Shown piece by piece: positions 1 through 59,658 of a stretch of 59,658 bases of DNA. This DNA comes from an uncultured Candidatus Saccharibacteria bacterium (GTDB taxonomy: Bacteria; Patescibacteriota; Saccharimonadia; Saccharimonadales; Saccharimonadaceae), in contig CAMYZS010000008.1 in NCBI GenBank assembly GCA_947303945.1, forward strand, positions 1 through 59,658. The letters run 5' to 3'. The number at the start of each line of letters is the position of its first letter. Position 1 is the stretch's first letter. Below the pieces are notes generated by a model, which worked only from the letters and a program-made list of their open reading frames with translations, was not told the DNA's origin and did not search any database. The position numbers and the translations under genes were made by a program.

Positions 1-97
1 TTTTGTTGGCAAGTACTGCCAACTATTTTGTTGCAAAGGTCCTGGACCCTAACGCTTTGTAGATTTTTTGAAGTAAATGTGTTAGAATTTGCTTATT

Positions 98-188
98 GCG
101 CCCGTGGTGGAATTGGTAGACACGCTAGCTTGAGGTGCTAGTGGCTATTCAAACGGCTGTGCTAGTTCGAGTCTAGTCGGGCGCACCA
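98..188 (+). tRNA. tRNA-Leu (anticodon GAG)
   Basis: A seven-base acceptor stem (GCGCCCG with CGGGCGC), a D-arm, an anticodon arm with loop TTGAGGT giving anticodon GAG, a long class II variable arm, a T-arm with TTCGAGT and an encoded CCA at 186-188 are all visible. A possible -10 box TAGAAT lies at 83-88. The last 16 bases overlap the end of the oppositely transcribed recombinase gene, so the 3' half of this tRNA is the likely attachment site of the island to the right. Confidence 0.95.
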
Positions 189-1783
189 AACCTAGTTCTG
201 TTCTTAAGAGCCTGGTTAAAGACGTTTTCAAGAGGTTTCTTCCATCTGAAGGAGACCTCATTTTTGTTGTTAATTTCTAGGTTCGTAACCAATTTTCGTA
301 CTAACTGGTCCTTTTGCCATGAGTCGGCACTTTTCATCTTGTCAGCGAGGGAATCTAGCTGGTTCGTAAGTTCTTCCAGAATTTCTCGAACTTGGTCAGG
401 ATCGTAGATTTTGGCGCTAATATCGTCGCGTTCAGCTTGCAAAGCGGCTATCGCGTCGCGACATTCGTTCATTTGCTCTTTGACGAGTTTCTTGGCTTCT
501 TCTGGCGCATCTTTGCCTAGATCTATGAAAGCCTGCGCTAATTCACCCTGAGCGCGCTTCTTGGCCTTAATAGCAGCATTAACGCGTAGCTTTTCTTCAA
601 GTAGCTCGTTATGGCGGACGTCAATATAGTCATTTAAGTTATTGCGGAGTTCGTCTATCTCTTTCTTACCAAAATGTAGCGCTTCTAGCGTGTTGTAGAA
701 GTGGTCTAGGAAGATTTGCGCGCGAACGCTCTTTTGCTCGCGTTTACATTCTGTATTACCGCAACGGAAGTATAGGTATTTCTTGCCGGTGCGTGATTTA
801 GAGCGTGCTACATGCATGAAATTACCGCATTCACCACATCTCATGAGCTGGCGGAACGGAATGAAGGTTTTATCGTCTATCGCCTTAACGGAAGCCGAGA
901 TAACCTTCTTCAAGTTGCCGCGCTTCGCCTGGACTTCGCCGAATTGTTCTTCGGTTAGCATTGGCTTGAAGTTCGGTAGGATCTGGCGTAAGTCTACCTG
1001 TTGGCCAGCTTGTACGAGGATACCGTAGTAGAATGGATCGCTAAGGATTGCGCCAATCGTAGAATCGCTATCGTAAACATTAATGCGTTTTATGTTCTTA
1101 TTTTTGCGCGTTAACTTCGTCATGCGATGAACGTTGTTCTGGCGCCAGTAATCTATGATTTCTCGCTGAGAATGTCCCTCGAGATACATTTCGAAGCCAT
1201 GCTTGATATACTCAAAGTTATCGTCTGGCTCGTAATAGCCAGTTATTTCGCTACGGTTATAACCCCATTTTGGAATACCGCCAGATTTACCTTGAGCAAG
1301 GTTGGAATCGACGCCGCGCTGTACGCTCTCCGACAAATGCTCGGAGTATTGTTTAGACATCGCAAACATGATGTTTAGGAGTAGCTTACCGCTCGAATCG
1401 TTTGTAAATTCGAGCGTTGGAAATTTAAGGTCTTTAATCTTGCCGCTGTCTACCATATCGACAATCATTCCAGCCTCGAGCGAGTTACGCGCTAGGCGGT
1501 CTGGATGCCATGCTAGAATGCCGTCGTATTTGCCAGCTTCTAGATCTTTTAGCATCTTAGCAAAAACAGGTCGCCTTCCGGATATCTTTGCGGAATGCGA
1601 CTCTTTAAGCGTGTCTACAACTACAATGCCTTTATTCTCGGCATAGTCTAAGCAGTCTTTAATCTGATCAGGAAGAGACTTAGCCTGCGCGCCAACATCT
1701 TCAGATGATTTACGAGCATATAACACATAGCGGAGTAATGGTCTTTCTTCGCCGTTTGTTCCCAATACAGACTTGCTTTTCAT
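173..1783 (-). CDS. Large serine recombinase (site-specific integrase)
   Basis: This is a large serine recombinase of about 536 residues. The N-terminal resolvase domain shows YARKSSED near residue 22, where a Ser is the expected nucleophile, and the HPDRLAR arginine motif near residue 95. A recombinase domain follows, then a Cys4 zinc ribbon (CGECG and CGNTEC, around 315-350), a Lys/Glu-rich coiled coil and a basic tail. Such enzymes integrate and excise mobile elements. The ATG at 1783 is preferred because TATAAT lies 7 nt upstream and no Shine-Dalgarno site is present; an in-frame ATG at 1807 is possible. The last codons are read from within tRNA-Leu, which suggests integration at the tRNA 3' end. 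No resolvase motif is obviously missing, so it may be active. Confidence 0.93.
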   Translation of the reverse strand: MKSKSVLGTNGEERPLLRYVLYARKSSEDVGAQAKSLPDQIKDCLDYAENKGIVVVDTLKESHSAKISGRRPVFAKMLKDLEAGKYDGILAWHPDRLARNSLEAGMIVDMVDSGKIKDLKFPTLEFTNDSSGKLLLNIMFAMSKQYSEHLSESVQRGVDSNLAQGKSGGIPKWGYNRSEITGYYEPDDNFEYIKHGFEMYLEGHSQREIIDYWRQNNVHRMTKLTRKNKNIKRINVYDSDSTIGAILSDPFYYGILVQAGQQVDLRQILPNFKPMLTEEQFGEVQAKRGNLKKVISASVKAIDDKTFIPFRQLMRCGECGNFMHVARSKSRTGKKYLYFRCGNTECKREQKSVRAQIFLDHFYNTLEALHFGKKEIDELRNNLNDYIDVRHNELLEEKLRVNAAIKAKKRAQGELAQAFIDLGKDAPEEAKKLVKEQMNECRDAIAALQAERDDISAKIYDPDQVREILEELTNQLDSLADKMKSADSWQKDQLVRKLVTNLEINNKNEVSFRWKKPLENVFNQALKNRTRFGAPD

Positions 1784-1846
1784 AGGAATTATTATATCAT
1801 ATATCACCTAAAAGAGGTAGCTCGGCGGCCCTGACGGCTCTAGTCC

Positions 1847-1885
1847 ATAAAAAATCTCCGGTCGTGATCATGATCTAGCCGGAGA
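1847..1885 (-). terminator. Intrinsic terminator after the 47-codon gene
   Basis: TCTCCGG (1855-1861) pairs with CCGGAGA (1879-1885) around a palindromic GATCATGATC loop, and a T-run follows on the minus strand. It ends the transcript of the small gene at 1896-2039 before the recombinase promoter. Confidence 0.75.
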
Positions 1886-1895
1886 CTGGTTTGTT

Positions 1896-2039
1896 TTAAT
1901 AGTAAAATTCGACTTCGCCATTTTTGTTTACCGACTTCCATTGGTTCTGAGCGATACGCTCCGGTGTAACTTCAATGCTTTTGAGAAGGCTGAGTAATCC
2001 AGCGATAGCCGCGGACGTTTCTTTCTTTTCTTCGTCCAT
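1896..2039 (-). CDS. Small acidic protein, 47 aa, unknown
   Basis: The reading frame starts MDEEKKETSAAIAGLLSLLK and ends in FYY. An AAGGAG site sits 7-8 nt before the ATG, an extended -10 promoter (TGcTATAAT, minus strand, 2190-2198) lies upstream and a terminator follows the stop, so it looks like a complete independent unit. I do not recognise the product. The first half is predicted helical and the second half is polar. It sits just upstream of the recombinase gene on the same strand, where excisionase or directionality factors are often found, but nothing in the sequence proves that role. Confidence 0.55.
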   Translation of the reverse strand: MDEEKKETSAAIAGLLSLLKSIEVTPERIAQNQWKSVNKNGEVEFYY

Positions 2040-2198
2040 AAGGTGCTCCTTGCGTAGCTCACGAGCGTGAGCTTGTGAATGGCACGAACACTCCGCAATT
2101 AGCGTTCATGCGTACAAACAAAAAATGCGCACATTTTCTGCCGCATTTTCTAGGGCTTCGAGAGCATCTCTAAACTCGAAGCTAATTCTATTATAGCA
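2040..2198 (-). promoter_or_regulatory. Promoter and structured leader of the 47-aa gene
   Basis: On the minus strand an extended -10 box TGcTATAAT occupies 2198-2190. The roughly 145-nt leader that follows contains a perfect 16-base palindrome GCTCACGAGCGTGAGC (2057-2072) just ahead of the Shine-Dalgarno site. The palindrome could form a hairpin that affects ribosome access. Confidence 0.55.
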
Positions 2199-2372
2199 TG
2201 AATCTTCGGCTATGGCTTGTAATAATTGCGGAAGTAAGGTTAAATCAAGTAACCCTGCAAAGGGGTGCCGCAATTTTAACTAACCCACAACCAAATATTA
2301 ACTTTAATCCTGAAGTACGTCCTTTAAAGGTTGGAGTTAGAAAGACCTTGCAGGGTTTTAAGGAGTATTTAT

Positions 2373-2732
2373 ATGAGTAATATTGGTATATGTGAATACG
2401 TTATCGGCGTAATTCACGATAAAGACATTTGGTATTATGTCGGAAAAAGTGACGCCAACGGCGTGGGTCTTAAGCCAAACGAGCAATATTCTTCGTTTTC
2501 GGTTGATGCTAAACATTATGATGACGAAGATATTCTGCGAGAGGAGCTTGAATCTCTACCTAAAACTTTAACTTACAAGATTCTGGAGCTTCAGCGTTGC
2601 CCGAAATGCAAGAAAGAGTTTACGGAGCACCCAGCCTTATCTCGCGTAGATAATGAGACGGAGATTTGCCCAGAATGTGGAGTTCGCGAGGCTATAGAAA
2701 CATATGTTAGAAATGGCGCCCCTTCGTCATAA
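2373..2732 (+). CDS. Zinc-ribbon protein of mobile elements, 119 aa
   Basis: The C-terminal third holds two CxxC pairs, CPKCKKEF and CPECGVREA, separated by about 20 residues that include the phrase ALSRVDNETEICPECG. This is a common signature of small zinc-ribbon proteins in phages and integrative elements of Firmicutes-like hosts. The first 70 residues form an unrelated domain (ICEYVIGVIHDKDIWYYVGK). The ATG at 2373 is chosen because AAGGAG lies 9 nt upstream; longer in-frame starts lack a ribosome site. It converges on the WYL-like gene, with the stops about 2 bp apart. Molecular role unknown; zinc binding is inferred. Confidence 0.75.
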   Translation: MSNIGICEYVIGVIHDKDIWYYVGKSDANGVGLKPNEQYSSFSVDAKHYDDEDILREELESLPKTLTYKILELQRCPKCKKEFTEHPALSRVDNETEICPECGVREAIETYVRNGAPSS

Positions 2733-2733
2733 T

Positions 2734-3594
2734 TTATTTATTATTAACTTCTCTAAATTCGACTATGCGTTCTTTGCGAAAGATAATATGACGGCCGGAC
2801 AAGTATTGTTTGGATATGTATAGGTACTTATCGTCATACATCCAAACTGTTTCTCGTCGCCATCTTTTATCACTTCGAGAGCGCTCTGACTTATATCTAA
2901 ATTCAATTTCTTTACCGATATGTTCTTCTAGAAAGCGGTCGAGTGTTGATATGTTTACAGGGCGAGCACTGCTTGATTCGGAGCTACGAATATAATCGCC
3001 AGTTTCCGTTCGCTTTATTACGCCCTCTCTTAATAATTCGTTGAGTTTCGTTTTTATAGAACTCTTTTTCGTGGAGACTCTATTTCCATATCTTCTTTTT
3101 AGTCTGTCACGGATAATCTTAAAATCGAATGGTCCAGTTATCGTCTTTAATACTTCCGGAACGGCCTCTTTAAGCGAGACATAGTATTGATTGTTGGCCT
3201 GGCTTTTTTCTGCCTGTTCGTTGATTTGCGTATTGGAGGAGTAGAAATATTGTCCAGTTGATGCGCGCTCTATTATTCCACTGTACGCCATAGAAAGCGC
3301 AATGCTTCTAATTGAACCAATGTTGCTCGATACGCTATTGCCATATTTGGATATCAGTTCTTCTCGTATCTCGTCGCAATTAAGGATTTCGTTCTGGCGC
3401 TTTTTCAGGACATTTAGTATGGCTTCTCGCATACCAATGTTGTAGCCTTGCTTTGATTCTTGTCCCGGAAGAAGCTTCGCGTTGATTAAGAGCATTAGAT
3501 CCTGCACAGAATCAATGCCGCATTTTCGCAATTCTGAACATGCGGTCTTGGAGAGCCCTAGGATTTCAATTTTGTTTCCAAGTTTATTATCCAT
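2734..3594 (-). CDS. WYL-like transcriptional regulator
   Basis: The 286-residue protein begins with a helix-hairpin-helix-like segment resembling the RNA polymerase alpha C-terminal domain (LGLSKTACSELRKCGI). Two related winged-helix-like units follow (about 60-120 and 135-205, both with a 'YGN.VS...SIR/SIK' core). The C-terminal domain has the strand pattern of WYL domains (IEFRYKSERS, YLYISKQYL, IIFRKERIVEF). WYL proteins commonly sense nucleic-acid or nucleotide ligands and repress defence operons. It is the last gene of the minus-strand restriction operon, 16 bp after the helicase gene, so autoregulation of that operon is a reasonable inference. The domain call is from motif shape only. 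Confidence 0.65.
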   Translation of the reverse strand: MDNKLGNKIEILGLSKTACSELRKCGIDSVQDLMLLINAKLLPGQESKQGYNIGMREAILNVLKKRQNEILNCDEIREELISKYGNSVSSNIGSIRSIALSMAYSGIIERASTGQYFYSSNTQINEQAEKSQANNQYYVSLKEAVPEVLKTITGPFDFKIIRDRLKRRYGNRVSTKKSSIKTKLNELLREGVIKRTETGDYIRSSESSSARPVNISTLDRFLEEHIGKEIEFRYKSERSRSDKRWRRETVWMYDDKYLYISKQYLSGRHIIFRKERIVEFREVNNK

Positions 3595-3610
3595 TCCTCT
3601 CCTTTACTTC

Positions 3611-6115
3611 CTATTGCAATTCTCGCTCAATTATTTCATCGGCCTCTTTACGAGAGACGACAGTATCGAACAAACCAATCATTTGGCCATCATTTGCGGC
3701 GCGTCCGCCAGCATATTCGAGAGATGCATCCTCAAAGCGTCTAAACTGCGCGATGGCGGCGTTTAATTCCGTCTGGTTAAATGCACCCACTTCGCACATC
3801 ATATCGAATTCGCGAATTGTAAGGCCCGTGACCTTGATAAATAATTCTGGCTCAATATTTCGGATAACGTCGACAAGCGCTTGCTCACGATAATCGGTTA
3901 AGTACATGAATACTGGCACGCGAGTAATGAATTTGAGTAACTTTTCACGGAGCTTAGTCTTGAATGACTTTTGTTCTTTTTCTTCCTCAGAAATCTCTTT
4001 CTTTTCTTTTGGTGTAGCTTCGCGTCCTTCTTCTGCTATTTTGCGTTTCTTTTCTTGCAACGCTTTTTCGCGAGAGATAGTCTTAGTTAAGTCGCCACGC
4101 AAATTACGGAAGTCTTCGATCTTTTCAAGTGCCGCCATTAATTCTGGGTTATTAAGAATCTTTTCCAAGACAACGGTTGTGGTATCAACAAGGCGCGCAG
4201 ACTGCCAGCGGCGCGCAAGCATCGTAGACGCTGTGCCGTATGTTGAGATATCAAGAATCTCATTTGCGTTCAATTTTTGCATCTGGTGGCCGTCATAGCA
4301 GAGAATCGGTAGGAAGTGTATAAATTCTTCCAAGCGCTCTTCAGGGCGGCGACGATCGCCTACAGCGCCTAATTCGTTGCTATAGTTCGCGACTAGTTTC
4401 AAAGCACGTGATGGAGCAAAGTCTAGTACATAGCAAACCGACTTCATGATGTTTTTTCTCATCGGATCATCTGTATCTTTTAGAGTCCATGGGCTTTGCG
4501 CGCGGAATGCGGTCTGGAAGTAAGTTTCTGGTTTATCCGTATTACGCAAGAACAAAACGCCACTCCAAGCTGGAACTGTAACGCCAGTCGTTAATTTACC
4601 GCATGATAACGTAATCGTGTTTGTAGATAGTCCATTTTTGATGGCGCTATCGACGGGCTCTTTAGCAAATTTTCCGCCAGGCGTATCACTACCAGCGGCA
4701 CGTATAATCGTATAATTGCTAAAGAATGGATCATTATTAAGCATCTTCTCCATGGCCTTGCATGCGCCGACGCTTGGTAGGAACCAGAATGTGTGACGAA
4801 GTGACGAAAGTAGGCGCGCATCTTCAAAAGGAAGGGCAGGCGCTTTATGATCAAAACGATTCTCGACATCCACTTCTAGGTTTACACCATGAAGTATGTT
4901 TAAGAATTTCTGAACTTCTTTTTCGAGCTTAAACTTCCATTCTCCATCTACTTTTGTTGCTGTAAAGAATTTGTTTAAATCGAACTCATTAAACTCGCCC
5001 TGCATTGCAACTTCGCGTAGACTTTCCGGCATTTGATAGGTAAGCATTACGATTTGCGGTAATTCGAGGTAAGGGTTATTGTCCAATTTCCATTCTGCTT
5101 TGGCACGTTGCTCGTCAGCGTAGGTCCAGTTAAAAATCTGGTCTTCTGAAAATTCGCCATCGGTTAAGGCACGGAAAGGTGTTCCGGATAAATACAAAAA
5201 GCCGCGCGCCTTAATCGGCAAGGTTTTCTCAATCTCTTCGGTCTCATCATAGTCAGATGGAAGATTATCGTTCTTGTCATCTTCTGAAGTTAGCTCTTTT
5301 GCAGACTCGCGCCACGCACCAAAGTGGTACTCGTCAACGTAGATACAATCCCAAAGCGTCTCGTGCATTTTCTTATGGCGAGCCTTTACCTCGCCATTTA
5401 AGTTTTTACCGAGAACATCCTGGTAGCTCGCAAACCAGACAACCGGACGATTATCGTCGATTTCGTTCTCGTTCCAAGTGCTTAAGCCCTCGATAAATTG
5501 CCAACCATCAAAATCTTGGTGCCCATATAGATCCTTTTTCCATTCCTTTTCGACGCCTGGTTTATATGTAAGGACAAGAATACGTTTCCACCCCATCTTC
5601 TTTGCTAACTCGTAGCTCGTGAAAGTCTTGCCAAAGCGCATTTTTGCGTTCCATAGGAAGCGAGGAGGATCTTTTTCGTCTTGATGCTTTGAAAAATATT
5701 CAGATGTTCTCTCTACAGCTACTTCTTGTTCTGGGCGCATCTTGAAATCGGCTTTATCAGTGCCAGATTCTGGACGACCGTTTTTGATGCCGGCTATTAC
5801 GGCGCGAACATGTTCGACATCTGTATCATACCATTCACCTGCTATCTGATTGATACCGAGATTCTTTAACCATTTATGGACGGTGTGATCAGTAAAATAT
5901 TCGCCAGCTTTCGTAATGGCCAATTCGTAGTGCTCAATTTTATATTGTTTCTCTGGAGTTTTAACGAGACCTTCGCTAATGCGTTCATTTACGGCATCAA
6001 AATCGCTACCTGACTTTGTAACGCGCTCTGTATATCCGACTTTTACTCCGGGTTGGTTCGGCACGCTATAAACATAGATTTGTGGACGTTTTTGGTATCT
6101 TAACTCTCGGCTCAT
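3611..6115 (-). CDS. GIY-YIG-like nuclease / SF2 helicase (restriction subunit)
   Basis: An 834-residue two-part enzyme. The first ~90 residues resemble a T5orf172/GIY-YIG endonuclease (IYVYSVPNQPGVKVGYTERV). An SF2 helicase core follows: Walker A region NAKMRFGKTF near 160, DEYH box (YVDEYHFGAW) near 262, SGTPF motif III near 312, and the QTAFRAQ motif VI near 545. A Lys/Glu-rich coiled coil and a long C-terminal region complete it. Such proteins translocate on DNA and cleave unmodified target. The stop and the next start are almost adjacent to the methyltransferase gene at 6117, which makes a translocating restriction-modification system the best reading. Target sequence and type cannot be deduced. 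Confidence 0.85.
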   Translation of the reverse strand: MSRELRYQKRPQIYVYSVPNQPGVKVGYTERVTKSGSDFDAVNERISEGLVKTPEKQYKIEHYELAITKAGEYFTDHTVHKWLKNLGINQIAGEWYDTDVEHVRAVIAGIKNGRPESGTDKADFKMRPEQEVAVERTSEYFSKHQDEKDPPRFLWNAKMRFGKTFTSYELAKKMGWKRILVLTYKPGVEKEWKKDLYGHQDFDGWQFIEGLSTWNENEIDDNRPVVWFASYQDVLGKNLNGEVKARHKKMHETLWDCIYVDEYHFGAWRESAKELTSEDDKNDNLPSDYDETEEIEKTLPIKARGFLYLSGTPFRALTDGEFSEDQIFNWTYADEQRAKAEWKLDNNPYLELPQIVMLTYQMPESLREVAMQGEFNEFDLNKFFTATKVDGEWKFKLEKEVQKFLNILHGVNLEVDVENRFDHKAPALPFEDARLLSSLRHTFWFLPSVGACKAMEKMLNNDPFFSNYTIIRAAGSDTPGGKFAKEPVDSAIKNGLSTNTITLSCGKLTTGVTVPAWSGVLFLRNTDKPETYFQTAFRAQSPWTLKDTDDPMRKNIMKSVCYVLDFAPSRALKLVANYSNELGAVGDRRRPEERLEEFIHFLPILCYDGHQMQKLNANEILDISTYGTASTMLARRWQSARLVDTTTVVLEKILNNPELMAALEKIEDFRNLRGDLTKTISREKALQEKKRKIAEEGREATPKEKKEISEEEKEQKSFKTKLREKLLKFITRVPVFMYLTDYREQALVDVIRNIEPELFIKVTGLTIREFDMMCEVGAFNQTELNAAIAQFRRFEDASLEYAGGRAANDGQMIGLFDTVVSRKEADEIIERELQ

Positions 6116-6116
6116 C

Positions 6117-7643
6117 TTACATCTCCTTAATCATTGATTTGATGTATTCTTGCTCATCGGGAGTGATATCGTAACGATCAAATAGTTTGTCGTCCGTCCA
6201 TTCATGATCCATTGGTAAGTCAGGTACAAATGAATAAACTTTAGCAGTGGTATCTTGCGTAACTTTTTTAAGAAATACTAGGAATCTGAAAAATCTTGTC
6301 TTTATGTATTTGCTAAAATTAATGGCTTCTTGCTCATTATCAAAAGATTTTATAATTATGTAAGTCTCGGTACAGACAGAAGAAGGTTCTGCTATTGTTG
6401 GGCGAGTTAGCACTCTATTCGGGATATCACCGGAGCCTTCGTTGGCCTTAGGGAGTAGCACTTTAAATCTATTAATGTAGTTTTTGCCACTCTGTATCTG
6501 GGTTTTGTAGACATATCCTGTCTTTTTGTTTGCGTAAATCTTATATTTGTCAGGGTTGTTGATGTTGTCGAAGTTCGTAAAGTTCGTTGCTAATCCAAAA
6601 GGCTTACGGCTTGATACGACTTTATCTAGCGTACTTTCGTGGAGAGCTTGTACTTTGCGAAGAATCGGAATTGCCTCATTCCAGCGAATAAGCGTATCGT
6701 ATTCATCTAGACGGCGTTTCATAGGTGGGCGCTCGTCATCGCCGATTATGGTAGTAATTTCGCAATCACCAGAATAGTCCTTTTGCCAAATGAAGTAGTT
6801 GACGCCGCCTTTGATTTCAACTCCAGGGAAGCAATCACTTGCGTCTGGATAGTCGACAAGCTTCTTAATATGGCGATCATGAAGCATTTCATCGCGAAAA
6901 TCATCTAATCCTTTACCGCCGGCAAACCATCTAGAAGGTACAATGAAAGCCATATATCGAGGTTCTAGTCTCTTAGCTTGACGAATAAAGAAGTGATAGA
7001 TTGGGGCTGCGCTAGCACCGTTACCACCATCACTCAATTGATATGGTGGGTTACCTACAATTACATCGAATTTCATAGTTTTTACCTCCTCAGGTTTTAA
7101 ATGGATAAAGTTATACGCGTGACGTTCGCGCGTCTCATCGCGATCAAGCTCGCTACCTTCTTTGTTGCCACAATAAATACAAATACTATTCTTATAAGTA
7201 TGTGGACGGTTATCATAAGAAATATTGCCGGCAGGCGTATCGAATTTAGCAATCGATTTTTCACCATTTGCATTCTTGGAGGTATAAAGACTTCTTCGGC
7301 TCATAAGCGCAGTTAAAACAGTGAGAGCGATGCCGTAAAGCATATTATGAAAGATATGTTCGCGGCGCTTTTCTTCATCTGGAAATTCATCTCGAAGACC
7401 AACCATTAAACGTTTAGCGATCTGGCGGAGAAAAATGCCAGTTTTGCATGCTGGATCTAGCCATCTAAGGCTTGAGTCTTGCCACACTTCGTCCGGCAGT
7501 AGATCAAGGATCTTGTCTACCAGTTCTGGTGGCGTAAAGACCTCATCGCTAGATAGGTTTGCTATACAGTCCAGAATGTCTGGAACATGGCCACCCTTAA
7601 TTAAGCGCGTGAAAAGATTCACTTGGCTCTTCTCATTCTCCAT
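6117..7643 (-). CDS. N6-adenine DNA methyltransferase (Eco57I-like)
   Basis: A 508-residue methyltransferase. FTPPELVDKIL is followed by the AdoMet-binding motif I, LDPACKTGIFL (near residue 63), and the catalytic NPPY motif (VGNPPYQLSDGG, near 198), characteristic of gamma-class adenine-N6 methyltransferases. A CIYCGNKEG pair may bind zinc. The C-terminal half would be target recognition. It overlaps the upstream methyltransferase-fold gene by 11 bp and lies 1 bp from the helicase-nuclease gene, so the three are co-translated. Motif I carries K-T where G-S/T is usual, which is tolerable in the family. It would protect self DNA from the downstream nuclease. Confidence 0.9.
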   Translation of the reverse strand: MENEKSQVNLFTRLIKGGHVPDILDCIANLSSDEVFTPPELVDKILDLLPDEVWQDSSLRWLDPACKTGIFLRQIAKRLMVGLRDEFPDEEKRREHIFHNMLYGIALTVLTALMSRRSLYTSKNANGEKSIAKFDTPAGNISYDNRPHTYKNSICIYCGNKEGSELDRDETRERHAYNFIHLKPEEVKTMKFDVIVGNPPYQLSDGGNGASAAPIYHFFIRQAKRLEPRYMAFIVPSRWFAGGKGLDDFRDEMLHDRHIKKLVDYPDASDCFPGVEIKGGVNYFIWQKDYSGDCEITTIIGDDERPPMKRRLDEYDTLIRWNEAIPILRKVQALHESTLDKVVSSRKPFGLATNFTNFDNINNPDKYKIYANKKTGYVYKTQIQSGKNYINRFKVLLPKANEGSGDIPNRVLTRPTIAEPSSVCTETYIIIKSFDNEQEAINFSKYIKTRFFRFLVFLKKVTQDTTAKVYSFVPDLPMDHEWTDDKLFDRYDITPDEQEYIKSMIKEM

Positions 7644-8229
7644 GAGTCATCTCCTTATAGGATACCGTCGGGTATTCCTTTATTACTGATTCGATTCCTA
7701 GCTCCATGTCTGTTAGTGCATAAACGCGGCGCTTAAACAGGCCTTTTGCTGGCGTAGAATATTCGGTGAAAAAAATCTTATCTGTACCGTTCAGCATGTC
7801 GCCAACGATCAGATTCGTATCCATAATTTCTTCCATAGCGAGCAAAAACTCTTTGGAAGTTTTCTTCGGGAGATAATCAAAAATCACGCCCCGTAGGCGT
7901 TTTTTACATTCAGCAATATTATCTTCGGCAATATCTACGCCGTAGATAGTTGATAAGACTTTAAGAACTGAGAATTCGCGATTTTTAGTGTGCCATTCGA
8001 TGCGGTCTTGTTTTAGATGATCGAGACGCTGGCGGAGAATAGCTTCAAGAAAATTGCCGTCACCACAGGCCGGTTCGAGGAAGCGCCAATAGCGATTAGA
8101 AGTAGCCTGAGTCAACGCTAAGATATTATTTACTTCGCGCTCACTCGTAAAAACCTCGCCACGGTTACGTACTCGAGATTTTGACTTGATTTGTTTAGAC
8201 TTACGCTCTTTTGGAGCTTCAGTTGACAT
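7633..8229 (-). CDS. Methyltransferase-fold partner lacking NPPY
   Basis: The 198-residue protein has GEVFTSEREV, then a good AdoMet motif I (FLEPACGDGNFLEAIL, near residue 52) and a motif II region (IYGVDIAEDNIAECKKRL). It stops before any NPPY-type catalytic motif. It is therefore half of a methyltransferase, either a dedicated AdoMet/DNA-binding partner of the next gene or a non-catalytic specificity subunit. The 11-bp overlap with the complete methyltransferase supports joint function. Translation starts just after a hairpin that includes the AGAGG ribosome site. Alternatively it is an eroded duplicate, but its frame is intact and it is the first gene of the operon. Confidence 0.75.
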   Translation of the reverse strand: MSTEAPKERKSKQIKSKSRVRNRGEVFTSEREVNNILALTQATSNRYWRFLEPACGDGNFLEAILRQRLDHLKQDRIEWHTKNREFSVLKVLSTIYGVDIAEDNIAECKKRLRGVIFDYLPKKTSKEFLLAMEEIMDTNLIVGDMLNGTDKIFFTEYSTPAKGLFKRRVYALTDMELGIESVIKEYPTVSYKEMTHGE

Positions 8230-8466
8230 ATGCCTCTGTTGCGCTTTCTTTACAACAGAGCTTTTGTAATAAAAATCAGGACGCAGTCTGTCGCGTCCTG
8301 TTACGTGAATCTAAAACCTGATTGGACGCCCCAGCTGAGTCCTAATCATTTTACAACAGAGACATACATCTTTATTGTCTGAGACGTCCAAGCATATGTA
8401 CGTCTCGACAGAAAAGCATGCGCCTCTGTCTTGCCTGTTGTAATAAATTAATTTTGATTAGGACTC
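8230..8466 (-). promoter_or_regulatory. Structured switch-like leader of the restriction operon
   Basis: Reading the minus strand from the predicted start near 8464: GAGTCCTAATCA at the 5' end pairs with TGATTAGGACTC about 120 nt later (8455-8466 with 8337-8348) and closes a domain containing a GAGACGT/ACGTCTC hairpin. Next comes a strong hairpin CAGGACGC/GCGTCCTG (8277-8300) followed by ATTTTTATT, which looks like a terminator. Last is a hairpin CTCTGTTG/CAACAGAG that contains the ribosome site right before the ATG at 8229. The 12-mer TTTACAACAGAG (plus strand) occurs twice, at 8249-8260 and 8350-8361, so pairings can exchange. No known riboswitch consensus was recognised. Confidence 0.6.
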
Positions 8467-8470
8467 TTTA

Positions 8471-8499
8471 ATTATAGCATGAAACGCAACATTTTTGAA
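8471..8499 (-). promoter_or_regulatory. Promoter of the restriction operon
   Basis: Minus strand: -35 TTCAAA (8499-8494), a 17-bp spacer and an extended -10 TGcTATAAT (TATAAT at 8476-8471). Transcription would start near 8464, exactly at the outer stem of the structured leader. The 8500-8650 stretch further upstream shows no gene. Confidence 0.7.
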
Positions 8500-8651
8500 G
8501 ATGCATAAGGTGTTGTATGACATATTTTATCCACTCGTGTCAAGAAAAAATCCCACCCCTATTTTCTGCACAATAACTGCTCGAGCACCGTTTGTGATCA
8601 AGTGGTGATTTTGCTTGCTTTTGGAGTAGGATTATTTCGTAATTAGAATAG

Positions 8652-9089
8652 TCAAAAATCGTCGCCGTAGCGCGTCACATCTTCCGGCTCCGCCCAAAGC
8701 GATCGCTTCATGACTCTCCATTTGCGCACATAATAGAGCGCCACAATAGCATCGTTAACATCGCGATTATTTAGCACGCGTGGGATGTATGAAAGTGAGA
8801 AATGGTACCAAGTGTCGTCTTCGCCATCAAAGTGGGCAAAAACGCGCTTACCGCGCCCCAAAGTGGCCGGTAAGTTATTGATGCCTAGTAGCGTTTCGTC
8901 CGAATATGATCTAAGCTCCCATAACGCGTCGCGGACAGGGGAATCAACAAGTTCCATGCGCTTGAATTTTTCATAGTCGCGCGTCGACAAGTTGCCCTTA
9001 TGGGCTTCCATGTATTTGCAAAGCTGGCGCTTCGTTACATATATTGGCTCACCGAGCTTTGTTTTCTTGAATATGCGGCGTTTCGCCAT
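8652..9089 (-). CDS. Hypothetical protein, 145 aa
   Basis: A 145-residue basic protein starting MAKRRIFKKTKLGEPIYVTK. No familiar domain is evident. The middle contains LGRGKRVFAHFDGEDDTWYH and the end is rich in Trp and Arg (YYVRKWRVMKRSLWAEPEDV). It lies 44 bp downstream of the XRE regulator on the same strand and probably shares its transcript. Its position between a phage-type repressor and the restriction operon suggests a mobile-element accessory gene. Function is not inferable. Confidence 0.65.
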   Translation of the reverse strand: MAKRRIFKKTKLGEPIYVTKRQLCKYMEAHKGNLSTRDYEKFKRMELVDSPVRDALWELRSYSDETLLGINNLPATLGRGKRVFAHFDGEDDTWYHFSLSYIPRVLNNRDVNDAIVALYYVRKWRVMKRSLWAEPEDVTRYGDDF

Positions 9090-9133
9090 AATAACCTCGT
9101 TTCTTTAGAGGTTGCGCCATGAGGGCGGTATAG

Positions 9134-9646
9134 CTATTTCTTTTTGTGGTTTTTGTTTATCTCGTTAGCAACGGACTTTTTTGTTTGCTCGAGATATGAA
9201 GCAGGATCTGGATATGTAGAAAAATTTCGTTTATATTCTTCAAGATTCGACAGCAGGCGCTTTATCGCCCAGGCGTCTTTCCAGAGATTAACATGAGGTT
9301 GTACGCTACCCATTCCGAAATCAGCTTCGTCTTGTACGTCACTTATTACTTCTGATAGATACAATAATGTGAAACAATTAACAATCCTCATCCCGACATC
9401 TGGGGCGCTATTGATGACCTCGTTACTTTCATCGCCAAAATACAACTTATCCATCGTCGTATTAAGTGCGTGAGCAATTTTAGCCAAATTAGCAGTGCTC
9501 GGCTCGCGCACGCCGCGCTCAAAATCGCTAATCATGCTGTCTTTGATTTTTGTTTTATCGTATAAGTCTTTTTGGCTCAACTTAAGACTTTCGCGAGCCG
9601 CGCGTATTCTTTTTCCGAGAGCTTCTTTGCGCCATTTATCATCCAT
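9134..9646 (-). CDS. XRE-family transcriptional regulator
   Basis: The N-terminal 65 residues are a classic Cro/CI helix-turn-helix (GKRIRAARESLKLSQKDLYD then SMISDFERGVREPSTANLAK), followed by DKLYFGDES. The remaining 100 residues are an unassigned helical effector domain ending in Lys. A GGAGG ribosome site precedes the ATG at 9646. It faces the divergent DUF4417 operon across a 215-bp region that holds direct and inverted repeats, which is the usual layout for a repressor controlling itself and the opposite operon. Binding to those repeats is inferred. Confidence 0.9.
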   Translation of the reverse strand: MDDKWRKEALGKRIRAARESLKLSQKDLYDKTKIKDSMISDFERGVREPSTANLAKIAHALNTTMDKLYFGDESNEVINSAPDVGMRIVNCFTLLYLSEVISDVQDEADFGMGSVQPHVNLWKDAWAIKRLLSNLEEYKRNFSTYPDPASYLEQTKKSVANEINKNHKKK

Positions 9647-9680
9647 TTCCTGGAACCTCCGTTATCTAATTATTGAAGAT

Positions 9681-9756
9681 ATTATAACGCATTCGTGAAG
9701 ATTTTACTATATCGTGAAGGCAACTTAACGGTCTAATGTATGTCGTTTAACATTAG
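9681..9756. promoter_or_regulatory. Candidate XRE operator region and -10 box
   Basis: A minus-strand TATAAT lies at 9688-9683. Upstream of it the octamer TCGTGAAG occurs twice (9693-9700 and 9712-9719), 19 bp apart and so on nearly the same DNA face, flanking the -35 position. A separate inverted repeat TAATGT...ACATTA spans 9734-9755. These are plausible operators for the adjacent regulator. Confidence 0.45.
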
Positions 9757-9861
9757 CGTGTTCATATTTAACTATTTTTCACCCCTATAAATGGAGGTAT
9801 TTAACTTTGGATTTTCAGGCGAAAATGTAGGTAATATCAATTTTAATAAGGAGCTACAAAT

Positions 9862-10518
9862 ATGAAACGAAGTCATATTCAAAAGCTAAGGCCGTTCAAG
9901 TATTACGACTACCTGAACGGCGCAAATCTCGTTGGCTCAGAACGCTATCCCGAGCTCCAACCTACCAATATTATACCAGATAAGGTGGTAGGTTTTAACG
10001 AGAAGAATTCCGTAAAGGATCCAGGGCGTTATTATCTGGATCACTTTATCGACGACTACCATTTCGAGCCAGTCTGGAGCAACTGCGATAGATACCTAGA
10101 CAAGTATCGTCAGTTTAAGGGCGTTATTACAACAGACTTCTCGGTCTATCGCGATATGCCACTCTGGGTGCGCAAATATAATGTAGGTCGCAATCGTACT
10201 ATTGCATACTACCTACAAAGGAACGGTATAAATATCGTTCCAGTCGTGTCGTGGGCATACCTAGAAGATTTCGAGTGGTGCCTTGACGGAGTACCAAAAG
10301 AGTCATCTATCGCCATTTCTACCAATGGTTGCATGTCTAACTTTATCAGTAAGAGTGTGTTCCTGGAAGGTGTGGACAGGTTGCAAGAGATCCTACACCC
10401 TTCGAATTTAATTATTGCCGGCGGTCCACTCCCGGAGCTAGACGAGAAGTATGATAATATTCGCTACTACAAGAATTTTTCTCAACGTCTCACGGAAAGG
10501 AGAAAACATGGGAAGTAG
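9862..10518 (+). CDS. DUF4417 family protein
   Basis: A 218-residue protein of the DUF4417 family, recognisable from GVITTDFSVYRDMPLWVRKY, NGINIVPVVSWAYLEDFEWC, IAISTNGCM and LIIAGGP. The family is frequent in phages and integrative elements and has no proven activity. AAGGAG lies 8 nt before the ATG. It is the first gene of a three-gene plus-strand operon that ends at a strong terminator, and its 3' end overlaps the next gene by 11 bp. It is divergent from the XRE regulator, which probably controls it. Confidence 0.85.
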   Translation: MKRSHIQKLRPFKYYDYLNGANLVGSERYPELQPTNIIPDKVVGFNEKNSVKDPGRYYLDHFIDDYHFEPVWSNCDRYLDKYRQFKGVITTDFSVYRDMPLWVRKYNVGRNRTIAYYLQRNGINIVPVVSWAYLEDFEWCLDGVPKESSIAISTNGCMSNFISKSVFLEGVDRLQEILHPSNLIIAGGPLPELDEKYDNIRYYKNFSQRLTERRKHGK

Positions 10519-10906
10519 TGGATCGTACCTAAAAAGTGGCGGCTTTACTAGCCAGGAATGGGAACAGGTCGGAACGATTAAGGGCGTCAAAATCGTAAAG
10601 AAGATTGGCATTAAGAAATGCATAAAAGGCAACCTACCGTTCTTTAGTAATACACCAGGTACAGCCTATGTCTTGCTCGATTCAGACGGAAAATTCAGTC
10701 AGTTTAGGCAATATGGAGAAGATCGAAAAGTTAAATTCGACATAGACTATGGCCGCCACAATAGCGCCAAGCCCTACTTACATATGCATATGTATGCCGG
10801 CAAAACTAGGCCAAAGCCAATCCCGATCACTAATACTAAAGGTGATATAATTAATAAGAGCCTATACGAAAAGTATAAGGGATTCTTGAAAGGAATTAAG
10901 CTATGA
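10508..10906 (+). CDS. SSGS-type accessory protein next to DUF4417, 132 aa
   Basis: The frame from ATG 10508 (GGAGA 6-8 nt upstream) gives MGSSGSYLKSGGFTSQEWEQ. A C-terminal half rich in His and aromatic residues (DYGRHNSAKPYLHMHMYAG) follows. Proteins with an SSGS start and an H-x-H segment often accompany DUF4417 genes in phages and resemble small toxin or nuclease-like domains. I cannot name a catalytic centre, though the His cluster is a candidate. It overlaps both neighbours (11 bp and 4 bp), which implies translational coupling in one operon. Confidence 0.7.
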   Translation: MGSSGSYLKSGGFTSQEWEQVGTIKGVKIVKKIGIKKCIKGNLPFFSNTPGTAYVLLDSDGKFSQFRQYGEDRKVKFDIDYGRHNSAKPYLHMHMYAGKTRPKPIPITNTKGDIINKSLYEKYKGFLKGIKL

Positions 10907-11181
10907 CAGAAGCTCAAGAAGAAGCTAAAAAAGAATATCTTGAAACTCTCGACCACAATGGCGAGATAGAATTCATGTATAATGGATTCTTCTATCACAT
11001 CGAGCCAGATTATGGCAAGGAGGACACATATAATATCTGGAAATTCGCCGACAGATACGAAGGCGGCGGAGAAATGATCGCGACCTGTTCACCGGCCGTA
11101 TCAGTCTTAGAGGAGAAGGCCTTTGATGGCAAAACTATCCTCGAGATTGAGGATGACATGACAGAATGTATCCTTCGTTAA
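10903..11181 (+). CDS. Hypothetical acidic protein, 92 aa
   Basis: An acidic 92-residue protein (MTEAQEEAKKEYLETLDHNG). The core EIEFMYNGFFYHIEPDY and the ending DGKTILEIEDDMTE look like a small alpha/beta domain that is often the third member of DUF4417 clusters. Its ATG overlaps the preceding stop as ATGA, so it is translated together with that protein. An acidic partner after a basic, His-rich protein is the arrangement expected for toxin and immunity, but that reading is only an inference. Confidence 0.7.
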   Translation: MTEAQEEAKKEYLETLDHNGEIEFMYNGFFYHIEPDYGKEDTYNIWKFADRYEGGGEMIATCSPAVSVLEEKAFDGKTILEIEDDMTECILR

Positions 11182-11199
11182 TATAGGCAGTCATATTAA

Positions 11200-11229
11200 T
11201 AGCTCTGCGCACAACAGAGCTATTTTTTG
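11200..11229 (+). terminator. Terminator of the DUF4417 operon
   Basis: AGCTCTG (11201-11207) pairs with CAGAGCT (11215-11221), followed by ATTTTTTG. It lies 20 bp after the last stop of the three-gene operon. Confidence 0.85.
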
Positions 11230-11245
11230 ATGGTTCGTTTACAAG

Positions 11246-11431
11246 CTAAAAGTAGACGAATTTGCCGTCTTCGCAGGTGAAGCCAACTTTATTACACTCT
11301 CTTTCTTCCGGAGTTCGCTTTTTATCCGCTTCTTCCATTTTTTCTAGAGTGTAAAATAGTTCGGCTAGATTCTTGGCGGCTTCCGCGCGTCTCGCTCTTT
11401 CTGTTTCGGATATTCTAGCATTATCTTTCAT
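11246..11431 (-). CDS. Small charged protein, 61 aa
   Basis: A 61-residue, Glu/Arg-rich helical protein (ISETERARRAEAAKNLAELF) with two Cys near the end (ECNKVGFTCEDG). Its ATG overlaps the TGA of the upstream 43-codon frame as ATGA, so the two form a translationally coupled pair of very small genes. No family recognised. A pair of tiny coupled genes in an island could be an antitoxin pair or a phage-accessory pair. The sequence shows no toxin motif. Confidence 0.55.
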   Translation of the reverse strand: MKDNARISETERARRAEAAKNLAELFYTLEKMEEADKKRTPEERECNKVGFTCEDGKFVYF

Positions 11432-11559
11432 TTCAATTCCTTATTCTTTTTCTGGGCATGATAAAGGTCGATTATAATCCTCGCAAACTCATCCAGCTCT
11501 CTCCGGGCTTGCTCTGGTAGTTCATAATAACTGATTGCTGATACTGTTTTCTTTTCCAT
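11428..11559 (-). CDS. Small protein, 43 aa, coupled to the next gene
   Basis: The frame begins MEKKTVSAISYYELPEQARR and continues with a helical DEFARIIIDLYHAQKK segment. AAGGAG lies 5 nt before the ATG and the stop overlaps the start of the 61-residue gene. The Shine-Dalgarno site and coupling make it likely to be expressed. The Ser-Tyr-Tyr-Glu-Leu start of the helical part is reminiscent of small antitoxin-like regulators, but I cannot assign it. Confidence 0.5.
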   Translation of the reverse strand: MEKKTVSAISYYELPEQARRELDEFARIIIDLYHAQKKNKELK

Positions 11560-12050
11560 AGACACTCCTTATTATTAGTGTCTTCATTTTATAACATTGA
11601 CATTGGAAGCTCTTAAGTAGAGCTTTTTCATTGACAATGTATCTATTCGCTCTATGCCGTTACCTCTGTTAGTATTATTAATAGTTCGTAATTGGTTTCG
11701 TTGTCATGGCTTTAATATATAAAATCTTGCAGTTCAGGGTTAAGTTTACTTTCGACCAAATTGAAGTCTGGCCGCCATGTTGGATTCACAATAACGTATT
11801 CAACTACCCCACAGAGAGGTTCGTAGAGATTTAGATACCGCGCACCAGAATGAATTCAGGTCCTCTTTGAGGCCTTTTTTCATCTGTTCTGGAGCGGTTC
11901 GAGCCGCCTCTTTTTTGGCTTTTAAGGATACTTGGCTTTTTCGGCCACTGGAACTATTACTTGCATTATTATGGAGTTTGCATTATGGTGGGGGATAGAG
12001 ATATTGTCTCTTTATGCTCTTTATTTTAGATTGCGCAGGAAGCGAAGGGG
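11560..12050. other. Non-coding gap with three hairpin-T signals
   Basis: No convincing gene lies here. A small hairpin with a T-run occurs at 11608-11628 (AGCTC/GAGCT, then TTTTT). Two tandem terminator-like hairpins occur at 11859-11880 and 11892-11916 (GCGGTTCGAGCCGC, then CTCTTTTTT). The last two would stop plus-strand transcription from 11630-11860, where no ORF exists, so a short RNA there is possible. This may also be near the right edge of the island. Confidence 0.4.
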
Positions 12051-12617
12051 GTGTTGGTTTTGGCGGCTATACTAGAACGTGACGCGCAAGTTTTAGCGTT
12101 TTTTAAGGAAGATGGAATTGGGATGTTTCAGGAGATGCTTCATGAACTCCTGAGTAGTATCCATGGCTCGGGTTTCTCGTTGACGATAGCTATAACAAAT
12201 GCAAATGCTGATGATGTATCTGATCACTGTTGGGAAGTCCTTACGAGACAGCATGAGTGTGAGCTTGACGATGATTTTATCTTGCGAATGGAGGAGGTTG
12301 CGAAAAATGCGGCTATTGCTGCGATAGGCGATGATGAAAATCGTCCGTGTGCCGCTGCGCTGATTATGGACGACTTTGGTCAGTTATTCGCGGCTTGTGG
12401 AATGGTCGCTTATGGCCCCGGCGTAAGAGGATGGCGAGAGAATGCGGAAGACATTGGAGTTAAGAGAATTCTTAATGATGACGTCTTGAAGGGCTTTGAT
12501 TCAGCCTACTCTTACGAAATAGCTAAAATATGCGGTGAAGTCGTGAACGATAATAGAATATTTGATGGTAGGATATGGTCCGATTGCGTTTGGGGTCCGC
12601 TCATCTTTAATGGATAA
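12051..12617 (+). CDS. Hypothetical protein, ~185 aa
   Basis: An acidic alpha/beta protein of about 185 residues with DDFILRMEEVAKNAAIAAIGDD, CAAALIMDDFGQLFAACG and a Trp-containing end. I do not recognise a family. The start is uncertain: GTG 12051 is the longest, but TTG 12060 has the best spacing (8 nt) from AAGGGGG. The same leader string AAGGGGGTGTT precedes the amber-interrupted gene at 18543, which may reflect shared regulation. A terminator follows directly. Confidence 0.6.
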   Translation: MLVLAAILERDAQVLAFFKEDGIGMFQEMLHELLSSIHGSGFSLTIAITNANADDVSDHCWEVLTRQHECELDDDFILRMEEVAKNAAIAAIGDDENRPCAAALIMDDFGQLFAACGMVAYGPGVRGWRENAEDIGVKRILNDDVLKGFDSAYSYEIAKICGEVVNDNRIFDGRIWSDCVWGPLIFNG

Positions 12618-12633
12618 GCCATAGGTATGCGCA

Positions 12634-12677
12634 AGAAGCTCTGATGACCAGTTATGGTTGATAGGGCTTCTTTTTTT
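12634..12677 (+). terminator. Terminator
   Basis: AGAAGCTCT and AGGGCTTCT form a stem around a ~20-nt loop and are followed by seven T. It ends the gene at 12051-12617. Confidence 0.75.
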
Positions 12678-12766
12678 ATGGTTCGTAAAGATATTTATTC
12701 AAGCTATTATACAATAACCATTTTGGGGCAATTATGGTATTATGGGAGTAATAAGAGTGAGGTGTG

Positions 12767-13780
12767 ATGAAAAAAACATATTGGCTAGGCTTGGCTTTTG
12801 GGGTGGTGATTGGCGTAAGTATGGGGCTAACGGCCTTTGCGGAAGAAGCAAAAACAAACTGTATTGGCGATGAAAGTGGCAAGACGAATTGCGTATCTCC
12901 GGCGATAGAGGAAGAGCCGATTGGCGCGGCAAATTTAGCCGTTGATGTAGATGAGATTTCGTTTGGGAGAATTACAGAATTGGGGCGTCGCTATTCGAAG
13001 ACGATTACGATTAGAAACAACTCGAGCGAAAAGATTACTATCAATGTGGAGAAGGTTGCGTACGAAGAGGGGATAGACGAGTCTTTGTCAGCCTTGGATT
13101 GGGTAGCTTTTGTGGGCGGAAAGCGTAAGTTTGAGATAAGAGGGAAAGATAAGTTGCAATTAGGCGTACGGTTGATAGTGCCAAGCGGGGTGGTTGGTGG
13201 AACATATTATGCAAAGATAAAGATATCAGATGGAAACGAAGATTTAGATAAGTACGTCACGGTTCGCGCTGATATTGTGACGGAAGATTATAGATATGGC
13301 GGGGAGATTATTGGGCAATCAATTAGCTTTGTGAATTTAAGCAAGAAAGTGTCGACGCGTGCGTTATTGAAAAATAATGGAACGGCGGGCATCAAAGTAA
13401 AATATACAGTTAATTATAAGAATGCTTTTGGGTTACCAGAATGGAAGAGTCTGAAAGAAGAGAATATTGAATTATTGCCAGGAAGAGAGTTGGATCTTTC
13501 AGTTGAGGGCAAAGATGAGGTTGGTTATGGCTTCTTCACGGTTGAGCAAAAAATTAGTTATATCGACGCAGAGGGGCAAGCTAAGGAGGCGATTTTGAGC
13601 CATGCGGTAATAAATTTGCCGTGGTGGAGTTTAATGATTATGGGGGGTGCGTTAGTTCTAACTATTGTTCTTGTGATTGTTGTGAAGAGGCATAGGTACA
13701 AGGTGGAGGAAGCTAAAAAGAAAGACAGGACGAAGAAGTCTAAGCGGAAGCTTTTTGTAGAGGTAGTGGAAGACGATTAA
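12767..13780 (+). CDS. Secreted, membrane-anchored Ig-like protein (DUF916-like)
   Basis: A 337-residue protein with an N-terminal signal peptide (KKTYWLGLAFGVVIGVSMGL... ending AFA). It has two beta-rich Ig-like domains (ISFGRITELGRRYSKTITIRN; VPSGVVGGTYYAKIKISDG) and a single C-terminal membrane helix (about 288-310) followed by a Lys/Arg-rich cytoplasmic tail. The layout matches DUF916-type surface proteins of Gram-positive bacteria, which bind or present envelope components. ATG 12767 is used; GTG 12764 is an alternative with GAGGT directly upstream. It probably faces outward and could mediate contact with the host cell, which is inferred from lifestyle. Confidence 0.75.
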   Translation: MKKTYWLGLAFGVVIGVSMGLTAFAEEAKTNCIGDESGKTNCVSPAIEEEPIGAANLAVDVDEISFGRITELGRRYSKTITIRNNSSEKITINVEKVAYEEGIDESLSALDWVAFVGGKRKFEIRGKDKLQLGVRLIVPSGVVGGTYYAKIKISDGNEDLDKYVTVRADIVTEDYRYGGEIIGQSISFVNLSKKVSTRALLKNNGTAGIKVKYTVNYKNAFGLPEWKSLKEENIELLPGRELDLSVEGKDEVGYGFFTVEQKISYIDAEGQAKEAILSHAVINLPWWSLMIMGGALVLTIVLVIVVKRHRYKVEEAKKKDRTKKSKRKLFVEVVEDD

Positions 13781-13823
13781 GATATGAGGCCAGGGATTGG
13801 CTTCATTTTTTTCTTTTAAAAAA

Positions 13824-13835
13824 TGGTGAGTCCGG
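13824..13835 (-). repeat. Orphan copy of the tRNA-Lys 3' end
   Basis: TGGTGAGTCCGG repeats the last 12 bases of the tRNA-Lys gene 66 bp away (13890-13901). The similarity continues into a T/A-rich stretch to the left (13804-13835 against 13871-13901). It could be a short tandem duplication or an attachment-site scar from a past insertion. Confidence 0.6.
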
Positions 13836-13889
13836 CTTCGATTTTCAATTGTTCAAATCTGACCGTCTCACATTTTTTCTTCAAAAAAA

Positions 13890-13966
13890 TGGTGAGTCCG
13901 GTGAGACTTGAACTCACGACACCCTGCTTAAAAGGCAGGTGCTCTAACCACCTGAGCTACGGACCC
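13890..13966 (-). tRNA. tRNA-Lys (anticodon TTT)
   Basis: On the minus strand GGGTCCG pairs with CGGACTC (one wobble), the anticodon stem CCTGC/GCAGG carries loop CTTTTAA, the T-arm has TTCAAGT, and CCA is encoded at 13892-13890. Confidence 0.95.
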
Positions 13967-14224
13967 AATATGTGTTATTATATGCTGTTTTGTGTTGAAA
14001 ATCAAGTTTTTGTGGTTATGAGTGCAGATGTGGTTCGGGGTTGAAAAAGGTTATGGGGGCAATAAAAAAGGCAGCTTCTCGAGCCGCTGCGCATTCTCGT
14101 AGACGCGCGATTGCGCTTCGGTGGAGGGATAAACGTCGGAAACTGAGTCGATGCGGCGACAGGTGATAGTAATTCCAGGATAGAACTTATAGTCGTCATC
14201 AAACGAATGATATATACTTTTATT

Positions 14225-15409
14225 ATGAAAACGCTTTCTATTTCGAGCTTTCGAAACTATTGGGTTATTGTTTTTAGGTTTATCTGGGCAATATTATTGT
14301 TTACTTTGATTCAGGTTTTACTATTCAACTACGTAATAAGTGAAGATGGTGGCCTAGGGCTCGATGAGGGGCCATCAACGGCGGTAAAGATTATAATTGG
14401 TGCTTTATTGGTTTTGGCGGTTATCGACCTATGCAAGTTGCTTATAGCTTTGTTTGGCCGCGTTTTTATTTATCGAGATACTCTACGCGATAAGGAGATT
14501 AAAGTAACATCTAGTACCGATAGCGACGGCAGGAGCAGTGATTCGTATAGTTATTATCTATATTTCGAGGGATTATTTGGCAAATATCGGAAGAGAATTG
14601 AGGCCTCTGCGCACTGTTATGGGGAGGCGCATGTTGGCAAAGAGTATTACGTTGGCGTAGTTAATCGGAAGCAAAGTAATCGGATATATTTGGCGGATAG
14701 ATACGAATTGTCGCCAGTTGCAAAAAGAGCACTTGTGCAGGATATTAGGGATTTAGGAAAGTGCGCGCATTGGCGATGGGAGGCACCAGAGGAAAAGCCA
14801 GTAGTGAACGATGGTGGCATAAAGCAAATTACAGCGAAGCAAATCGTGGAAGATATGGATAGTTATGATAAGCCGATTGGGAAGAAAAAACGTTCATTTG
14901 TTTCCGAAGTGGCGACTTCGTGGGTGTCAATTGCGCTAATAATACTTGTGTTGGGATGGATAGTGTTTCGTGAAATATCAACACCTCTTCGGTTAGTAAA
15001 AGGTATAACTAGTGCTTTTTGCGCTACGCTATTAATAGTAGTTCCGATATATTTATTCACGACGAGAGATGAGAGGAATAGGAAGAAGGCTATTTTAGCT
15101 GGCCATTATCGGGTAACTTTGGAGAAGGTTGTTGCAACGGAGAATTATGAGGGAGTTAATTTTAAGTTTCGTCATGTGCACGAGTTGATGCCAGTAAGCT
15201 TAGCGGGCGGTGATGCGGTAAATTTGAGCCGATCGAAGTTTAATAATGTGCAAGTTGGCGACATGCTGTATGTTGTCTATTTGGAGCATGACGGTACGTA
15301 TCGTGGGCGTAGTATTGTGGCTGTTTATCAAGAGAAGCTTGGTAAACTTGATTTTGGCTTTGATGTTGAATGGATTGATGGTCCAAAAATCGATTCCGCA
15401 GGGGCATAG
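14225..15409 (+). CDS. Membrane protein with four transmembrane helices
   Basis: A 394-residue integral membrane protein. Hydrophobic segments lie near residues 12-36, 58-86, 235-255 and 262-283. A cytosolic or external beta-rich domain lies between helices 2 and 3 (RDTLRDKEIKVTSSTDSDG), and a similar domain follows helix 4 (YRVTLEKVVATENYEG). Each soluble part resembles a small DUF3592-like strand repeat, so the protein may be an internal duplication. ATG 14225 is preferred because TATACT lies 6 nt upstream, an arrangement that would give a leaderless mRNA. Function unknown. Confidence 0.7.
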   Translation: MKTLSISSFRNYWVIVFRFIWAILLFTLIQVLLFNYVISEDGGLGLDEGPSTAVKIIIGALLVLAVIDLCKLLIALFGRVFIYRDTLRDKEIKVTSSTDSDGRSSDSYSYYLYFEGLFGKYRKRIEASAHCYGEAHVGKEYYVGVVNRKQSNRIYLADRYELSPVAKRALVQDIRDLGKCAHWRWEAPEEKPVVNDGGIKQITAKQIVEDMDSYDKPIGKKKRSFVSEVATSWVSIALIILVLGWIVFREISTPLRLVKGITSAFCATLLIVVPIYLFTTRDERNRKKAILAGHYRVTLEKVVATENYEGVNFKFRHVHELMPVSLAGGDAVNLSRSKFNNVQVGDMLYVVYLEHDGTYRGRSIVAVYQEKLGKLDFGFDVEWIDGPKIDSAGA

Positions 15410-15421
15410 CAACATAGAATC

Positions 15422-15450
15422 TTGCGAAAATCCTAGCACTGTGCTAAGAT
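15422..15450 (+). promoter_or_regulatory. Promoter of tRNA-Val
   Basis: -35 TTGCGA (15422-15427), a 17-bp spacer and -10 TAAGAT (15445-15450) end 15 bp before the tRNA. Confidence 0.7.
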
Positions 15451-15465
15451 AAGCGCAGACTTTAT

Positions 15466-15542
15466 GGGCGGTTAGCTCAGTTGGCTAGAGCGCGTCTTTG
15501 ACGTAGACGAGGTCATAGGTTCGAATCCTATACCGCCCACCA
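15466..15542 (+). tRNA. tRNA-Val (anticodon GAC)
   Basis: The acceptor GGGCGGT pairs with ACCGCCC, the anticodon loop is TTGACGT, the T-arm has TTCGAATCC and CCA is encoded at 15540-15542. The 190 bp to typA contain no further RNA gene that I can see. Confidence 0.95.
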
Positions 15543-15736
15543 TATTAAGAGATTATGATTGTCTATCTCGGCATTTTTTTCTATCATTGCTCGGTGAGTA
15601 ACCGCGCAAGTGAAGAAAATACCAAGCTAGACAACCCTAATTTTCTGAGTAAAAAAGAAGAGAGCACAAATCTTGATGATTCTGGTTTCTTCGTAGGTAT
15701 ATAGTCTTCAATAAGCTAAAAGGGCGAGGAATATAA

Positions 15737-17557
15737 ATGAACGATAAGAGTAAAATTCGTAATGTGGCGATAATCGCCCACGTAGATCATGGAAAAACTA
15801 CTTTAGTGGATGCTCTCTTGAAGCAGAGTAATACTTTTCGCGCTAACCAAGCCGAAATGGATCAAACTTTGATTATGGACTCTGGCGATCAGGAGCATGA
15901 ACGTGGTATCACGATTACTGCTAAGCAGACGGCGGTATTCTATGATGGTTATAAGATCAACATTATTGATACGCCAGGGCATGCTGATTTCTCGGGTGAA
16001 GTGGAGCGTACGCTCAATATGGCGGATGGTGTGCTTCTAATTGTAGATGCGCAAGAAGGGCCAATGCCGCAGACTAAATTTGTATTGCAGAAGGCTTTAG
16101 AGCTATCTTTGACGCCGATTGTGGTGATAAATAAAATTGATAAACCAGCGGCACGTTTAGGTGAAGTAGAGGATGAAATCGGTGATTTATTCTTGGAGTT
16201 GGCAACAAATGAGGAGCAGCTGAAATATCCAACGTATTATGCGATTGCGCGTGATGGCAAAGCTGGCAAAACGCCTGAGCTCGACAATGATTTGCATGTG
16301 ATTTTTGATGCAATTATTAATGAAATTCCAGAGCCGCAAGTAGATAGTGACGACTCTAAAGGCGCGCAGTTATTAGTGGCGGCCTTGGCGGCAGATAATT
16401 ATCTTGGCAAGTATGCAATTGGCAAGATTTTTCGTGGCAAACTAAAAAAGAACGAAGCCGTTTCGATTATGAAAGTTGACGGCTCAGTGACGCGCGGGAA
16501 GATTGATAGTCTATACACTTATCGTGGTCTGGGGCGCGAAGAGACGACCGAGGCGATTGCGGGCGATATTGTCGCTTTGGCTGGTCTGGGGGCGGCATCG
16601 ATTGGTGATACGATTGCGACTGGCGATAATCCAGAGGCTTTGCCGACAATTGAGCTTGAGGCGCCGACTTTGAGTATTTATATTGGACCAAATACTTCGC
16701 CACTGAAGGGCCGCGAGGGGGAGTTTACGACTTCGCGCCAGATTGGCGATCGTTTGAAACGCGAGCTGGAAACGAACATTGCTTTGCGTCTTGAACCGCA
16801 AGGTTTAGGTTATAAGGTTTCGGGTCGTGGCGAGCTACATCTTTCGGTTTTGATTGAAACAATGCGCCGCGAAGGCTACGAGATGGAAGTTGGTCGTCCG
16901 GAGGTTGTCTACAAGATGGAAAACGGCGTAGAGATGGAGCCGATCGAGGAGCTGACAATTGAGGTTGCGTCAGAGTTTGTCGGTGCCGTTTCGCAAGAGC
17001 TCGGCATACGTAAGGCTGAACTGATCGAGCAAGAGATGACTACAACTGGGGGTGTACGTTTTCGCTATATCATCACTACGGCGGCTCTGATTGGCTTACG
17101 TAATAGTTTATTGACGGAAACGAAGGGAACGGCAATTATGAATACCTTGCCGAAAGGCTACCAGCCAGTTACTACGCACTATCGCCAAGAGCGTAATGGT
17201 GCGTTGGTGGCATCTGAGGCGGGGCAGAGTACAGCATATGCGCTTGATGCGGCGCAGGCGCGTGGTATTTTATATATACCGCCGCAGGTCGACGTTTATA
17301 TGGGTATGATTGTTGGATTATCAAAGAAAGATGAATTAGATATTAATGTTTGTCGCGAAAAACAGTTAACAAATATGCGCACACATGCTTCGGATGGGGC
17401 GATTCAGTTGACGCCGCATACACAGCTTTCGCTAGAGCAATGTTTGGACTTCTTGATGGAAGATGAGCTTTTGGAAGTAACACCAAAATCTCTCCGATTG
17501 CGCAAAAAGGAATTAAATCCAACGATGCGTAAGCGACAACGCAATCATGCGTCATAG
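15737..17557 (+). CDS. typA: Translational GTPase TypA/BipA
   Basis: A 606-residue ribosome-associated GTPase of the elongation factor G superfamily. G1 is AHVDHGKTT (residues 14-22), the switch region has ERGITI, G3 is DTPGHADF and G4 is NKIDKP. Domain II, the EF-G-like domain and the TypA-specific C-terminal domain (ending KELNPTMRKRQRNHAS) are full length. BipA assists 50S subunit assembly and stress adaptation. AGGGCGAGGAA before the ATG is the probable ribosome site. Standard core gene with no oddities. Confidence 0.97.
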   Translation: MNDKSKIRNVAIIAHVDHGKTTLVDALLKQSNTFRANQAEMDQTLIMDSGDQEHERGITITAKQTAVFYDGYKINIIDTPGHADFSGEVERTLNMADGVLLIVDAQEGPMPQTKFVLQKALELSLTPIVVINKIDKPAARLGEVEDEIGDLFLELATNEEQLKYPTYYAIARDGKAGKTPELDNDLHVIFDAIINEIPEPQVDSDDSKGAQLLVAALAADNYLGKYAIGKIFRGKLKKNEAVSIMKVDGSVTRGKIDSLYTYRGLGREETTEAIAGDIVALAGLGAASIGDTIATGDNPEALPTIELEAPTLSIYIGPNTSPLKGREGEFTTSRQIGDRLKRELETNIALRLEPQGLGYKVSGRGELHLSVLIETMRREGYEMEVGRPEVVYKMENGVEMEPIEELTIEVASEFVGAVSQELGIRKAELIEQEMTTTGGVRFRYIITTAALIGLRNSLLTETKGTAIMNTLPKGYQPVTTHYRQERNGALVASEAGQSTAYALDAAQARGILYIPPQVDVYMGMIVGLSKKDELDINVCREKQLTNMRTHASDGAIQLTPHTQLSLEQCLDFLMEDELLEVTPKSLRLRKKELNPTMRKRQRNHAS

Positions 17558-17681
17558 CTTATGCTTGACGATTCGGGCTGAAAATGCGAAGAGTGATAGG
17601 AGAAACAGAGTCTGATGAGGATTACTAGTATTATAAGCCGACAGTTTAGACTTAGAGCGAACGGCTTGGGTCACTTGCATG

Positions 17682-17719
17682 AAAAAGCCACCGGATTGAC
17701 CGGTGGCTCAAATTTTGTT
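17682..17719. terminator. Bidirectional terminator
   Basis: AGCCACCG (17686-17693) pairs with CGGTGGCT (17701-17708). The minus strand has a clean TTTTT after it and the plus strand CAAATTTTGTTT. It serves the minus-strand membrane protein and probably typA. Confidence 0.8.
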
Positions 17720-17726
17720 TAGTAAG

Positions 17727-18335
17727 CTACTTCGTCTCTTCTTTATTTCTAATACGCCCTAATGGGAACCCCAGGAGGAAGAACAATATGGGAAAAGACA
17801 GTGGTTTCGTCGAGAGCAGATATAGGAAGGCAATGTAGGCAAAAATGCAGAAGAGCGAAATTGCATTTTCTGCGATGCGCTTTTGTAGTAACAAAAACAC
17901 AATATTGCCTGTGATTATTGTTTCCAGAATATAGGTTGCGATGCAGTATGAGGGGGGGAGATACGGCAGATTGGGTGTGGCGGATGCGATAATAAATACG
18001 GTCTCAAACATGATCCCAGCAAAAAAGCTAACAATTCCGTCTATTGCCGCTGCCCTTATAGTATTCTTTTCTGCGGTAGTTCCGTTAGAGTTCAAGGGTA
18101 TAGAGTGCATAATATCTTGGAAAAATATTATGCATATTACGAATAATAAGACAATAGCTATAATTGTTGGTATGTTTGAGCGAAACATGTCGCAAAGGAA
18201 ACCGAATATTGCAGTAATAGTGGCTCCGAGGATAAAGCAAATGATATTTGCTATTATCCTAATTGGCTTCAAGGATTTTAGTAGAAGTCTTAGCTTAGTC
18301 TTGATTACACTGATTAATTCAAAGATTTTAGGCAT
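17727..18335 (-). CDS. Small integral membrane protein, 202 aa
   Basis: After a short basic cytosolic start (MPKIFELISVIKTKLRLLLK) the protein has about five hydrophobic helices (IANIICFILGATITAIFGFL; TIIAIVLLFVICIIFF; IVSFFAGIMFETVFIIA; and two more) and ends in a Lys/Glu tail. ATG 18335 is chosen because AAGGAGG lies ~12 nt upstream. A consensus promoter precedes it. No transporter motif is visible; function unknown. Confidence 0.7.
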   Translation of the reverse strand: MPKIFELISVIKTKLRLLLKSLKPIRIIANIICFILGATITAIFGFLCDMFRSNIPTIIAIVLLFVICIIFFQDIMHSIPLNSNGTTAEKNTIRAAAIDGIVSFFAGIMFETVFIIASATPNLPYLPPSYCIATYILETIITGNIVFLLLQKRIAENAISLFCIFAYIAFLYLLSTKPLSFPILFFLLGFPLGRIRNKEETK

Positions 18336-18398
18336 ATAGGAATTTTCCTCCTTCCTTGGGGCGTGGGGTAATTTGTTAAGGCGCAATACAACACTATC

Positions 18399-18427
18399 AT
18401 TATACTATATATAGGCATGTTTGTCAA
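18399..18427 (-). promoter_or_regulatory. Consensus promoter of the membrane protein gene
   Basis: Minus strand TTGACA (18427-18422), a 17-bp spacer, TATAAT (18404-18399). This is a full consensus sigma-70-type promoter. Confidence 0.85.
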
Positions 18428-18542
18428 CTGCCGCTGTTGACGACTAATACTTATATGTTATAATTTTGATAGTTTGAGCGAAACAGCTCAGGCATGTTCA
18501 TTAATATTTTTTTACTAAGAAAATAAGGGGGTGTTATTTGTA

Positions 18543-20417
18543 ATGACTGAATTGGAGCGGCTTTGTTGTGATTATAGTTCGAATTATACTATTGAGCGTT
18601 AGATTAATGAATGCAGGGAGGACGATCCGGACTTTTGTGCATTAATGGCTTTTTGTCTGGACAGGCGCCTTGACTCAGAAATCGTGGATGCCGCCATCAC
18701 TCGGTATAGTCTGTGTGCATTAGAGACGAAAGAGAAAATAATTTCAAATTCGTCTCTTGTAGCACGTCTTTTATCTCCGCTTCTGAACGATTAGAAGATA
18801 GCGATAAGGCTTCTTCGTGGTCGCGAGATTAACGCGGCACATATGAAACAGTTTCTGTTTCATATAAAAGAGGATACAATTCGTAAGGATTATATTCAGT
18901 TTCTCCAAGAGCTTGAGGGTGAAGAGAGGCGTCTCCTTCTGGTGGGAGTGATTAATGATATCGCTCGATATGTTGTTGAACCCAATAATAAAATGCGCGA
19001 TTGTGAGCGAGAATTTCTTATGGATCTTCTGAGATTATTTCCCGTAAGAACCGCAGAAGAGGAGGAGCTTGTTTCTGCCGCTTGGCTGGAATCGTTTGTG
19101 AGACTAATGGATATTAGCTACATTAACCATATTACTATTATGGATGGCGTGTATATTGATTGTGATGCGGTAGAACGAATTGCTACATTACACCAACGTG
19201 AGTATGGGAGGTATAGGGGTGTTTCATGCGGCGTTTGTAAGGACACTATCGATAGGATTATGACATTTTTTGATCCTGAAGGCTTAACGGACGAGGTTGT
19301 CAAAAGATGGGTAATAGAATCTCAGGAGATAATAGGGTCAAACGGTGCTTTTTTATTAAGGGCGCTTTATGTACATCTAATAAATGAGCATTTAGTAAGT
19401 GTAATGAACTACACATTTCTGCTCGACTATTTAAAATGCCTCTTGGAATATTGGTGGCGTCAAAAATGGGATCGAAGAGATGGTTCGCTTGAGGGGAAGA
19501 CTAAGGCTCTCGTGGATGAGGCTATGGCGTTATATCGAGGGCTGTCTTTAGAACAGAAGAATGAAGTGATTACTAATAACGAAATTTGCAAGATGTCTCA
19601 TGATCCGAAAGAGGAGTATCTCATTGCTTACTTTGCGACAGGGCGTAGTTTTTCTGTATCGGAGTTGACGGAGCTAAAATATACGGGTGTTGATGATGGA
19701 GACGAGGATATAAAGCAGATTCTCCAAGCGGTAATGGATGACAATTTTAGATCGATTATTGAGGAGGTTTATGACGACGGCAAGGGTGACATACGGAGAA
19801 TCGCTGAGACTTTGGAGGAGTTATTATGGGCAGCGAGGCGTAATTGGCGATCGGTGATTAAAAATGACCCTGAAGTATATACGATGTTTTTAGCATATTC
19901 TGTCATGAAGGATAAAAAACTCTCAGCTACCGATGCAGACATTCTTTTCGAGCAAACGTGCAGTTATGCATTGACGCAGTGGTTGAATATTGATGTAACT
20001 TGGAGAATTAAAAGAGCCCTTGTGGCAATTAATAGCGTGGCGGAAAGGAATGCATATTATTCTCGTCGTCTTGGGTTGCTCCCGAGTGGCGAAGAGATTT
20101 GGGGAAAAGTCTCCGACGATGCGTTAATGCGTATTATTAAAGATAGTGAAAGTCTAAACAATGCTTATGGGGCTGTTATTGACGAGGTTTTACGTAGGAG
20201 TTATTTGCGGGAAATGATTAGTTACATAATTGCTCATACGGAGAGCGGAGATGTTCTTGATTATGTAATTCAACATGCGGCTGGAGGAGATGCTCTTAGT
20301 CATATGCAATTAAAGGAGGTTTTGCTGTACAAATATGTTTATCTTGGAGACACGGTGACCACTGAGGTTGATGATGTTGTTGCGAGTTATATGCAAGGGC
20401 TTTTAGTAGAAGAATAA
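18543..20417 (+). pseudogene. Large helical-repeat protein with two in-frame amber codons
   Basis: From ATG 18543 (AAGGGGG upstream) one frame runs to 20417 and would encode 624 residues, except for TAG at 18600-18602 and 18792-18794. No frameshift occurs and no TAA or TGA interrupts it. The part before and between the ambers aligns with the start of the intact paralog at 45690 (INECREDDPDFC with VSQCDPNDDDFC; RGREIN with GRDDID), so it belongs to the gene. Translation from ATG 18843 would give a 524-residue truncated protein. The protein looks like an acidic, HEAT/ARM-like helical repeat. Either the gene is decaying or the ambers are read through; other genes here use TAG as a stop. Function unknown. 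Confidence 0.7.
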
Positions 20418-20426
20418 GAAAAAATT

Positions 20427-20496
20427 ATCCCCGACCGTCTTGGCCGGGGATTTTTGGACTCGAAAACCCCCAGCTAGGCCGGGGGGTTGGTTTTTT
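20427..20496. terminator. Two tandem terminators between convergent genes
   Basis: ATCCCCG/CGGGGAT (20427-20451), followed by TTTTT, and ACCCCC/GGGGGGT (20466-20487), followed by TGGTTTTTT. The second closely matches the hairpin at 47624-47644 behind the paralogous gene, including the flanking ACTC.AAAACCCCC.GCTAGG. Confidence 0.85.
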
Positions 20497-20506
20497 AGTA
20501 GAATAG

Positions 20507-21760
20507 TTACTCATCAATAATCTCGACATATCCAGTAATGTAGACTTTCACGTGTACTATGTCGCCAATGGACACGTTGCGCCAGCTTTCATAACTCAAC
20601 GTATAATGAGTTTTCTTGGCTTTATTTATGGCATAAATGCCATATACTTCCGTGTAATTACTCTCGCGTTGACTTTGGGTAAGATTGACTTCTGGCCAGT
20701 ATGGCTCTTTGTCACGTCCGTTGGCGGTTACAGTATGGTCGTACACCCATCTTTCAATGTCGTAGTAATATTTCGTCTGATAGACGGGCACATCAACATA
20801 TTGAGGCTCTAATTCCGTATACGTTTCCTCTTCGGTGTCAATAACGACGGTGGTTATCTCTTCGAAGCCGCCGTTGCCGAGATCTCGGATGCCGACTACT
20901 TCTTCATGACTGCCGGTGACGACTGTGCGAGTTTTTGTTACGGTCTCGTAATGATCTAATACTGGATCGTAATGATGAATCTCGCTTCGTGTGGATGTTA
21001 TGCGCCCGCCGGGAGGAACATGCCAGTCTGATTCGTGCATGGTGCGGTACTCTTCGACGACTATACTACGCTCCCAATCAACACCGGTTATAGTAATCGT
21101 GCGTTCTTTGGGGGTAAGTAAGCAAAAGACGCTAATTATGGCCGCAATAATAATAGCAATAATACCAATCCTTTCCCAAGGAAGGTTTATTTCTGGGAGC
21201 TGGGGTCTATAGTTAGGGGAGTAGTCGTAAGGTTTAAGCGAAGTGGAGGCGACGGCTGATGTTGGGTAATAGTTCTTGCTGTCATTTTCATGCTTGTCGA
21301 CCTTAGTTTTGGTTGGTGGTGTGGGGATGGTTACTAATGGTGGATAGTGGACGACATTATCGTTTGCGTCGCTACTGACTGTCCGATTATTGTTTGTCGT
21401 TGTTTTGTTGGTTCCGTGATCAATTGGAATTATTCCTTTGCGTTCTGGATGGTGGTCGAAATAATATTTATCCCCCTCATCCTTTGAGTGTCCACATTTG
21501 CGACAAATTGTGTTTGAAAAAGCATTATTACTATCGCAGTAGCTACAGGTCCAGTCGGGTCCGGACGTAAGACGTCGGTAATCGCTGTCGTCGGACGAGA
21601 CGTAATGACGAGGTTTATTCTCGTTGTGTCGATATGGGTGGAAGATAATATTATCATCTCGGGCTTTGCCACAATGGGGACAATCGTAGATATCATCCAT
21701 GATGTCGATTGTTCCGCAATGTCGGCAATCCCAGTATCCCCTAAATAATCTTCTAGGCAT
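20507..21760 (-). CDS. Zinc-ribbon membrane protein, 417 aa
   Basis: The N-terminus has two zinc ribbons, CRHCGTIDI...CPHCG (residues 12-31) and CSYCDSNNA...CRKCG (72-90), the second resembling RanBP2-type fingers. A disordered Asn/Thr/Pro-rich linker follows, then one membrane helix (WERIGIIAIIIAAIISVFCLL, about 195-216). The ~200-residue beta-rich C-terminal domain (GVDWERSIVVEEYRTMHESDW) repeats threonine-rich strands. The domain order suggests cytosolic fingers and an extracytoplasmic sensor or adhesion domain. ATG 21760 follows an AGGAGGTAC site. A promoter with 16-bp spacing precedes it. No named family recognised. Confidence 0.75.
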   Translation of the reverse strand: MPRRLFRGYWDCRHCGTIDIMDDIYDCPHCGKARDDNIIFHPYRHNENKPRHYVSSDDSDYRRLTSGPDWTCSYCDSNNAFSNTICRKCGHSKDEGDKYYFDHHPERKGIIPIDHGTNKTTTNNNRTVSSDANDNVVHYPPLVTIPTPPTKTKVDKHENDSKNYYPTSAVASTSLKPYDYSPNYRPQLPEINLPWERIGIIAIIIAAIISVFCLLTPKERTITITGVDWERSIVVEEYRTMHESDWHVPPGGRITSTRSEIHHYDPVLDHYETVTKTRTVVTGSHEEVVGIRDLGNGGFEEITTVVIDTEEETYTELEPQYVDVPVYQTKYYYDIERWVYDHTVTANGRDKEPYWPEVNLTQSQRESNYTEVYGIYAINKAKKTHYTLSYESWRNVSIGDIVHVKVYITGYVEIIDE

Positions 21761-21842
21761 TTTCTCCTGTACCTCCTATATATGAGCGGAATCTTAAAGA
21801 GCTATTAGATGTAGAGATCAGTAATTATCTAAAACTACTATA

Positions 21843-21870
21843 ATTATATCATGAATTTTTCGTCTGTCAA
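21843..21870 (-). promoter_or_regulatory. Promoter of the zinc-ribbon membrane protein
   Basis: Minus strand TTGACA (21870-21865), a 16-bp spacer, TATAAT (21848-21843). Confidence 0.7.
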
Positions 21871-22503
21871 TGTGTGGTAATGCTAATATTATGATATAGT
21901 CTATCAAAAAAGCAATATGTGGCATGTTCGGTTATTAAATAATAATGTGATATAAGGCACAAGTGTGAAAAAACATAATCAGAATAATTTTTTTGTTCGG
22001 TTTTGTATCTGTTTGGCGAAGTAGTTTTACACCTAAATGTGGAAAACCTAAACAAAATTGGTCTTGAATTTTTATAAATAGTTGTCTAAACTAAGGACAA
22101 GTGGAACGCAAAACAAACACCACGAAATAAAAAATAAAACCAAGGACGGTTGGAAAAGAAACGAATAATAAATATGAAAAAGAAGATTGAGATCAAAGAC
22201 CAATCGCAGGCATATCAAGTTGTAGCTTTGTCGAAGCACTAATTGGTCTTATTTTTGGCACATTAATATCGTTCGAATCCGAACATCTAGGAGTTTCGGG
22301 CGCGTTTAGGATACGCGACATAGAAACCGTAGGTACTTTCATTAAAATACACACCTCCCAAACATATAACTCCACCTCACACAAATTAAGTCTCTCAACT
22401 CCATAATTAATGGGTTGGCTATATGCTGGCTACAATTGTGGATATCTTAAATGTGTAAAGGGCAAAATAAACAACAAAAAACACAAAAACCTGAGATTTC
22501 TAG
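21871..22503. other. A/T-rich intergenic region before the division cluster
   Basis: About 630 bp of A/T-rich DNA. It holds a 9-bp inverted repeat AAGACCAAT/ATTGGTCTT (22196-22204 with 22242-22250) followed by ATTTTTGG, and a smaller CCAA...TTGG hairpin at 22139-22152. A 49-codon minus-strand frame (22193-22342) and a 22-codon plus-strand frame (22174-22242) overlap here. A small RNA ending at 22258 on the plus strand is possible. No tRNA-like fold was found. Confidence 0.4.
22193..22342 (-). CDS. Possible 49-aa protein
   Basis: The frame starts MKVPTVSMSRILNAPETPRC with GGGAGGTG about 9 nt upstream, a good ribosome site, and ends in MPAIGL. Composition is polar with several Pro and Ser and no membrane helix. 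It lies alone upstream of, and antisense to, the division cluster. Supported only by the ribosome site and the open frame; a non-coding explanation is equally possible. Confidence 0.35.
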   Translation of the reverse strand: MKVPTVSMSRILNAPETPRCSDSNDINVPKIRPISASTKLQLDMPAIGL

Positions 22504-22536
22504 ATGCTCGGGTTCGAACTAAGATATAATGAAGAA

Positions 22537-23412
22537 ATGAATGAAGTTCATATTCCAGTGTTATTATCGGATGTGATTGAATATCTACGGCCGAGAGAAG
22601 GTGAAACATATTTAGACCTTACGGCAGGATATGGTGGACATGCTGATAAAATTTTGGATGTAACTCGGAACTATAATGGAGCGGTCCTGAATGACCGTGA
22701 TCAGAATGCAATTGATTTCCTTGAGGCGAAGTACCACGAGGTGAAGCCGAAGTTGATGCATAATGATTTTTATAGTACTGCGCTGCAATTTGTGGAGAGT
22801 GGGATTAGCTTCGATATGATTCTGGCAGACTTTGGAGTTTCTTCACCGCAACTAGATAAAGGAGAACGAGGTTTTTCGTTTGCTCGTGAGGCGCGGCTCG
22901 ATATGCGAATGGATGAGTCGCAAGAACTAGATGCTTGGACGATTGTGAATAAATGGAGCGAGCGAAAATTAGCGGATATTTTTGAACAATATGCAGAGGA
23001 ACGACGTGGCCGTGCTGAATTGCTAGCCCGCGAAATTTGCATGAATCGGCCAGTCGACACAACTACCGAACTCGCTGATTTAATAAAATCAAAATCACCG
23101 TACTCGCATACGCATCCGGCAACGCGGATTTTTCAAGCAATAAGGATAGTCGTAAATGATGAACTTGGTATTATCGAGAAGACATTACCATTATTGCCAA
23201 AGTTGTTAAATCCAGGCGGGAGAGTAGCGATAATCACATTTCATAGCCTCGAGGATCGACTCGTTAAAGAGTACTTTAAGGATGAGAGTAGCAAGGGATT
23301 CGAGTCGAGACTACGCATTATAACAAAGAAACCGATTGTTGCGGATAGTACTGAAATTGCTAACAATCCACGCGCGCGTAGCGCAAAGCTGAGGGTGGCC
23401 GAAAGGATCTGA
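22537..23412 (+). CDS. rsmH: 16S rRNA m4C1402 methyltransferase
   Basis: A 291-residue RsmH (MraW) that methylates the N4 of C1402 in 16S rRNA using AdoMet. Motifs seen: HIPVLLSDVIEYL at the start, LDLTAGYGGHADKIL (AdoMet loop), DMILADFGVSSPQLD, ERGFSF, TRIFQAIRIVVNDEL and FHSLEDRLVKEYF near the C-terminus. ATG 22537 gives the conserved start and sits 6 nt after TATAAT (22525-22530), with no clear Shine-Dalgarno site, so the mRNA is likely leaderless. It opens the division/wall cluster, as in most bacteria. Confidence 0.96.
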   Translation: MNEVHIPVLLSDVIEYLRPREGETYLDLTAGYGGHADKILDVTRNYNGAVLNDRDQNAIDFLEAKYHEVKPKLMHNDFYSTALQFVESGISFDMILADFGVSSPQLDKGERGFSFAREARLDMRMDESQELDAWTIVNKWSERKLADIFEQYAEERRGRAELLAREICMNRPVDTTTELADLIKSKSPYSHTHPATRIFQAIRIVVNDELGIIEKTLPLLPKLLNPGGRVAIITFHSLEDRLVKEYFKDESSKGFESRLRIITKKPIVADSTEIANNPRARSAKLRVAERI

Positions 23413-23485
23413 CCAATTCTTGTGGCGCCACAGTGGAGCGAGGCGAGCGCTATCGAAAAATAAAAACAAAAAAGGAGTAATGAGT

Positions 23486-23548
23486 ATGGCGAAAATCACT
23501 ATTACGAATAGAAGCCGTGCGCAACAAGTAAAAGTTCACTTCCGCTAG
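23486..23548 (+). CDS. Possible 20-aa peptide
   Basis: ATG 23486 lies 8 nt after AAAGGAG and opens MAKITITNRSRAQQVKVHFR before TAG. It lies between rsmH and the FtsL-like gene. The strong ribosome site is the only support. It could be a leader peptide for the downstream cluster. Confidence 0.3.
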   Translation: MAKITITNRSRAQQVKVHFR

Positions 23549-23801
23549 TTTAGCCAATAACAATGCAAAAAATAGATTTTTATTTTGACCGATAAACTAT
23601 CTTTTTGATGCTAAAGACGCAAACATGACCTATATGCCCCAAGTATGGGGTACCTCTAAGATAGGTGTAGTTAAGTGCGGAGTGTGTAAACCTAAAAAAC
23701 ATTTTTGACCTTCTTTGGCGGGATTGGGCGTTTTTCTCTTGTCGTTCAATTACCGCCAAAGCCTTGAATAAGAAGAATAAAAATAAAAACGGAATATTTT
23801 G
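23549..23801 (+). other. Gap in the division cluster with inverted repeat
   Basis: A 9-bp inverted repeat CTTTGGCGG/CCGCCAAAG encloses 31 bp (23713-23761). A 27-codon frame at 23625-23708 encodes a small peptide with KCGVCKPKKHF but has no ribosome site. With the 20-codon frame before it, this gap may be a regulatory leader. Confidence 0.35.
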
Positions 23802-24161
23802 ATGCCAGCATATTATGCAACCAGAAGAATGACGGGAACGAGCAGCTCAAACACATGGGCACGCAATCGTAATGATGTGCGTCATAGTTCGAAGATTATC
23901 CTGGGGCCAGTTAGTCATACAATTACGATTGTGTTAATTGTGCTACTGACTGGCTTAATTTTTCTGACGCAAAGTACAAAAGTAACAAACTATGACGTCG
24001 AAATAGCCAAGGTAGACGATGAGATTGTGAATCTCGAGGCGCAGCGTGATGCGTTGGCGGTAGAGAATGCGAAGATTACCGCCGCTGCGGCCGATGAGGA
24101 TAAGAACCAAGTTGCGACGACTATGGTAGATGCGAATAGTGCGGACTTTGTAAAAGAATAG
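23802..24161 (+). CDS. FtsL/DivIC-like division protein
   Basis: A 119-residue bitopic protein with a basic, Ser/Asn-rich cytosolic start, one membrane helix (ITIVLIVLLTGLIFLT, about 42-60) and a short extracytoplasmic coiled coil (VAKVDDEIVNLEAQRDALAV-type heptads). Size, topology and position between rsmH and the class B PBP gene match FtsL, which scaffolds the divisome with FtsB/FtsQ. Sequence conservation in this family is low, so the name rests mainly on context. A terminator follows it, so the PBP gene has its own promoter. Confidence 0.75.
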   Translation: MPAYYATRRMTGTSSSNTWARNRNDVRHSSKIILGPVSHTITIVLIVLLTGLIFLTQSTKVTNYDVEIAKVDDEIVNLEAQRDALAVENAKITAAAADEDKNQVATTMVDANSADFVKE

Positions 24162-24182
24162 TCAAACCTTTCTTTTATGAAA

Positions 24183-24210
24183 AATTCCGGAGAGCGAACC
24201 GGAATTTTTT
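24183..24210 (+). terminator. Terminator after the FtsL-like gene
   Basis: AATTCCGG and CCGGAATT form an eight-base stem followed by TTTTTTG. The leaderless PBP promoter (TATAAT 24224-24229) begins 14 bp later. Confidence 0.8.
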
Positions 24211-24235
24211 GTTGCCTTTGTAGTATAATTTTCTT

Positions 24236-25981
24236 ATGTTTATGTCGCGCCGATCGCGTTATTTATTGATGCAAGTCGTTGTTCTTGCGGCGTTTTTTGT
24301 GGCGGTTGTAAGATTATTTTTAGTGCAGATTGTTGATCATCGTAAATATGTCGATGCAGCGAGTGAAATGCGAGTTTCGAAATATTCTTTAATTGCGAAA
24401 CGCGGTGAAGTATATATGATGGATGGTCAAAATGCTACTACGCCTGTGATTATGAATGAACGAACTTGGTTGATATTTGTGGATCCGAGTTATGTAGAAG
24501 ACAAGGATCAAGTTCAAGCTCAATTAACGAATATATTGGGTGAGCAGATGATAACGACTTGGGATAAGGTTTGGAGGGACATGACGAGTGGCTATGTTGA
24601 AGTGGCGAAGCATGTGAACTATGAAACTGTAACAAAAGTAAAAGAGGCAAGCCTGCGGGGGGTGGGGCAAAAAGAAACTTGGCGTCGGGTCTATCCGGCA
24701 GGAAAGCTAGGGGCACAGCTTTTGGGTTTTATTAATGCGGAAGGGGTTGGCACTGGTCTAGAAGGGTCGCTAAATGATAGACTGTCGGGCGAAAATGGTA
24801 TGCTGAAAACCGTTACTGATGTAAACCAAATTCCGTTATCAATTGGCGATGAAAATGTTGAAATACCTGCGAAGGATGGTGAGAATATCGTGTTGACAGT
24901 AGATGAGAATATCCAGCGCAAGATTGAGAAAATATTAAAAAATCGCATGAAGAATAATTCGGCGATTACTGCGGCAAGTGCGATAGTGGTGAATCCAAAC
25001 AATGGGAAAATAATGGCGATGGCGAATTATCCGACATATAGTCCGGAAGAATATTATAAAGTAAAAGATGCGAGCTTATTTATTAATCGTGTGGCGGAGT
25101 CGCCATATGAGCCAGCTTCGGTATGTAAGACTTTTACATATGCGGCGGCGATAAATGAGGGAGTATTAAGGCCAGACGACACCTACTACAACAAAGGCTA
25201 TACTTACGTCGAAGATCGTAAAATGCAGAATGCTTTGACCAATACCGCGTTGGGGCAGATTACCTTTAGGACAGCCCTAGATTATTCGTTTAATACTGGT
25301 TCGATTGAGGCTTTGCGGCGCTTGGGGGGAGGCAGTATTACGAAGGCGGCGCGAGTGAAACTGTACAATTACTTAACAAATAACTTTGGTTTAGGTAAAC
25401 GGACGGGGATTGAGATTTATGATGCGCCAGGGATAATAATTAGCCCAGAAGAAGACGAGGGAAATGCGGTTCGTTATGCAAATATGACTTTTGGCCAAGG
25501 TATGAATTTGACGATGGTGCAAGTTGCGGCGGCGTTTTCTTCGTTGGTCAACGGTGGTAAATATTATGAGCCAACGATTATTGCGGGTGAGATGAAGAAA
25601 GGCGCTTTCTACAAGAACGACGATAAACAGGCCGTACGGCGGACGGTTTCCGAAGCGACAAGTGCGCAGATGCGCTCGATGCTAGAGGAGGTGCGCACAA
25701 AAGAGGTGCCGCGTTCAGGCGATAAAGTTGGTTATAAAATTGGGATTAAGACGGGGACGTCTGAAACTTATGATGCGAGTGGCAAGTATACATCAGATGT
25801 GACGATTGCAAGTGTGATTGGCTATGGTCGCACGAAGAAAAGTGAATCGTTACCGGATTATGTTGTAATGGTACGCTTGGATGGCAATAGCTTGCTCTGG
25901 GGGTCTCTGGATGCTGTGCCAGTTTTTACTGAGATTAGTAATTATTTGTTAGAATATTTAAGAATAGAGCCAGTTAAATAG
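24236..25981 (+). CDS. ftsI: Class B penicillin-binding protein (FtsI/PBP2-like)
   Basis: A 581-residue transpeptidase that cross-links septal peptidoglycan. An N-terminal membrane anchor (YLLMQVVVLAAFFVAVVRLF) is followed by a PBP dimerisation domain (AKRGEVYMMDG, GLEGSLNDRLSGENG) and the catalytic domain with the active-site SxxK as SVCK (PASVCKTFTYAAA, near residue 295), SxN as SFN (DYSFNTGS) and KTGTS near the C-terminus. The SVCK form, with Cys before Lys, is unusual but keeps the Ser and Lys. ATG 24236 lies 6 nt after TATAAT with no Shine-Dalgarno site. FtsI is preferred over a RodA partner because of cluster position. Confidence 0.9.
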   Translation: MFMSRRSRYLLMQVVVLAAFFVAVVRLFLVQIVDHRKYVDAASEMRVSKYSLIAKRGEVYMMDGQNATTPVIMNERTWLIFVDPSYVEDKDQVQAQLTNILGEQMITTWDKVWRDMTSGYVEVAKHVNYETVTKVKEASLRGVGQKETWRRVYPAGKLGAQLLGFINAEGVGTGLEGSLNDRLSGENGMLKTVTDVNQIPLSIGDENVEIPAKDGENIVLTVDENIQRKIEKILKNRMKNNSAITAASAIVVNPNNGKIMAMANYPTYSPEEYYKVKDASLFINRVAESPYEPASVCKTFTYAAAINEGVLRPDDTYYNKGYTYVEDRKMQNALTNTALGQITFRTALDYSFNTGSIEALRRLGGGSITKAARVKLYNYLTNNFGLGKRTGIEIYDAPGIIISPEEDEGNAVRYANMTFGQGMNLTMVQVAAAFSSLVNGGKYYEPTIIAGEMKKGAFYKNDDKQAVRRTVSEATSAQMRSMLEEVRTKEVPRSGDKVGYKIGIKTGTSETYDASGKYTSDVTIASVIGYGRTKKSESLPDYVVMVRLDGNSLLWGSLDAVPVFTEISNYLLEYLRIEPVK

Positions 25982-25996
25982 AAAGGAAGTTGCCGA

Positions 25997-27028
25997 ATGA
26001 TAGATGATATTAATTCCAGGATAGGATATGAGCTCATTGTTGCGTTGGGTGCTTTTCTGCTTTCGATGTTTTTGACTCCAATATATACAACCTTTGCCTA
26101 TAAACATAAACTTTGGAAACGCCAAAAAAGCGTAGCGGTAACTGGTGAGAGTTTGAAAATTATGAACCAGCTTCATAAAGATAAAATCAAACGTCATTTT
26201 CCGACGATGGCGGGTATGATTATGCTCGTGGCGGTGCCGGTAGTTTTAATCACCTGTAATGGTCTAGATCGTGGGCAGACTTGGCTGCCGATTGTGGCAT
26301 TTGTAGGTGGCGGTTTGATTGGTTTTATTGATGATATGATTAATTTGTTTGGCAAGAATGCAGCAGCAGGTTTACGTGCGCCGGTAAAATTTGCAATGAT
26401 TACGGCTCTTGGCGTGGCTTTGGGTTGGTTTTTTGCGGTAAAGTTGGGGTGGACTTCGGTAATGGTACCTTATGTTGGGCCAATTAATATCGGCGTAGTG
26501 GGGATGATTGTATTGTTTGCCTTTGCAGTAGTAGCGACTGGTAATGCAGTAAACATTTCAGATGGCCTGGACGGTTTGGCGGGCGGTTTAGCAATGTTGG
26601 CGTATGGTTCTTATGGGATTATTGCGCTGCTTCAGGAACAATGGTTCTTGGCGGGATTCTGTTTCATTGTGCTGGGTGCTTTACTTTCGTATATTTGGTT
26701 TAATGTTTATCCGGCACGTTTTATGATGGGGGATACGGGGTCGTTTGCGCTAGGGGCGGGACTAGGTGTGGTGGCGATGATGACGAATTCATTCTTGTTA
26801 TTGCCGATTATTGGTGTATTGTTCGTGGTTGAGGCAGGTAGCTCTTTAATTCAGATATGCTCAAAAAAGGTATTTCATAAGAAAGTATTTCTTTCGGCGC
26901 CTCTGCATCATCATTTGCAGGCAAAAGGTTGGGAAGAAAGTAAGGTCGTAATGCGTTTTTGGGTAATTGGTGGCGTGACGGCGATGTTGGGTATATTCTT
27001 AGCGATGGGTGGGGGCATTATTAAGTGA
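25997..27028 (+). CDS. mraY: Phospho-MurNAc-pentapeptide transferase
   Basis: A 343-residue polytopic membrane enzyme that makes lipid I from UDP-MurNAc-pentapeptide and undecaprenyl phosphate. Visible motifs: the early GR-loop region (KRHFPTMAGMI, Pro-Thr-Met-Gly type), DDMINLFGKNAAAGL, NAVNISDGLDGLAGG with the Mg-binding Asp residues, and the HHHLQAKGWEESKVVMRFW loop. About ten hydrophobic helices fit the family. An AAGGAAG site precedes the ATG, and the stop overlaps the GTG start of ftsW by 4 bp. Confidence 0.95.
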   Translation: MIDDINSRIGYELIVALGAFLLSMFLTPIYTTFAYKHKLWKRQKSVAVTGESLKIMNQLHKDKIKRHFPTMAGMIMLVAVPVVLITCNGLDRGQTWLPIVAFVGGGLIGFIDDMINLFGKNAAAGLRAPVKFAMITALGVALGWFFAVKLGWTSVMVPYVGPINIGVVGMIVLFAFAVVATGNAVNISDGLDGLAGGLAMLAYGSYGIIALLQEQWFLAGFCFIVLGALLSYIWFNVYPARFMMGDTGSFALGAGLGVVAMMTNSFLLLPIIGVLFVVEAGSSLIQICSKKVFHKKVFLSAPLHHHLQAKGWEESKVVMRFWVIGGVTAMLGIFLAMGGGIIK

Positions 27029-28206
27029 GAAAACATCGACCAGACTTTGTAATTTTATTATTGACGGTGGGGTTGATGGCGGCCGGTTTAATAATTGTTT
27101 ATGCGATTGGTCCACGTGCGGCGCAATCGGAAGGTTTACCTACGGATTATTATTTCCTGGGACATTTAAAAGGCATGATTGCTTCAATTGTATTCTTGTT
27201 GCTTGGTGCATTGGTGCCATATGAGAAAGTTGGTTGTTTTAGTAAAGGCGCGACGATTTTTGCGCTTGCACTATGTTTTTTGACGGCAGTATTAGGGCGA
27301 GCGGGCGTAGAAAGCTTGATTATTTGCGACGAAGGTGCTTGCCGTGCAATGAATATACCTCTGTTTGGTAGCTTTCAGCCGGCGGAATTGCTGAAAGTTG
27401 CAGTATTATTTTACGGGGCATGGCTCGTGTCTGATCGGCGTAAGAAGGATCAACTGACGAAAAGTGAATTTTGGGTTCCGATGGCAACGATTATTATTGC
27501 GGTAGCAATAGCGGTGGCTTTCTTGGAAAAGGACTTGGGTAGTACAGCGGTGATTTATATGATGCTTGGTGTGATGATGTTTATGGGGGAGATGCCATGG
27601 AAACAATTGGGTATTTTTGCAGTTGTAATTGCGATTTGCGTAGTGGTCTTGATTCAAGTGGCGCCGCATCGTCTGGATCGCTTAGCAAGTTTTAGCGGGC
27701 AGGGTGATGATTTTCATATTATGAACTCGTTGATTGGCTTTGGTACGGGTGGCGCATTTGGTGTAGGCTTAGGAAATAGCGTCCAAACGACGGGCTATTT
27801 GCCGGAGGCGCCGAGTGATTCGATTTTTTCGGTAGTTGGCGAGTCTTGGGGCTTCTTGGGGGCGACTGCAATATTGATTGTTTATGTAGCGCTGATGTAT
27901 CGGATTATCGATGTAGCACACAAGACCGAGAATGAAGAGCAGAGTTTTTTCGTTTTAGGTGTTTTTACTTGGATTTTCTCGCATGTTATAATAAATGTAG
28001 GTGGGATGTTAGCCTTGATGCCGATGAAAGGCATTACGCTACCGTTCCTGAGCCACGGCGGATCGAGTATGATGTTTGTGGCCTATGTCGTAGGTATGAC
28101 ATTGCAGATATCAAGATGGACAAGAAGAGAAGTAATCGATGAAAGTTCTAGTAGTAGGCGGGGGCAGCGGGGGGCACGTAACACCAGTAGTCGCCGTCGT
28201 ACGTGA
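27025..28206 (+). CDS. ftsW: SEDS glycosyltransferase FtsW
   Basis: A 393-residue SEDS-family protein, the peptidoglycan polymerase that works with the class B PBP. Around ten helices are present, with FQPAELLKVAVLFYGAWLVS, FLEKDLGST, GFGTGGAFGVGLGNSVQ, LPEAPSDSIFSVVGESWGF and LPFLSHGGSSM, all typical. The start is GTG 27025, overlapping the mraY stop. The last 22 codons overlap murG by 68 bp in another frame, giving a Ser/Arg-rich tail (SSSSRRGQRGARNTSSRRRT) dictated by the murG glycine loop. Assignment as FtsW rather than RodA comes from its place between mraY and murG. Confidence 0.92.
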   Translation: MRKHRPDFVILLLTVGLMAAGLIIVYAIGPRAAQSEGLPTDYYFLGHLKGMIASIVFLLLGALVPYEKVGCFSKGATIFALALCFLTAVLGRAGVESLIICDEGACRAMNIPLFGSFQPAELLKVAVLFYGAWLVSDRRKKDQLTKSEFWVPMATIIIAVAIAVAFLEKDLGSTAVIYMMLGVMMFMGEMPWKQLGIFAVVIAICVVVLIQVAPHRLDRLASFSGQGDDFHIMNSLIGFGTGGAFGVGLGNSVQTTGYLPEAPSDSIFSVVGESWGFLGATAILIVYVALMYRIIDVAHKTENEEQSFFVLGVFTWIFSHVIINVGGMLALMPMKGITLPFLSHGGSSMMFVAYVVGMTLQISRWTRREVIDESSSSRRGQRGARNTSSRRRT

Positions 28207-29326
28207 AATCTGGAAAATACGCCCGCGTGCGAAGATTGTTTTTTGGACTGACAAGAAATATTACAAAAATGCTCGCAAAATTACCATCGAGAATGGGATG
28301 GATGTAGAGATTAAGAAGGTAGCGGCGGGGAAGTTGCGTCGGTATGCGGGTTTTAGTGTTCTTGATTATTTGCGTCATTTTGATATAGTTCTGAATAATA
28401 TTGCGGATTTCTTTAGAATTATTGCTGGTTTTTTCCAGAGCTTGTCTCGTATGATTATCTATCGACCTGATGTAATCTTTTTGAAGGGTGGATATGTGTG
28501 CTTGCCGGTGGGAATGGCGGCGCGGCTATTGAGAATCCCGTATGTGATCCATGATAGTGATTCGGTGCCAGGTTTGACTAATCGGTTATTGTCTAAAAAA
28601 GCAGCAAAGATTGCAACTGGTATGCCACTAAGCTACTATAACTATCCAGAGGATAAAGCAGAGTGGACGGGAATTCCGATTAGCGAGGAATTTAAGCCAG
28701 TATCTGAAGCGAAGCAGAAGAGCCTAAAGAAAGAATTGGGCTTCGATCCGGAAAAAAAGTTGGTTTTGGCGACTGGTGGTAGTTTGGGCGCGGAAGATAT
28801 CAACTTGACGATGCGTGAGATTTTGCCGGAGCTATTGAGGTCGAGTTCGGTAATGTTGGTGGCGGGGCGAGAGCGCTATCCGGAGATGATGGATTTGAAG
28901 GAGTATGAGAAATGGGAAGATGGAACATTGAGAAGTAATTTTCGGATGGTAGAATTTTCGAGTGAAATGTGGAAGCTATTCGGCGCAGCTGACGTGGTGA
29001 TTTCGCGGGCGGGCGCTTCAACAATGACGGAGCTTTCTGGTATGGCGAAGCCTGTAATAATGGTACCGAATGAGGAGCTACCTGGCCGTCATCAAGTAAA
29101 GAATGCCAAGGCTTATGAAAAAGCCGAGGCGGCTATTGTGGTTTCTGACTCGAAGATGATGAAAAAACCGGAGTTATTATTGGATGCGGTTTTACATTTG
29201 CTGCGTAGCGAAAAAGAGCGTGAGAAGCTATCGAAGAATTTGCATGGCTTTACGAAAGATAATGCGGCAGAGAGTCTGGCGAGCATGGTGATTAGTGTCG
29301 TTGCGGACAAGAAAAAGTCGAGCTAG
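28139..29326 (+). CDS. murG: UDP-GlcNAc transferase MurG
   Basis: A 395-residue GT-B enzyme that converts lipid I to lipid II at the inner face of the membrane. It has the N-terminal GGGSGGHVTPVVAVV loop, FLKGGYVCLPVGMAARLL, the HDSDSVPGLTNRLLS region, and the C-terminal donor-site motifs TGGSLGAEDIN, VISRAGASTMTEL and LPGRHQVKNAKAYEK. The region around residues 60-90 is longer than in E. coli MurG and holds a hydrophobic patch (IIAGFFQSL) for membrane contact. The start overlaps ftsW by 68 bp. murC-F, ftsA and ftsZ are not in the window. Confidence 0.93.
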   Translation: MKVLVVGGGSGGHVTPVVAVVREIWKIRPRAKIVFWTDKKYYKNARKITIENGMDVEIKKVAAGKLRRYAGFSVLDYLRHFDIVLNNIADFFRIIAGFFQSLSRMIIYRPDVIFLKGGYVCLPVGMAARLLRIPYVIHDSDSVPGLTNRLLSKKAAKIATGMPLSYYNYPEDKAEWTGIPISEEFKPVSEAKQKSLKKELGFDPEKKLVLATGGSLGAEDINLTMREILPELLRSSSVMLVAGRERYPEMMDLKEYEKWEDGTLRSNFRMVEFSSEMWKLFGAADVVISRAGASTMTELSGMAKPVIMVPNEELPGRHQVKNAKAYEKAEAAIVVSDSKMMKKPELLLDAVLHLLRSEKEREKLSKNLHGFTKDNAAESLASMVISVVADKKKSS

Positions 29327-29336
29327 ATGCTCGACT
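29310..29336 (-). terminator. Terminator embedded in the 3' end of murG
   Basis: AGTCGAGC/GCTCGACT (29316-29323 with 29329-29336) is followed on the minus strand by TTTTTC. It ends the minus-strand gene at 29350 and contains the murG stop codon in its arm. Confidence 0.75.
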
Positions 29337-29349
29337 ATTGATATTGAAA

Positions 29350-29907
29350 TTACGGTCGACGGTAATCTTTGAGCCCGCGATCGGCGATAACTTCGCCGAT
29401 AGCATCGTCAATGAGGTCTGGTGCGAGGCGGCATTCGATGTTGTCGAAGTACTTTATGCCTTTGGGGTAGGCGTGTTTGGTGCTTAGCCAACCGATGAAT
29501 TCATTTTTACTCATGTCGGAAAATTTGTTTTCTGGACGATTGGGCCAAATCTCTTTGACTAGTTGGCCGATGAGGTCTTGGACTACTCCGATTCCGATTG
29601 AATCATTGAACTCAGCCGGATTGTTGTATCCATGATCTCTTATCCAATTCTGGAATTCACGTTCGCCTAGGCCACGAAGCAGGCGATACTTGAGTCTCCT
29701 TTGATCGTAGTCCAAGTCCACTTTGAAGACCGTACAGTAGCCGTCCTGGTCTTCGACGATGATTGACTTAAGGCTTTTTAAGATAGCATTAAAGTCTTCG
29801 CCTGGGGAGGGAATTATTAATGCGTCATCATAATTCACCTTCTTTATTGCGGGGTGGATAGTTGTGATTGGGGTATCGTCTGTTTCGATTTGAATGGTAA
29901 TTTTCAT
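29350..29907 (-). CDS. Hypothetical protein, 185 aa
   Basis: A soluble acidic protein. The N-terminal beta-rich part (MKITIQIETDDTPITTIHPA) and a VEDQDGYCTVFKVDLDYDQR stretch suggest a small sensor-like domain. The C-terminal half is mostly helical (FQNWIRDHGYNNPAEF). I recognise no family. GGAGGTAAAACG precedes the ATG, and a terminator lies just behind the stop. Its neighbours are functionally unrelated, so context does not help. Confidence 0.65.
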   Translation of the reverse strand: MKITIQIETDDTPITTIHPAIKKVNYDDALIIPSPGEDFNAILKSLKSIIVEDQDGYCTVFKVDLDYDQRRLKYRLLRGLGEREFQNWIRDHGYNNPAEFNDSIGIGVVQDLIGQLVKEIWPNRPENKFSDMSKNEFIGWLSTKHAYPKGIKYFDNIECRLAPDLIDDAIGEVIADRGLKDYRRP

Positions 29908-30089
29908 TCGTTTTACCTCCGTTCCGTTGAGCCATGTTAAAATGCTGAGCTTGCGTGATCTATTTATATTGTATCATATATTGTTATTTTGTCAATTGGT
30001 CTGTGTCGGTTAAGCTTCTTTTTTATGATTGCGGCGATGTTGTGGAGGCTGGTTTTAGCCATGTATATTGAGGATTAGCGATAGTTACG

Positions 30090-30102
30090 TTAAGGCCTAG
30101 AC
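30090..30102. repeat. 13-bp direct repeat, left copy
   Basis: TTAAGGCCTAGAC here is identical to 31830-31842. The left copy is also the first arm of a hairpin-forming GTTAAGG...CCTTAAC. The two copies flank the 1.7-kb segment with foreign composition. Confidence 0.7.
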
Positions 30103-30115
30103 CTTAACGATAGTC

Positions 30116-30144
30116 TTGACAGATACGACGAAATATTATAATAT
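30116..30144 (+). promoter_or_regulatory. Promoter of the foreign-composition gene pair
   Basis: TTGACA (30116-30121), a 17-bp spacer, TAATAT (30139-30144). A ~215-nt untranslated leader with several short inverted repeats follows before ATG 30364. Confidence 0.75.
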
Positions 30145-30363
30145 AATAGACATACTTGAGAGTGTTCAGACATGTTAACTCTTGAACATTATTAATAAAT
30201 AGCCTAGAATACTCAATCTTTCTCTGTACGGATGCAAGCTCTGCTACATTGGCGACTCCGCGCGAACTATTGCCTCACCTCATTCACGCATTGGGAATGA
30301 AATGATAGTTGGCGTGGAGGCGTCAAAATAATGTGGCGCACAAAAAGAAAAAGGAGGAAAAAG

Positions 30364-31353
30364 ATGGACAAAGAATGGGGTGAAAAAATGAGGGCCCCGA
30401 TCCTTGCAGAAATACAGAATCAGATAGAGGATATCCGCCGGTTCGTCGCCGGTTATATGGGGTATGACGAAGGGCCGAGGAACGAGCTCATGCAGCACAT
30501 CGACAGGTCGCTCAACAAATATATGCCGTCACACATGTGCGTGTCGACAAGCGACTTTTCCGGAGCGTCGCTACGCTCGTATAATAAGGTACCGGTAGAC
30601 AAGATCCCGGAGATGCCGGACGACATAAGCCCGGGCAGGCTGATATACGAGATCATCGACGTATTCGGAATTAAGAAGTTCTGCCGGAACGTGGCAATAG
30701 CGAACAAGATATTACAGTTCGTTGACAGCGAACCAATCCGTTTCGATGGCGACGTCCTGATTGTGGACCCGGCCTTCATCACCGAGATCGACAAGGACCA
30801 GATGGAGTACGAATCACCTGACCTGACGGCATTCTTTTCATATAAAGAAGAAAAGGAATATCCGGATTACGACCCGATCAGAAGATACTCCGCGCAGTAT
30901 GACAAAGAGTTCGCAGATATGTTATGCGCCGCGAAGAAGAACGAAGAAAGCAGGGATAACAGATGGAAAGAGTCCCTTGCTGAAGGAAATCTGTCCCCAT
31001 ACGGGATACAGACCGCTCACATGCGAGATACGATCGGCGGAGACTGCGTCTTTGGCGTGCTGGACAGCATTTCGGAAGAATGCCTCGGGACTGTATGCAT
31101 AGACGCCGGGATCGTTGCGTTCATGTCGTTCGACGAAATACGGAACAAATACCCGGATGTCAGTTTTGAAGACAATCCATGGGCAGCGACGATACTCAAG
31201 GATTTCCACGGAACATTAAGGTTCCGCTTTACACAGGAAGAGGATGAAATACAGGACATCAATGACCCGGAATACTGGGATCAGTTCCAGATGAGCATTG
31301 AAGGCGAAGGAACCATGGAAGGACGTCCGGTCCATATCGTGGCAAACATTTAA
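30364..31353 (+). CDS. Unknown protein of foreign composition, 329 aa
   Basis: AAAGGAGG lies 5-6 nt before ATG 30364. The 329-residue acidic protein (FVAGYMGYDEGPRNELMQHI) has an N-terminal helical part. Its C-terminal beta-rich part, with GGDCVFGVLDSISEECLGTV and GTLRFRFTQEEDEIQD, looks like a small regulatory or immunity-type fold, although no family is certain. Codon use is strikingly different from neighbours, with many GAC, ATC, CCG and GAG codons and clearly higher G+C. Together with flanking direct repeats this points to recent transfer, possibly from a Firmicute-like donor. Confidence 0.7.
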   Translation: MDKEWGEKMRAPILAEIQNQIEDIRRFVAGYMGYDEGPRNELMQHIDRSLNKYMPSHMCVSTSDFSGASLRSYNKVPVDKIPEMPDDISPGRLIYEIIDVFGIKKFCRNVAIANKILQFVDSEPIRFDGDVLIVDPAFITEIDKDQMEYESPDLTAFFSYKEEKEYPDYDPIRRYSAQYDKEFADMLCAAKKNEESRDNRWKESLAEGNLSPYGIQTAHMRDTIGGDCVFGVLDSISEECLGTVCIDAGIVAFMSFDEIRNKYPDVSFEDNPWAATILKDFHGTLRFRFTQEEDEIQDINDPEYWDQFQMSIEGEGTMEGRPVHIVANI

Positions 31354-31420
31354 AGTGAACAGGGCCGTCGGCAAGACCGGCGGTCTTTGTATTTTTCAGC
31401 CGTAGGAGGAACAGGCGGTT

Positions 31421-31627
31421 TTGACGATTAGTAAGCGAGAGAAAAGCGAGCTTTACGAGGCGTGCCTGAAAGTAAAGACGGAGATCGGGAGAGAAAAAGC
31501 CACCAAAGTCTATAATGTGTATGGCTGGTGGTTAAGTGTGACTTGTTCAATGAGCCGTCCCGAAGACGACCTTCCTGAGGATATCGAGTCGAGACTCGAC
31601 TCGGCCGTCAAGTGGGCTTTTCGCTGA
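31421..31627 (+). CDS. Small protein of foreign composition, 68 aa
   Basis: TTG 31421 follows TAGGAGG at a distance of ~11 nt. The 68-residue product (SKREKSELYEACLKVKTEIG) is helical and charged with two Trp in the middle and ends in VKWAFR. G+C is again raised. It is the second gene of the transferred pair, 67 bp after the first, and both end at one terminator. A toxin-antitoxin or effector-immunity pair is conceivable but there is no motif support. Confidence 0.55.
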   Translation: MTISKREKSELYEACLKVKTEIGREKATKVYNVYGWWLSVTCSMSRPEDDLPEDIESRLDSAVKWAFR

Positions 31628-31655
31628 GTTTCGCTGAGTAGGCTTACATTCACTA

Positions 31656-31693
31656 GGGGGCAATCAATTTACGTCGATTGCCTCCTCTTTTTT
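31656..31693 (+). terminator. Terminator of the foreign gene pair
   Basis: GGCAATC and GATTGCC arms (31659-31665, 31676-31682) lie inside a longer G/C stem and are followed by TCCTCTTTTTTG. A second small hairpin CCCCAAA/TTTGGGG lies at 31758-31777. Confidence 0.8.
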
Positions 31694-31829
31694 GTTTAAA
31701 ATTAGTATATTAACGGTTTTAAGCTCTTTCATAGTTAGTGTTATTATTTCTCTCATCCCCCAAATTATATTTTGGGGTGACATTTTAATAAAACAATCTA
31801 CTATGACATTATTATGGAATAACAACGCA

Positions 31830-31871
31830 TTAAGGCCTAGACTTGCAAATAACCTTATAAATTGTTAAAAT
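31830..31871 (+). promoter_or_regulatory. Right direct repeat and tRNA-Glu promoter
   Basis: TTAAGGCCTAGAC (31830-31842) is directly followed by -35 TTGCAA (31843-31848), a 17-bp spacer and -10 TAAAAT (31866-31871), 10 bp before the tRNA. Confidence 0.7.
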
Positions 31872-31880
31872 AAGAGCACT

Positions 31881-31956
31881 GGTCACGTCGTCTAGTGGTT
31901 AGGACTCCAGGTTTTCATCCTGGCAATCGCGGGTTCGAATCCCGCCGTGATCACCA
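31881..31956 (+). tRNA. tRNA-Glu (anticodon TTC)
   Basis: The acceptor GGTCACG pairs with CGTGATC (one wobble). The anticodon stem CCAGG/CCTGG has loop TTTTCAT, the T-arm carries GGTTCGAATCC, and CCA is encoded at 31954-31956. A terminator (ACCCC/GGGGGT then TTTTTT) lies at 31974-31998. Confidence 0.95.
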
Positions 31957-31973
31957 TGGGTTTGAATTTTTGG

Positions 31974-31998
31974 ATACCCCTGTGCAGGGGGTGTTTTT
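31974..31998 (+). terminator. Terminator after tRNA-Glu
   Basis: ACCCC, loop TGTGCA, GGGGGT, then GTTTTTTG. Confidence 0.8.
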
Positions 31999-32020
31999 TG
32001 TGGAAAATGCAATAAAGCTA

Positions 32021-32562
32021 TTGACAAACGATGTGCAGTATGTTATACATAATATATGTTCTTTGAAAGGAGGGAGGATTATGGCGATATGCCTGAATTC
32101 GCATCCGAACCAACAGGAGCCCGCGATTGCGGCGGGCAGCGAGCTGGGTGTGCAATGAAAGAAGATGCACTTCTTTCGAGGCTGCCCTTGTGCCATTCTG
32201 ATGTTAGCGCCCTTTTTCTCCACCATCCCATTCTCTCAGCTTTTGATGGCGACGAGAGGTGGGGGGTGAATAATAGCTAGGCCGGGGTGGCTCCTGGCTA
32301 CATCGACGCACTTCGTCGATGTGCATAAAATGTGGCCCCCGCAATGCAAGGGGGCTCTCCGAACCGTGTCTAATGACGGTTTGCGAGACCGAGAAACGCA
32401 ATAGCCATGCGCGTATCGGCACATTGAATCAGCATAAGGTATTTGCAGCGTATCCGCGCCATGGTGGGGCAGGGATGCACTTATGCTCGATTCAAAGAAG
32501 GCACGGAGGGTAGTCCTCCAACCAGTTCGTTATAGGCGCCTATTAAAAGGGCGCCTTTTTTA
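32021..32562 (+). ncRNA. Structured transcription unit A with tiny ORFs
   Basis: A consensus promoter (TTGACA 32021-32026, 17 bp, TATACA 32044-32049) opens a ~500-nt unit ending at the terminator GGCGCC/GGGCGCC plus T-run (32534-32562). Inside, GAAAGGAGGG precedes a 25-codon frame at 32081-32158 whose TGA overlaps the ATG of a 41-codon frame (32155-32280). The remaining RNA is full of hairpins, for example CATCGACG/CGTCGATG (32301-32321), GGCCCCC/GGGGGCT and ACCGT/ACGGT. There is no protein-size ORF. It is the first of three neighbouring units with the same design. Confidence 0.6.
32081..32158 (+). CDS. Tiny ORF A1, 25 aa, with strong ribosome site
   Basis: MAICLNSHPNQQEP... starts 6 nt after GAAAGGAGGGAGG. 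It shares the local pattern Leu-x-x-[His/Thr]-Pro-Asn with the tiny frames at 32692 and 33183. No known peptide family. Confidence 0.4.
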   Translation: MAICLNSHPNQQEPAIAAGSELGVQ

Positions 32563-32691
32563 ATTTTTTAAGATTATTCGAAAAAACTATTGACAAATAG
32601 CTTAAAGTGTGATAATATACTAAGTATTGTTGGCATGCGTACAGAAGTCAGAAGTCGCAAGGCCACAAGTATATGAAAGGAGGGGGGTATT

Positions 32692-32727
32692 ATGATTGAC
32701 TATCTTTGTCTTACACCTAATGCATAA
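32692..32727 (+). CDS. Tiny ORF B1, 11 aa
   Basis: MIDYLCLTPNA follows TGAAAGGAGGGGGG by about 5 nt and ends with TAA. It shares Leu-x-Thr-Pro-Asn with tiny ORFs A1 and B3. Confidence 0.35.
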   Translation: MIDYLCLTPNA

Positions 32728-33182
32728 ATTTTGAAAGCAGCTGATCCGGCTCCGGGAGGGTAAATAATGAAGAGACATTATTATAATGCGCGAGATCAGA
32801 ATTGAACTCGCGTCGTAGTCATTTAATGGCTACTAGAAGGATCTGAAGGAGAGCATACAGCAACGCCACGCCAGATTCAGGAGGATTATCCCTCGCAGAG
32901 GTTGGTATGCTCAGCGTTTTGCGCGTCGGTTTTCCCGTCGATGGAAGAACGCGCAGAAAGGAAGGAAGATATGTGTTAAGAGAGCCGTCTAGAAGACGGC
33001 GGTCAAGATGAGATAGTGCAAAAAAGGGAACGATTGCTGCTGTTTTGCCAGCCGTTGTTCATATCGTTCCCTAAAAAGTCGATAAAGCTCACAGAGATCG
33101 AAGGGCGGACGCCCTCATGCAGGCGAGATTATCGACGTATACCCCCGAGGTGGGTAAATTAAAAGAGAAAGGAGGGCAGAGA

Positions 33183-33224
33183 ATGATAGTGATAATGAAG
33201 TCTCTGCACCCTAATCAAAGATAG
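33183..33224 (+). CDS. Tiny ORF B3, 13 aa
   Basis: MIVIMKSLHPNQR follows GAAAGGAGGG by about 6 nt and ends with TAG. Its SLHPNQ matches the NSHPNQ of tiny ORF A1. Confidence 0.35.
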   Translation: MIVIMKSLHPNQR

Positions 33225-33450
33225 CCATTGATTGGAGAAACCGGAGATTGCGGTCGGTAAAGCGCAATGAATTGTGAAAATACGCAGCGATGTTACTGTT
33301 TCATACGCCGCGATGTTACTGTTCACAATTCGTGTTACTTCAAGATGATACGTGGTCGTAAGGCCGTACAAACGTTATCGCTTGAATACACAACCAATCA
33401 ATGGCATTGGGCGCCCTTTGCGGCGCCCTTTTTCTTACTCAAAGAGTATA

Positions 33451-33734
33451 TTGACAAATAGCTTAATGTGTGGTAATATATTAACATAATTAGCTTGCTA
33501 GTTGTAATAATCGTAACTTATCACCTCAATGAGGGAGCGTTCTCCGGACGATCACGGCTCCCCCAAAAAAGGAACCAAAATAATTAAGGGGGCAGGGTTC
33601 TCTGCTGATAAATTATAGTAAGCGGTGCAGCTTGACTTATGTCGGGTTGTGTCGTTGAATGGCTTCTTGTGAGAATCCCCCCCAACAACATGCACTTTAT
33701 TATGCAGAAAGGCGCTTGAAAGGGCGCCTTTTTT
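33451..33734 (+). ncRNA. Structured transcription unit C
   Basis: The promoter TTGACA (33451-33456), 17 bp, TAATAT (33474-33479) is nearly identical to that of unit B through the spacer (AATAGCTTAA.GTGTG). A ~250-nt RNA follows with a GGGAGC/GCTCCC hairpin around 33532-33561 and ends at GGCGC/GGGCGCC plus TTTTTT (33711-33734). It has no ribosome site of the A/B kind, so it is the most purely non-coding member. Confidence 0.6.
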
Positions 33735-33786
33735 CATGCCCTTAAATAGCTTATGTTGAATTGTATCTAATGGTATAATATGTATT

Positions 33787-35223
33787 ATGAGTACTAAGTT
33801 ATTTAAACGCACTAAAATCTTGGCAACGGTTGGCCCATCCGTGTTTGCAGAAGAGAAATTGAAAGAAATGGTTTATGCGGGCGTAAATGGTTTTCGTTTA
33901 AATTTTAGCCATGGTACTTACGACGAGCGCGATCAGCAGATTGCAACGATTCGTCGCTATGCGGCGGAGCGGGGTAAATCCGTTGCGATCGTACAGGACT
34001 TACAAGGGCCAAAGATTCGCTTGGGCGATATTCAGGATAATCACTATGATATTCATGCTGGCGATGAGCTGATTCTTGACTTTGCTTGCAAACAGCATGA
34101 TGGCGGGAATGTTTTGCCGGTGCAGTACAATTTAGCCGAAAAGGTGAAGGTTGGCGAGCCGGTTTTACTGTTTGATGGCAAGATTGAGGGTATTACGACG
34201 GAAGTTGTTTCGAAAACGGCAATTAAAATTAAAGCCGAGAATGATGGATTTATTATGAGCCGTAAGGGTATTAATTTGCCTGATACGGATATGGGTGGCG
34301 ATATTATTACAGAGAAAGACCTGGCTGATATAGAATTTGGCGCCAGTCGTGATTTTGATTTTGTAGCGATGAGCTTTATCCAATGTGCGGAAGATGTCGA
34401 TAAATTACGTCAGATTATGGTTTCGCATGGTTCGACTGCGCAGATTATCTCTAAGATTGAGACTAAGAAAGCAGTCGAGAATGACGAGGTGATGGAAGCA
34501 ATCGTAAAAGCTAGCGACGGTATTATGGTGGCGCGTGGCGATTTGGCTTATGAGGCGGGCGCAGAGATTGTGCCGATTGTGCAACGTAAGCTAATTGCGC
34601 TATGCCGTCAGTATTCGAAGCTTTGTATTGTGGCGACCCAAATGTTGGGTAGCATGGTGGACAATCCGCGCCCAACTCGCGCAGAGGTCTCCGATGTGGC
34701 GACGGCGGTATTGCTTGGTGCGGATGCGGTAATGCTTTCTGACGAGACGGCAAACGGCAAGTATCCGATTGAGGCGATAAATGAAATGAAGAAGGTTATT
34801 CTTTATACGCAAGATAATTCAAAGATTCTACCAATAGACAAGGATACGACTGGTAATTATAAGAATTATGATGCAATTTCGCGTGCAGTTGTGCGCTTGG
34901 CAGAGCAGATTGATGCGGATTTGATTGCGATTGCAACTAAGAGCGGTGCGACAGCCGAAGCGATTGCGGCGCAACGTCCGAATATTCCAATGGTGTCTAT
35001 TACGAGTAATCGCCGGGTTGCGGGTCAGTTAGCGTTAACTTATGCGAACTCGGCTTATGTGCGCGAATATGATGACAATTATGCGGTTGATACGGTGCAA
35101 GAGTTGAAGGCGAATGGATATTTGAAGCTTCCAGAGGGGAAGGAAGAATTAACCGTAGTGGTAGTATCTGGTCTTCGCGACGAAGAGGGCGGCACGAATC
35201 AGATTCAGATTCGGAAGATTTAA
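33787..35223 (+). CDS. pyk: Pyruvate kinase
   Basis: A 478-residue enzyme converting phosphoenolpyruvate and ADP to pyruvate and ATP. It has RTKILATVGPS at the start, the RLNFSHG loop, DLQGPKIRLG, the SKIETKKAVEN catalytic segment, GIMVARGDLAYE and the signature region around MLSDETANGKYPIEA, then a full C-terminal domain. The ATG at 33787 lies 7 nt after TATAAT (33774-33779) without a Shine-Dalgarno site, so it is probably leaderless. pgk follows 29 bp later, giving a lower-glycolysis operon. Confidence 0.97.
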   Translation: MSTKLFKRTKILATVGPSVFAEEKLKEMVYAGVNGFRLNFSHGTYDERDQQIATIRRYAAERGKSVAIVQDLQGPKIRLGDIQDNHYDIHAGDELILDFACKQHDGGNVLPVQYNLAEKVKVGEPVLLFDGKIEGITTEVVSKTAIKIKAENDGFIMSRKGINLPDTDMGGDIITEKDLADIEFGASRDFDFVAMSFIQCAEDVDKLRQIMVSHGSTAQIISKIETKKAVENDEVMEAIVKASDGIMVARGDLAYEAGAEIVPIVQRKLIALCRQYSKLCIVATQMLGSMVDNPRPTRAEVSDVATAVLLGADAVMLSDETANGKYPIEAINEMKKVILYTQDNSKILPIDKDTTGNYKNYDAISRAVVRLAEQIDADLIAIATKSGATAEAIAAQRPNIPMVSITSNRRVAGQLALTYANSAYVREYDDNYAVDTVQELKANGYLKLPEGKEELTVVVVSGLRDEEGGTNQIQIRKI

Positions 35224-35252
35224 AAGGGAAGGCGAAATAGGAGGTAGAAGAA

Positions 35253-36320
35253 ATGGATTTTCGCAAAAAAACAGTTCGTGATATTGATGTGGCAGGGAAG
35301 ACTATCTTGGTGCGCGTAGACTATAATGTGCCGTTAAAAGATGGGCAAATTGTGGATGACATGCGAATTCGTGCTAGTCTGCCGACGTTGCGATATTTGA
35401 TTGAGCGAGGTGCAGGGAAGATTATTGTTATCTCGCATTTGGGGCGCCCAGAAGGGAAGCCGGTGCCGGAGTTTTCACTCGCGCCGACTATTAAGCGCTT
35501 AGCGGAATTATTGCCGGGTCATACGGTACGATTCGTTAATAAAGTGATGGGCGATGATGTAAAAATGGCGGTCGAGAACTTGCCGCAGGCGGGTATTTTG
35601 GTGTTGGAGAATTTGCGTTTTTCACCAGATGAAGAGAAGAACTCGGATGGCTTTGCTGAAACGATTATTTCTGATACGGGCGCGGAAGTATTTGTGCAGG
35701 ATGGCTTTGCAGTAATTCACCGTGCGCATGCTTCGACGGACGCAATAGCGAGAAAGATTCCAGCTGTGGCGGGATTTTTAGTAGAAAAGGAGATTACTAG
35801 CCTTGAGAGTGCAATGATCAATCCTAAAAGGCCACTACTTGTTATTATTGGCGGCGCAAAAGTTGAAGATAAGCAGCCATTGATTGATAAGTTCCTCCCG
35901 ATTGCGGACGAGATTGCGATTGGTGGTAAGATTGCGGCGGATGGTTATCGTTCATATGACGATAAGATTTATGTCGCGAATGATTTTGTAACAGACGAAA
36001 ACGGCGTAAAACTAGATATATCAAAAGAAGATGCGGCCATAATTATGATTAAAGTGATGGCGTCGAAGACTGTGATTTGGAATGGTACGCTTGGTATGGT
36101 GGAAGACCCGCGTTATGCGAAGGCTTCTTTGGCGGTGGCGCGCGCAATCGGTTCGCACGATTGCTTCTCGATTATAGGTGGGGGCGACACGACTGGTTTT
36201 GTGGAGTCACTAAAAGATGAAGGTCTAAAGTTTAGTCTAGTCTCGACTGGCGGTGGAGCGAGCTTGGAGTTATTGTCGGGCAAGACCCTGCCGGGACTTG
36301 AAGTATTACAAGACCGCTAG
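35253..36320 (+). CDS. pgk: Phosphoglycerate kinase, compact form
   Basis: A 355-residue phosphoglycerate kinase, about 40 residues shorter than usual. Conserved elements are ILVRVDYNVPL, MRIRASLPTL, SHLGRPEG, LENLRFSPDE, IIGGAKVEDKQPL, GTLGMVED (usually GPMGVFE) and GGGDTTGF. The shortening lies in the C-terminal nucleotide domain after GGAKVEDK, where GGKIAADGYRSYDDK replaces a longer helical stretch. All substrate and nucleotide loops remain, so it should be active. GGAGG sits 8 nt before the ATG. It is co-transcribed with pyk and the next membrane-protein gene. Confidence 0.95.
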   Translation: MDFRKKTVRDIDVAGKTILVRVDYNVPLKDGQIVDDMRIRASLPTLRYLIERGAGKIIVISHLGRPEGKPVPEFSLAPTIKRLAELLPGHTVRFVNKVMGDDVKMAVENLPQAGILVLENLRFSPDEEKNSDGFAETIISDTGAEVFVQDGFAVIHRAHASTDAIARKIPAVAGFLVEKEITSLESAMINPKRPLLVIIGGAKVEDKQPLIDKFLPIADEIAIGGKIAADGYRSYDDKIYVANDFVTDENGVKLDISKEDAAIIMIKVMASKTVIWNGTLGMVEDPRYAKASLAVARAIGSHDCFSIIGGGDTTGFVESLKDEGLKFSLVSTGGGASLELLSGKTLPGLEVLQDR

Positions 36321-36328
36321 GGGCAAGA

Positions 36329-36946
36329 ATGAAATTGCTTGGTCGAAAAAAAAGCGAAGAGGAGGTTGACTTAAAGCCGCTGCCGGCGCGTCGTCAGAAG
36401 CGTGAGAATGAGAATTATCGCATTGGGCGCACAATTGCGGGTGAGGCTTTTTCTGACGAGCGAAAAGCCAAGCTAGAGCGTTTAAAGGCGCGTAAAAAGA
36501 CTAAACGTAAGAATGTCGGCATAGTACTTGGCGTGTTATTGCTAGTTGCGCTAATTGGGGTTGTAGCTGGACATTATATAGCTGGTATTATTGCAGAGGA
36601 AAACGCTAAAAAGGTAGCTCCAGAGGTTTTAGAGCCTACGGTTGATATTTCGGATGAGAATGCTAATACGGAGATTAGTAAGCGCGTGAAAGAGTTTGTG
36701 GCGCGCCTGGAAGAGGATGCACGCGCTGAGGGCTATTCCATAGATCATGTGATTTTGCCACTAAACAAGGTTCGCGAAATACATATCTATATCAAGAAAC
36801 GTAATGAATATTACAAAATGACAATTGATCGTAGTAGTGCGGTGCAGGCCGAAGATATGGGTCGGATGATCCGCTATCTAGATAAAAAGAGAATCAAGGC
36901 TACTTATGTGGATTTACGCGTAGAAGGGAAAGCGTTTTATAAATAG
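36329..36946 (+). CDS. Single-pass membrane protein, 205 aa
   Basis: A basic cytosolic segment of about 65 residues (RRQKRENENYRIGRTIAGEA) is followed by one membrane helix (VGIVLGVLLLVALIGVVAGHYI, about 66-87). The ~115-residue extracytoplasmic domain (VKEFVARLEEDARAEGYSID) resembles a small cell-wall-regulator or POTRA-like fold, although I cannot assign it. It lies 8 bp after pgk with AGGGG upstream, so it belongs to that operon. Function unknown. Confidence 0.7.
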   Translation: MKLLGRKKSEEEVDLKPLPARRQKRENENYRIGRTIAGEAFSDERKAKLERLKARKKTKRKNVGIVLGVLLLVALIGVVAGHYIAGIIAEENAKKVAPEVLEPTVDISDENANTEISKRVKEFVARLEEDARAEGYSIDHVILPLNKVREIHIYIKKRNEYYKMTIDRSSAVQAEDMGRMIRYLDKKRIKATYVDLRVEGKAFYK

Positions 36947-37019
36947 GGGGTTGTTTTTTGTGCTATCTGCGCTAGAATGATAGTATAAAAGGTCAAAAAT
37001 AAAAAAGGAAATAAAAAAT

Positions 37020-38273
37020 ATGTCTTCACACAAGTTTTTTACGGTAGGTTGTGCTGCCTTGGCTTTAGTAGGCGGCGCGGGAATGGCGTCTGGCAGTGTT
37101 TACGCTGCGGAGGGTGCAGAGAAAACGGCGGGGTTTGAGGACTCCACATTCTATACATGCGTAACTAATGCTGCAGGCGTCGAAGCGGGTACGGTATTAA
37201 CTGATGCGCAGTTGTCTGCAATAGAAACAGTAAATTGCGGCGCAACGTCGGGGGCAAACAGCACAATTAAGAGTTTAAAGGGACTCGAAAAGCTAACGGG
37301 AATTAAGAATCTAGTCTTAACTAATCGCGGTATTAAGGGCAAAATTGATTTTGGCAAAAATCCGGAACTAAAGTCTTTGGATATCTCGGGAAATCAGCTT
37401 AGCGCAATTGATTTATCGAAAAACGCGAAGCTTGAGTCGCTGATTGTAAAAGAGAGTGGCTTGACTGATTTGAATGTATCGAAGAATCCGCAATTGAAGG
37501 ATCTTGTAATGAAAGATATATCTGATATTGAAGCTGGTCTAAGAGGCTCAGTGAGCGCCTCGGGTGAGATTGTGTACGATTACTCAAACATCAAGTTTTT
37601 ACGGAATGATCAAGGCTCGAGCGTTAAGCATATTATGGATGTACCTGATTGCGCTACGAATGATGAGGAGAATCATAAGCTTATCTTTTCTAGCCAATCA
37701 TGCCTCGACTCCAAAAACGGAACAACATTAGATATAGCTATCGATGACGGGGCGGGCTCGGCGTCGAAAGATGAATATAAGTATTTTATGAGGATAGCTA
37801 ACGAATTTCTCGTGACTTTTGTGTATTATAAGCCTAACCGTAAGGCGGACGATTTTGGGGCGGCATATACGATTTATCACCATGACGCCACGAGATCTGA
37901 GAAAAAATATTCTTTTACATTGCCAGATGGCTTTGCTCCGTTAAGCGATGAAGATTATAAAGATTTTAAAGATAGTTATGCTATTATTAAAGGAATAAAG
38001 GATGCGGGCTACAAATTCTTGGGTTGGACCGATGTGGAGGATGGCAAAGTGGTGAAGTATAAGGCTGGAAGCAAATTTGAAGCAGCATACGAAGAGGGGG
38101 TGGCATATGCATATGAATTGTATCCTGTTTGGGATAATAGCAACGTTAAGAAGAGTAGTACGGACGTCAAAAACCCAAATACTGCAGACGGAGTTGTCGT
38201 TTCTGTCGTAGCGGCAGTAATGGCGGCGGGCGGAGTGGCTTTGGCTGCGATTAAGAATAGCCGCCGTCGCTAA
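37020..38273 (+). CDS. Surface protein with LRR and Flg_new-like repeats, sorting-like tail
   Basis: A 417-residue exported protein. A signal peptide (FFTVGCAALALVGGAGMASG) is followed by about five leucine-rich repeats in the style of internalin/BspA (LKSLDISGNQLSAIDLSKNA). A repeat of the Listeria-Bacteroides type (YKFLGWTDVEDG... YPVWD) comes next. The C-terminus reads NPNTADGVVVSVV, then a hydrophobic stretch and RRR, the layout of a sortase signal with NPNTA in place of LPxTG. It is probably anchored on the cell surface and may contact the host bacterium. The start follows AAAAAGGAAAT. A perfect terminator follows. Confidence 0.8.
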   Translation: MSSHKFFTVGCAALALVGGAGMASGSVYAAEGAEKTAGFEDSTFYTCVTNAAGVEAGTVLTDAQLSAIETVNCGATSGANSTIKSLKGLEKLTGIKNLVLTNRGIKGKIDFGKNPELKSLDISGNQLSAIDLSKNAKLESLIVKESGLTDLNVSKNPQLKDLVMKDISDIEAGLRGSVSASGEIVYDYSNIKFLRNDQGSSVKHIMDVPDCATNDEENHKLIFSSQSCLDSKNGTTLDIAIDDGAGSASKDEYKYFMRIANEFLVTFVYYKPNRKADDFGAAYTIYHHDATRSEKKYSFTLPDGFAPLSDEDYKDFKDSYAIIKGIKDAGYKFLGWTDVEDGKVVKYKAGSKFEAAYEEGVAYAYELYPVWDNSNVKKSSTDVKNPNTADGVVVSVVAAVMAAGGVALAAIKNSRRR

Positions 38274-38311
38274 AGCAGTAAGCGGTAAGACTGATTAGAT
38301 TTTAATCGGAG

Positions 38312-38345
38312 AGTAGAGTGCGAATTCGGCGCACTCTACTTTTTA
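38312..38345 (+). terminator. Terminator of the surface protein gene
   Basis: AGTAGAGTGCG and CGCACTCTACT form a perfect 11-bp stem followed by TTTTTA. Confidence 0.9.
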
Positions 38346-39303
38346 TAGAGTATTCCACTCCCCCGAGTTCCCTTAATGTTCGGTTTTTGTTCGGGTGGAT
38401 ATAGCGAAGAATTATTATAATATTAGTGATAGGTAGGATATGATTGCTGAAATGACTATGAAAAGTCGGGTAGGGGAGCAATAGAAAATAAAAATGTGAA
38501 ATAGTCAAATATTGAAGGATTTCACGCATGGAAAACGCGTATTTTGGTCGCAATTATGTTGTAATATGCAGGTTACAGAGGTGGTTGTGCTTAATGGCTG
38601 CCATCGTGTCAAGTTTTCACTTAAATGACCGCTCCCCCGAATGATTTTTTCGGGGGAGCCCCCCTATTCATGGATATTTCAGGGTAGCTATACTTATCTG
38701 TTATTTGTAAAGAAACAAGAGAATATCGTTATTGGATTGGAGTGGTGTTTGTAGTAGTTCCGTGTTCCGTCTCGTGATTGTTTATATATATGGCAATGAC
38801 TAACGTCTAAGTCGTAAAATATACATTGTGCGACATTGGATATATGAAGAAAAGACGATTATACACTCGTCTGGTTTATGCTTAAATATTTCTGCCCTCG
38901 GTTATATTTGCGGTATTTGTGCTCTATTTTGAGTTCTAGGGCCCTTTTGGTGTTTGAGCCATGTTCTTATACTGCTTATGCATTATTTTGCGCGTGGTGG
39001 CTTCTGGTGGCTTCTGGAGATTCCGCTTTAATGGTTGAGGTTTGATGGTTAATGAGTGCTAGTAGTGTTGGTGCTAACAGGGGTAGAATAGGGGTGACTA
39101 TTATTGAATAACAGGGGTAGGGGAGTATATTTTTTAAAACACACTCCCCTGCCATTTTTTGTAATTCCCGTGAAAATATATTTTTACAATAAATTTCACG
39201 CGATAATAATTAGAGCAGGTAGAAGGAGGGGGTGTAAGTTTTTGGTTGCGTTCGCCGTAGAATGTGCAGGCGATGTTTGTGTCCCCCCTACCCTGTCTCT
39301 ATT
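38346..39303. other. 960-bp region without recognised gene
   Basis: No ORF with a ribosome site and reasonable length was found. It contains a very stable hairpin GCTCCCCCGA/TCGGGGGAGC (38631-38659). A plus-strand terminator AGGGGAGT/ACTCCCCT plus TTTTTT lies at 39119-39160 with no gene in front of it. Short direct repeats (GTGGCTTCTG twice near 38996-39020; ACAGGGGTAG twice near 39077-39120) also occur. An unannotated RNA between 38660 and 39160 is the best guess. Confidence 0.4.
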
Positions 39304-39307
39304 TCTA

Positions 39308-42205
39308 TTATGACTCCGTTTTTTGTTGTGAGTTGTTTTTGTTATTATTGCGGCGGTTATTGCGATGATAACTTTTCTTCTTATTGTTGGAGCGTGAATT
39401 TGGTGCGCCGCTGATTTTGGCATTACCGTTGCCTGAGGAGGTAATCATTGGACGACTATTGACAAGCTCGTCGTGGGCTCTTTCTTCGGCCTCAGCTCTT
39501 TCGGCTTCGGCGATAGTGTTTTCTATATTTGGGCTTTCAATAGGGCGCTCGATTTCTTTAGTTTTTTCGACGTCGAGTTTATGCGCTTTTTCGCCTAGGA
39601 GTTTGCTGAGATCTTTGAGGCCATTGCCGGATCCCGGCTCGCCTTGAGCGGCATTGGGCGAAAGTTTTTGCTTACGGAACTCTTGCTGTGGGGTCGGTAC
39701 AAAAGCGAAGGATGGTTTTCCCTTGGCGGCGGCGGTTGGCTGTTGTGAGCCGCGTTCGCCAGCGGCGCGACCAGAGTCCGACAAATCCTTCTTCCATTTA
39801 TCTGCGGCTTCGATGTTAGCGCGAATCTTTTCCTCGACTTCTTCGCGGGTGCGAGCATAAGTTAGACGAGAGTTACGTACGATGCGCGGTGTAAGGTCGT
39901 TCGGTGGCTTGGGGATACTGAGTGTAGTTGCTGAGAAAGCAGGTGTTTTTTCGCCGCTGATAATCATGGAGACGACAAAGTGACGATTGTTGAGATTGAG
40001 GAGATCTTGGGCTTCAAAGATTGGTTCAAATTGTTTAGATAGGATTGGGGCATCGTCGGCAGAAACGCGGAAGCTAATAGTAGTACCGACGTTGCCAAAG
40101 ACGGCGTCGCGGACTTGCTCGGTCATCTGTGACGTATATTGGTTGGCGACGGTAAGATTAAGGCCGTACTTACGCGCCTCGGAAAGAATGACAGCGAAAG
40201 AATCAGTTGCGAAGTTTTGGAACTCGTCTACGTAAAGATAGAACGGGCGGCGATCTTCGACATTTGGGATATCGGAGCGACTCATGGCTGCGAGCTGAAC
40301 TTTAGTGACTAGGAATGAGCCGAGAATAGCGGCATTATCCTCGCCGATTAAACCTTTTGAGAGATTTACGACCAGAATCTTTCCTTCATCCATGATTTTG
40401 CGAATATCAAAACTTGATTTTGGCTGGCCGATAATGTTACGAATAATCGGGTTAGCCGTAAAAGCGCCAACCTTATTAAGAATAGGTGCAACGGATTCGG
40501 TAACCTGCTTATCACCCCAAGATCCAAACTCTTGTTTCCAGAATTGTAACACGGTGACGTCCTGACAGTACTCGAGAGTCTTCTTGCGGAAATCTTTATC
40601 GGTAAGCATGCGCGCAATGTCAAGCATAGTAGTGTTTGGGCGATCGAGCAGGGCCAATAGAGTGTAGCGCAAAATGTGCTCAAGGCGAGGACCCCAGGAT
40701 TCGCCGAACATGCGCTTAAGTACGCCGATAACTTCAGAAGAGATATTCGGCTTACGGGCTGGGTCGTAAACTTCAAGTGGGTTGAAGGCCATTGGATATT
40801 GTGTGTCGGCTGGGTTAAAGTAAACGACGTCGTTTATACGGCTTTCTGGAATGAAGCGGAGGTTGTCCATTGCAAGGTCGCCGTGTGGGTCAATGATACA
40901 ATAGCCCTGTTTATGATAGATGTCGCTTAGGGCGAAAAGAGTGAGAAGGCCAGATTTGCCGGAGCCGGTTTGACCAATAATATAGACGTGACGTGAGCGG
41001 TCGCGACGATACATACCGAATTGATGTTTGATACCGCGGAAGTCAGTAAGACCAAAGGCGGAAATATTTTCGTCGAAGCTGGGGTCGCCAGTGAGCATCG
41101 GAAGTTTTGCTGGAGGTTCAGCGGTTTTACTGGAGGCCCAGACGATATTTGGTGTTTCCACGTTGGTGTGTGGTAAATGGAAGACGGAGGCGAGCTCGGA
41201 AATGTTTAGTATGAAGCCAGTGTCAGTAAATTGACGTTCTTTGTAAGCATCGAGGGCATTTCTATCAAAGGTGCCACCAAGCATCTTAAAGCCATTAAGG
41301 TTAGTTGAGTTAAACTGTTTGAACGTGCCTACGAGCGCTTGCATATTAAGTTTGGCGTTAGTCTCGTCTTGGCCAACATAAACGAGGCGGATTTTTACTT
41401 CGTAGCCGAGTTTGGTAGCTTTTTCTTCAGCCTTGGCGACGCGAGTTTTGTCGCGTTCGGATAATTCTACTTTGACTGGCTGTTCGGTACCACCCTCTGG
41501 TGGGCGCCATAGTGCAGCGAGGATTTCAATGAACCATTGCCAATCAAGGTGAAAAAAGTCCCAAGTCTTCCCTGCTTTTACGGTCTTAATCCAGCTATCG
41601 CTTTTTTTGTGCCAATCGTCGGCAATTGGACGGGTAAGTATTTGAATCCAAAGCTCTTCGCCGCCGTTAGGATTTAGCTTGGCGAGCGTGCCAGTAATGC
41701 CGGCGAGCGGGTCGACCTCGAATGATTCAAAAGTTTTGATTGGTAAAGCGTCATTTTCAGTGAGGACAACTTCGGTACTGTAAGCGATTGGGTATTTTTC
41801 GCGACGATCGACATAGTCTTCTTTCATGCGATATATTTGAACGCTTGGGTATTGAGAATAAATCTGCCCTTCTACAAAAGATTGCAGAACTTTTGGTACC
41901 CAGACATAAAACAAGATTTGATTCCCAGTTGATGCAATTTCGAAAGATAAGTGTTCTTGAACGCCGCCAGTATTCTTGAGTTCGTTAGCATCACGTAGAA
42001 TGCCATGGAGGGATGCAAAGAGCTGTTCTGCGGCAAGCTCTTTCTTGTCATTGTCTTTTGGGATCTCCATCATCAAAAGAACACTATCGACATTTAAAAC
42101 CTGTAAGCGATTTACCTTGCGATAGTTGCGGATCGTTAAAATAATTAAAATTACGACAATTGGGATCCAAACAATTGGCATCATCAAAAAACGAAGAATC
42201 TCCAT
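39308..42205 (-). CDS. VirD4/TraG-like type IV secretion ATPase
   Basis: A 965-residue membrane-linked P-loop ATPase. One N-terminal membrane helix (residues 6-26) precedes a ~370-residue domain common in CPR homologues. The ATPase has Walker A GQTGSGKS (411-418), IIDPHGDLAM, Walker B FYLYVDEFQNF and the VANQYTSQM sensor region. A disordered, Lys/Asn-rich tail ends it. Such coupling-type proteins move DNA or protein across the envelope or power type IV pili. No other transfer genes are near, so it may be a stand-alone translocase as often seen in CPR genomes. ATG 42205 lies 6 nt after TAAAAT, a leaderless arrangement. Confidence 0.88.
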   Translation of the reverse strand: MEILRFLMMPIVWIPIVVILIILTIRNYRKVNRLQVLNVDSVLLMMEIPKDNDKKELAAEQLFASLHGILRDANELKNTGGVQEHLSFEIASTGNQILFYVWVPKVLQSFVEGQIYSQYPSVQIYRMKEDYVDRREKYPIAYSTEVVLTENDALPIKTFESFEVDPLAGITGTLAKLNPNGGEELWIQILTRPIADDWHKKSDSWIKTVKAGKTWDFFHLDWQWFIEILAALWRPPEGGTEQPVKVELSERDKTRVAKAEEKATKLGYEVKIRLVYVGQDETNAKLNMQALVGTFKQFNSTNLNGFKMLGGTFDRNALDAYKERQFTDTGFILNISELASVFHLPHTNVETPNIVWASSKTAEPPAKLPMLTGDPSFDENISAFGLTDFRGIKHQFGMYRRDRSRHVYIIGQTGSGKSGLLTLFALSDIYHKQGYCIIDPHGDLAMDNLRFIPESRINDVVYFNPADTQYPMAFNPLEVYDPARKPNISSEVIGVLKRMFGESWGPRLEHILRYTLLALLDRPNTTMLDIARMLTDKDFRKKTLEYCQDVTVLQFWKQEFGSWGDKQVTESVAPILNKVGAFTANPIIRNIIGQPKSSFDIRKIMDEGKILVVNLSKGLIGEDNAAILGSFLVTKVQLAAMSRSDIPNVEDRRPFYLYVDEFQNFATDSFAVILSEARKYGLNLTVANQYTSQMTEQVRDAVFGNVGTTISFRVSADDAPILSKQFEPIFEAQDLLNLNNRHFVVSMIISGEKTPAFSATTLSIPKPPNDLTPRIVRNSRLTYARTREEVEEKIRANIEAADKWKKDLSDSGRAAGERGSQQPTAAAKGKPSFAFVPTPQQEFRKQKLSPNAAQGEPGSGNGLKDLSKLLGEKAHKLDVEKTKEIERPIESPNIENTIAEAERAEAEERAHDELVNSRPMITSSGNGNAKISGAPNSRSNNKKKSYHRNNRRNNNKNNSQQKTES

Positions 42206-42264
42206 AAGATTATTTTAGCATAATGGCGATAAAATAGTTGCAACTATTGTGTTACGATAAAGAT

Positions 42265-42672
42265 ATGAGAATGAATTTTGAAAGAAGTAGTGGATCTTAT
42301 GAGCGGAGATATGATATTGATGTCGGGAAGCATCCGGAGTATAGTGGGCCATACGCTGATAGTTATTATGGAACTGGAACTGAACCTCAAACTTACACTA
42401 GTGAAGACGATATGCGAGAAATTCGCGAAATAAGGGAAATAATAAGCGAAATGCGGGCCAAGGAATTTGGGGAGGCAGCGATTGAAACTTATTCTAAGAC
42501 TGGCAGCCTAGAAGAGGAGTTTGGCCAAGTTGATAGCGATAGGAAATATTTAGAAGATTTTAAGGATGGTTCTTACGGGGGGATTGAGCCTAATAGACAA
42601 GAGCCGCCTGAGGTTGATCAAGATGACACAGATGATAGATATGCGGACTTTTTTGAAGATCTTTTTGGTTGA
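42265..42672 (+). CDS. Acidic protein, 135 aa, unknown
   Basis: A Tyr-, Glu- and Asp-rich polypeptide (YAD, YYGTG, EIREIREIISEMRAKEFG) with one long amphipathic helix around residues 50-75 and probably disordered ends. No homologous family recognised. ATG 42265 lies 6 nt after TACGAT, consistent with a leaderless mRNA; ATG 42271 is the alternative. It precedes the kinase gene by 27 bp and is divergent from the VirD4-like gene. Confidence 0.65.
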   Translation: MRMNFERSSGSYERRYDIDVGKHPEYSGPYADSYYGTGTEPQTYTSEDDMREIREIREIISEMRAKEFGEAAIETYSKTGSLEEEFGQVDSDRKYLEDFKDGSYGGIEPNRQEPPEVDQDDTDDRYADFFEDLFG

Positions 42673-42699
42673 TGTTTTCGTGATAAAATCATAATTAGT

Positions 42700-43293
42700 A
42701 TGATTACACTTTTTGGGGCTTCTGGCAGTGGTAAGAGCGTACAAGGTGAGCTAATTGCTCGTAAATATGGTTGGTCGTGGTATTCTTCGCGTGACATGTT
42801 GATGGGCATGCATAATAAGGATGTCGCATATGCGCTTGATCATGGTATGTTTGTCGACGACAAGACGATGAATGGCCTAATGAGTGATATTATGCGTCGT
42901 GCTCATGCAAGAGGAGTTAATCGTGTAGTGCTAGATGGCTTTCCCTCTAGTTATCGTCAGGTGCGTTGGTTGATAGATAATGGTGAGATTCGGAATTTAA
43001 CTGGCGCAATTGTCTTGCGAGTACCGCATGGTGAACTGTGGCGCCGTTTGATGGAGCGAAAACGAGTGGATGATACAAGGGCCGCAATTGAGCGACGTAA
43101 TGAGCTTTATGATCGGACCGTAACCGGAATGATGCGCGCTCTGGGCATGGAAAATGTCCAGATTCGCGAGGTTGATGGCATGGGTGCACCAGAAGATGTA
43201 TTGGCGCGTATCGACGAAATCCTAGGAGAATGGGGTTTAGTTTCAAGAAAAGAATATGAGAAAGTTCATATTTCCGAAGAAAGCATCTTATGA
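42700..43293 (+). CDS. Adenylate-kinase-like nucleoside monophosphate kinase
   Basis: A 197-residue P-loop kinase with GASGSGKSVQGELIARKYG at the N-terminus, the NMP-binding region (SSRDMLMGMHNKDVAYALDHG) and VVLDGFPSSYRQVRWLID, the adenylate kinase signature. The LID region is short and has Arg residues (RRLMERKRVDDTRAAIERR) but no zinc Cys. It would phosphorylate AMP or a related nucleotide. It could be the sole adk or a paralog; the window cannot decide. The stop overlaps the yvcK start. Confidence 0.85.
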   Translation: MITLFGASGSGKSVQGELIARKYGWSWYSSRDMLMGMHNKDVAYALDHGMFVDDKTMNGLMSDIMRRAHARGVNRVVLDGFPSSYRQVRWLIDNGEIRNLTGAIVLRVPHGELWRRLMERKRVDDTRAAIERRNELYDRTVTGMMRALGMENVQIREVDGMGAPEDVLARIDEILGEWGLVSRKEYEKVHISEESIL

Positions 43294-44279
43294 TAAACGT
43301 GCATAATTTAAAGGTGGTAGTAATCGGTGGCGGAACGGGTAGCTTTGTAGTCTTATCTGGTTTAAAAAAGTATATTAATCATATTACTGCTTTAGTATCA
43401 ATGGCGGATGATGGCGGTTCGACTGGTGTCTTGCGTGATGAACTGGGCGTTTTACCACCGGGCGATGTACGCCAATGTTTGGTGGCCTTGTCTGAGTCGC
43501 CAAATATGCGCGAATTGCTGAATTATCGTTTCGATGAGGGCAGCTTAAGCGGCCATTCGTTTGGAAATATATTTTTGACGGCACTTGAAAAGATGACGGG
43601 AAGTTTTGCTGACGCGATCAAAATGGCGAGCGAGATTTTGGATATAAATGGTCATTGTGTAATACCGTCAACATTAGATAAAGTCACCCTAGTAGTAAAT
43701 GACGGCGAAAAGGATATTCGTCACGAGCGCGAAGTGCGTGTAGCGACATTTGCAAATCAATATCCGCACGTATGGTTAGAACCAGAGTCAAAGCCAAATC
43801 AAGAAGCATTAGATGCGATTGCAAAGGCGGATTTAGTAGTCATTGCGCCTGGCGGCCTATATGAAAGTTTAGGCGCCACATTAGTTCTGCCGGATTTTGG
43901 CCGCGTATTGAAACAATCGTCAGCAAAGAAAGTGTATATATGTAATCTAATGAATCAAGAGAGGCATACGGCGAATTTTTCGGTAACGGACTATGCAGAC
44001 GAATTAGAGCGACTTGCTGGTGCAAAGTTCTTAGATGATGTGGTATATAACAATAATATGCCAAGCGAGGGGTTGTTAAAGCGGTATGCTTTAAAAGGTG
44101 AGCATCCGGTTATAATCGATAATATGCCAGGGCGACATTATCGGTTACATGGGACGGATTTATTGTCGCATACAATTTGGCATAACAAATCAACAAGTGA
44201 TCCTCTAGCAGATCAGCGCGCACTGATTCGGCACGATGCCGATAAATTAGCGCGATATGTGTTGGCGATGTGTGCTTGA
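43290..44279 (+). CDS. yvcK: YvcK/CofD-family protein
   Basis: A 329-residue protein of the YvcK family, which in Firmicutes binds UDP-sugars and is needed for carbon flow and wall synthesis on gluconeogenic substrates. Signatures are VVVIGGGTGSFVVLSGLKKY, SMADDGGSTGVLRDELG, PPGDVRQCLVALS, GHSFGNIFLTALE and VVIAPGGLYESLGATLVLP. The 4-bp overlap with the kinase gene shows translational coupling. The ending is complete. Confidence 0.93.
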   Translation: MINVHNLKVVVIGGGTGSFVVLSGLKKYINHITALVSMADDGGSTGVLRDELGVLPPGDVRQCLVALSESPNMRELLNYRFDEGSLSGHSFGNIFLTALEKMTGSFADAIKMASEILDINGHCVIPSTLDKVTLVVNDGEKDIRHEREVRVATFANQYPHVWLEPESKPNQEALDAIAKADLVVIAPGGLYESLGATLVLPDFGRVLKQSSAKKVYICNLMNQERHTANFSVTDYADELERLAGAKFLDDVVYNNNMPSEGLLKRYALKGEHPVIIDNMPGRHYRLHGTDLLSHTIWHNKSTSDPLADQRALIRHDADKLARYVLAMCA

Positions 44280-44285
44280 GAATTT

Positions 44286-45329
44286 TTATTTATCGGGGTT
44301 TGCCAATTTGTAGTTGTCGCGACCAACTTTGGTAAATAATTTCTTGTTTTGGAGGTTTAGAAGGACGGTGGTTTCTTTGACTTTGCGTTCTTTGAGGACC
44401 CGCTTGACGATTTCCTTGCGCGAGAGCCCCTCTTCGTCGTTTGCCTTCTTGAGAATTTTGGTAATAATGTCGGAGACGGTTCCCTTTTGGTAGCCCCAAC
44501 TATCAAGCGCATAAATGCCGCGTCCAATTAAAACGAAACGAGAATCTTTAATAAGTTCATTGTGGATAGCTTGAACGGTGACATCTTTGCGTTTGAAGTC
44601 GGATGAGCCGATAGCTTTGGCGATGTCATTGAAATGCATTGGTTCTTTACGCTCTTCGAGTACAACGTAGATTTTGTCGCGGATATTCTTCGGATTGACG
44701 GTTGGCCACTTGGTGAGTCCCCATTGGCCGTTTAGGGTCGACAATAGTTTGCTAACATGGGCAATGGCTTCAATATGGCTAGGGTGTTCATAGTTGAGTT
44801 TTTCGTCCAGCTCTTCGATAGTGATAGGTTTTTTGTTGCTCTTAACTAGAGCAACAATCTCATCGACTTTGTTACGAATGGCTTTTTCGTCGCCATACTC
44901 GGCGATACCAATAGCGTTATGATACTTATCGTTTTCAGAGATGATGGTTAAGATGGGAGAGATTTCGCCTAGGAAACTAAAATTAGCCTTTTCGACAGAG
45001 TCGGCTTCGTGTCCAAGGATTTTTTGGGCGAGATCGGAAGCTCGAGCGATGCGACCCATTTCGGTAAGATTTCGGACAATTAACTTTTCGGCTGGGGCGA
45101 GCTCGCTAATTCTGCCCTCTTCGGCCGCAATACGGAGACGGATAAGAATTGCTTTTTCGAGTTGGCGAACGCGCTCGCGTGTGATAGACAACATCTCGCC
45201 GATTTGCTCGAGAGTTTCTTTGTGGCCACTGAGCCCGAATCGGCGGGAAATAATTTCCCTTTCACGTTCTTGTTCAATTATGCTGAGGCTACTGGAGATA
45301 GCCTTAGTAATGATATCCGCATTATTCAT
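44286..45329 (-). CDS. Sigma-70 region 4 / HARE-HTH transcription factor
   Basis: A 347-residue DNA-binding protein. The start resembles sigma-70 region 4 (REREIISRRFGL, LEQIGEMLSITRERVRQLEK), without regions 2 or 3. A middle domain similar to the C-terminal part of some CPR sigma-like proteins follows. A HARE-HTH domain of the RNA polymerase delta type lies around 215-285 (IRDKIYVVLEERKEPMHFND, IGRGIYALDSWGY), then a last winged-helix segment. It probably binds promoters or polymerase. A consensus promoter TTGACA/TATTGT precedes it. Confidence 0.82.
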   Translation of the reverse strand: MNNADIITKAISSSLSIIEQEREREIISRRFGLSGHKETLEQIGEMLSITRERVRQLEKAILIRLRIAAEEGRISELAPAEKLIVRNLTEMGRIARASDLAQKILGHEADSVEKANFSFLGEISPILTIISENDKYHNAIGIAEYGDEKAIRNKVDEIVALVKSNKKPITIEELDEKLNYEHPSHIEAIAHVSKLLSTLNGQWGLTKWPTVNPKNIRDKIYVVLEERKEPMHFNDIAKAIGSSDFKRKDVTVQAIHNELIKDSRFVLIGRGIYALDSWGYQKGTVSDIITKILKKANDEEGLSRKEIVKRVLKERKVKETTVLLNLQNKKLFTKVGRDNYKLANPDK

Positions 45330-45383
45330 GCTGACTGTTTCCTTTTTCTCCGTCTGTTTAGGTTAATATCTTATCTTTTAAAT

Positions 45384-45412
45384 ACAATAACATATACTAG
45401 TCATGTTGTCAA
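45384..45412 (-). promoter_or_regulatory. Promoter of the sigma4/HARE gene
   Basis: Minus strand TTGACA (45412-45407), a 17-bp spacer, TATTGT (45389-45384). The rest of 45413-45689 is A/T rich with no gene. Confidence 0.75.
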
Positions 45413-45689
45413 CAAGTAAATATTACTTTCACTTGGAAGCTATTATACTACATTTTTGACGAATATCCGAATAAAATACATAAGACTATAAGCATAAGTA
45501 GTATTATGATGCTAAAATTGTTTTATTTGATAATTCTGAGATGGGAGTATTGTAGGAAGTGCTAGATGGGGTGTAGATGTTGCTTAGTATATGGAACTGT
45601 GGTATAATATAGATGATTCATAGTTTTGACTAGCTCATTGACAATCTATTTTTGTGTTCTTTGAGTAACTTATCCAATGGGAGGGAAAA

Positions 45690-47549
45690 ATGGGAGTAAT
45701 AAATGAGTATAAAACTCAAAGATTTGATTACGAATCGCGGGCGCTAATCGTTAGCCAGTGTGATCCGAACGATGATGACTTCTGTAAGCTGATTAGTACT
45801 GCATTATTAGATTCGGATAAGGAGGTGAGGAACCAAGCGATTCGTAGGTATGAAGAATGTCCTTTGGAACTAAAGAAGAGAATTGTTCCGACGGAGATTT
45901 TACTTTCCTGGATTTGGGCTGTAAATATTGAACAGTGCGTTGTTGCGATTGACCTATTGATAGGGCGTGATGATATAGATATCCAGGAAATCAAGTCACT
46001 GTTTTTTATTGATGATTGCGAAGTTCGGGATCAAATAGTCTACTACTATCAGGAAATTAGCCTCGAAGAAAAAGAAAGGCTTTTCCCGGCGGACATTCTT
46101 AAGCAACATGTTAATAAACCATATGACGATGAAGATATTGAGGCGATGTGGATAAAAATATTCGTATCCTATTGTTCCGCTAAAGGCGATGAGATGGATG
46201 CGGATAGGGACAGTATTGTAAATGATTACATAAGCAATACGAATAACTTAGATTGCGCTCTGTCTTTATTGAAAAACTGTAGCATAAAGATTAGGCCTAA
46301 TATTGTAGAATCGTTACTTGATGTCTATGAGGACTCTGACGAATGTGGTGACGATGATGTGAGACGAAATATCGTTAAGATTATTCATGATAGCCTTGAT
46401 TATTCGTCCTTAGACGAGGATACAATTAAAGAGTGGCTGTTTAACTACTCTTCGTATAATTGTATTTTGACTGAAGTTATGATTCTACTGATGATTGAAG
46501 AAAAGATTCAGTATGATGAGGATATATTTAGGTCCGAACATCATTTCCTCTGGAGCTATATGTATAATACGTCGTATCAAATTCGCGATAATGATGAATT
46601 CGACGCCAAGAAACGCTTCAATGATGCGTATGAATTGTACAAGCGTTTATCTCTAGAGACGAAACAGGCTGTTGCTCCAGAAGGTGATTGCAAAAATTCT
46701 ATCGGTTATCGCGTCGACGAGAGTGATTATATCTATATGATTATTTATCTTTGTTATGGGCGCACTGATTTGTCTGACGGTACCATTAGGCGCGTTATTC
46801 ATTATATGGATAGATTCTTGGATACAAGATCTTGCGATGTGTTCCGAGAGTCGCTTAACTCAATATATTGTGGGCGCTTTTACGATAGCTTAAGTCGGGC
46901 TGACAATGAAGAGCGAAAGATAGCGAATGGGATTCGTGAAATTCGTCGCCTCATTGAGTTAGAGAATGATGTCCTCGAGGAGGGTGACGGCATAATGCGT
47001 TGCGGTCTTGAAGATACTCCGGCTAATACACAGAGAAATGTAATGAATGCTATATTTGTTGATACTAAGTTGTCTGATGATATGGTTATGAAAATAATTG
47101 ATGGGCTTGATGATATTGACGCTGGGGCTGTTATGCATTTGCCGCAGCTTGACGATCAGTATCGATTAAGCTATGCAATTAAGCTTGCCGCCAATCGGAA
47201 GTATGGAAAAGAGATGATTGCTATCCTGTCAAACCATGAGGAAAGCTGGTCTCAGCTTACGGATGATGTGTTGGCTGAAATGAGTGGAAACGATTACTGC
47301 TCTGAGGCTGCTCTTTTTGCGATCAACGTTAGTATGACTCAGGCGCGAGATGCCAGCTTCCGGAAGAAAATTTTGTTTAATGCAGTTTCAGGATCTCGTG
47401 ATGGCAATGTTGTAGTAGCTGCCGTTGAACGGGCGTATAATTGCGAAGATTTGAAAGTAGTGGTACTACCGGCATTGCAGTTAAGGCAGAGTCTGTTGGA
47501 TCCTGAATCTGCTAGGAGAGTACGTGATATTGTGGCGGCAAATCTTTGA
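45690..47549 (+). CDS. Large acidic helical-repeat protein, 619 aa
   Basis: The intact paralog of the amber-interrupted gene at 18543. The protein is very acidic and helical, with HEAT/ARM-like units that include CP.EL.K..V and LSLE-K (for example RRYEECPLELKKRIVPTEIL, YYQEISLEEKERLFPADIL). GGGAGGG lies 5-6 nt before ATG 45690. No catalytic motif is visible, so it is probably a protein-binding scaffold. It shares its downstream hairpin with the paralog, which shows that gene and terminator were duplicated together. Function unknown. Confidence 0.75.
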   Translation: MGVINEYKTQRFDYESRALIVSQCDPNDDDFCKLISTALLDSDKEVRNQAIRRYEECPLELKKRIVPTEILLSWIWAVNIEQCVVAIDLLIGRDDIDIQEIKSLFFIDDCEVRDQIVYYYQEISLEEKERLFPADILKQHVNKPYDDEDIEAMWIKIFVSYCSAKGDEMDADRDSIVNDYISNTNNLDCALSLLKNCSIKIRPNIVESLLDVYEDSDECGDDDVRRNIVKIIHDSLDYSSLDEDTIKEWLFNYSSYNCILTEVMILLMIEEKIQYDEDIFRSEHHFLWSYMYNTSYQIRDNDEFDAKKRFNDAYELYKRLSLETKQAVAPEGDCKNSIGYRVDESDYIYMIIYLCYGRTDLSDGTIRRVIHYMDRFLDTRSCDVFRESLNSIYCGRFYDSLSRADNEERKIANGIREIRRLIELENDVLEEGDGIMRCGLEDTPANTQRNVMNAIFVDTKLSDDMVMKIIDGLDDIDAGAVMHLPQLDDQYRLSYAIKLAANRKYGKEMIAILSNHEESWSQLTDDVLAEMSGNDYCSEAALFAINVSMTQARDASFRKKILFNAVSGSRDGNVVVAAVERAYNCEDLKVVVLPALQLRQSLLDPESARRVRDIVAANL

Positions 47550-47583
47550 TGCCGTTAGCGTTGCGATAGGAACACAATAATGA

Positions 47584-47644
47584 AAGCCAGCTCTTTTGCG
47601 AGCTGGCTTTTTTGTTACTCAAAACCCCCGGCTAGGCTGGGGGT
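47584..47644 (+). terminator. Terminator pair after the helical-repeat gene
   Basis: AAGCCAGCTC/GAGCTGGCTT (47584-47609) plus TTTTTTG is followed by ACCCCC/GGGGGT (47624-47644), which copies the hairpin at 20466-20487. Confidence 0.85.
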
Positions 47645-47667
47645 AATTATTAGCAAATAATTTAATG

Positions 47668-47696
47668 TAAAAAGCCAGTCCATTAGTGGACTGGCT
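47668..47696 (-). terminator. Terminator of conjugation cassette 1
   Basis: AGCCAGTCCA/TGGACTGGCT is followed on the minus strand by TTTTTAC. It lies 22 bp after the stop of the ubiquitin-like gene. Confidence 0.85.
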
Positions 47697-47718
47697 CGTG
47701 TTGAGAGGGGACAGGATA

Positions 47719-48321
47719 TCAACCGTTTACAGGGCGGTTTCCGATCGTGATCGTCACTCCGTCGGGCAGTACGTAATCGGGGCCAATATCGACTCCGTCT
47801 ACCATTGCGTGCCACCCTTCTTTCAGCGCGATATTAGCCTCCTTGAGGAGCGCGCCCCAGGTGGTTCCGATAGTAAATCTTATTTCCTGCGTCTGCTTGC
47901 TCGGTTTTACGATCTTAACGATTCCGGCCTTTGCCGCCGACTTCTTCCCTTTTTTGCGCGCTTTCTTCTTGCGTGCCTGCTGGGTTTCTGTTTCTGCGGC
48001 TGCTGCTTCCGGTGCCGTTACTTCTGTTTCTACTGCTGCTTCCGGTGCTTCAACTTCTGTTTCAACGGCTACTGCTGCTTCCGTTGCTTCAACTTCTGTT
48101 TCTGCGGCTGCTGCTTCCGGTGCCGTTACTTCTGTTTCTGCGACCGCTGCTGCTTCCGTTGTTCCAACTTCTGTTTCTACGGCTGCTGCTGCTTCCGTTG
48201 CTTCAACTTCTGTTTCTACGGCTGCTGTTGTTTCCGGTGTTCCAACTTCTGTTTCTGCGGCTGCTGCTGCTGCCGCTTCCGGTGTTCCGTCGACGTTGAC
48301 AACATTGTTGTTGTTTTCCAT
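47719..48321 (-). CDS. Ubiquitin-like modifier with acidic Ala/Glu repeat arm
   Basis: A 200-residue protein in two parts. Residues ~15-115 are seven tandem 11-13-residue repeats of the type ETEVEATEAAAAV, followed by a Lys-rich linker (QARKKKARKKGKKSAAKAG). The last ~60 residues form a beta-grasp domain (EIRFTIGTTWGALLKEANIA) that aligns with the small modifier at 54870 and ends in Asn-Gly, as required for E1 adenylation. ATG 48321 follows TTAGGAGGG; a start at 48342 would lie upstream of that site. It is the last gene of cassette 1 and also has its own promoter. The modifier role is inferred from fold, C-terminus and neighbours. Confidence 0.75.
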   Translation of the reverse strand: MENNNNVVNVDGTPEAAAAAAAETEVGTPETTAAVETEVEATEAAAAVETEVGTTEAAAVAETEVTAPEAAAAETEVEATEAAVAVETEVEAPEAAVETEVTAPEAAAAETETQQARKKKARKKGKKSAAKAGIVKIVKPSKQTQEIRFTIGTTWGALLKEANIALKEGWHAMVDGVDIGPDYVLPDGVTITIGNRPVNG

Positions 48322-48398
48322 ATTATCCCTCCTAAGGTACATGTGTTATTGCGCATTCGCAATAGTCAAAAAGCTTCTTCGTCTTCTCAGACTTTTTT

Positions 48399-48427
48399 AT
48401 TGTATGCTATAAAAAACTATTTGTCAA
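48399..48427 (-). promoter_or_regulatory. Internal promoter for the cassette 1 modifier
   Basis: Minus strand TTGACA (48427-48422), a 17-bp spacer, TACAAT (48404-48399). The -35 context CTATTGACAAATAG equals that of RNA unit B. It would let the modifier be made in excess over its enzymes. Confidence 0.75.
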
Positions 48428-48457
48428 TAGTTTTCTGACATATTTTTAAGAATTCGT

Positions 48458-49756
48458 TTATTCGTGCATTATTGGCTCGAATGGATCTTCTTCTTCAGGC
48501 TTAAAATATATAGTTTTTTCGATCCCCATATCTTGCAGGATTCTTTCGGGGCCATTATCGACATATCTTGCGACGATATAGCCAGCTATTGCTCCACTGA
48601 AGAAGGCGATGTACGGGATATTTCTGGCCCCACATACATCCTTGGTTGCTTCCGCATCGGAGTACATCCAGGTGTGCTCATAGATAGAGACGTCTTCCTT
48701 ATTATGTGGGTCCACTACTAAGAATGTCAGACTTTTGCCCGTTGATCTGAAATCGATATAAAGAGGAACTAATGGACTATTTTTGACTGCTGCCCATATT
48801 TTCTCTCTCGATTTCATACTGTCAACTCCAGATATTACGATGCCATCGAATTCCGCGGTTTCATCGATAAATACTTCGTGCGGAATAATACTATTATTAT
48901 CCGAGCGTAAATATTGTACGGTGTTGATTGCGGCTTCGATTTTGGGTTTGCCGATGTCTTTATCGCTATACATCGGTTCTCCGGCGCCGTTGTGTGACTT
49001 AGCATCGTAGACATGTATTTCCCTGACGCCCATTGTCGCGAGAACTGAGATTACAGTATTTGTCGCGCCACCTGCTCCCACAATATGTATTGGGGGGCAT
49101 TCATCAGGATTGAATAGTGTATCTATGCGGATAGTCTTTGCAATTTCGTCACTTTGCAGGATTCTTTCAGGGCCATTATCGACATATCTTGCGACAATAT
49201 AGCCAGCCATTGCCCCACTGAAGAAGGCGATGTATGAGTCATACGCGTCTTTGTTTGACTTGACGTCGGAGTGCAGCCAGGCATGTTCGTAGGTGTAGAC
49301 GTTATCATCGTTAGATGGGTCTACCACAATAGTTGTTAAACTATCGCCCGTTAATCTGAAATCGATATAAAGAGGAACTAATGGACTATTTTTGACTGCT
49401 GCCCATATTTTCTCTCTCGATTTCATACTGTCAACTCCAGATATTACGATGCCATCGAATTCCGCGGTTTCATCGATAAATACTTCGTGCGGAATAATAC
49501 TATTATTATCCGAGCGTAAATATTGTACGGTGTTGATTGCGGCTTCGATTTTGGGTTTGCCGATGTCTTTATCGCTATACATCGGTTCTCCGGCGCCGTT
49601 GTGTGACTTAGCATCGTAGACATGTATTTCCCTGACGCCCATTGTCGCGAGAACTGAGATTACAGTATTTGTCGCGCCACCTGCCCCCACAATATGTATT
49701 GGGGGGCATTCATCAGGATTGAATAGCTGTGTTTGATCCATTAAGTTAAAATACAT
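48458..49756 (-). CDS. Tandem-duplicated E1/ThiF-like activating enzyme
   Basis: A 432-residue protein made of two ThiF/E1 modules (about 10-205 and 213-420). Each has the nucleotide loop IHIVGAGGATNTVISVLATM, an Asp ending the next strand (VYDAKSHNGAG), DIGKPKIEAA and the ISGVDSMKSREKIW segment of E1 adenylation domains. E1 enzymes activate the C-terminus of a ubiquitin-like protein and normally dimerise, so the tandem form would be a covalent dimer like eukaryotic E1. The DNA shows a 609-bp period with near-identical N-terminal halves. AAGGAGGGG precedes the ATG. The catalytic Cys cannot be fixed by eye. Confidence 0.88.
   Translation of the reverse strand: MYFNLMDQTQLFNPDECPPIHIVGAGGATNTVISVLATMGVREIHVYDAKSHNGAGEPMYSDKDIGKPKIEAAINTVQYLRSDNNSIIPHEVFIDETAEFDGIVISGVDSMKSREKIWAAVKNSPLVPLYIDFRLTGDSLTTIVVDPSNDDNVYTYEHAWLHSDVKSNKDAYDSYIAFFSGAMAGYIVARYVDNGPERILQSDEIAKTIRIDTLFNPDECPPIHIVGAGGATNTVISVLATMGVREIHVYDAKSHNGAGEPMYSDKDIGKPKIEAAINTVQYLRSDNNSIIPHEVFIDETAEFDGIVISGVDSMKSREKIWAAVKNSPLVPLYIDFRSTGKSLTFLVVDPHNKEDVSIYEHTWMYSDAEATKDVCGARNIPYIAFFSGAIAGYIVARYVDNGPERILQDMGIEKTIYFKPEEEDPFEPIMHE
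48741..49113 (-). repeat. E1 module repeat, copy 2 (C-terminal module)
   Basis: About 373 bp matching 49350-49722 with only about two differences (at the outer edge and GCTCCC/GCCCCC). The remaining ~236 bp of each 609-bp unit are clearly diverged. Confidence 0.9.
49350..49722 (-). repeat. E1 module repeat, copy 1 (N-terminal module)
   Basis: Near-identical partner of 48741-49113, offset by exactly 609 bp (203 codons), so the duplication keeps the frame. Confidence 0.9.
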
Positions 49757-49768
49757 AATAACCCCTCC

Positions 49769-50716
49769 TTATATTGAATTATCTACAGGACGCAAACAAG
49801 ATCCATCATCATTTGACGAGTTGGGTTCCGTGGTGATAGTAGTATCGTCGCTATCGTTTGATGGGCCGAGTTTCGGGATAATGCTGATACTATCGCCGTC
49901 ATTGCTCGATGGGCTGAATCCTGGGGTAGTATCAAAGTCATTGTCGTATATAGAGTTGAGTTCTGGAGAAACATCGTCGCAGTAGTCGAGGTCGAAATCG
50001 GCTTCGGTTAAAACTCTTCTAAGATTTGGATTATAAACCGGATATCCTCCATAGCCATAGTAGTATGGACGGGTTGTGACTGGGTCGGCGGTGCGTTTAA
50101 TGTTAGCGAGTAGGCCTGAATACTTTTTTACGTACTCTTCTCCAAACTCGAGCTCAACGTCGACATTTGCCATTCCGACATGAATATTGTCTCCGCATGT
50201 TTCTACGAAGAAGTCGATTCTGGCCAACATCTTTCCGAAGTTGTTCATGACAATGTTAATTCTATAGGGGCCTAACCAGTCTTCTATGTCGTTAATGTCC
50301 GTTTGTGACCAGAATGCGTCCATATTAGCATGACTATGGCCATGAAGACTGAGGAATTCCATTTCATCTTCCGTTGCGATGTTGCAGGTTAGAATGTCGT
50401 ATCTCACATTGTCTACCCTGGCTGTCTGAGGCGGAATAAATATTTTTCTTAAACGAAAAGTATTCTTTTCGCTCTGGTCGGCATCTATGATGCCCTCGAA
50501 TGCAAACTCGTACGGATGTACCTTCTGCCTAAGAAACAGCAGTATAGTATATATATCGATTGGTATTTTTAGTCTAAAATTTTGTGGTTTAAAACTATCT
50601 GAAGGGTTTACCTCTGACATTGTGAATTTGCTATCGACTGTTGACTTGCAATGATAGCCCTCTTCTTTCTTTTTGTTTGAATTGGGCTGGGAGTATGAGT
50701 GTGACATGGACTTCAT
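49769..50716 (-). CDS. JAB/JAMM metallopeptidase of cassette 1
   Basis: A 315-residue protein with a zinc isopeptidase domain at about 45-200. The catalytic Glu is in HPYEFAFEGII. The metal motif H-x-H-x7-S-x2-D is complete (HGHSHANMDAFWSQTD). A strand with INIVMNNFGKMLARIDFF follows. JAB enzymes remove ubiquitin-like proteins from targets or mature precursors. A disordered acidic tail repeats SNDxD/S-type units (SSNDGDSIS, SNDSDDTT, SSNDDGS). It starts 1 bp after the E2-like stop and ends 12 bp before the E1 gene. Because the modifier already ends in Gly, deconjugation is the likelier activity. Confidence 0.88.
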   Translation of the reverse strand: MKSMSHSYSQPNSNKKKEEGYHCKSTVDSKFTMSEVNPSDSFKPQNFRLKIPIDIYTILLFLRQKVHPYEFAFEGIIDADQSEKNTFRLRKIFIPPQTARVDNVRYDILTCNIATEDEMEFLSLHGHSHANMDAFWSQTDINDIEDWLGPYRINIVMNNFGKMLARIDFFVETCGDNIHVGMANVDVELEFGEEYVKKYSGLLANIKRTADPVTTRPYYYGYGGYPVYNPNLRRVLTEADFDLDYCDDVSPELNSIYDNDFDTTPGFSPSSNDGDSISIIPKLGPSNDSDDTTITTEPNSSNDDGSCLRPVDNSI

Positions 50717-50717
50717 A

Positions 50718-51575
50718 TTAAATGATTCCCCTTTCTTTTAAATATTTATCCAGTTCCTTAACTACATTTTCGTCGACCTCTAGTGCCGGAAAGCAATTTG
50801 GTATGTTTTCGCGATGCTCGGGGCCAACATAATTGAAGCAATCCACCATGTTTGCGAGCGCATCTGAATAGCGGCGTTCATTTACAAGCTTGTGGATAAT
50901 ATCATGAGAGAATCCGAAACAGAATTCCCAATGACTATAAGAGTAATTTGGATATTGGTGCCCCCAGTCTTTGTAGTGAGTTCTTCTGGTTCTTTGAGCA
51001 ATTCTATCGGAATTAAGGCCGAAATCGGGATTGAAATTAACTTCGACATCGCCGAAATCGTAAATCGTTTTATCACTATGTATGTAATAAATTCTAAATA
51101 GCAGTATGGGGTATCTTCTCCCCTCACTGCTTGTTCCGTACTGAATCGATCTAAGTCCCCTAAGACTGACGATCTGTTTCCAGTCGCGTTCGGGCTGCTG
51201 TTCTTGAGTCATACCAATTTCATTAAAATCGCTCAGAATCCTTATCTCATTCTTGCAACGCGCATATCTTTTTTGTGCTTCGGCAATATTAGCTCGGATT
51301 CTTTGACGCTCATTTTTGTCATTGGTTCTCTCGAGTTCTTCACGGTAGCCAGTTATTTCGTCTTTGATTTTTTTAGCATCGCTATTTTTTTTCTTTATAG
51401 CTTCGCTTGGCGGAATCATGTTATAGAATGCCTTGATACATTCTTCCTTATTCTCTACAGTATCGATCTCAGCTCGTCCATACTCAACCAGAAATCGTGC
51501 AGCTTCGTCCAGAATTTGAGACGACGTTTGACGGTTTCGGCTTGTGACGTCATATAGGTATTCTTTCAATGACAT
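50718..51575 (-). CDS. E2/UBC-like conjugating protein, soluble form
   Basis: A 285-residue protein. A helical start and a Lys/Glu coiled coil (KKKNSDAKKIKDEITGYREE, about 58-120) precede a C-terminal domain (130-285) that matches the last part of the protein at 56339: W-K-x-I...RG...I, IYDFGDVEVNFNPDF, then HWEFCFGFSHD. The FCFG Cys, placed after the strand pair and before two helices, is where prokaryotic E2-like proteins carry their active Cys. Gene order E2-JAB-E1-modifier supports this. AAAGGGGGA precedes the ATG. The E2 assignment is from pattern and context, not from a search. Confidence 0.7.
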   Translation of the reverse strand: MSLKEYLYDVTSRNRQTSSQILDEAARFLVEYGRAEIDTVENKEECIKAFYNMIPPSEAIKKKNSDAKKIKDEITGYREELERTNDKNERQRIRANIAEAQKRYARCKNEIRILSDFNEIGMTQEQQPERDWKQIVSLRGLRSIQYGTSSEGRRYPILLFRIYYIHSDKTIYDFGDVEVNFNPDFGLNSDRIAQRTRRTHYKDWGHQYPNYSYSHWEFCFGFSHDIIHKLVNERRYSDALANMVDCFNYVGPEHRENIPNCFPALEVDENVVKELDKYLKERGII

Positions 51576-51613
51576 CCATTTAATCCCCCTTTCTTTGGAA
51601 TCGAAAAACTATT

Positions 51614-51685
51614 AAAAAACTGCGCACCAAAACATAAACATCGGTGTGCTGTTACTATAATATAATACTATCGTGCCGCAGTCAA
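51614..51685 (-). promoter_or_regulatory. Promoter and attenuator-like leader of cassette 1
   Basis: Minus strand TTGACT (51685-51680), a 17-bp spacer, TATTAT (51662-51657). The leader then forms GCACACC/GGTGCGC (51649-51622), followed by AGTTTTTT, a terminator located ~45 bp before the first gene. Expression of the cassette would depend on read-through of this hairpin. Confidence 0.65.
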
Positions 51686-51790
51686 TAGCCGAATCGAGTT
51701 GGTAGAGTGCTATTATTACTTGTGGCTTTTTAGATGTGTATTGTTTGATGGTGGAGTGGCGCGTCTTCTTGGGTGGATGAATGAGTAAGC

Positions 51791-51819
51791 TTGCTATTCG
51801 TGCGTTTTTGTAGTATAAT
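51791..51819 (+). promoter_or_regulatory. Promoter of the 189-aa gene
   Basis: TTGCTA (51791-51796), a 17-bp spacer, TATAAT (51814-51819). Confidence 0.75.
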
Positions 51820-51850
51820 CGTTGCAACTATAAACAAAGGGAGTTTAAAT

Positions 51851-52420
51851 ATGAGTATTATGACGGCTTTCTCCGCTTTGAGGAGAAGAATGACTGCTCA
51901 AAAGGTGAGCTACTTCTTTGAGGCTATTTCTTCTGGTCAGGGGGATGATTCTGTGGTGGCGACGCTAGTTTATTCAATTAATGGCCATCCTGTCGGTAGA
52001 ACCGTCTTGAGAGCAGCGAATGGTGTGCCGATTTCGGCGGATCGGTTTGACAAGTGGCAAGATGGAATTGTTGATTTGGCCGAAATGGGTTTTTGTCGTC
52101 TTTACGAGGAACTGGATGGAAGACTTGTTCTTGATAATAACCTTTCGATGACGCCGCCTAAAAACACAAATAGCTACCTAGTAAATCTGGAGTTGGGCGT
52201 TGTATTAGGTGAATTATACGGTTCGAAGTGGCGAAATAATGTTTATCATGTTGCATATACTAAGTGTGGCCCGATTTATGACCAGTATAGTGGTAGTCAT
52301 CTTCGAAAACGTTATTATGTCGGCGATTTAGTGATGCCGATAAAGGCTAAGTATCAAGTACGCCACGAGGCGGCAAGGCTACTTGCCGTTCGCTCAGCTA
52401 TGAATGCGGCTATGGTATAG
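51851..52420 (+). CDS. Hypothetical protein, 189 aa
   Basis: A basic alpha/beta protein (MSIMTAFSALRRRMTAQKVS; RYYVGDLVMPIKAKYQVRHE). GGGAG lies about 9 nt before ATG 51851 and a good promoter precedes it. The central VYHVAYTKCGPIYDQYSGSH contains a single Cys. No family recognised. It is divergent from cassette 1 and convergent with topA. Being beside the cassette it could be a substrate or regulator, but there is no direct evidence. Confidence 0.65.
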   Translation: MSIMTAFSALRRRMTAQKVSYFFEAISSGQGDDSVVATLVYSINGHPVGRTVLRAANGVPISADRFDKWQDGIVDLAEMGFCRLYEELDGRLVLDNNLSMTPPKNTNSYLVNLELGVVLGELYGSKWRNNVYHVAYTKCGPIYDQYSGSHLRKRYYVGDLVMPIKAKYQVRHEAARLLAVRSAMNAAMV

Positions 52421-52462
52421 TTGATATTTTGTAGCGGATAGAGCTGCATTATTTGTGTGGCT

Positions 52463-54736
52463 CTATTTTTTGTTAGTCTTTTTGGTAGATGTTCGACGTT
52501 TGACTGGGCGGCGAGTTTTCTTCGGCTTATTGGTGAGATATTCTTCGGCTTGCTCTTTTGTGACGGTCTTAGGGTCAACATCTTTGGGGATTCGAACAAA
52601 GTTGCGGCGACCTGGCCCTTTAATATATGGGCCGTAAGCGCCTTCGATGATTTGAATCTCACCCCAGTCAGCAATGAAGGAATCGCGTTTTTTCTCGTAG
52701 AGCGGTTCAGCTTCTTCTAGGGTAATAGTATAGGGGTCAAATTCTTTGCCGAGCGGAATATTATACTTGCCACCTTTGAGATATGGGCCAAATGGGCCTG
52801 CGGCGGCGATAATTTCGGCGCCATCTTTGGCTTTACCGAGAGTGCGCGGAAGTTGTGGCAAATCTAGTTGCTTGAGTGCTTGTTCGAGCGTGACGGTCTT
52901 GACGCTCTTGCGTTTTGGCAATGGTGCAAAGCGTGGTTTCTCGCCAGTTTCTTTTTCGTTTTCGCCGAGTTGAATAAAACCGCCATTTTTACCAACTTTA
53001 GCATAGATAGCCTTGCCAGTTTTAGGATCGTGGCCAAGCAAACGAGCGTTATTATAGCGTTCTATCCCCTCGCTAGCAAGAACATCGCTATTGAATGGGC
53101 CATAGAAGTCACGTAGCATTTTGACGCGATCGAGCTTGGCATCGGCAATTAAGTCGAGGTCTTTCTCGATATTAGCTGTAAATTTGTAGTCGACGATGTT
53201 TTTGAAATTATCGACAAGGAAGGCGGAAATTAGCTCGCCGATTGGGGTTGGTAGAAGCTTCCCTTTATTAGCGCCATATTTTTCTTTGACTGTTTCTTTG
53301 GAGATTTTATTATCTTCCAATTTGAGTTCGATAACTTCGCGTTCTTCACCTTCCGACTCCCCTTTTACGATATAGCCACGTGCTTGGATGGCGGTCATAA
53401 TACTGGCGTATGTGCTTGGGCGGCCAATGCCGAGTTCCTCGAGTTTTTTAACAAGAGAGCCCTCAGTATAGCGCGCTTGTGGTTTCGCAAAGGTTTGGTG
53501 CGCAATGATCGATTTTGCGTCAAGTTTATCGCCTACTTTTAGGTGCGGTAATTCGTTTTCTTTAATTCGGCCGTAAACTTTAAGGAAGCCGTCGAAGGTA
53601 ACAATCTCGCCTTTGCCAACGAAATTATACTCAGTTGGAGTGGTGATAGTGATAGTGGTGGTTTCGATGCGTGCGTCTGCCATTTGCGTGGCAAGAGCGC
53701 GCCCGCGGATTAGGGCGTATAGGCGTTTTTCGTAATCATTTTTGCCGGCGGTCTCGCGGTTGATGTCGGTTGGGCGAATTGCTTCGTGTGCCTCTTGGGC
53801 GCCAGCTGACTTGGTCTTAAAGTTTCGGACTTTGACGTATTCTTTGCCGTAAGTGGATTCGACATAGCTAGCCATGTTGGCGATTGCTTGTTTGCTCAGA
53901 TTTAGACTATCGGTGCGGTGGTAAGTGATAAAGCCAGCTTGATAGAGCGCCTGTGCGGCTTGCATAATCGTACGCGTAGAATAGCCAAGTTTAGAGTTAG
54001 CCTCGATTTGCATAGAAGCGGTGGTAAAAGGCGGAGATGGCTTGCGTGTTCCTGGGGTGTTCTCGACGGCGCTAGCTTTAAAACTGGTGTTTATAAGCCG
54101 CTCAAGGAATTTGCGTGCCTCGTCTTCGGTTTCGAAGTCATGATTAAGTTTGGCGTCAAAGCCGAAATCGCCAGATACCTTGTAGCTGAATTTGCTAGCA
54201 AACTTCTCGATAGCCTGTTCACGCTCAACGATAAGGCGGATAGCTGGACTTTGGACGCGGCCGGCCGAGACGGCGCCTGGGACTTTTTTGCGGACGATGC
54301 CAGAAAGGTCGAAGCCGACAAGCATATCGAGAGTTTGGCGAGCTTGTTGCGAAGCTACCATATTCATATCGATGATGCGTGGGTTCTTGATTGCTTCTTC
54401 GAGTGCGGTTTTAGTGATTTCGTGAAAAGTAATACGGGCGGTATCTTTTGGTAGCTTTAGTACTTCGCAAAGGTGCCAAGAGATGGCTTCTCCCTCGCGA
54501 TCTTCATCCGTTGCGAGCCAGATTTTATCGGCGGTTTTGGCGGCTTTTTTAAGATTGGTAATAATACTCTTGTGTCCAGGGTCAATTTCGTAAGTAACTT
54601 CAAAAGTATTCTTATCGACCTTCGTATCTTTGCGAATATGTCCAACTGATGCCAAAACGGTATAATCATTACCGAGGTATTTCTCGATAGTATGGGCTTT
54701 CGCCGGAGACTCTACGATAACTAAGTTTTTACTCAT
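52463..54736 (-). CDS. topA: DNA topoisomerase I
   Basis: A 757-residue type IA topoisomerase that relaxes negative supercoils. The TOPRIM start is LVIVESPAKAHTIEKYL, with the acidic triad WLATDEDREGE, and the catalytic Tyr is in GFITYHRTDS. SAGRVQSPA and RPSTYASIM are also typical. The C-terminus has repeated short Topo C-like domains (AAGPFGPYLKGGKYNIPLG; EGAYGPYIKGPGRRNF) instead of zinc fingers, and a Lys/Thr-rich tail. ATG 54736 lies 7 nt after TATTAT, a leaderless arrangement. It separates the two conjugation cassettes and is transcribed in the same direction. Confidence 0.97.
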   Translation of the reverse strand: MSKNLVIVESPAKAHTIEKYLGNDYTVLASVGHIRKDTKVDKNTFEVTYEIDPGHKSIITNLKKAAKTADKIWLATDEDREGEAISWHLCEVLKLPKDTARITFHEITKTALEEAIKNPRIIDMNMVASQQARQTLDMLVGFDLSGIVRKKVPGAVSAGRVQSPAIRLIVEREQAIEKFASKFSYKVSGDFGFDAKLNHDFETEDEARKFLERLINTSFKASAVENTPGTRKPSPPFTTASMQIEANSKLGYSTRTIMQAAQALYQAGFITYHRTDSLNLSKQAIANMASYVESTYGKEYVKVRNFKTKSAGAQEAHEAIRPTDINRETAGKNDYEKRLYALIRGRALATQMADARIETTTITITTPTEYNFVGKGEIVTFDGFLKVYGRIKENELPHLKVGDKLDAKSIIAHQTFAKPQARYTEGSLVKKLEELGIGRPSTYASIMTAIQARGYIVKGESEGEEREVIELKLEDNKISKETVKEKYGANKGKLLPTPIGELISAFLVDNFKNIVDYKFTANIEKDLDLIADAKLDRVKMLRDFYGPFNSDVLASEGIERYNNARLLGHDPKTGKAIYAKVGKNGGFIQLGENEKETGEKPRFAPLPKRKSVKTVTLEQALKQLDLPQLPRTLGKAKDGAEIIAAAGPFGPYLKGGKYNIPLGKEFDPYTITLEEAEPLYEKKRDSFIADWGEIQIIEGAYGPYIKGPGRRNFVRIPKDVDPKTVTKEQAEEYLTNKPKKTRRPVKRRTSTKKTNKK

Positions 54737-54819
54737 GTGCTATATAATATCATACAAAACTTAGCAAGAAAGCATAAGTCTATTTTTGGGAGTGTAGTAA
54801 TGATATTAAAAGACGACAC

Positions 54820-54848
54820 AAAAAGGACCACACTATTGGTGTGGTCCT
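54820..54848 (-). terminator. Terminator of conjugation cassette 2
   Basis: AGGACCACAC/GTGTGGTCCT, a perfect 10-bp stem, followed by TTTTTGTG on the minus strand. Confidence 0.9.
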
Positions 54849-54869
54849 GATAAACTTGGATTTTTGGTT

Positions 54870-55097
54870 TTATCCATTAGATAGCCGTGGGGCTATGATA
54901 ATGAGATTGCCGGGTTCGACCGTGTCCTTGTCGGGGTCGATAATTCTTGTTCCCCCCCTGGAAAGCGAGTAGCCCGGTTCGATTGTGATATTCTCGCGTG
55001 CGAGTACTGAAGAGATAGTTTCTCCTTTTTCGCACTTTGCTATAATCGGTGCCGTGCCGATGCCAGTGATGATTCTGATTGTATCAGTGTTATTCAT
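54870..55097 (-). CDS. Small ubiquitin-like (beta-grasp) modifier
   Basis: A 75-residue protein (DTIRIITGIGTAPIIAKCEK) with the strand-strand-helix-strand-strand pattern of ThiS/MoaD/ubiquitin-like folds. GETISSVLARENITIEPGYS aligns with GTTWGALLKEANIALKEGWH of the cassette 1 modifier. Both end in [Val/Ser]-Asn-Gly, so the C-terminal Gly is exposed without processing. AAGGAGGG lies 5 nt before the ATG. It is the last gene of cassette 2, 10 bp after the E1 gene. Conjugation or sulfur carriage are both possible from the fold. E2 and JAB partners favour conjugation. Confidence 0.8.
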   Translation of the reverse strand: MNNTDTIRIITGIGTAPIIAKCEKGETISSVLARENITIEPGYSLSRGGTRIIDPDKDTVEPGNLIIIAPRLSNG

Positions 55098-55107
55098 TAC
55101 GCCCTCC

Positions 55108-55782
55108 TTACATTACAACAACTCTTTCGAGTGTGGCTAAGTTATCCGAGATCATAAAGGGTACAGGTTCGCCCTTGATAGATTTCGTTAAGTTTCTTGT
55201 CACTAACGATGCGATACTATTGGAGGTATATGCAACATTACCTCCGCACTCGAGCCGGAGAGAGTCTTCGTCATCGAACAACCAACTTTCATAGTTACTC
55301 GCAGCTCTTGGGTCGAATGGTCGAAAGCTGAAAATTTGGTACATTTCTCCTCCCGATCGCGCATCGATAAATAATGGTATTTTTGTACTTGACGCTTTCA
55401 CGGCGTCAAAGATAGCTTTGCGACTCCTCATTGAGTCGACGCCGCAAATTACATACCCTTCGAGTTGAGTTTTTTCAGTCGCGCGCTCGAAGTGTGGAAT
55501 TGCCGTGGTAGATTTCATCTCGCTACCCAGGAGATATTCTATCATTTTTGTAGCCGCTTCGACCTTCGGTAGACCGACGTATTTTTCGCTGTAGGGTGGC
55601 TCAGATGCAATATTTCGCTCTTCGAGTTTGTCATTATCCCAAATTATTATTTTAGGAAAACCCATCTTGGCGAGCGTTTGTATGACAGTACTGCCAATGC
55701 CGCCCGCGCCGATGACGTGTACGGCATCACCAAGTTGATTTGGATTAAAGAAATGAAGTTGATCTGATAAATCTCTTGCCAT
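55108..55782 (-). CDS. E1/ThiF-like activating enzyme of cassette 2
   Basis: A 224-residue single-module E1-like protein with VHVIGAGGIGSTVIQTLAKM (ATP loop), the Asp of IIIWDNDKLEERNIASEPPY, GLPKVEAATKMIEYL and VICGVDSMRSRKAIF. The segment LRLECGGNVAYTSNSIASL contains a Cys at the position where many bacterial E1-like enzymes have a conserved or catalytic Cys. It would adenylate the modifier encoded next. It overlaps the JAB stop as TAATG. It is shorter than canonical MoeB and lacks an extra catalytic-Cys domain. Confidence 0.9.
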   Translation of the reverse strand: MARDLSDQLHFFNPNQLGDAVHVIGAGGIGSTVIQTLAKMGFPKIIIWDNDKLEERNIASEPPYSEKYVGLPKVEAATKMIEYLLGSEMKSTTAIPHFERATEKTQLEGYVICGVDSMRSRKAIFDAVKASSTKIPLFIDARSGGEMYQIFSFRPFDPRAASNYESWLFDDEDSLRLECGGNVAYTSNSIASLVTRNLTKSIKGEPVPFMISDNLATLERVVVM

Positions 55783-56342
55783 TACTGCCGTCCTCCTTTG
55801 AGCTTTATCCCAAAGAGCGTGCCTTTTGTCTTCCCATCGGCTTTCCCATCGGCTCTTTTTATGTTGGCAAGTTGCCGTGTAGCTTGCGTTGTGTCTGTGT
55901 CGGTATAGTCGACGAATATGTCTACCGGGTAGTTTGTTATCCTGATAGGATTAAATGCGTCGAAGCGGGCTATGCCCCCACCTTTGACATTAACGACCAG
56001 GTTTACGGCCCAGTCTGCCGAGTGGCTGGCGATGTCGTTCTCGTCGTGACTAGAAAAGAAGACTGAGCCTTCGGCATGGGAGTGCCAACGAAAACGCAGC
56101 TTTTCAGCGTTATTCTCATCTTCCGAGACTACATCAGCTATGATTTCATTCATGGCGTAGTCTTCGGTTGTTGCGTAGCTAAAACCGGCCGTCTGTCGCG
56201 GAAGGAATATCTTTTTGACATAAAATGTTTCCCTATCGTTGCCGACTTCGATGAGGCCGATGCCCGTAACTTCATATGGTGAAGCCAGCTGGGTAAGTGT
56301 CATTATTTCCTTCCATATCATATGCGGTATAATGAGTTTCAT
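55782..56342 (-). CDS. JAB/JAMM metallopeptidase of cassette 2
   Basis: A 186-residue minimal JAB protein. The catalytic Glu lies in SPYEVTGIGLIEV. The metal motif is RWHSHAEGSVFFSSHD (H-x-H-x7-S-x2-D, complete). The following WAVNLVVNVKGGGIARFDAF matches prokaryotic JAB proteins of modifier systems. It probably removes the modifier from targets. The ATG overlaps the stop of the membrane E2 gene as ATGA, and its own stop overlaps the E1 start, so the three proteins are made together. It lacks the acidic tail of its paralog at 49769. Confidence 0.92.
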   Translation of the reverse strand: MKLIIPHMIWKEIMTLTQLASPYEVTGIGLIEVGNDRETFYVKKIFLPRQTAGFSYATTEDYAMNEIIADVVSEDENNAEKLRFRWHSHAEGSVFFSSHDENDIASHSADWAVNLVVNVKGGGIARFDAFNPIRITNYPVDIFVDYTDTDTTQATRQLANIKRADGKADGKTKGTLFGIKLKGGRQ

Positions 56343-57607
56343 TTTTCACCTCTCTTCAGCAGTCTTGCTTTGGCTTTTTCGATTTCTTTAACTTCAATAT
56401 AGTGACATGGTACTGCCCACTCGCATCCTTCGTTTACGCCATGCATACTATCGATAGCTAAGATTATCGCTTCGGCATACTGTTTATTGGCTACGTAGTG
56501 ATCGATTGCGCATGCTCGATTGCCAAAACAGAATCTGTGGTCACTTTGTAGATAGAGTGCGTCATCGGTACTGGAGCGGATTGATACGCATTCGTAGAAG
56601 TTTGGCTCGAGACGGAGTTCATAGTCGCCGAAGTCATATTCTTTTCCGTCAAGCAAGTAGCGTACTCGAACTACTACGTACAGGCAGTCATTATCGATGT
56701 GAATACCTATTACTCCGCGCGAGTTGCGGATTGCCTTCCATTCGCTATGAAAATCGTGACGTTGTATAGAAGAAGATGCGGCCCTTTTCCGCTGCCTTAT
56801 TGATGCTAAGGCTCGATTCTTTCGTTCCTGCAGTTTTTCTATTTCCTTCATTAATTCGTCTAGCGACTCTTCAGGTATTAATCCTGTTGCCTTCGCTGTC
56901 TGAATCTCATTGAGCCTTTTGTCGCAATCTTCGATCTCTTTTTCTGCTTTAGCGATGCCATTTTCAGGCGAGAGCAGACGTTCGACGAGATTACGATAAT
57001 CTTGTTCTGAAGCTTGTGGTCGATTGCTTTCGGCATAGTCGATACGGAGTAATTCCTCGGCGCACATTTCTAATTTTTTTCTTCTAGTGTATGCTTCGAA
57101 CCCTTTTCTAATCAAGAGGATAGGCCAAGCAATAAACATGCTAGTTAATAGAAACAGGCCATAGGGCTTACTGATTGGGATGTCTGTCCACAGATATTCC
57201 TTTTCTCGTCTTCTAATTATACTATAGCTGATTGTAACTATGAATGAGTAGAAGAGTAGCAATGTGGCCCTTAACCAGTCTTGCTGTTTAGCGAGTTCCT
57301 CCCGAAAGCTAATCGTTTCTTTTTCCTCTTCTAGTGGAAACATGAGGTTTTCGTCTAGCTTATCCTGGTTCTCTTGGTCCATGTAATGCTGAATTAAAGC
57401 TCGATCTTCGTCGCTAAGGTCATTAAACTCACTCGCGAATTCATTATAGGTCGCGATTTTCTTAGCTTCTGAATTGTCATGAGCCCAGATAGCCCAGATG
57501 AATGCCAAAAGAATGAGTCCCACTACGATAGTAATGAAAAAACAGTTGCGTAGTATGTGTGCATCCTTGAGGTCGTCGCAATAGCCTCGGCGTTTTTTGG
57601 GTGTCAT
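56339..57607 (-). CDS. Membrane-anchored E2/UBC-like protein
   Basis: A 422-residue protein. Three hydrophobic helices (about 17-37, 115-134 and 150-168) are followed by a long coiled coil (185-275, KEIEDCDKRLNEIQTAKATG) and a C-terminal domain homologous to the soluble E2-like protein: W-K-x-I..RG, EYDFGDYELRLEPNF, DHRFCFGNRACAIDHYV, then two helices. The shared FCFG Cys is the candidate active site. The topology puts the E2 domain in the cytosol next to the membrane, so conjugation may target envelope proteins. AAAGGTGG precedes the ATG. It is the first gene of cassette 2. The E2 call is inferred from homology between cassettes and from context. Confidence 0.7.
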   Translation of the reverse strand: MTPKKRRGYCDDLKDAHILRNCFFITIVVGLILLAFIWAIWAHDNSEAKKIATYNEFASEFNDLSDEDRALIQHYMDQENQDKLDENLMFPLEEEKETISFREELAKQQDWLRATLLLFYSFIVTISYSIIRRREKEYLWTDIPISKPYGLFLLTSMFIAWPILLIRKGFEAYTRRKKLEMCAEELLRIDYAESNRPQASEQDYRNLVERLLSPENGIAKAEKEIEDCDKRLNEIQTAKATGLIPEESLDELMKEIEKLQERKNRALASIRQRKRAASSSIQRHDFHSEWKAIRNSRGVIGIHIDNDCLYVVVRVRYLLDGKEYDFGDYELRLEPNFYECVSIRSSTDDALYLQSDHRFCFGNRACAIDHYVANKQYAEAIILAIDSMHGVNEGCEWAVPCHYIEVKEIEKAKARLLKRGEK

Positions 57608-57657
57608 AAAAGACGGTCACCACCTTTCTTATCAAAATCCAGTTTTTAAGTTTCTAA

Positions 57658-57716
57658 GAGGCGTTTTTTCTTCCGCCTCAATTCTTTAATTCTATCATGA
57701 TTTTATGAAAAATCAA
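57658..57716 (-). promoter_or_regulatory. Promoter and leader hairpin of cassette 2
   Basis: Minus strand TTGATT (57716-57711), a 16-bp spacer, TAGAAT (57694-57689). The leader begins with GAGGCG/CGCCTC (57679-57658) enclosing an A-rich loop, ahead of the ribosome site. Confidence 0.6.
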
Positions 57717-57737
57717 TTAGCAAACAATTATTATTAA

Positions 57738-58034
57738 CCACCAAAAAGCCCCAGTAAGGGTGGGCATAACTGGGGCTATTTGGCCCTACAACACACCTCC
57801 TAAGGCATCCGGTAGATCCGGAAGCGTGACCCACCTCACACATGGGGTCCGCCGGTTATAGGGATTGCTAGCTTTAGAAAGGCCTTTCTAAGTGGAGGTA
57901 ATACTTTTCACTTCAAACAAAAAAGAAATTTGAAGGCCGAAAGGGTTTCTAAAGCACGCAACAATTGCTAAAATAAATTTAGCAAACGTTTCAACTTATT
58001 TAGGTACAGTTTTTTGACCCTATGGGCCAAAACT
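57738..58034 (-). ncRNA. Unassigned ~295-nt structured RNA
   Basis: A strong minus-strand promoter (TTGCAT 58069-58064, 17 bp, extended -10 TGcTATAAT 58049-58041) and a clear terminator (CTGGGGCT/AGCCCCAG with TTTTT, 57777-57743) bound a transcript without an ORF. Its ends can pair: TTTTGGCCC at 58032-58024 with GGGCCAAA at 57786-57779. Alternatively the 5' part folds locally as CAGTTTTGGCCC/GGGTCAAAAAACTG. Inner hairpins include AGAAAGGCCTTTCT and a doubled CCGGAT. It lacks the hallmark sequences of RNase P RNA, tmRNA, SRP RNA and tRNA. It sits directly upstream of cassette 2. Confidence 0.7.
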
Positions 58035-58323
58035 GATGTGATTATAGCACGTATTTGCTTTTTATGCAATACTTTTTACATATTTTCTTATATAATCTAC
58101 TCAAAATCGTCTGGTATTTGCAGAGGTGTCTGTATTCTTACAGGGGTGAAACCGCTTATTGTTATATTGTAAAAATATTGTATAAAATCGCTCATTTTTG
58201 GTATTTTTGCCAGGTTTTTAATAAAAGTGCAAGCAAAAAGTCGGATTAAAAAAGAGAAAGAATAAATGGCTAATTCGGCGATAGGTGACCACGGTTATGC
58301 TGCGTTTAGTTACCTATTAATAT

Positions 58324-58352
58324 TGACAAGTACTTATTGTTATGCCATAATA
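58324..58352 (+). promoter_or_regulatory. Promoter of the 275-aa gene
   Basis: TTGACA (58324-58329), a 17-bp spacer, CATAAT (58347-58352). The 58070-58320 stretch upstream is A/T rich with no gene seen. Confidence 0.75.
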
Positions 58353-58407
58353 CAGTTGATATATGATGCTTTGGGAAACATATTGATCTTTAGGAGGTAT
58401 ACCATAT

Positions 58408-59235
58408 ATGAAATATATGTTTAGTTTGGACAATTATTGCAGTCCAGATAAGCTAATCTGTAAAGATGTGCTTTTCTTTAACATTAGAGAGTTCAATTAT
58501 GCGATTCGTTTGGCTCTCCCGGATGATATTGCGTTGAGGCGCAAGGGTTGTGATGCTTGTTGTTATGCCACCGACGATGAACGTCGGATAAGCGAGTTCT
58601 CGCCCGTTGTCGTTGTCAGATATAATGGACAACTGAGAGTTGATAGAGAGATGACGGAGAGGTGGCTTAATGGGCTGCGGCCGTACCAGTTCTACGAGGT
58701 TATACAGGAGCGTGGCTATCGTGGATGGTCCAGGTTTGGATTCCTAAACGAGAAACAGTACTCCTTCTGTCGCAGGCATTCCGATAAGGTATATCAACTC
58801 AAACGGATACCGCGTAACTTATCTGATCCTGGAATATTCTGGAGTGAGGAAGAATATTACGAGCACGGAGGAAGGTATATTGAAAAAGTCCGTGGGATTT
58901 TATCCAAGAAAGAGTTCGCCCCCATCCGAAATATGACAGACGTGGAGATTTTGGACTTTTATGGAGATTTATGTTCCATTAATAGCCATAGACTCTGCGA
59001 AATAGATGATGATTACGTCGAAGAGGCTTTATTAGAAGATATGATGACTTTGCGGCGTGATATTTTGCTAGAAGTTCGCGAGATCTTGGCCGAGGAAGAA
59101 TTTGCTCCAATCCGAGATATGACGTGGAGGAAGATCTTGGACTTTTATGGAGAGCTGTGTGACAGCTCTGGGTGTAGCAAATTGTCGAGCGAGGCAATCA
59201 GAAGCGCTTTAAAAGAGCAATTTCATATTAATTAG
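58408..59235 (+). CDS. Unknown protein with two internal repeats, 275 aa
   Basis: AGGAGGT lies about 9 nt before ATG 58408. The protein has a Cys-rich N-terminal part (SPDKLICKDVLFF; KGCDACCYATDDE). Two ~60-residue C-terminal repeats follow, KEFAPIRNMTDVEILDFYGD (about 172-191) and EEFAPIRDMTWRKILDFYGE (about 231-250), each with the pattern [E]FAPIR-MT--ILDFYG-LC. The repeats look helical and might be a binding module. No family recognised. It is divergent from the structured RNA and cassette 2, and a perfect terminator follows. Confidence 0.7.
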   Translation: MKYMFSLDNYCSPDKLICKDVLFFNIREFNYAIRLALPDDIALRRKGCDACCYATDDERRISEFSPVVVVRYNGQLRVDREMTERWLNGLRPYQFYEVIQERGYRGWSRFGFLNEKQYSFCRRHSDKVYQLKRIPRNLSDPGIFWSEEEYYEHGGRYIEKVRGILSKKEFAPIRNMTDVEILDFYGDLCSINSHRLCEIDDDYVEEALLEDMMTLRRDILLEVREILAEEEFAPIRDMTWRKILDFYGELCDSSGCSKLSSEAIRSALKEQFHIN

Positions 59236-59242
59236 ATACCTA

Positions 59243-59276
59243 AAGGTCGCCCTATATGTGGGCGACCTTACCTTTT
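59243..59276. terminator. Terminator after the 275-aa gene
   Basis: AAGGTCGCCC pairs with GGGCGACCTT around TATATGT; ACCTTTTG follows on the plus strand. It lies between convergent genes. Confidence 0.75.
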
Positions 59277-59604
59277 GTCTATAAAATCTGAGACTTGCTT
59301 AAGAATTTGGGGGAGTTTTTCGTATTCTTCGGGCGTAAATTTGCTAAGTACGAAATCGAAATCGCCGATTTTGCTCCGTAGAGTATCGTTGGCGGTACCA
59401 ATGCGAAGACGAGGAAAATTTTCGGTGCCGAGATGGGCGATGAGGGATTTAAGGCCGTTATTGCCACCTGCGCTACTGCGACTGGAGCTTGTAAAAATCG
59501 AGAATTGCGCGAATACTTTGGCCGACTTCATTGTAGAAAGTTTGTGCTTTAACAAAAAGAATATCTCGTTTGTCGTTTCGTATTAGGGGAATCAAGTGGA
59601 TGTG
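59268..59604 (-). pseudogene. pth: Decayed peptidyl-tRNA hydrolase
   Basis: Two frames on the minus strand each carry part of Pth. The upstream frame (59604 to 59473) reads ...LIPLIRNDKRDILFVKAQTF, then YNEVGQSIRAILDFYKLQ, ending at TAG. The downstream frame (to 59268) continues with SSAGGNNGLKSLIAHLG and RLRIGTANDTLRSKIGDFDFV. About 21 residues that hold the catalytic HDD/E-LD region are missing at the junction (~59475-59490) together with a frame change, and an in-frame TAG (59607-59605) precedes the first part. The N-terminal VGLGNPG..Y..TRHN region is absent or beyond the window. The enzyme cannot be functional as read. Confidence 0.75.
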
Positions 59605-59658
59605 CTAACTCCTCTCAATACCTTTGCAACACATTAGCGGAGTTCTAAGCTGTATACC

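Follow-up and report, generated by a model that had tools for sequence, protein, structure and literature searches.

A probable, recently fused E1 with two unequal ThiF modules in a Ubl cassette of a Saccharibacterial genome

Within the DNA analysed here (59,658 nt from an uncultured Candidatus Saccharibacteria bacterium, hereafter the window), we identified an E1 gene that probably encodes a recently formed, covalently fused E1, working as a ThiF-type dimer within one chain and possessing a single complete catalytic centre. The best reading of the available evidence is that of a nascent fused E1, in which module 1 represents the IAD-like partner and module 2 the AAD-like catalytic half. A more far-reaching interpretation, to which we assign somewhat less than an even chance, would see in this gene a recent replay of the origin of asymmetric fused E1s: the self-fusion, within one genus, of a homodimeric ThiF-type E1 from a Ubl operon, with concerted evolution keeping the ATP-binding halves identical and complementary losses leaving one composite active site.

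Gene architecture

The gene belongs to the first of two Ubl cassettes in the window (Table 1). The original prediction, which placed two in-frame ThiF modules in one E1 gene, was borne out by the single 432-aa reading frame and by the Pfam assignment (PF00899, ThiF: E 9.2e-20; the whole protein scores 71 bits, the cut-off being 28), which is made up of two stretches falling in both modules. These data support an in-frame fusion of two ThiF/E1 modules. Antisense genes were considered as a source of constraint and rejected: the plus-strand ORFs of 75 aa simply mirror the repeat and do not amount to evidence of genes.

Table 1. Positions of the tandem E1, its parts and the neighbouring cassette genes within the window.
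Feature	Position	Strand	Basis or remarks
Tandem E1 gene, 432 aa, two ThiF modules, single frame	48458..49756	(-)	ORF, ATG start; Pfam ThiF
Module 1 (residues 1-213), IAD-like half	49118..49756	(-)	DQ segment at N-terminus kept; without conserved Cys motif
Module 2 (residues 214-432), AAD-like half	48458..49117	(-)	Cys375 kept; without N-terminal DQ/RQ segment
Homogenised N-half block, module 1 copy, 373 bp	49354..49726	(-)	gene nt 31-403
Homogenised N-half block, module 2 copy, 373 bp	48745..49117	(-)	gene nt 640-1012
12-bp deletion site, module 1	49232..49249	(-)	residues 170-175 (DAYDSY); Cys motif removed
Cys375 of module 2	48632..48634	(-)	aligned with ThiF C184 and MoeB C187
D7-Q8 of module 1	49733..49738	(-)	aligned with MoeB R14-Q15
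Ubl of cassette 1	47719..48342	(-)	ORF; N-terminal part rich in repeats, C-terminal part resembling a Ubl, with NG at its end
JAB/JAMM-like protease of cassette 1	49769..50716	(-)	GHSHANMDAFWSQTD keeps metal-site pattern
Coiled coil and putative E2-like domain	50718..51575	(-)	invariant Cys (residue 219)
Cassette 2 (comparison cassette)	54870..57607	(-)	Ubl 54870-55097; single-module E1 55108-55782; JAB 55782-56342; E2-like 56339-57607

Mosaic of identical and diverged halves

The alignment of the gene with itself (offset 609) revealed that the N-half blocks differ at 1 of 373 bp (gene nt 72, synonymous), that the longest exact repeat between the modules measures 331 bp, and that the identity tract begins exactly at the duplication junction (the preceding 30 bp match at 6/30). 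The near-identity of these blocks had been anticipated, with about two differences instead of the one found, and so had a 609-bp period, which holds across the N-half and for ~100 bp beyond, after which the register becomes 621, 12 bp having been lost from module 1. The predicted divergence of the remaining part of the modules was likewise recovered: the C-halves share 62% aa identity, differ at 68/237 aligned sites (about 29%) and are separated by a dS of 0.96 and a dN of 0.256 (Nei-Gojobori), as compared to a dS of 0.012 and a dN of 0 for the N-halves. A contrast of this size between the N- and C-halves lies well outside what chance would produce (Fisher P = 7e-30 when all sites are counted, 1e-13 when only synonymous ones are).

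When the same N-half is compared with that of G039 (a genome of the same genus), synonymous sites are found to be saturated (pS about 0.79). Because these sites are identical between the two copies but saturated with respect to G039, the N-half identity must stem from recent homogenisation and not from constraint, and an explanation by strong purifying selection is rejected. Of the two explanations offered originally (recent gene conversion or strong constraint), only the first is thus retained, and in a broader form: the data support a recent homogenisation of the N-halves, which may have proceeded by gene conversion or by unequal crossover, gene conversion and repeated unequal crossover being indistinguishable from the present data. 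The C-halves are still under constraint (dN/dS about 0.27).

Active-site parts kept and lost

Reference residues were taken from E. coli MoeB and ThiF, whose sequences were obtained by translating the K-12 record and were aligned to both modules. The residues at MoeB G41, D62, N70, K86 and D130 are all kept in both modules, and R73 (MoeB numbering) is missing throughout this E1 family. The Cys at the ThiF C184/MoeB C187 position is present in module 2 and in every complete single-module relative aligned, and is missing from module 1 only, where the 12-bp deletion removed the motif that close relatives carry as CGARN. In ThiF-type dimers, the segment at MoeB R14-Q15 is supplied in trans. Within this family the motif reads RQ in Methylomirabilota (and some others) and DQ in most Saccharibacteria, the Arg finger position being Asp in most Saccharibacterial members; the R14 position is present in module 1 and most relatives, and absent from module 2, from which the junction removed it.

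From the positions kept and lost in each module it would therefore follow that one composite site is complete (module 1 segment, module 2 pocket and module 2 Cys), the second composite site probably lacking two parts, namely the Cys and the partner segment. Module 1 has no Cys and no trans segment from module 2, yet it keeps most of the ATP-site residues. Judged by these residues, the fusion appears to be lopsided, with complementary losses in its two halves, rather than a symmetric covalent dimer; this inequality of the halves was not part of the original prediction.

Moreover, the two modules have in common a 3-residue deletion beside the ATP pocket (near D48 and D251; DAKSHN versus DKDVLEDHN in G039), which was not found in the other relatives aligned and which takes out an Asp and an adjoining Glu that are otherwise invariant in close relatives; because of this loss of invariant residues, which is the chief ground for doubting activity, module 2 may itself be weak. 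Module 1 evolves faster than module 2 (16 versus 2 unique residue changes, P = 0.001; branch lengths in the C-half tree of 0.60 for M1 and 0.002 for M2).

Predicted structure

The AlphaFold2 model of the whole chain (pTM 0.81, mean pLDDT 80) was built from an input of 23 rows, in which the relatives were aligned to module 2 only. Model residues 6-420 match UBA1/UBA6/UBA7 as a single unit (Z 24-29, rmsd 2.8-3.2 Å, 376-396 residues), with one UBA7 entry matching at a lower Z of 21, and the model aligns across both modules to the bacterial E1 of PDB 8tz0/8tyz (Z 26, 336 residues; 'bacterial E1-E2-Ubl complex', which we take to contain BilD). The original suggestion that a predicted structure be inspected for a ThiF dimer interface is answered favourably, within the model, by these one-piece matches; they support a chain that is predicted to form one intramolecular ThiF-type pseudodimer, a support to be read with caution because fused E1 structures were part of the AlphaFold2 training. 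Where the structural alignments start with model residue 6 on UBA1 residue 56, D7 falls on human UBA1 Arg57, a placement read from the ends of the aligned ranges. In UBA1, Arg57 stabilises the position of the pyrophosphate, and the same contact exists in MoeB (PMC12355090).

Origin of the tandem gene

The closest named relatives are Candidatus Saccharibacteria, as befits a Saccharibacteria-type genome. This E1 was detected in 4 of 45 genomes of the genus and in 25 of 394 of the family, and two modules were seen in none of the other genus and family matches (the L022 match ends at a contig end). When 393 genomes of the order were searched with an alignment, no second tandem match emerged; the weaker matches there sit in longer ORFs. 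A single-sequence scan of contigs returned no match, and an alignment-based scan returned 25 relatives, with no tandem among the matches listed. G039 harbours the same cassette at the corresponding site, flanked by a sigma-factor-like gene and topA, and the E1 of that cassette is a single module of 226 aa. A tree of the C-halves groups M1 with M2 to the exclusion of G039 (bootstrap 96). From this tree, together with the syntenic single-module E1, the most likely course of events is an in-frame duplication of a single-module gene after the split from G039, followed by faster change in module 1. The alignment with homologues in related genomes, proposed at the outset as a check, pointed in the same direction: G039 and the other close relatives are single-module, hence the support for a fusion derived from a single-module ancestor.

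Cassettes and genomic setting

Cassette 1 is composed of intact genes in the order E2-like/JAB/E1/Ubl, a four-gene order that recurs in several Saccharibacteria, and an E2-like/E1/Ubl order is found in Methylomirabilota. The last 74 aa of its Ubl align with the Ubl of G039 (42%). The Ubl gene additionally carries about six 36-39-bp repeats (47984-48289), which encode an ETEV/Ala-rich N-terminal stretch; because these repeats occur besides the tandem E1, two genes of cassette 1 display internal duplication. The JAB of this cassette matches Pfam Prok-JAB weakly (E 0.035) and PRTRC_A with E 4e-4, whereas that of cassette 2 passes the Pfam cut-off. The E2-like protein has its invariant Cys and a UBC-like order of elements; PDB fold matches were weak and none was significant. 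A fold search was discarded as a means of establishing E2 identity, the match list being filled by the coiled coil and the UBC matches staying weak.

The slot between the sigma-factor-like gene and topA (44286-54736) has a variable content across the genus: G030 has a single small ORF there, G010 has ABC-transporter-like genes, G036 encodes a large membrane protein, and the source genome and G039 carry a large protein plus the Ubl cassette. This large protein (619 aa, 45690-47549, beside cassette 1) has no Pfam match, is possibly HEAT-like, and is only 33% identical to its G039 counterpart versus 93% for topA; it may be a partner or a target of the cassette. Cassette 2 flanks topA on the other side, and its order and position match G018 and G019. 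Identity between the source genome and G039 amounts to 93% for TopA, 64-66% for E1, 59% for JAB, 43% for the E2-like protein and 42% for Ubl, and the cassette thus evolves fast, in a variable slot. Such fast evolution would suit a role in conflict, which is a guess on our part; no known defence system was matched, PADLOC giving weak E1-E2 and JAB matches only.

The same E1 family is also found outside Saccharibacteria (L054, L055, L057, L058, L060 and L061), where the Arg of the RQ motif is kept and where, in some of the loci, the Ubls end in GG plus a short tail (KIRGGCA, KIKGGR). These loci offer a better-conserved version for biochemistry.

Proposed mechanism and rival explanations

The sequence shows an in-frame tandem duplication of a single-module E1 gene, in which copy 1 shed its stop and C-terminal tail and copy 2 roughly its first ten residues, and a later homogenisation of the N-halves (by gene conversion or unequal crossover); the conserved Cys motif was lost from module 1, and the N-terminal DQ segment is missing from module 2. 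In the mechanism that we propose, the chain would fold as a pseudodimer, with the N-terminal segment of module 1 lent to the ATP pocket of module 2, which would adenylate the C-terminal glycine of the cassette Ubl. The Ubl would then be taken onto Cys375 and passed to the neighbouring E2-like protein, and the JAB protease may process or remove it. Module 1 keeps an ATP pocket but has neither the Cys nor a partner segment, and would therefore serve chiefly a structural purpose, as does the inactive adenylation domain (IAD) in eukaryotic E1.

The tandem could instead be a neutral accident, in which module 2 (if working at all) dimerises between chains and module 1 is a passenger that is losing its active site. 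We regard this decay as unlikely, even though it would accommodate the faster change of module 1 (with several invariant residues lost), the loop deletion near the ATP pocket common to both modules and the occurrence of the tandem in one genome only, since the ORF is open through both modules, the C-half dN/dS is about 0.27 (a rough split of dN yields a module 1 ratio below 1), non-synonymous differences between the N-halves are zero, the neighbouring genes are intact, and the losses are complementary instead of random. The absence of the Cys at ThiF C184 in module 1, and of an N-terminal segment that module 2 could lend, also makes it improbable that both modules adenylate (perhaps the two Ubls of cassettes 1 and 2), with the fusion merely raising the local concentration of E1 units and pairing still taking place between chains. 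The identical ATP-binding halves and the retention of all five MoeB positions (G41, D62, N70, K86, D130) in both modules would be in line with two active sites, but cassette 2 has its own single-module E1.

As the source genome is a draft (45 contigs, 1.29 Mb) and the exact 331-bp repeat may exceed single short reads, the tandem might also be an assembly artefact present in no real cell, produced by the mis-joining of a repeat or of two strain alleles. We consider this highly improbable: the two modules meet in a unique sequence that provides no overlap usable by an assembler (6/30 match upstream), the frame is open across this junction, the difference between the C-halves (about 29%, 68/237 sites) is a lot for strains of one species, no second, single-module allele of this gene was found elsewhere in the same genome, and completeness and contamination are estimated at 99.9% and 0.7%. 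The novel junction and the lack of a second allele, in particular, argue against an artefact. The two modules may be what is left of a collapsed array of more than two units.

The fusion is so young that its single-module orthologue is still present at the equivalent locus in another species of the genus. The derivation of the asymmetric two-domain E1 (of eukaryotes and BilD) from a symmetric MoeB/ThiF homodimer has so far been inferred only from ancient end products; here, the individual steps can be spelled out: the modules fused, the N-terminal half lost its Cys and the C-terminal half its trans element, while the ATP-binding halves are still interchangeable. Single changes in either half could reveal which of the losses produce an IAD and which of them an AAD.

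Comparison with known E1 systems

The open-access literature yielded nothing relevant on tandem ThiF or Patescibacterial Ubl systems. Among single-module homodimers of the MoeB/ThiF/UBA5 type, the tandem E1 finds its counterpart in fold, ATP-site residues and Cys position, and its nearest relatives are single-module, but it is fused and its halves are unequal; the curated NCBIfam cut-offs for MoeB and ThiF proper were not reached (ThiF 65/275 bits, MoeB 22/377 bits). Operon type 6d/PRTRC comprises separate Ubl, JAB, E1 and E2-like genes (PMC1779556, Iyer et al. 2006), as does cassette 1, and on plasmids module 2 matched one protein only, the ThiF of a PRTRC system (28% identity). PRTRC membership was nonetheless rejected, as the NCBIfam scores remained below the cut-offs (ThiF 48/145 bits, PRTRC_A 20/102 bits), and, in a further difference, no ParB-like gene was seen in either cassette.

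With UBA1/UBA6/UBA7 the tandem E1 shares the predicted IAD-AAD arrangement, the trans element being located in the N-terminal half and the catalytic parts in the C-terminal one. Unlike these enzymes, it is devoid of FCCH, SCCH and UFD domains, its module 1 keeps most ATP-site residues, and the Arg finger position is occupied by Asp.

In BilD, a single chain forms a pseudodimer of an inactive N-terminal and an active C-terminal adenylation domain, with a Cys-domain insertion, and the BilABCD operon places Ubl, E2 and JAB beside it (PMC11354881). The tandem E1 resembles BilD in having two adenylation modules per chain (as a predicted pseudodimer) and an operon with Ubl, E2-like and JAB genes, and its mode of action is predicted to be similar. 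It differs in that the roughly 80-aa inserted Cys domain of BilD has no room in its 432 aa, its Cys being at the ThiF position: module 2 measures 219 aa and has no insertion relative to single-module relatives, and hence no inserted Cys domain of the kind found in fused E1s. It differs, furthermore, in that its halves are still identical over 373 bp and its relatives are single-module. The originally postulated 'independent route' to a fused E1 is therefore upheld as regards a separate, recent fusion and not as the first of its kind, BilD being already known in bacteria. Taken together, the tandem E1 is a fusion separate from BilD and much younger, situated inside a single-module family, and, as fused IAD-AAD E1s are already known in bacteria, it is a new variant and not a new kind.
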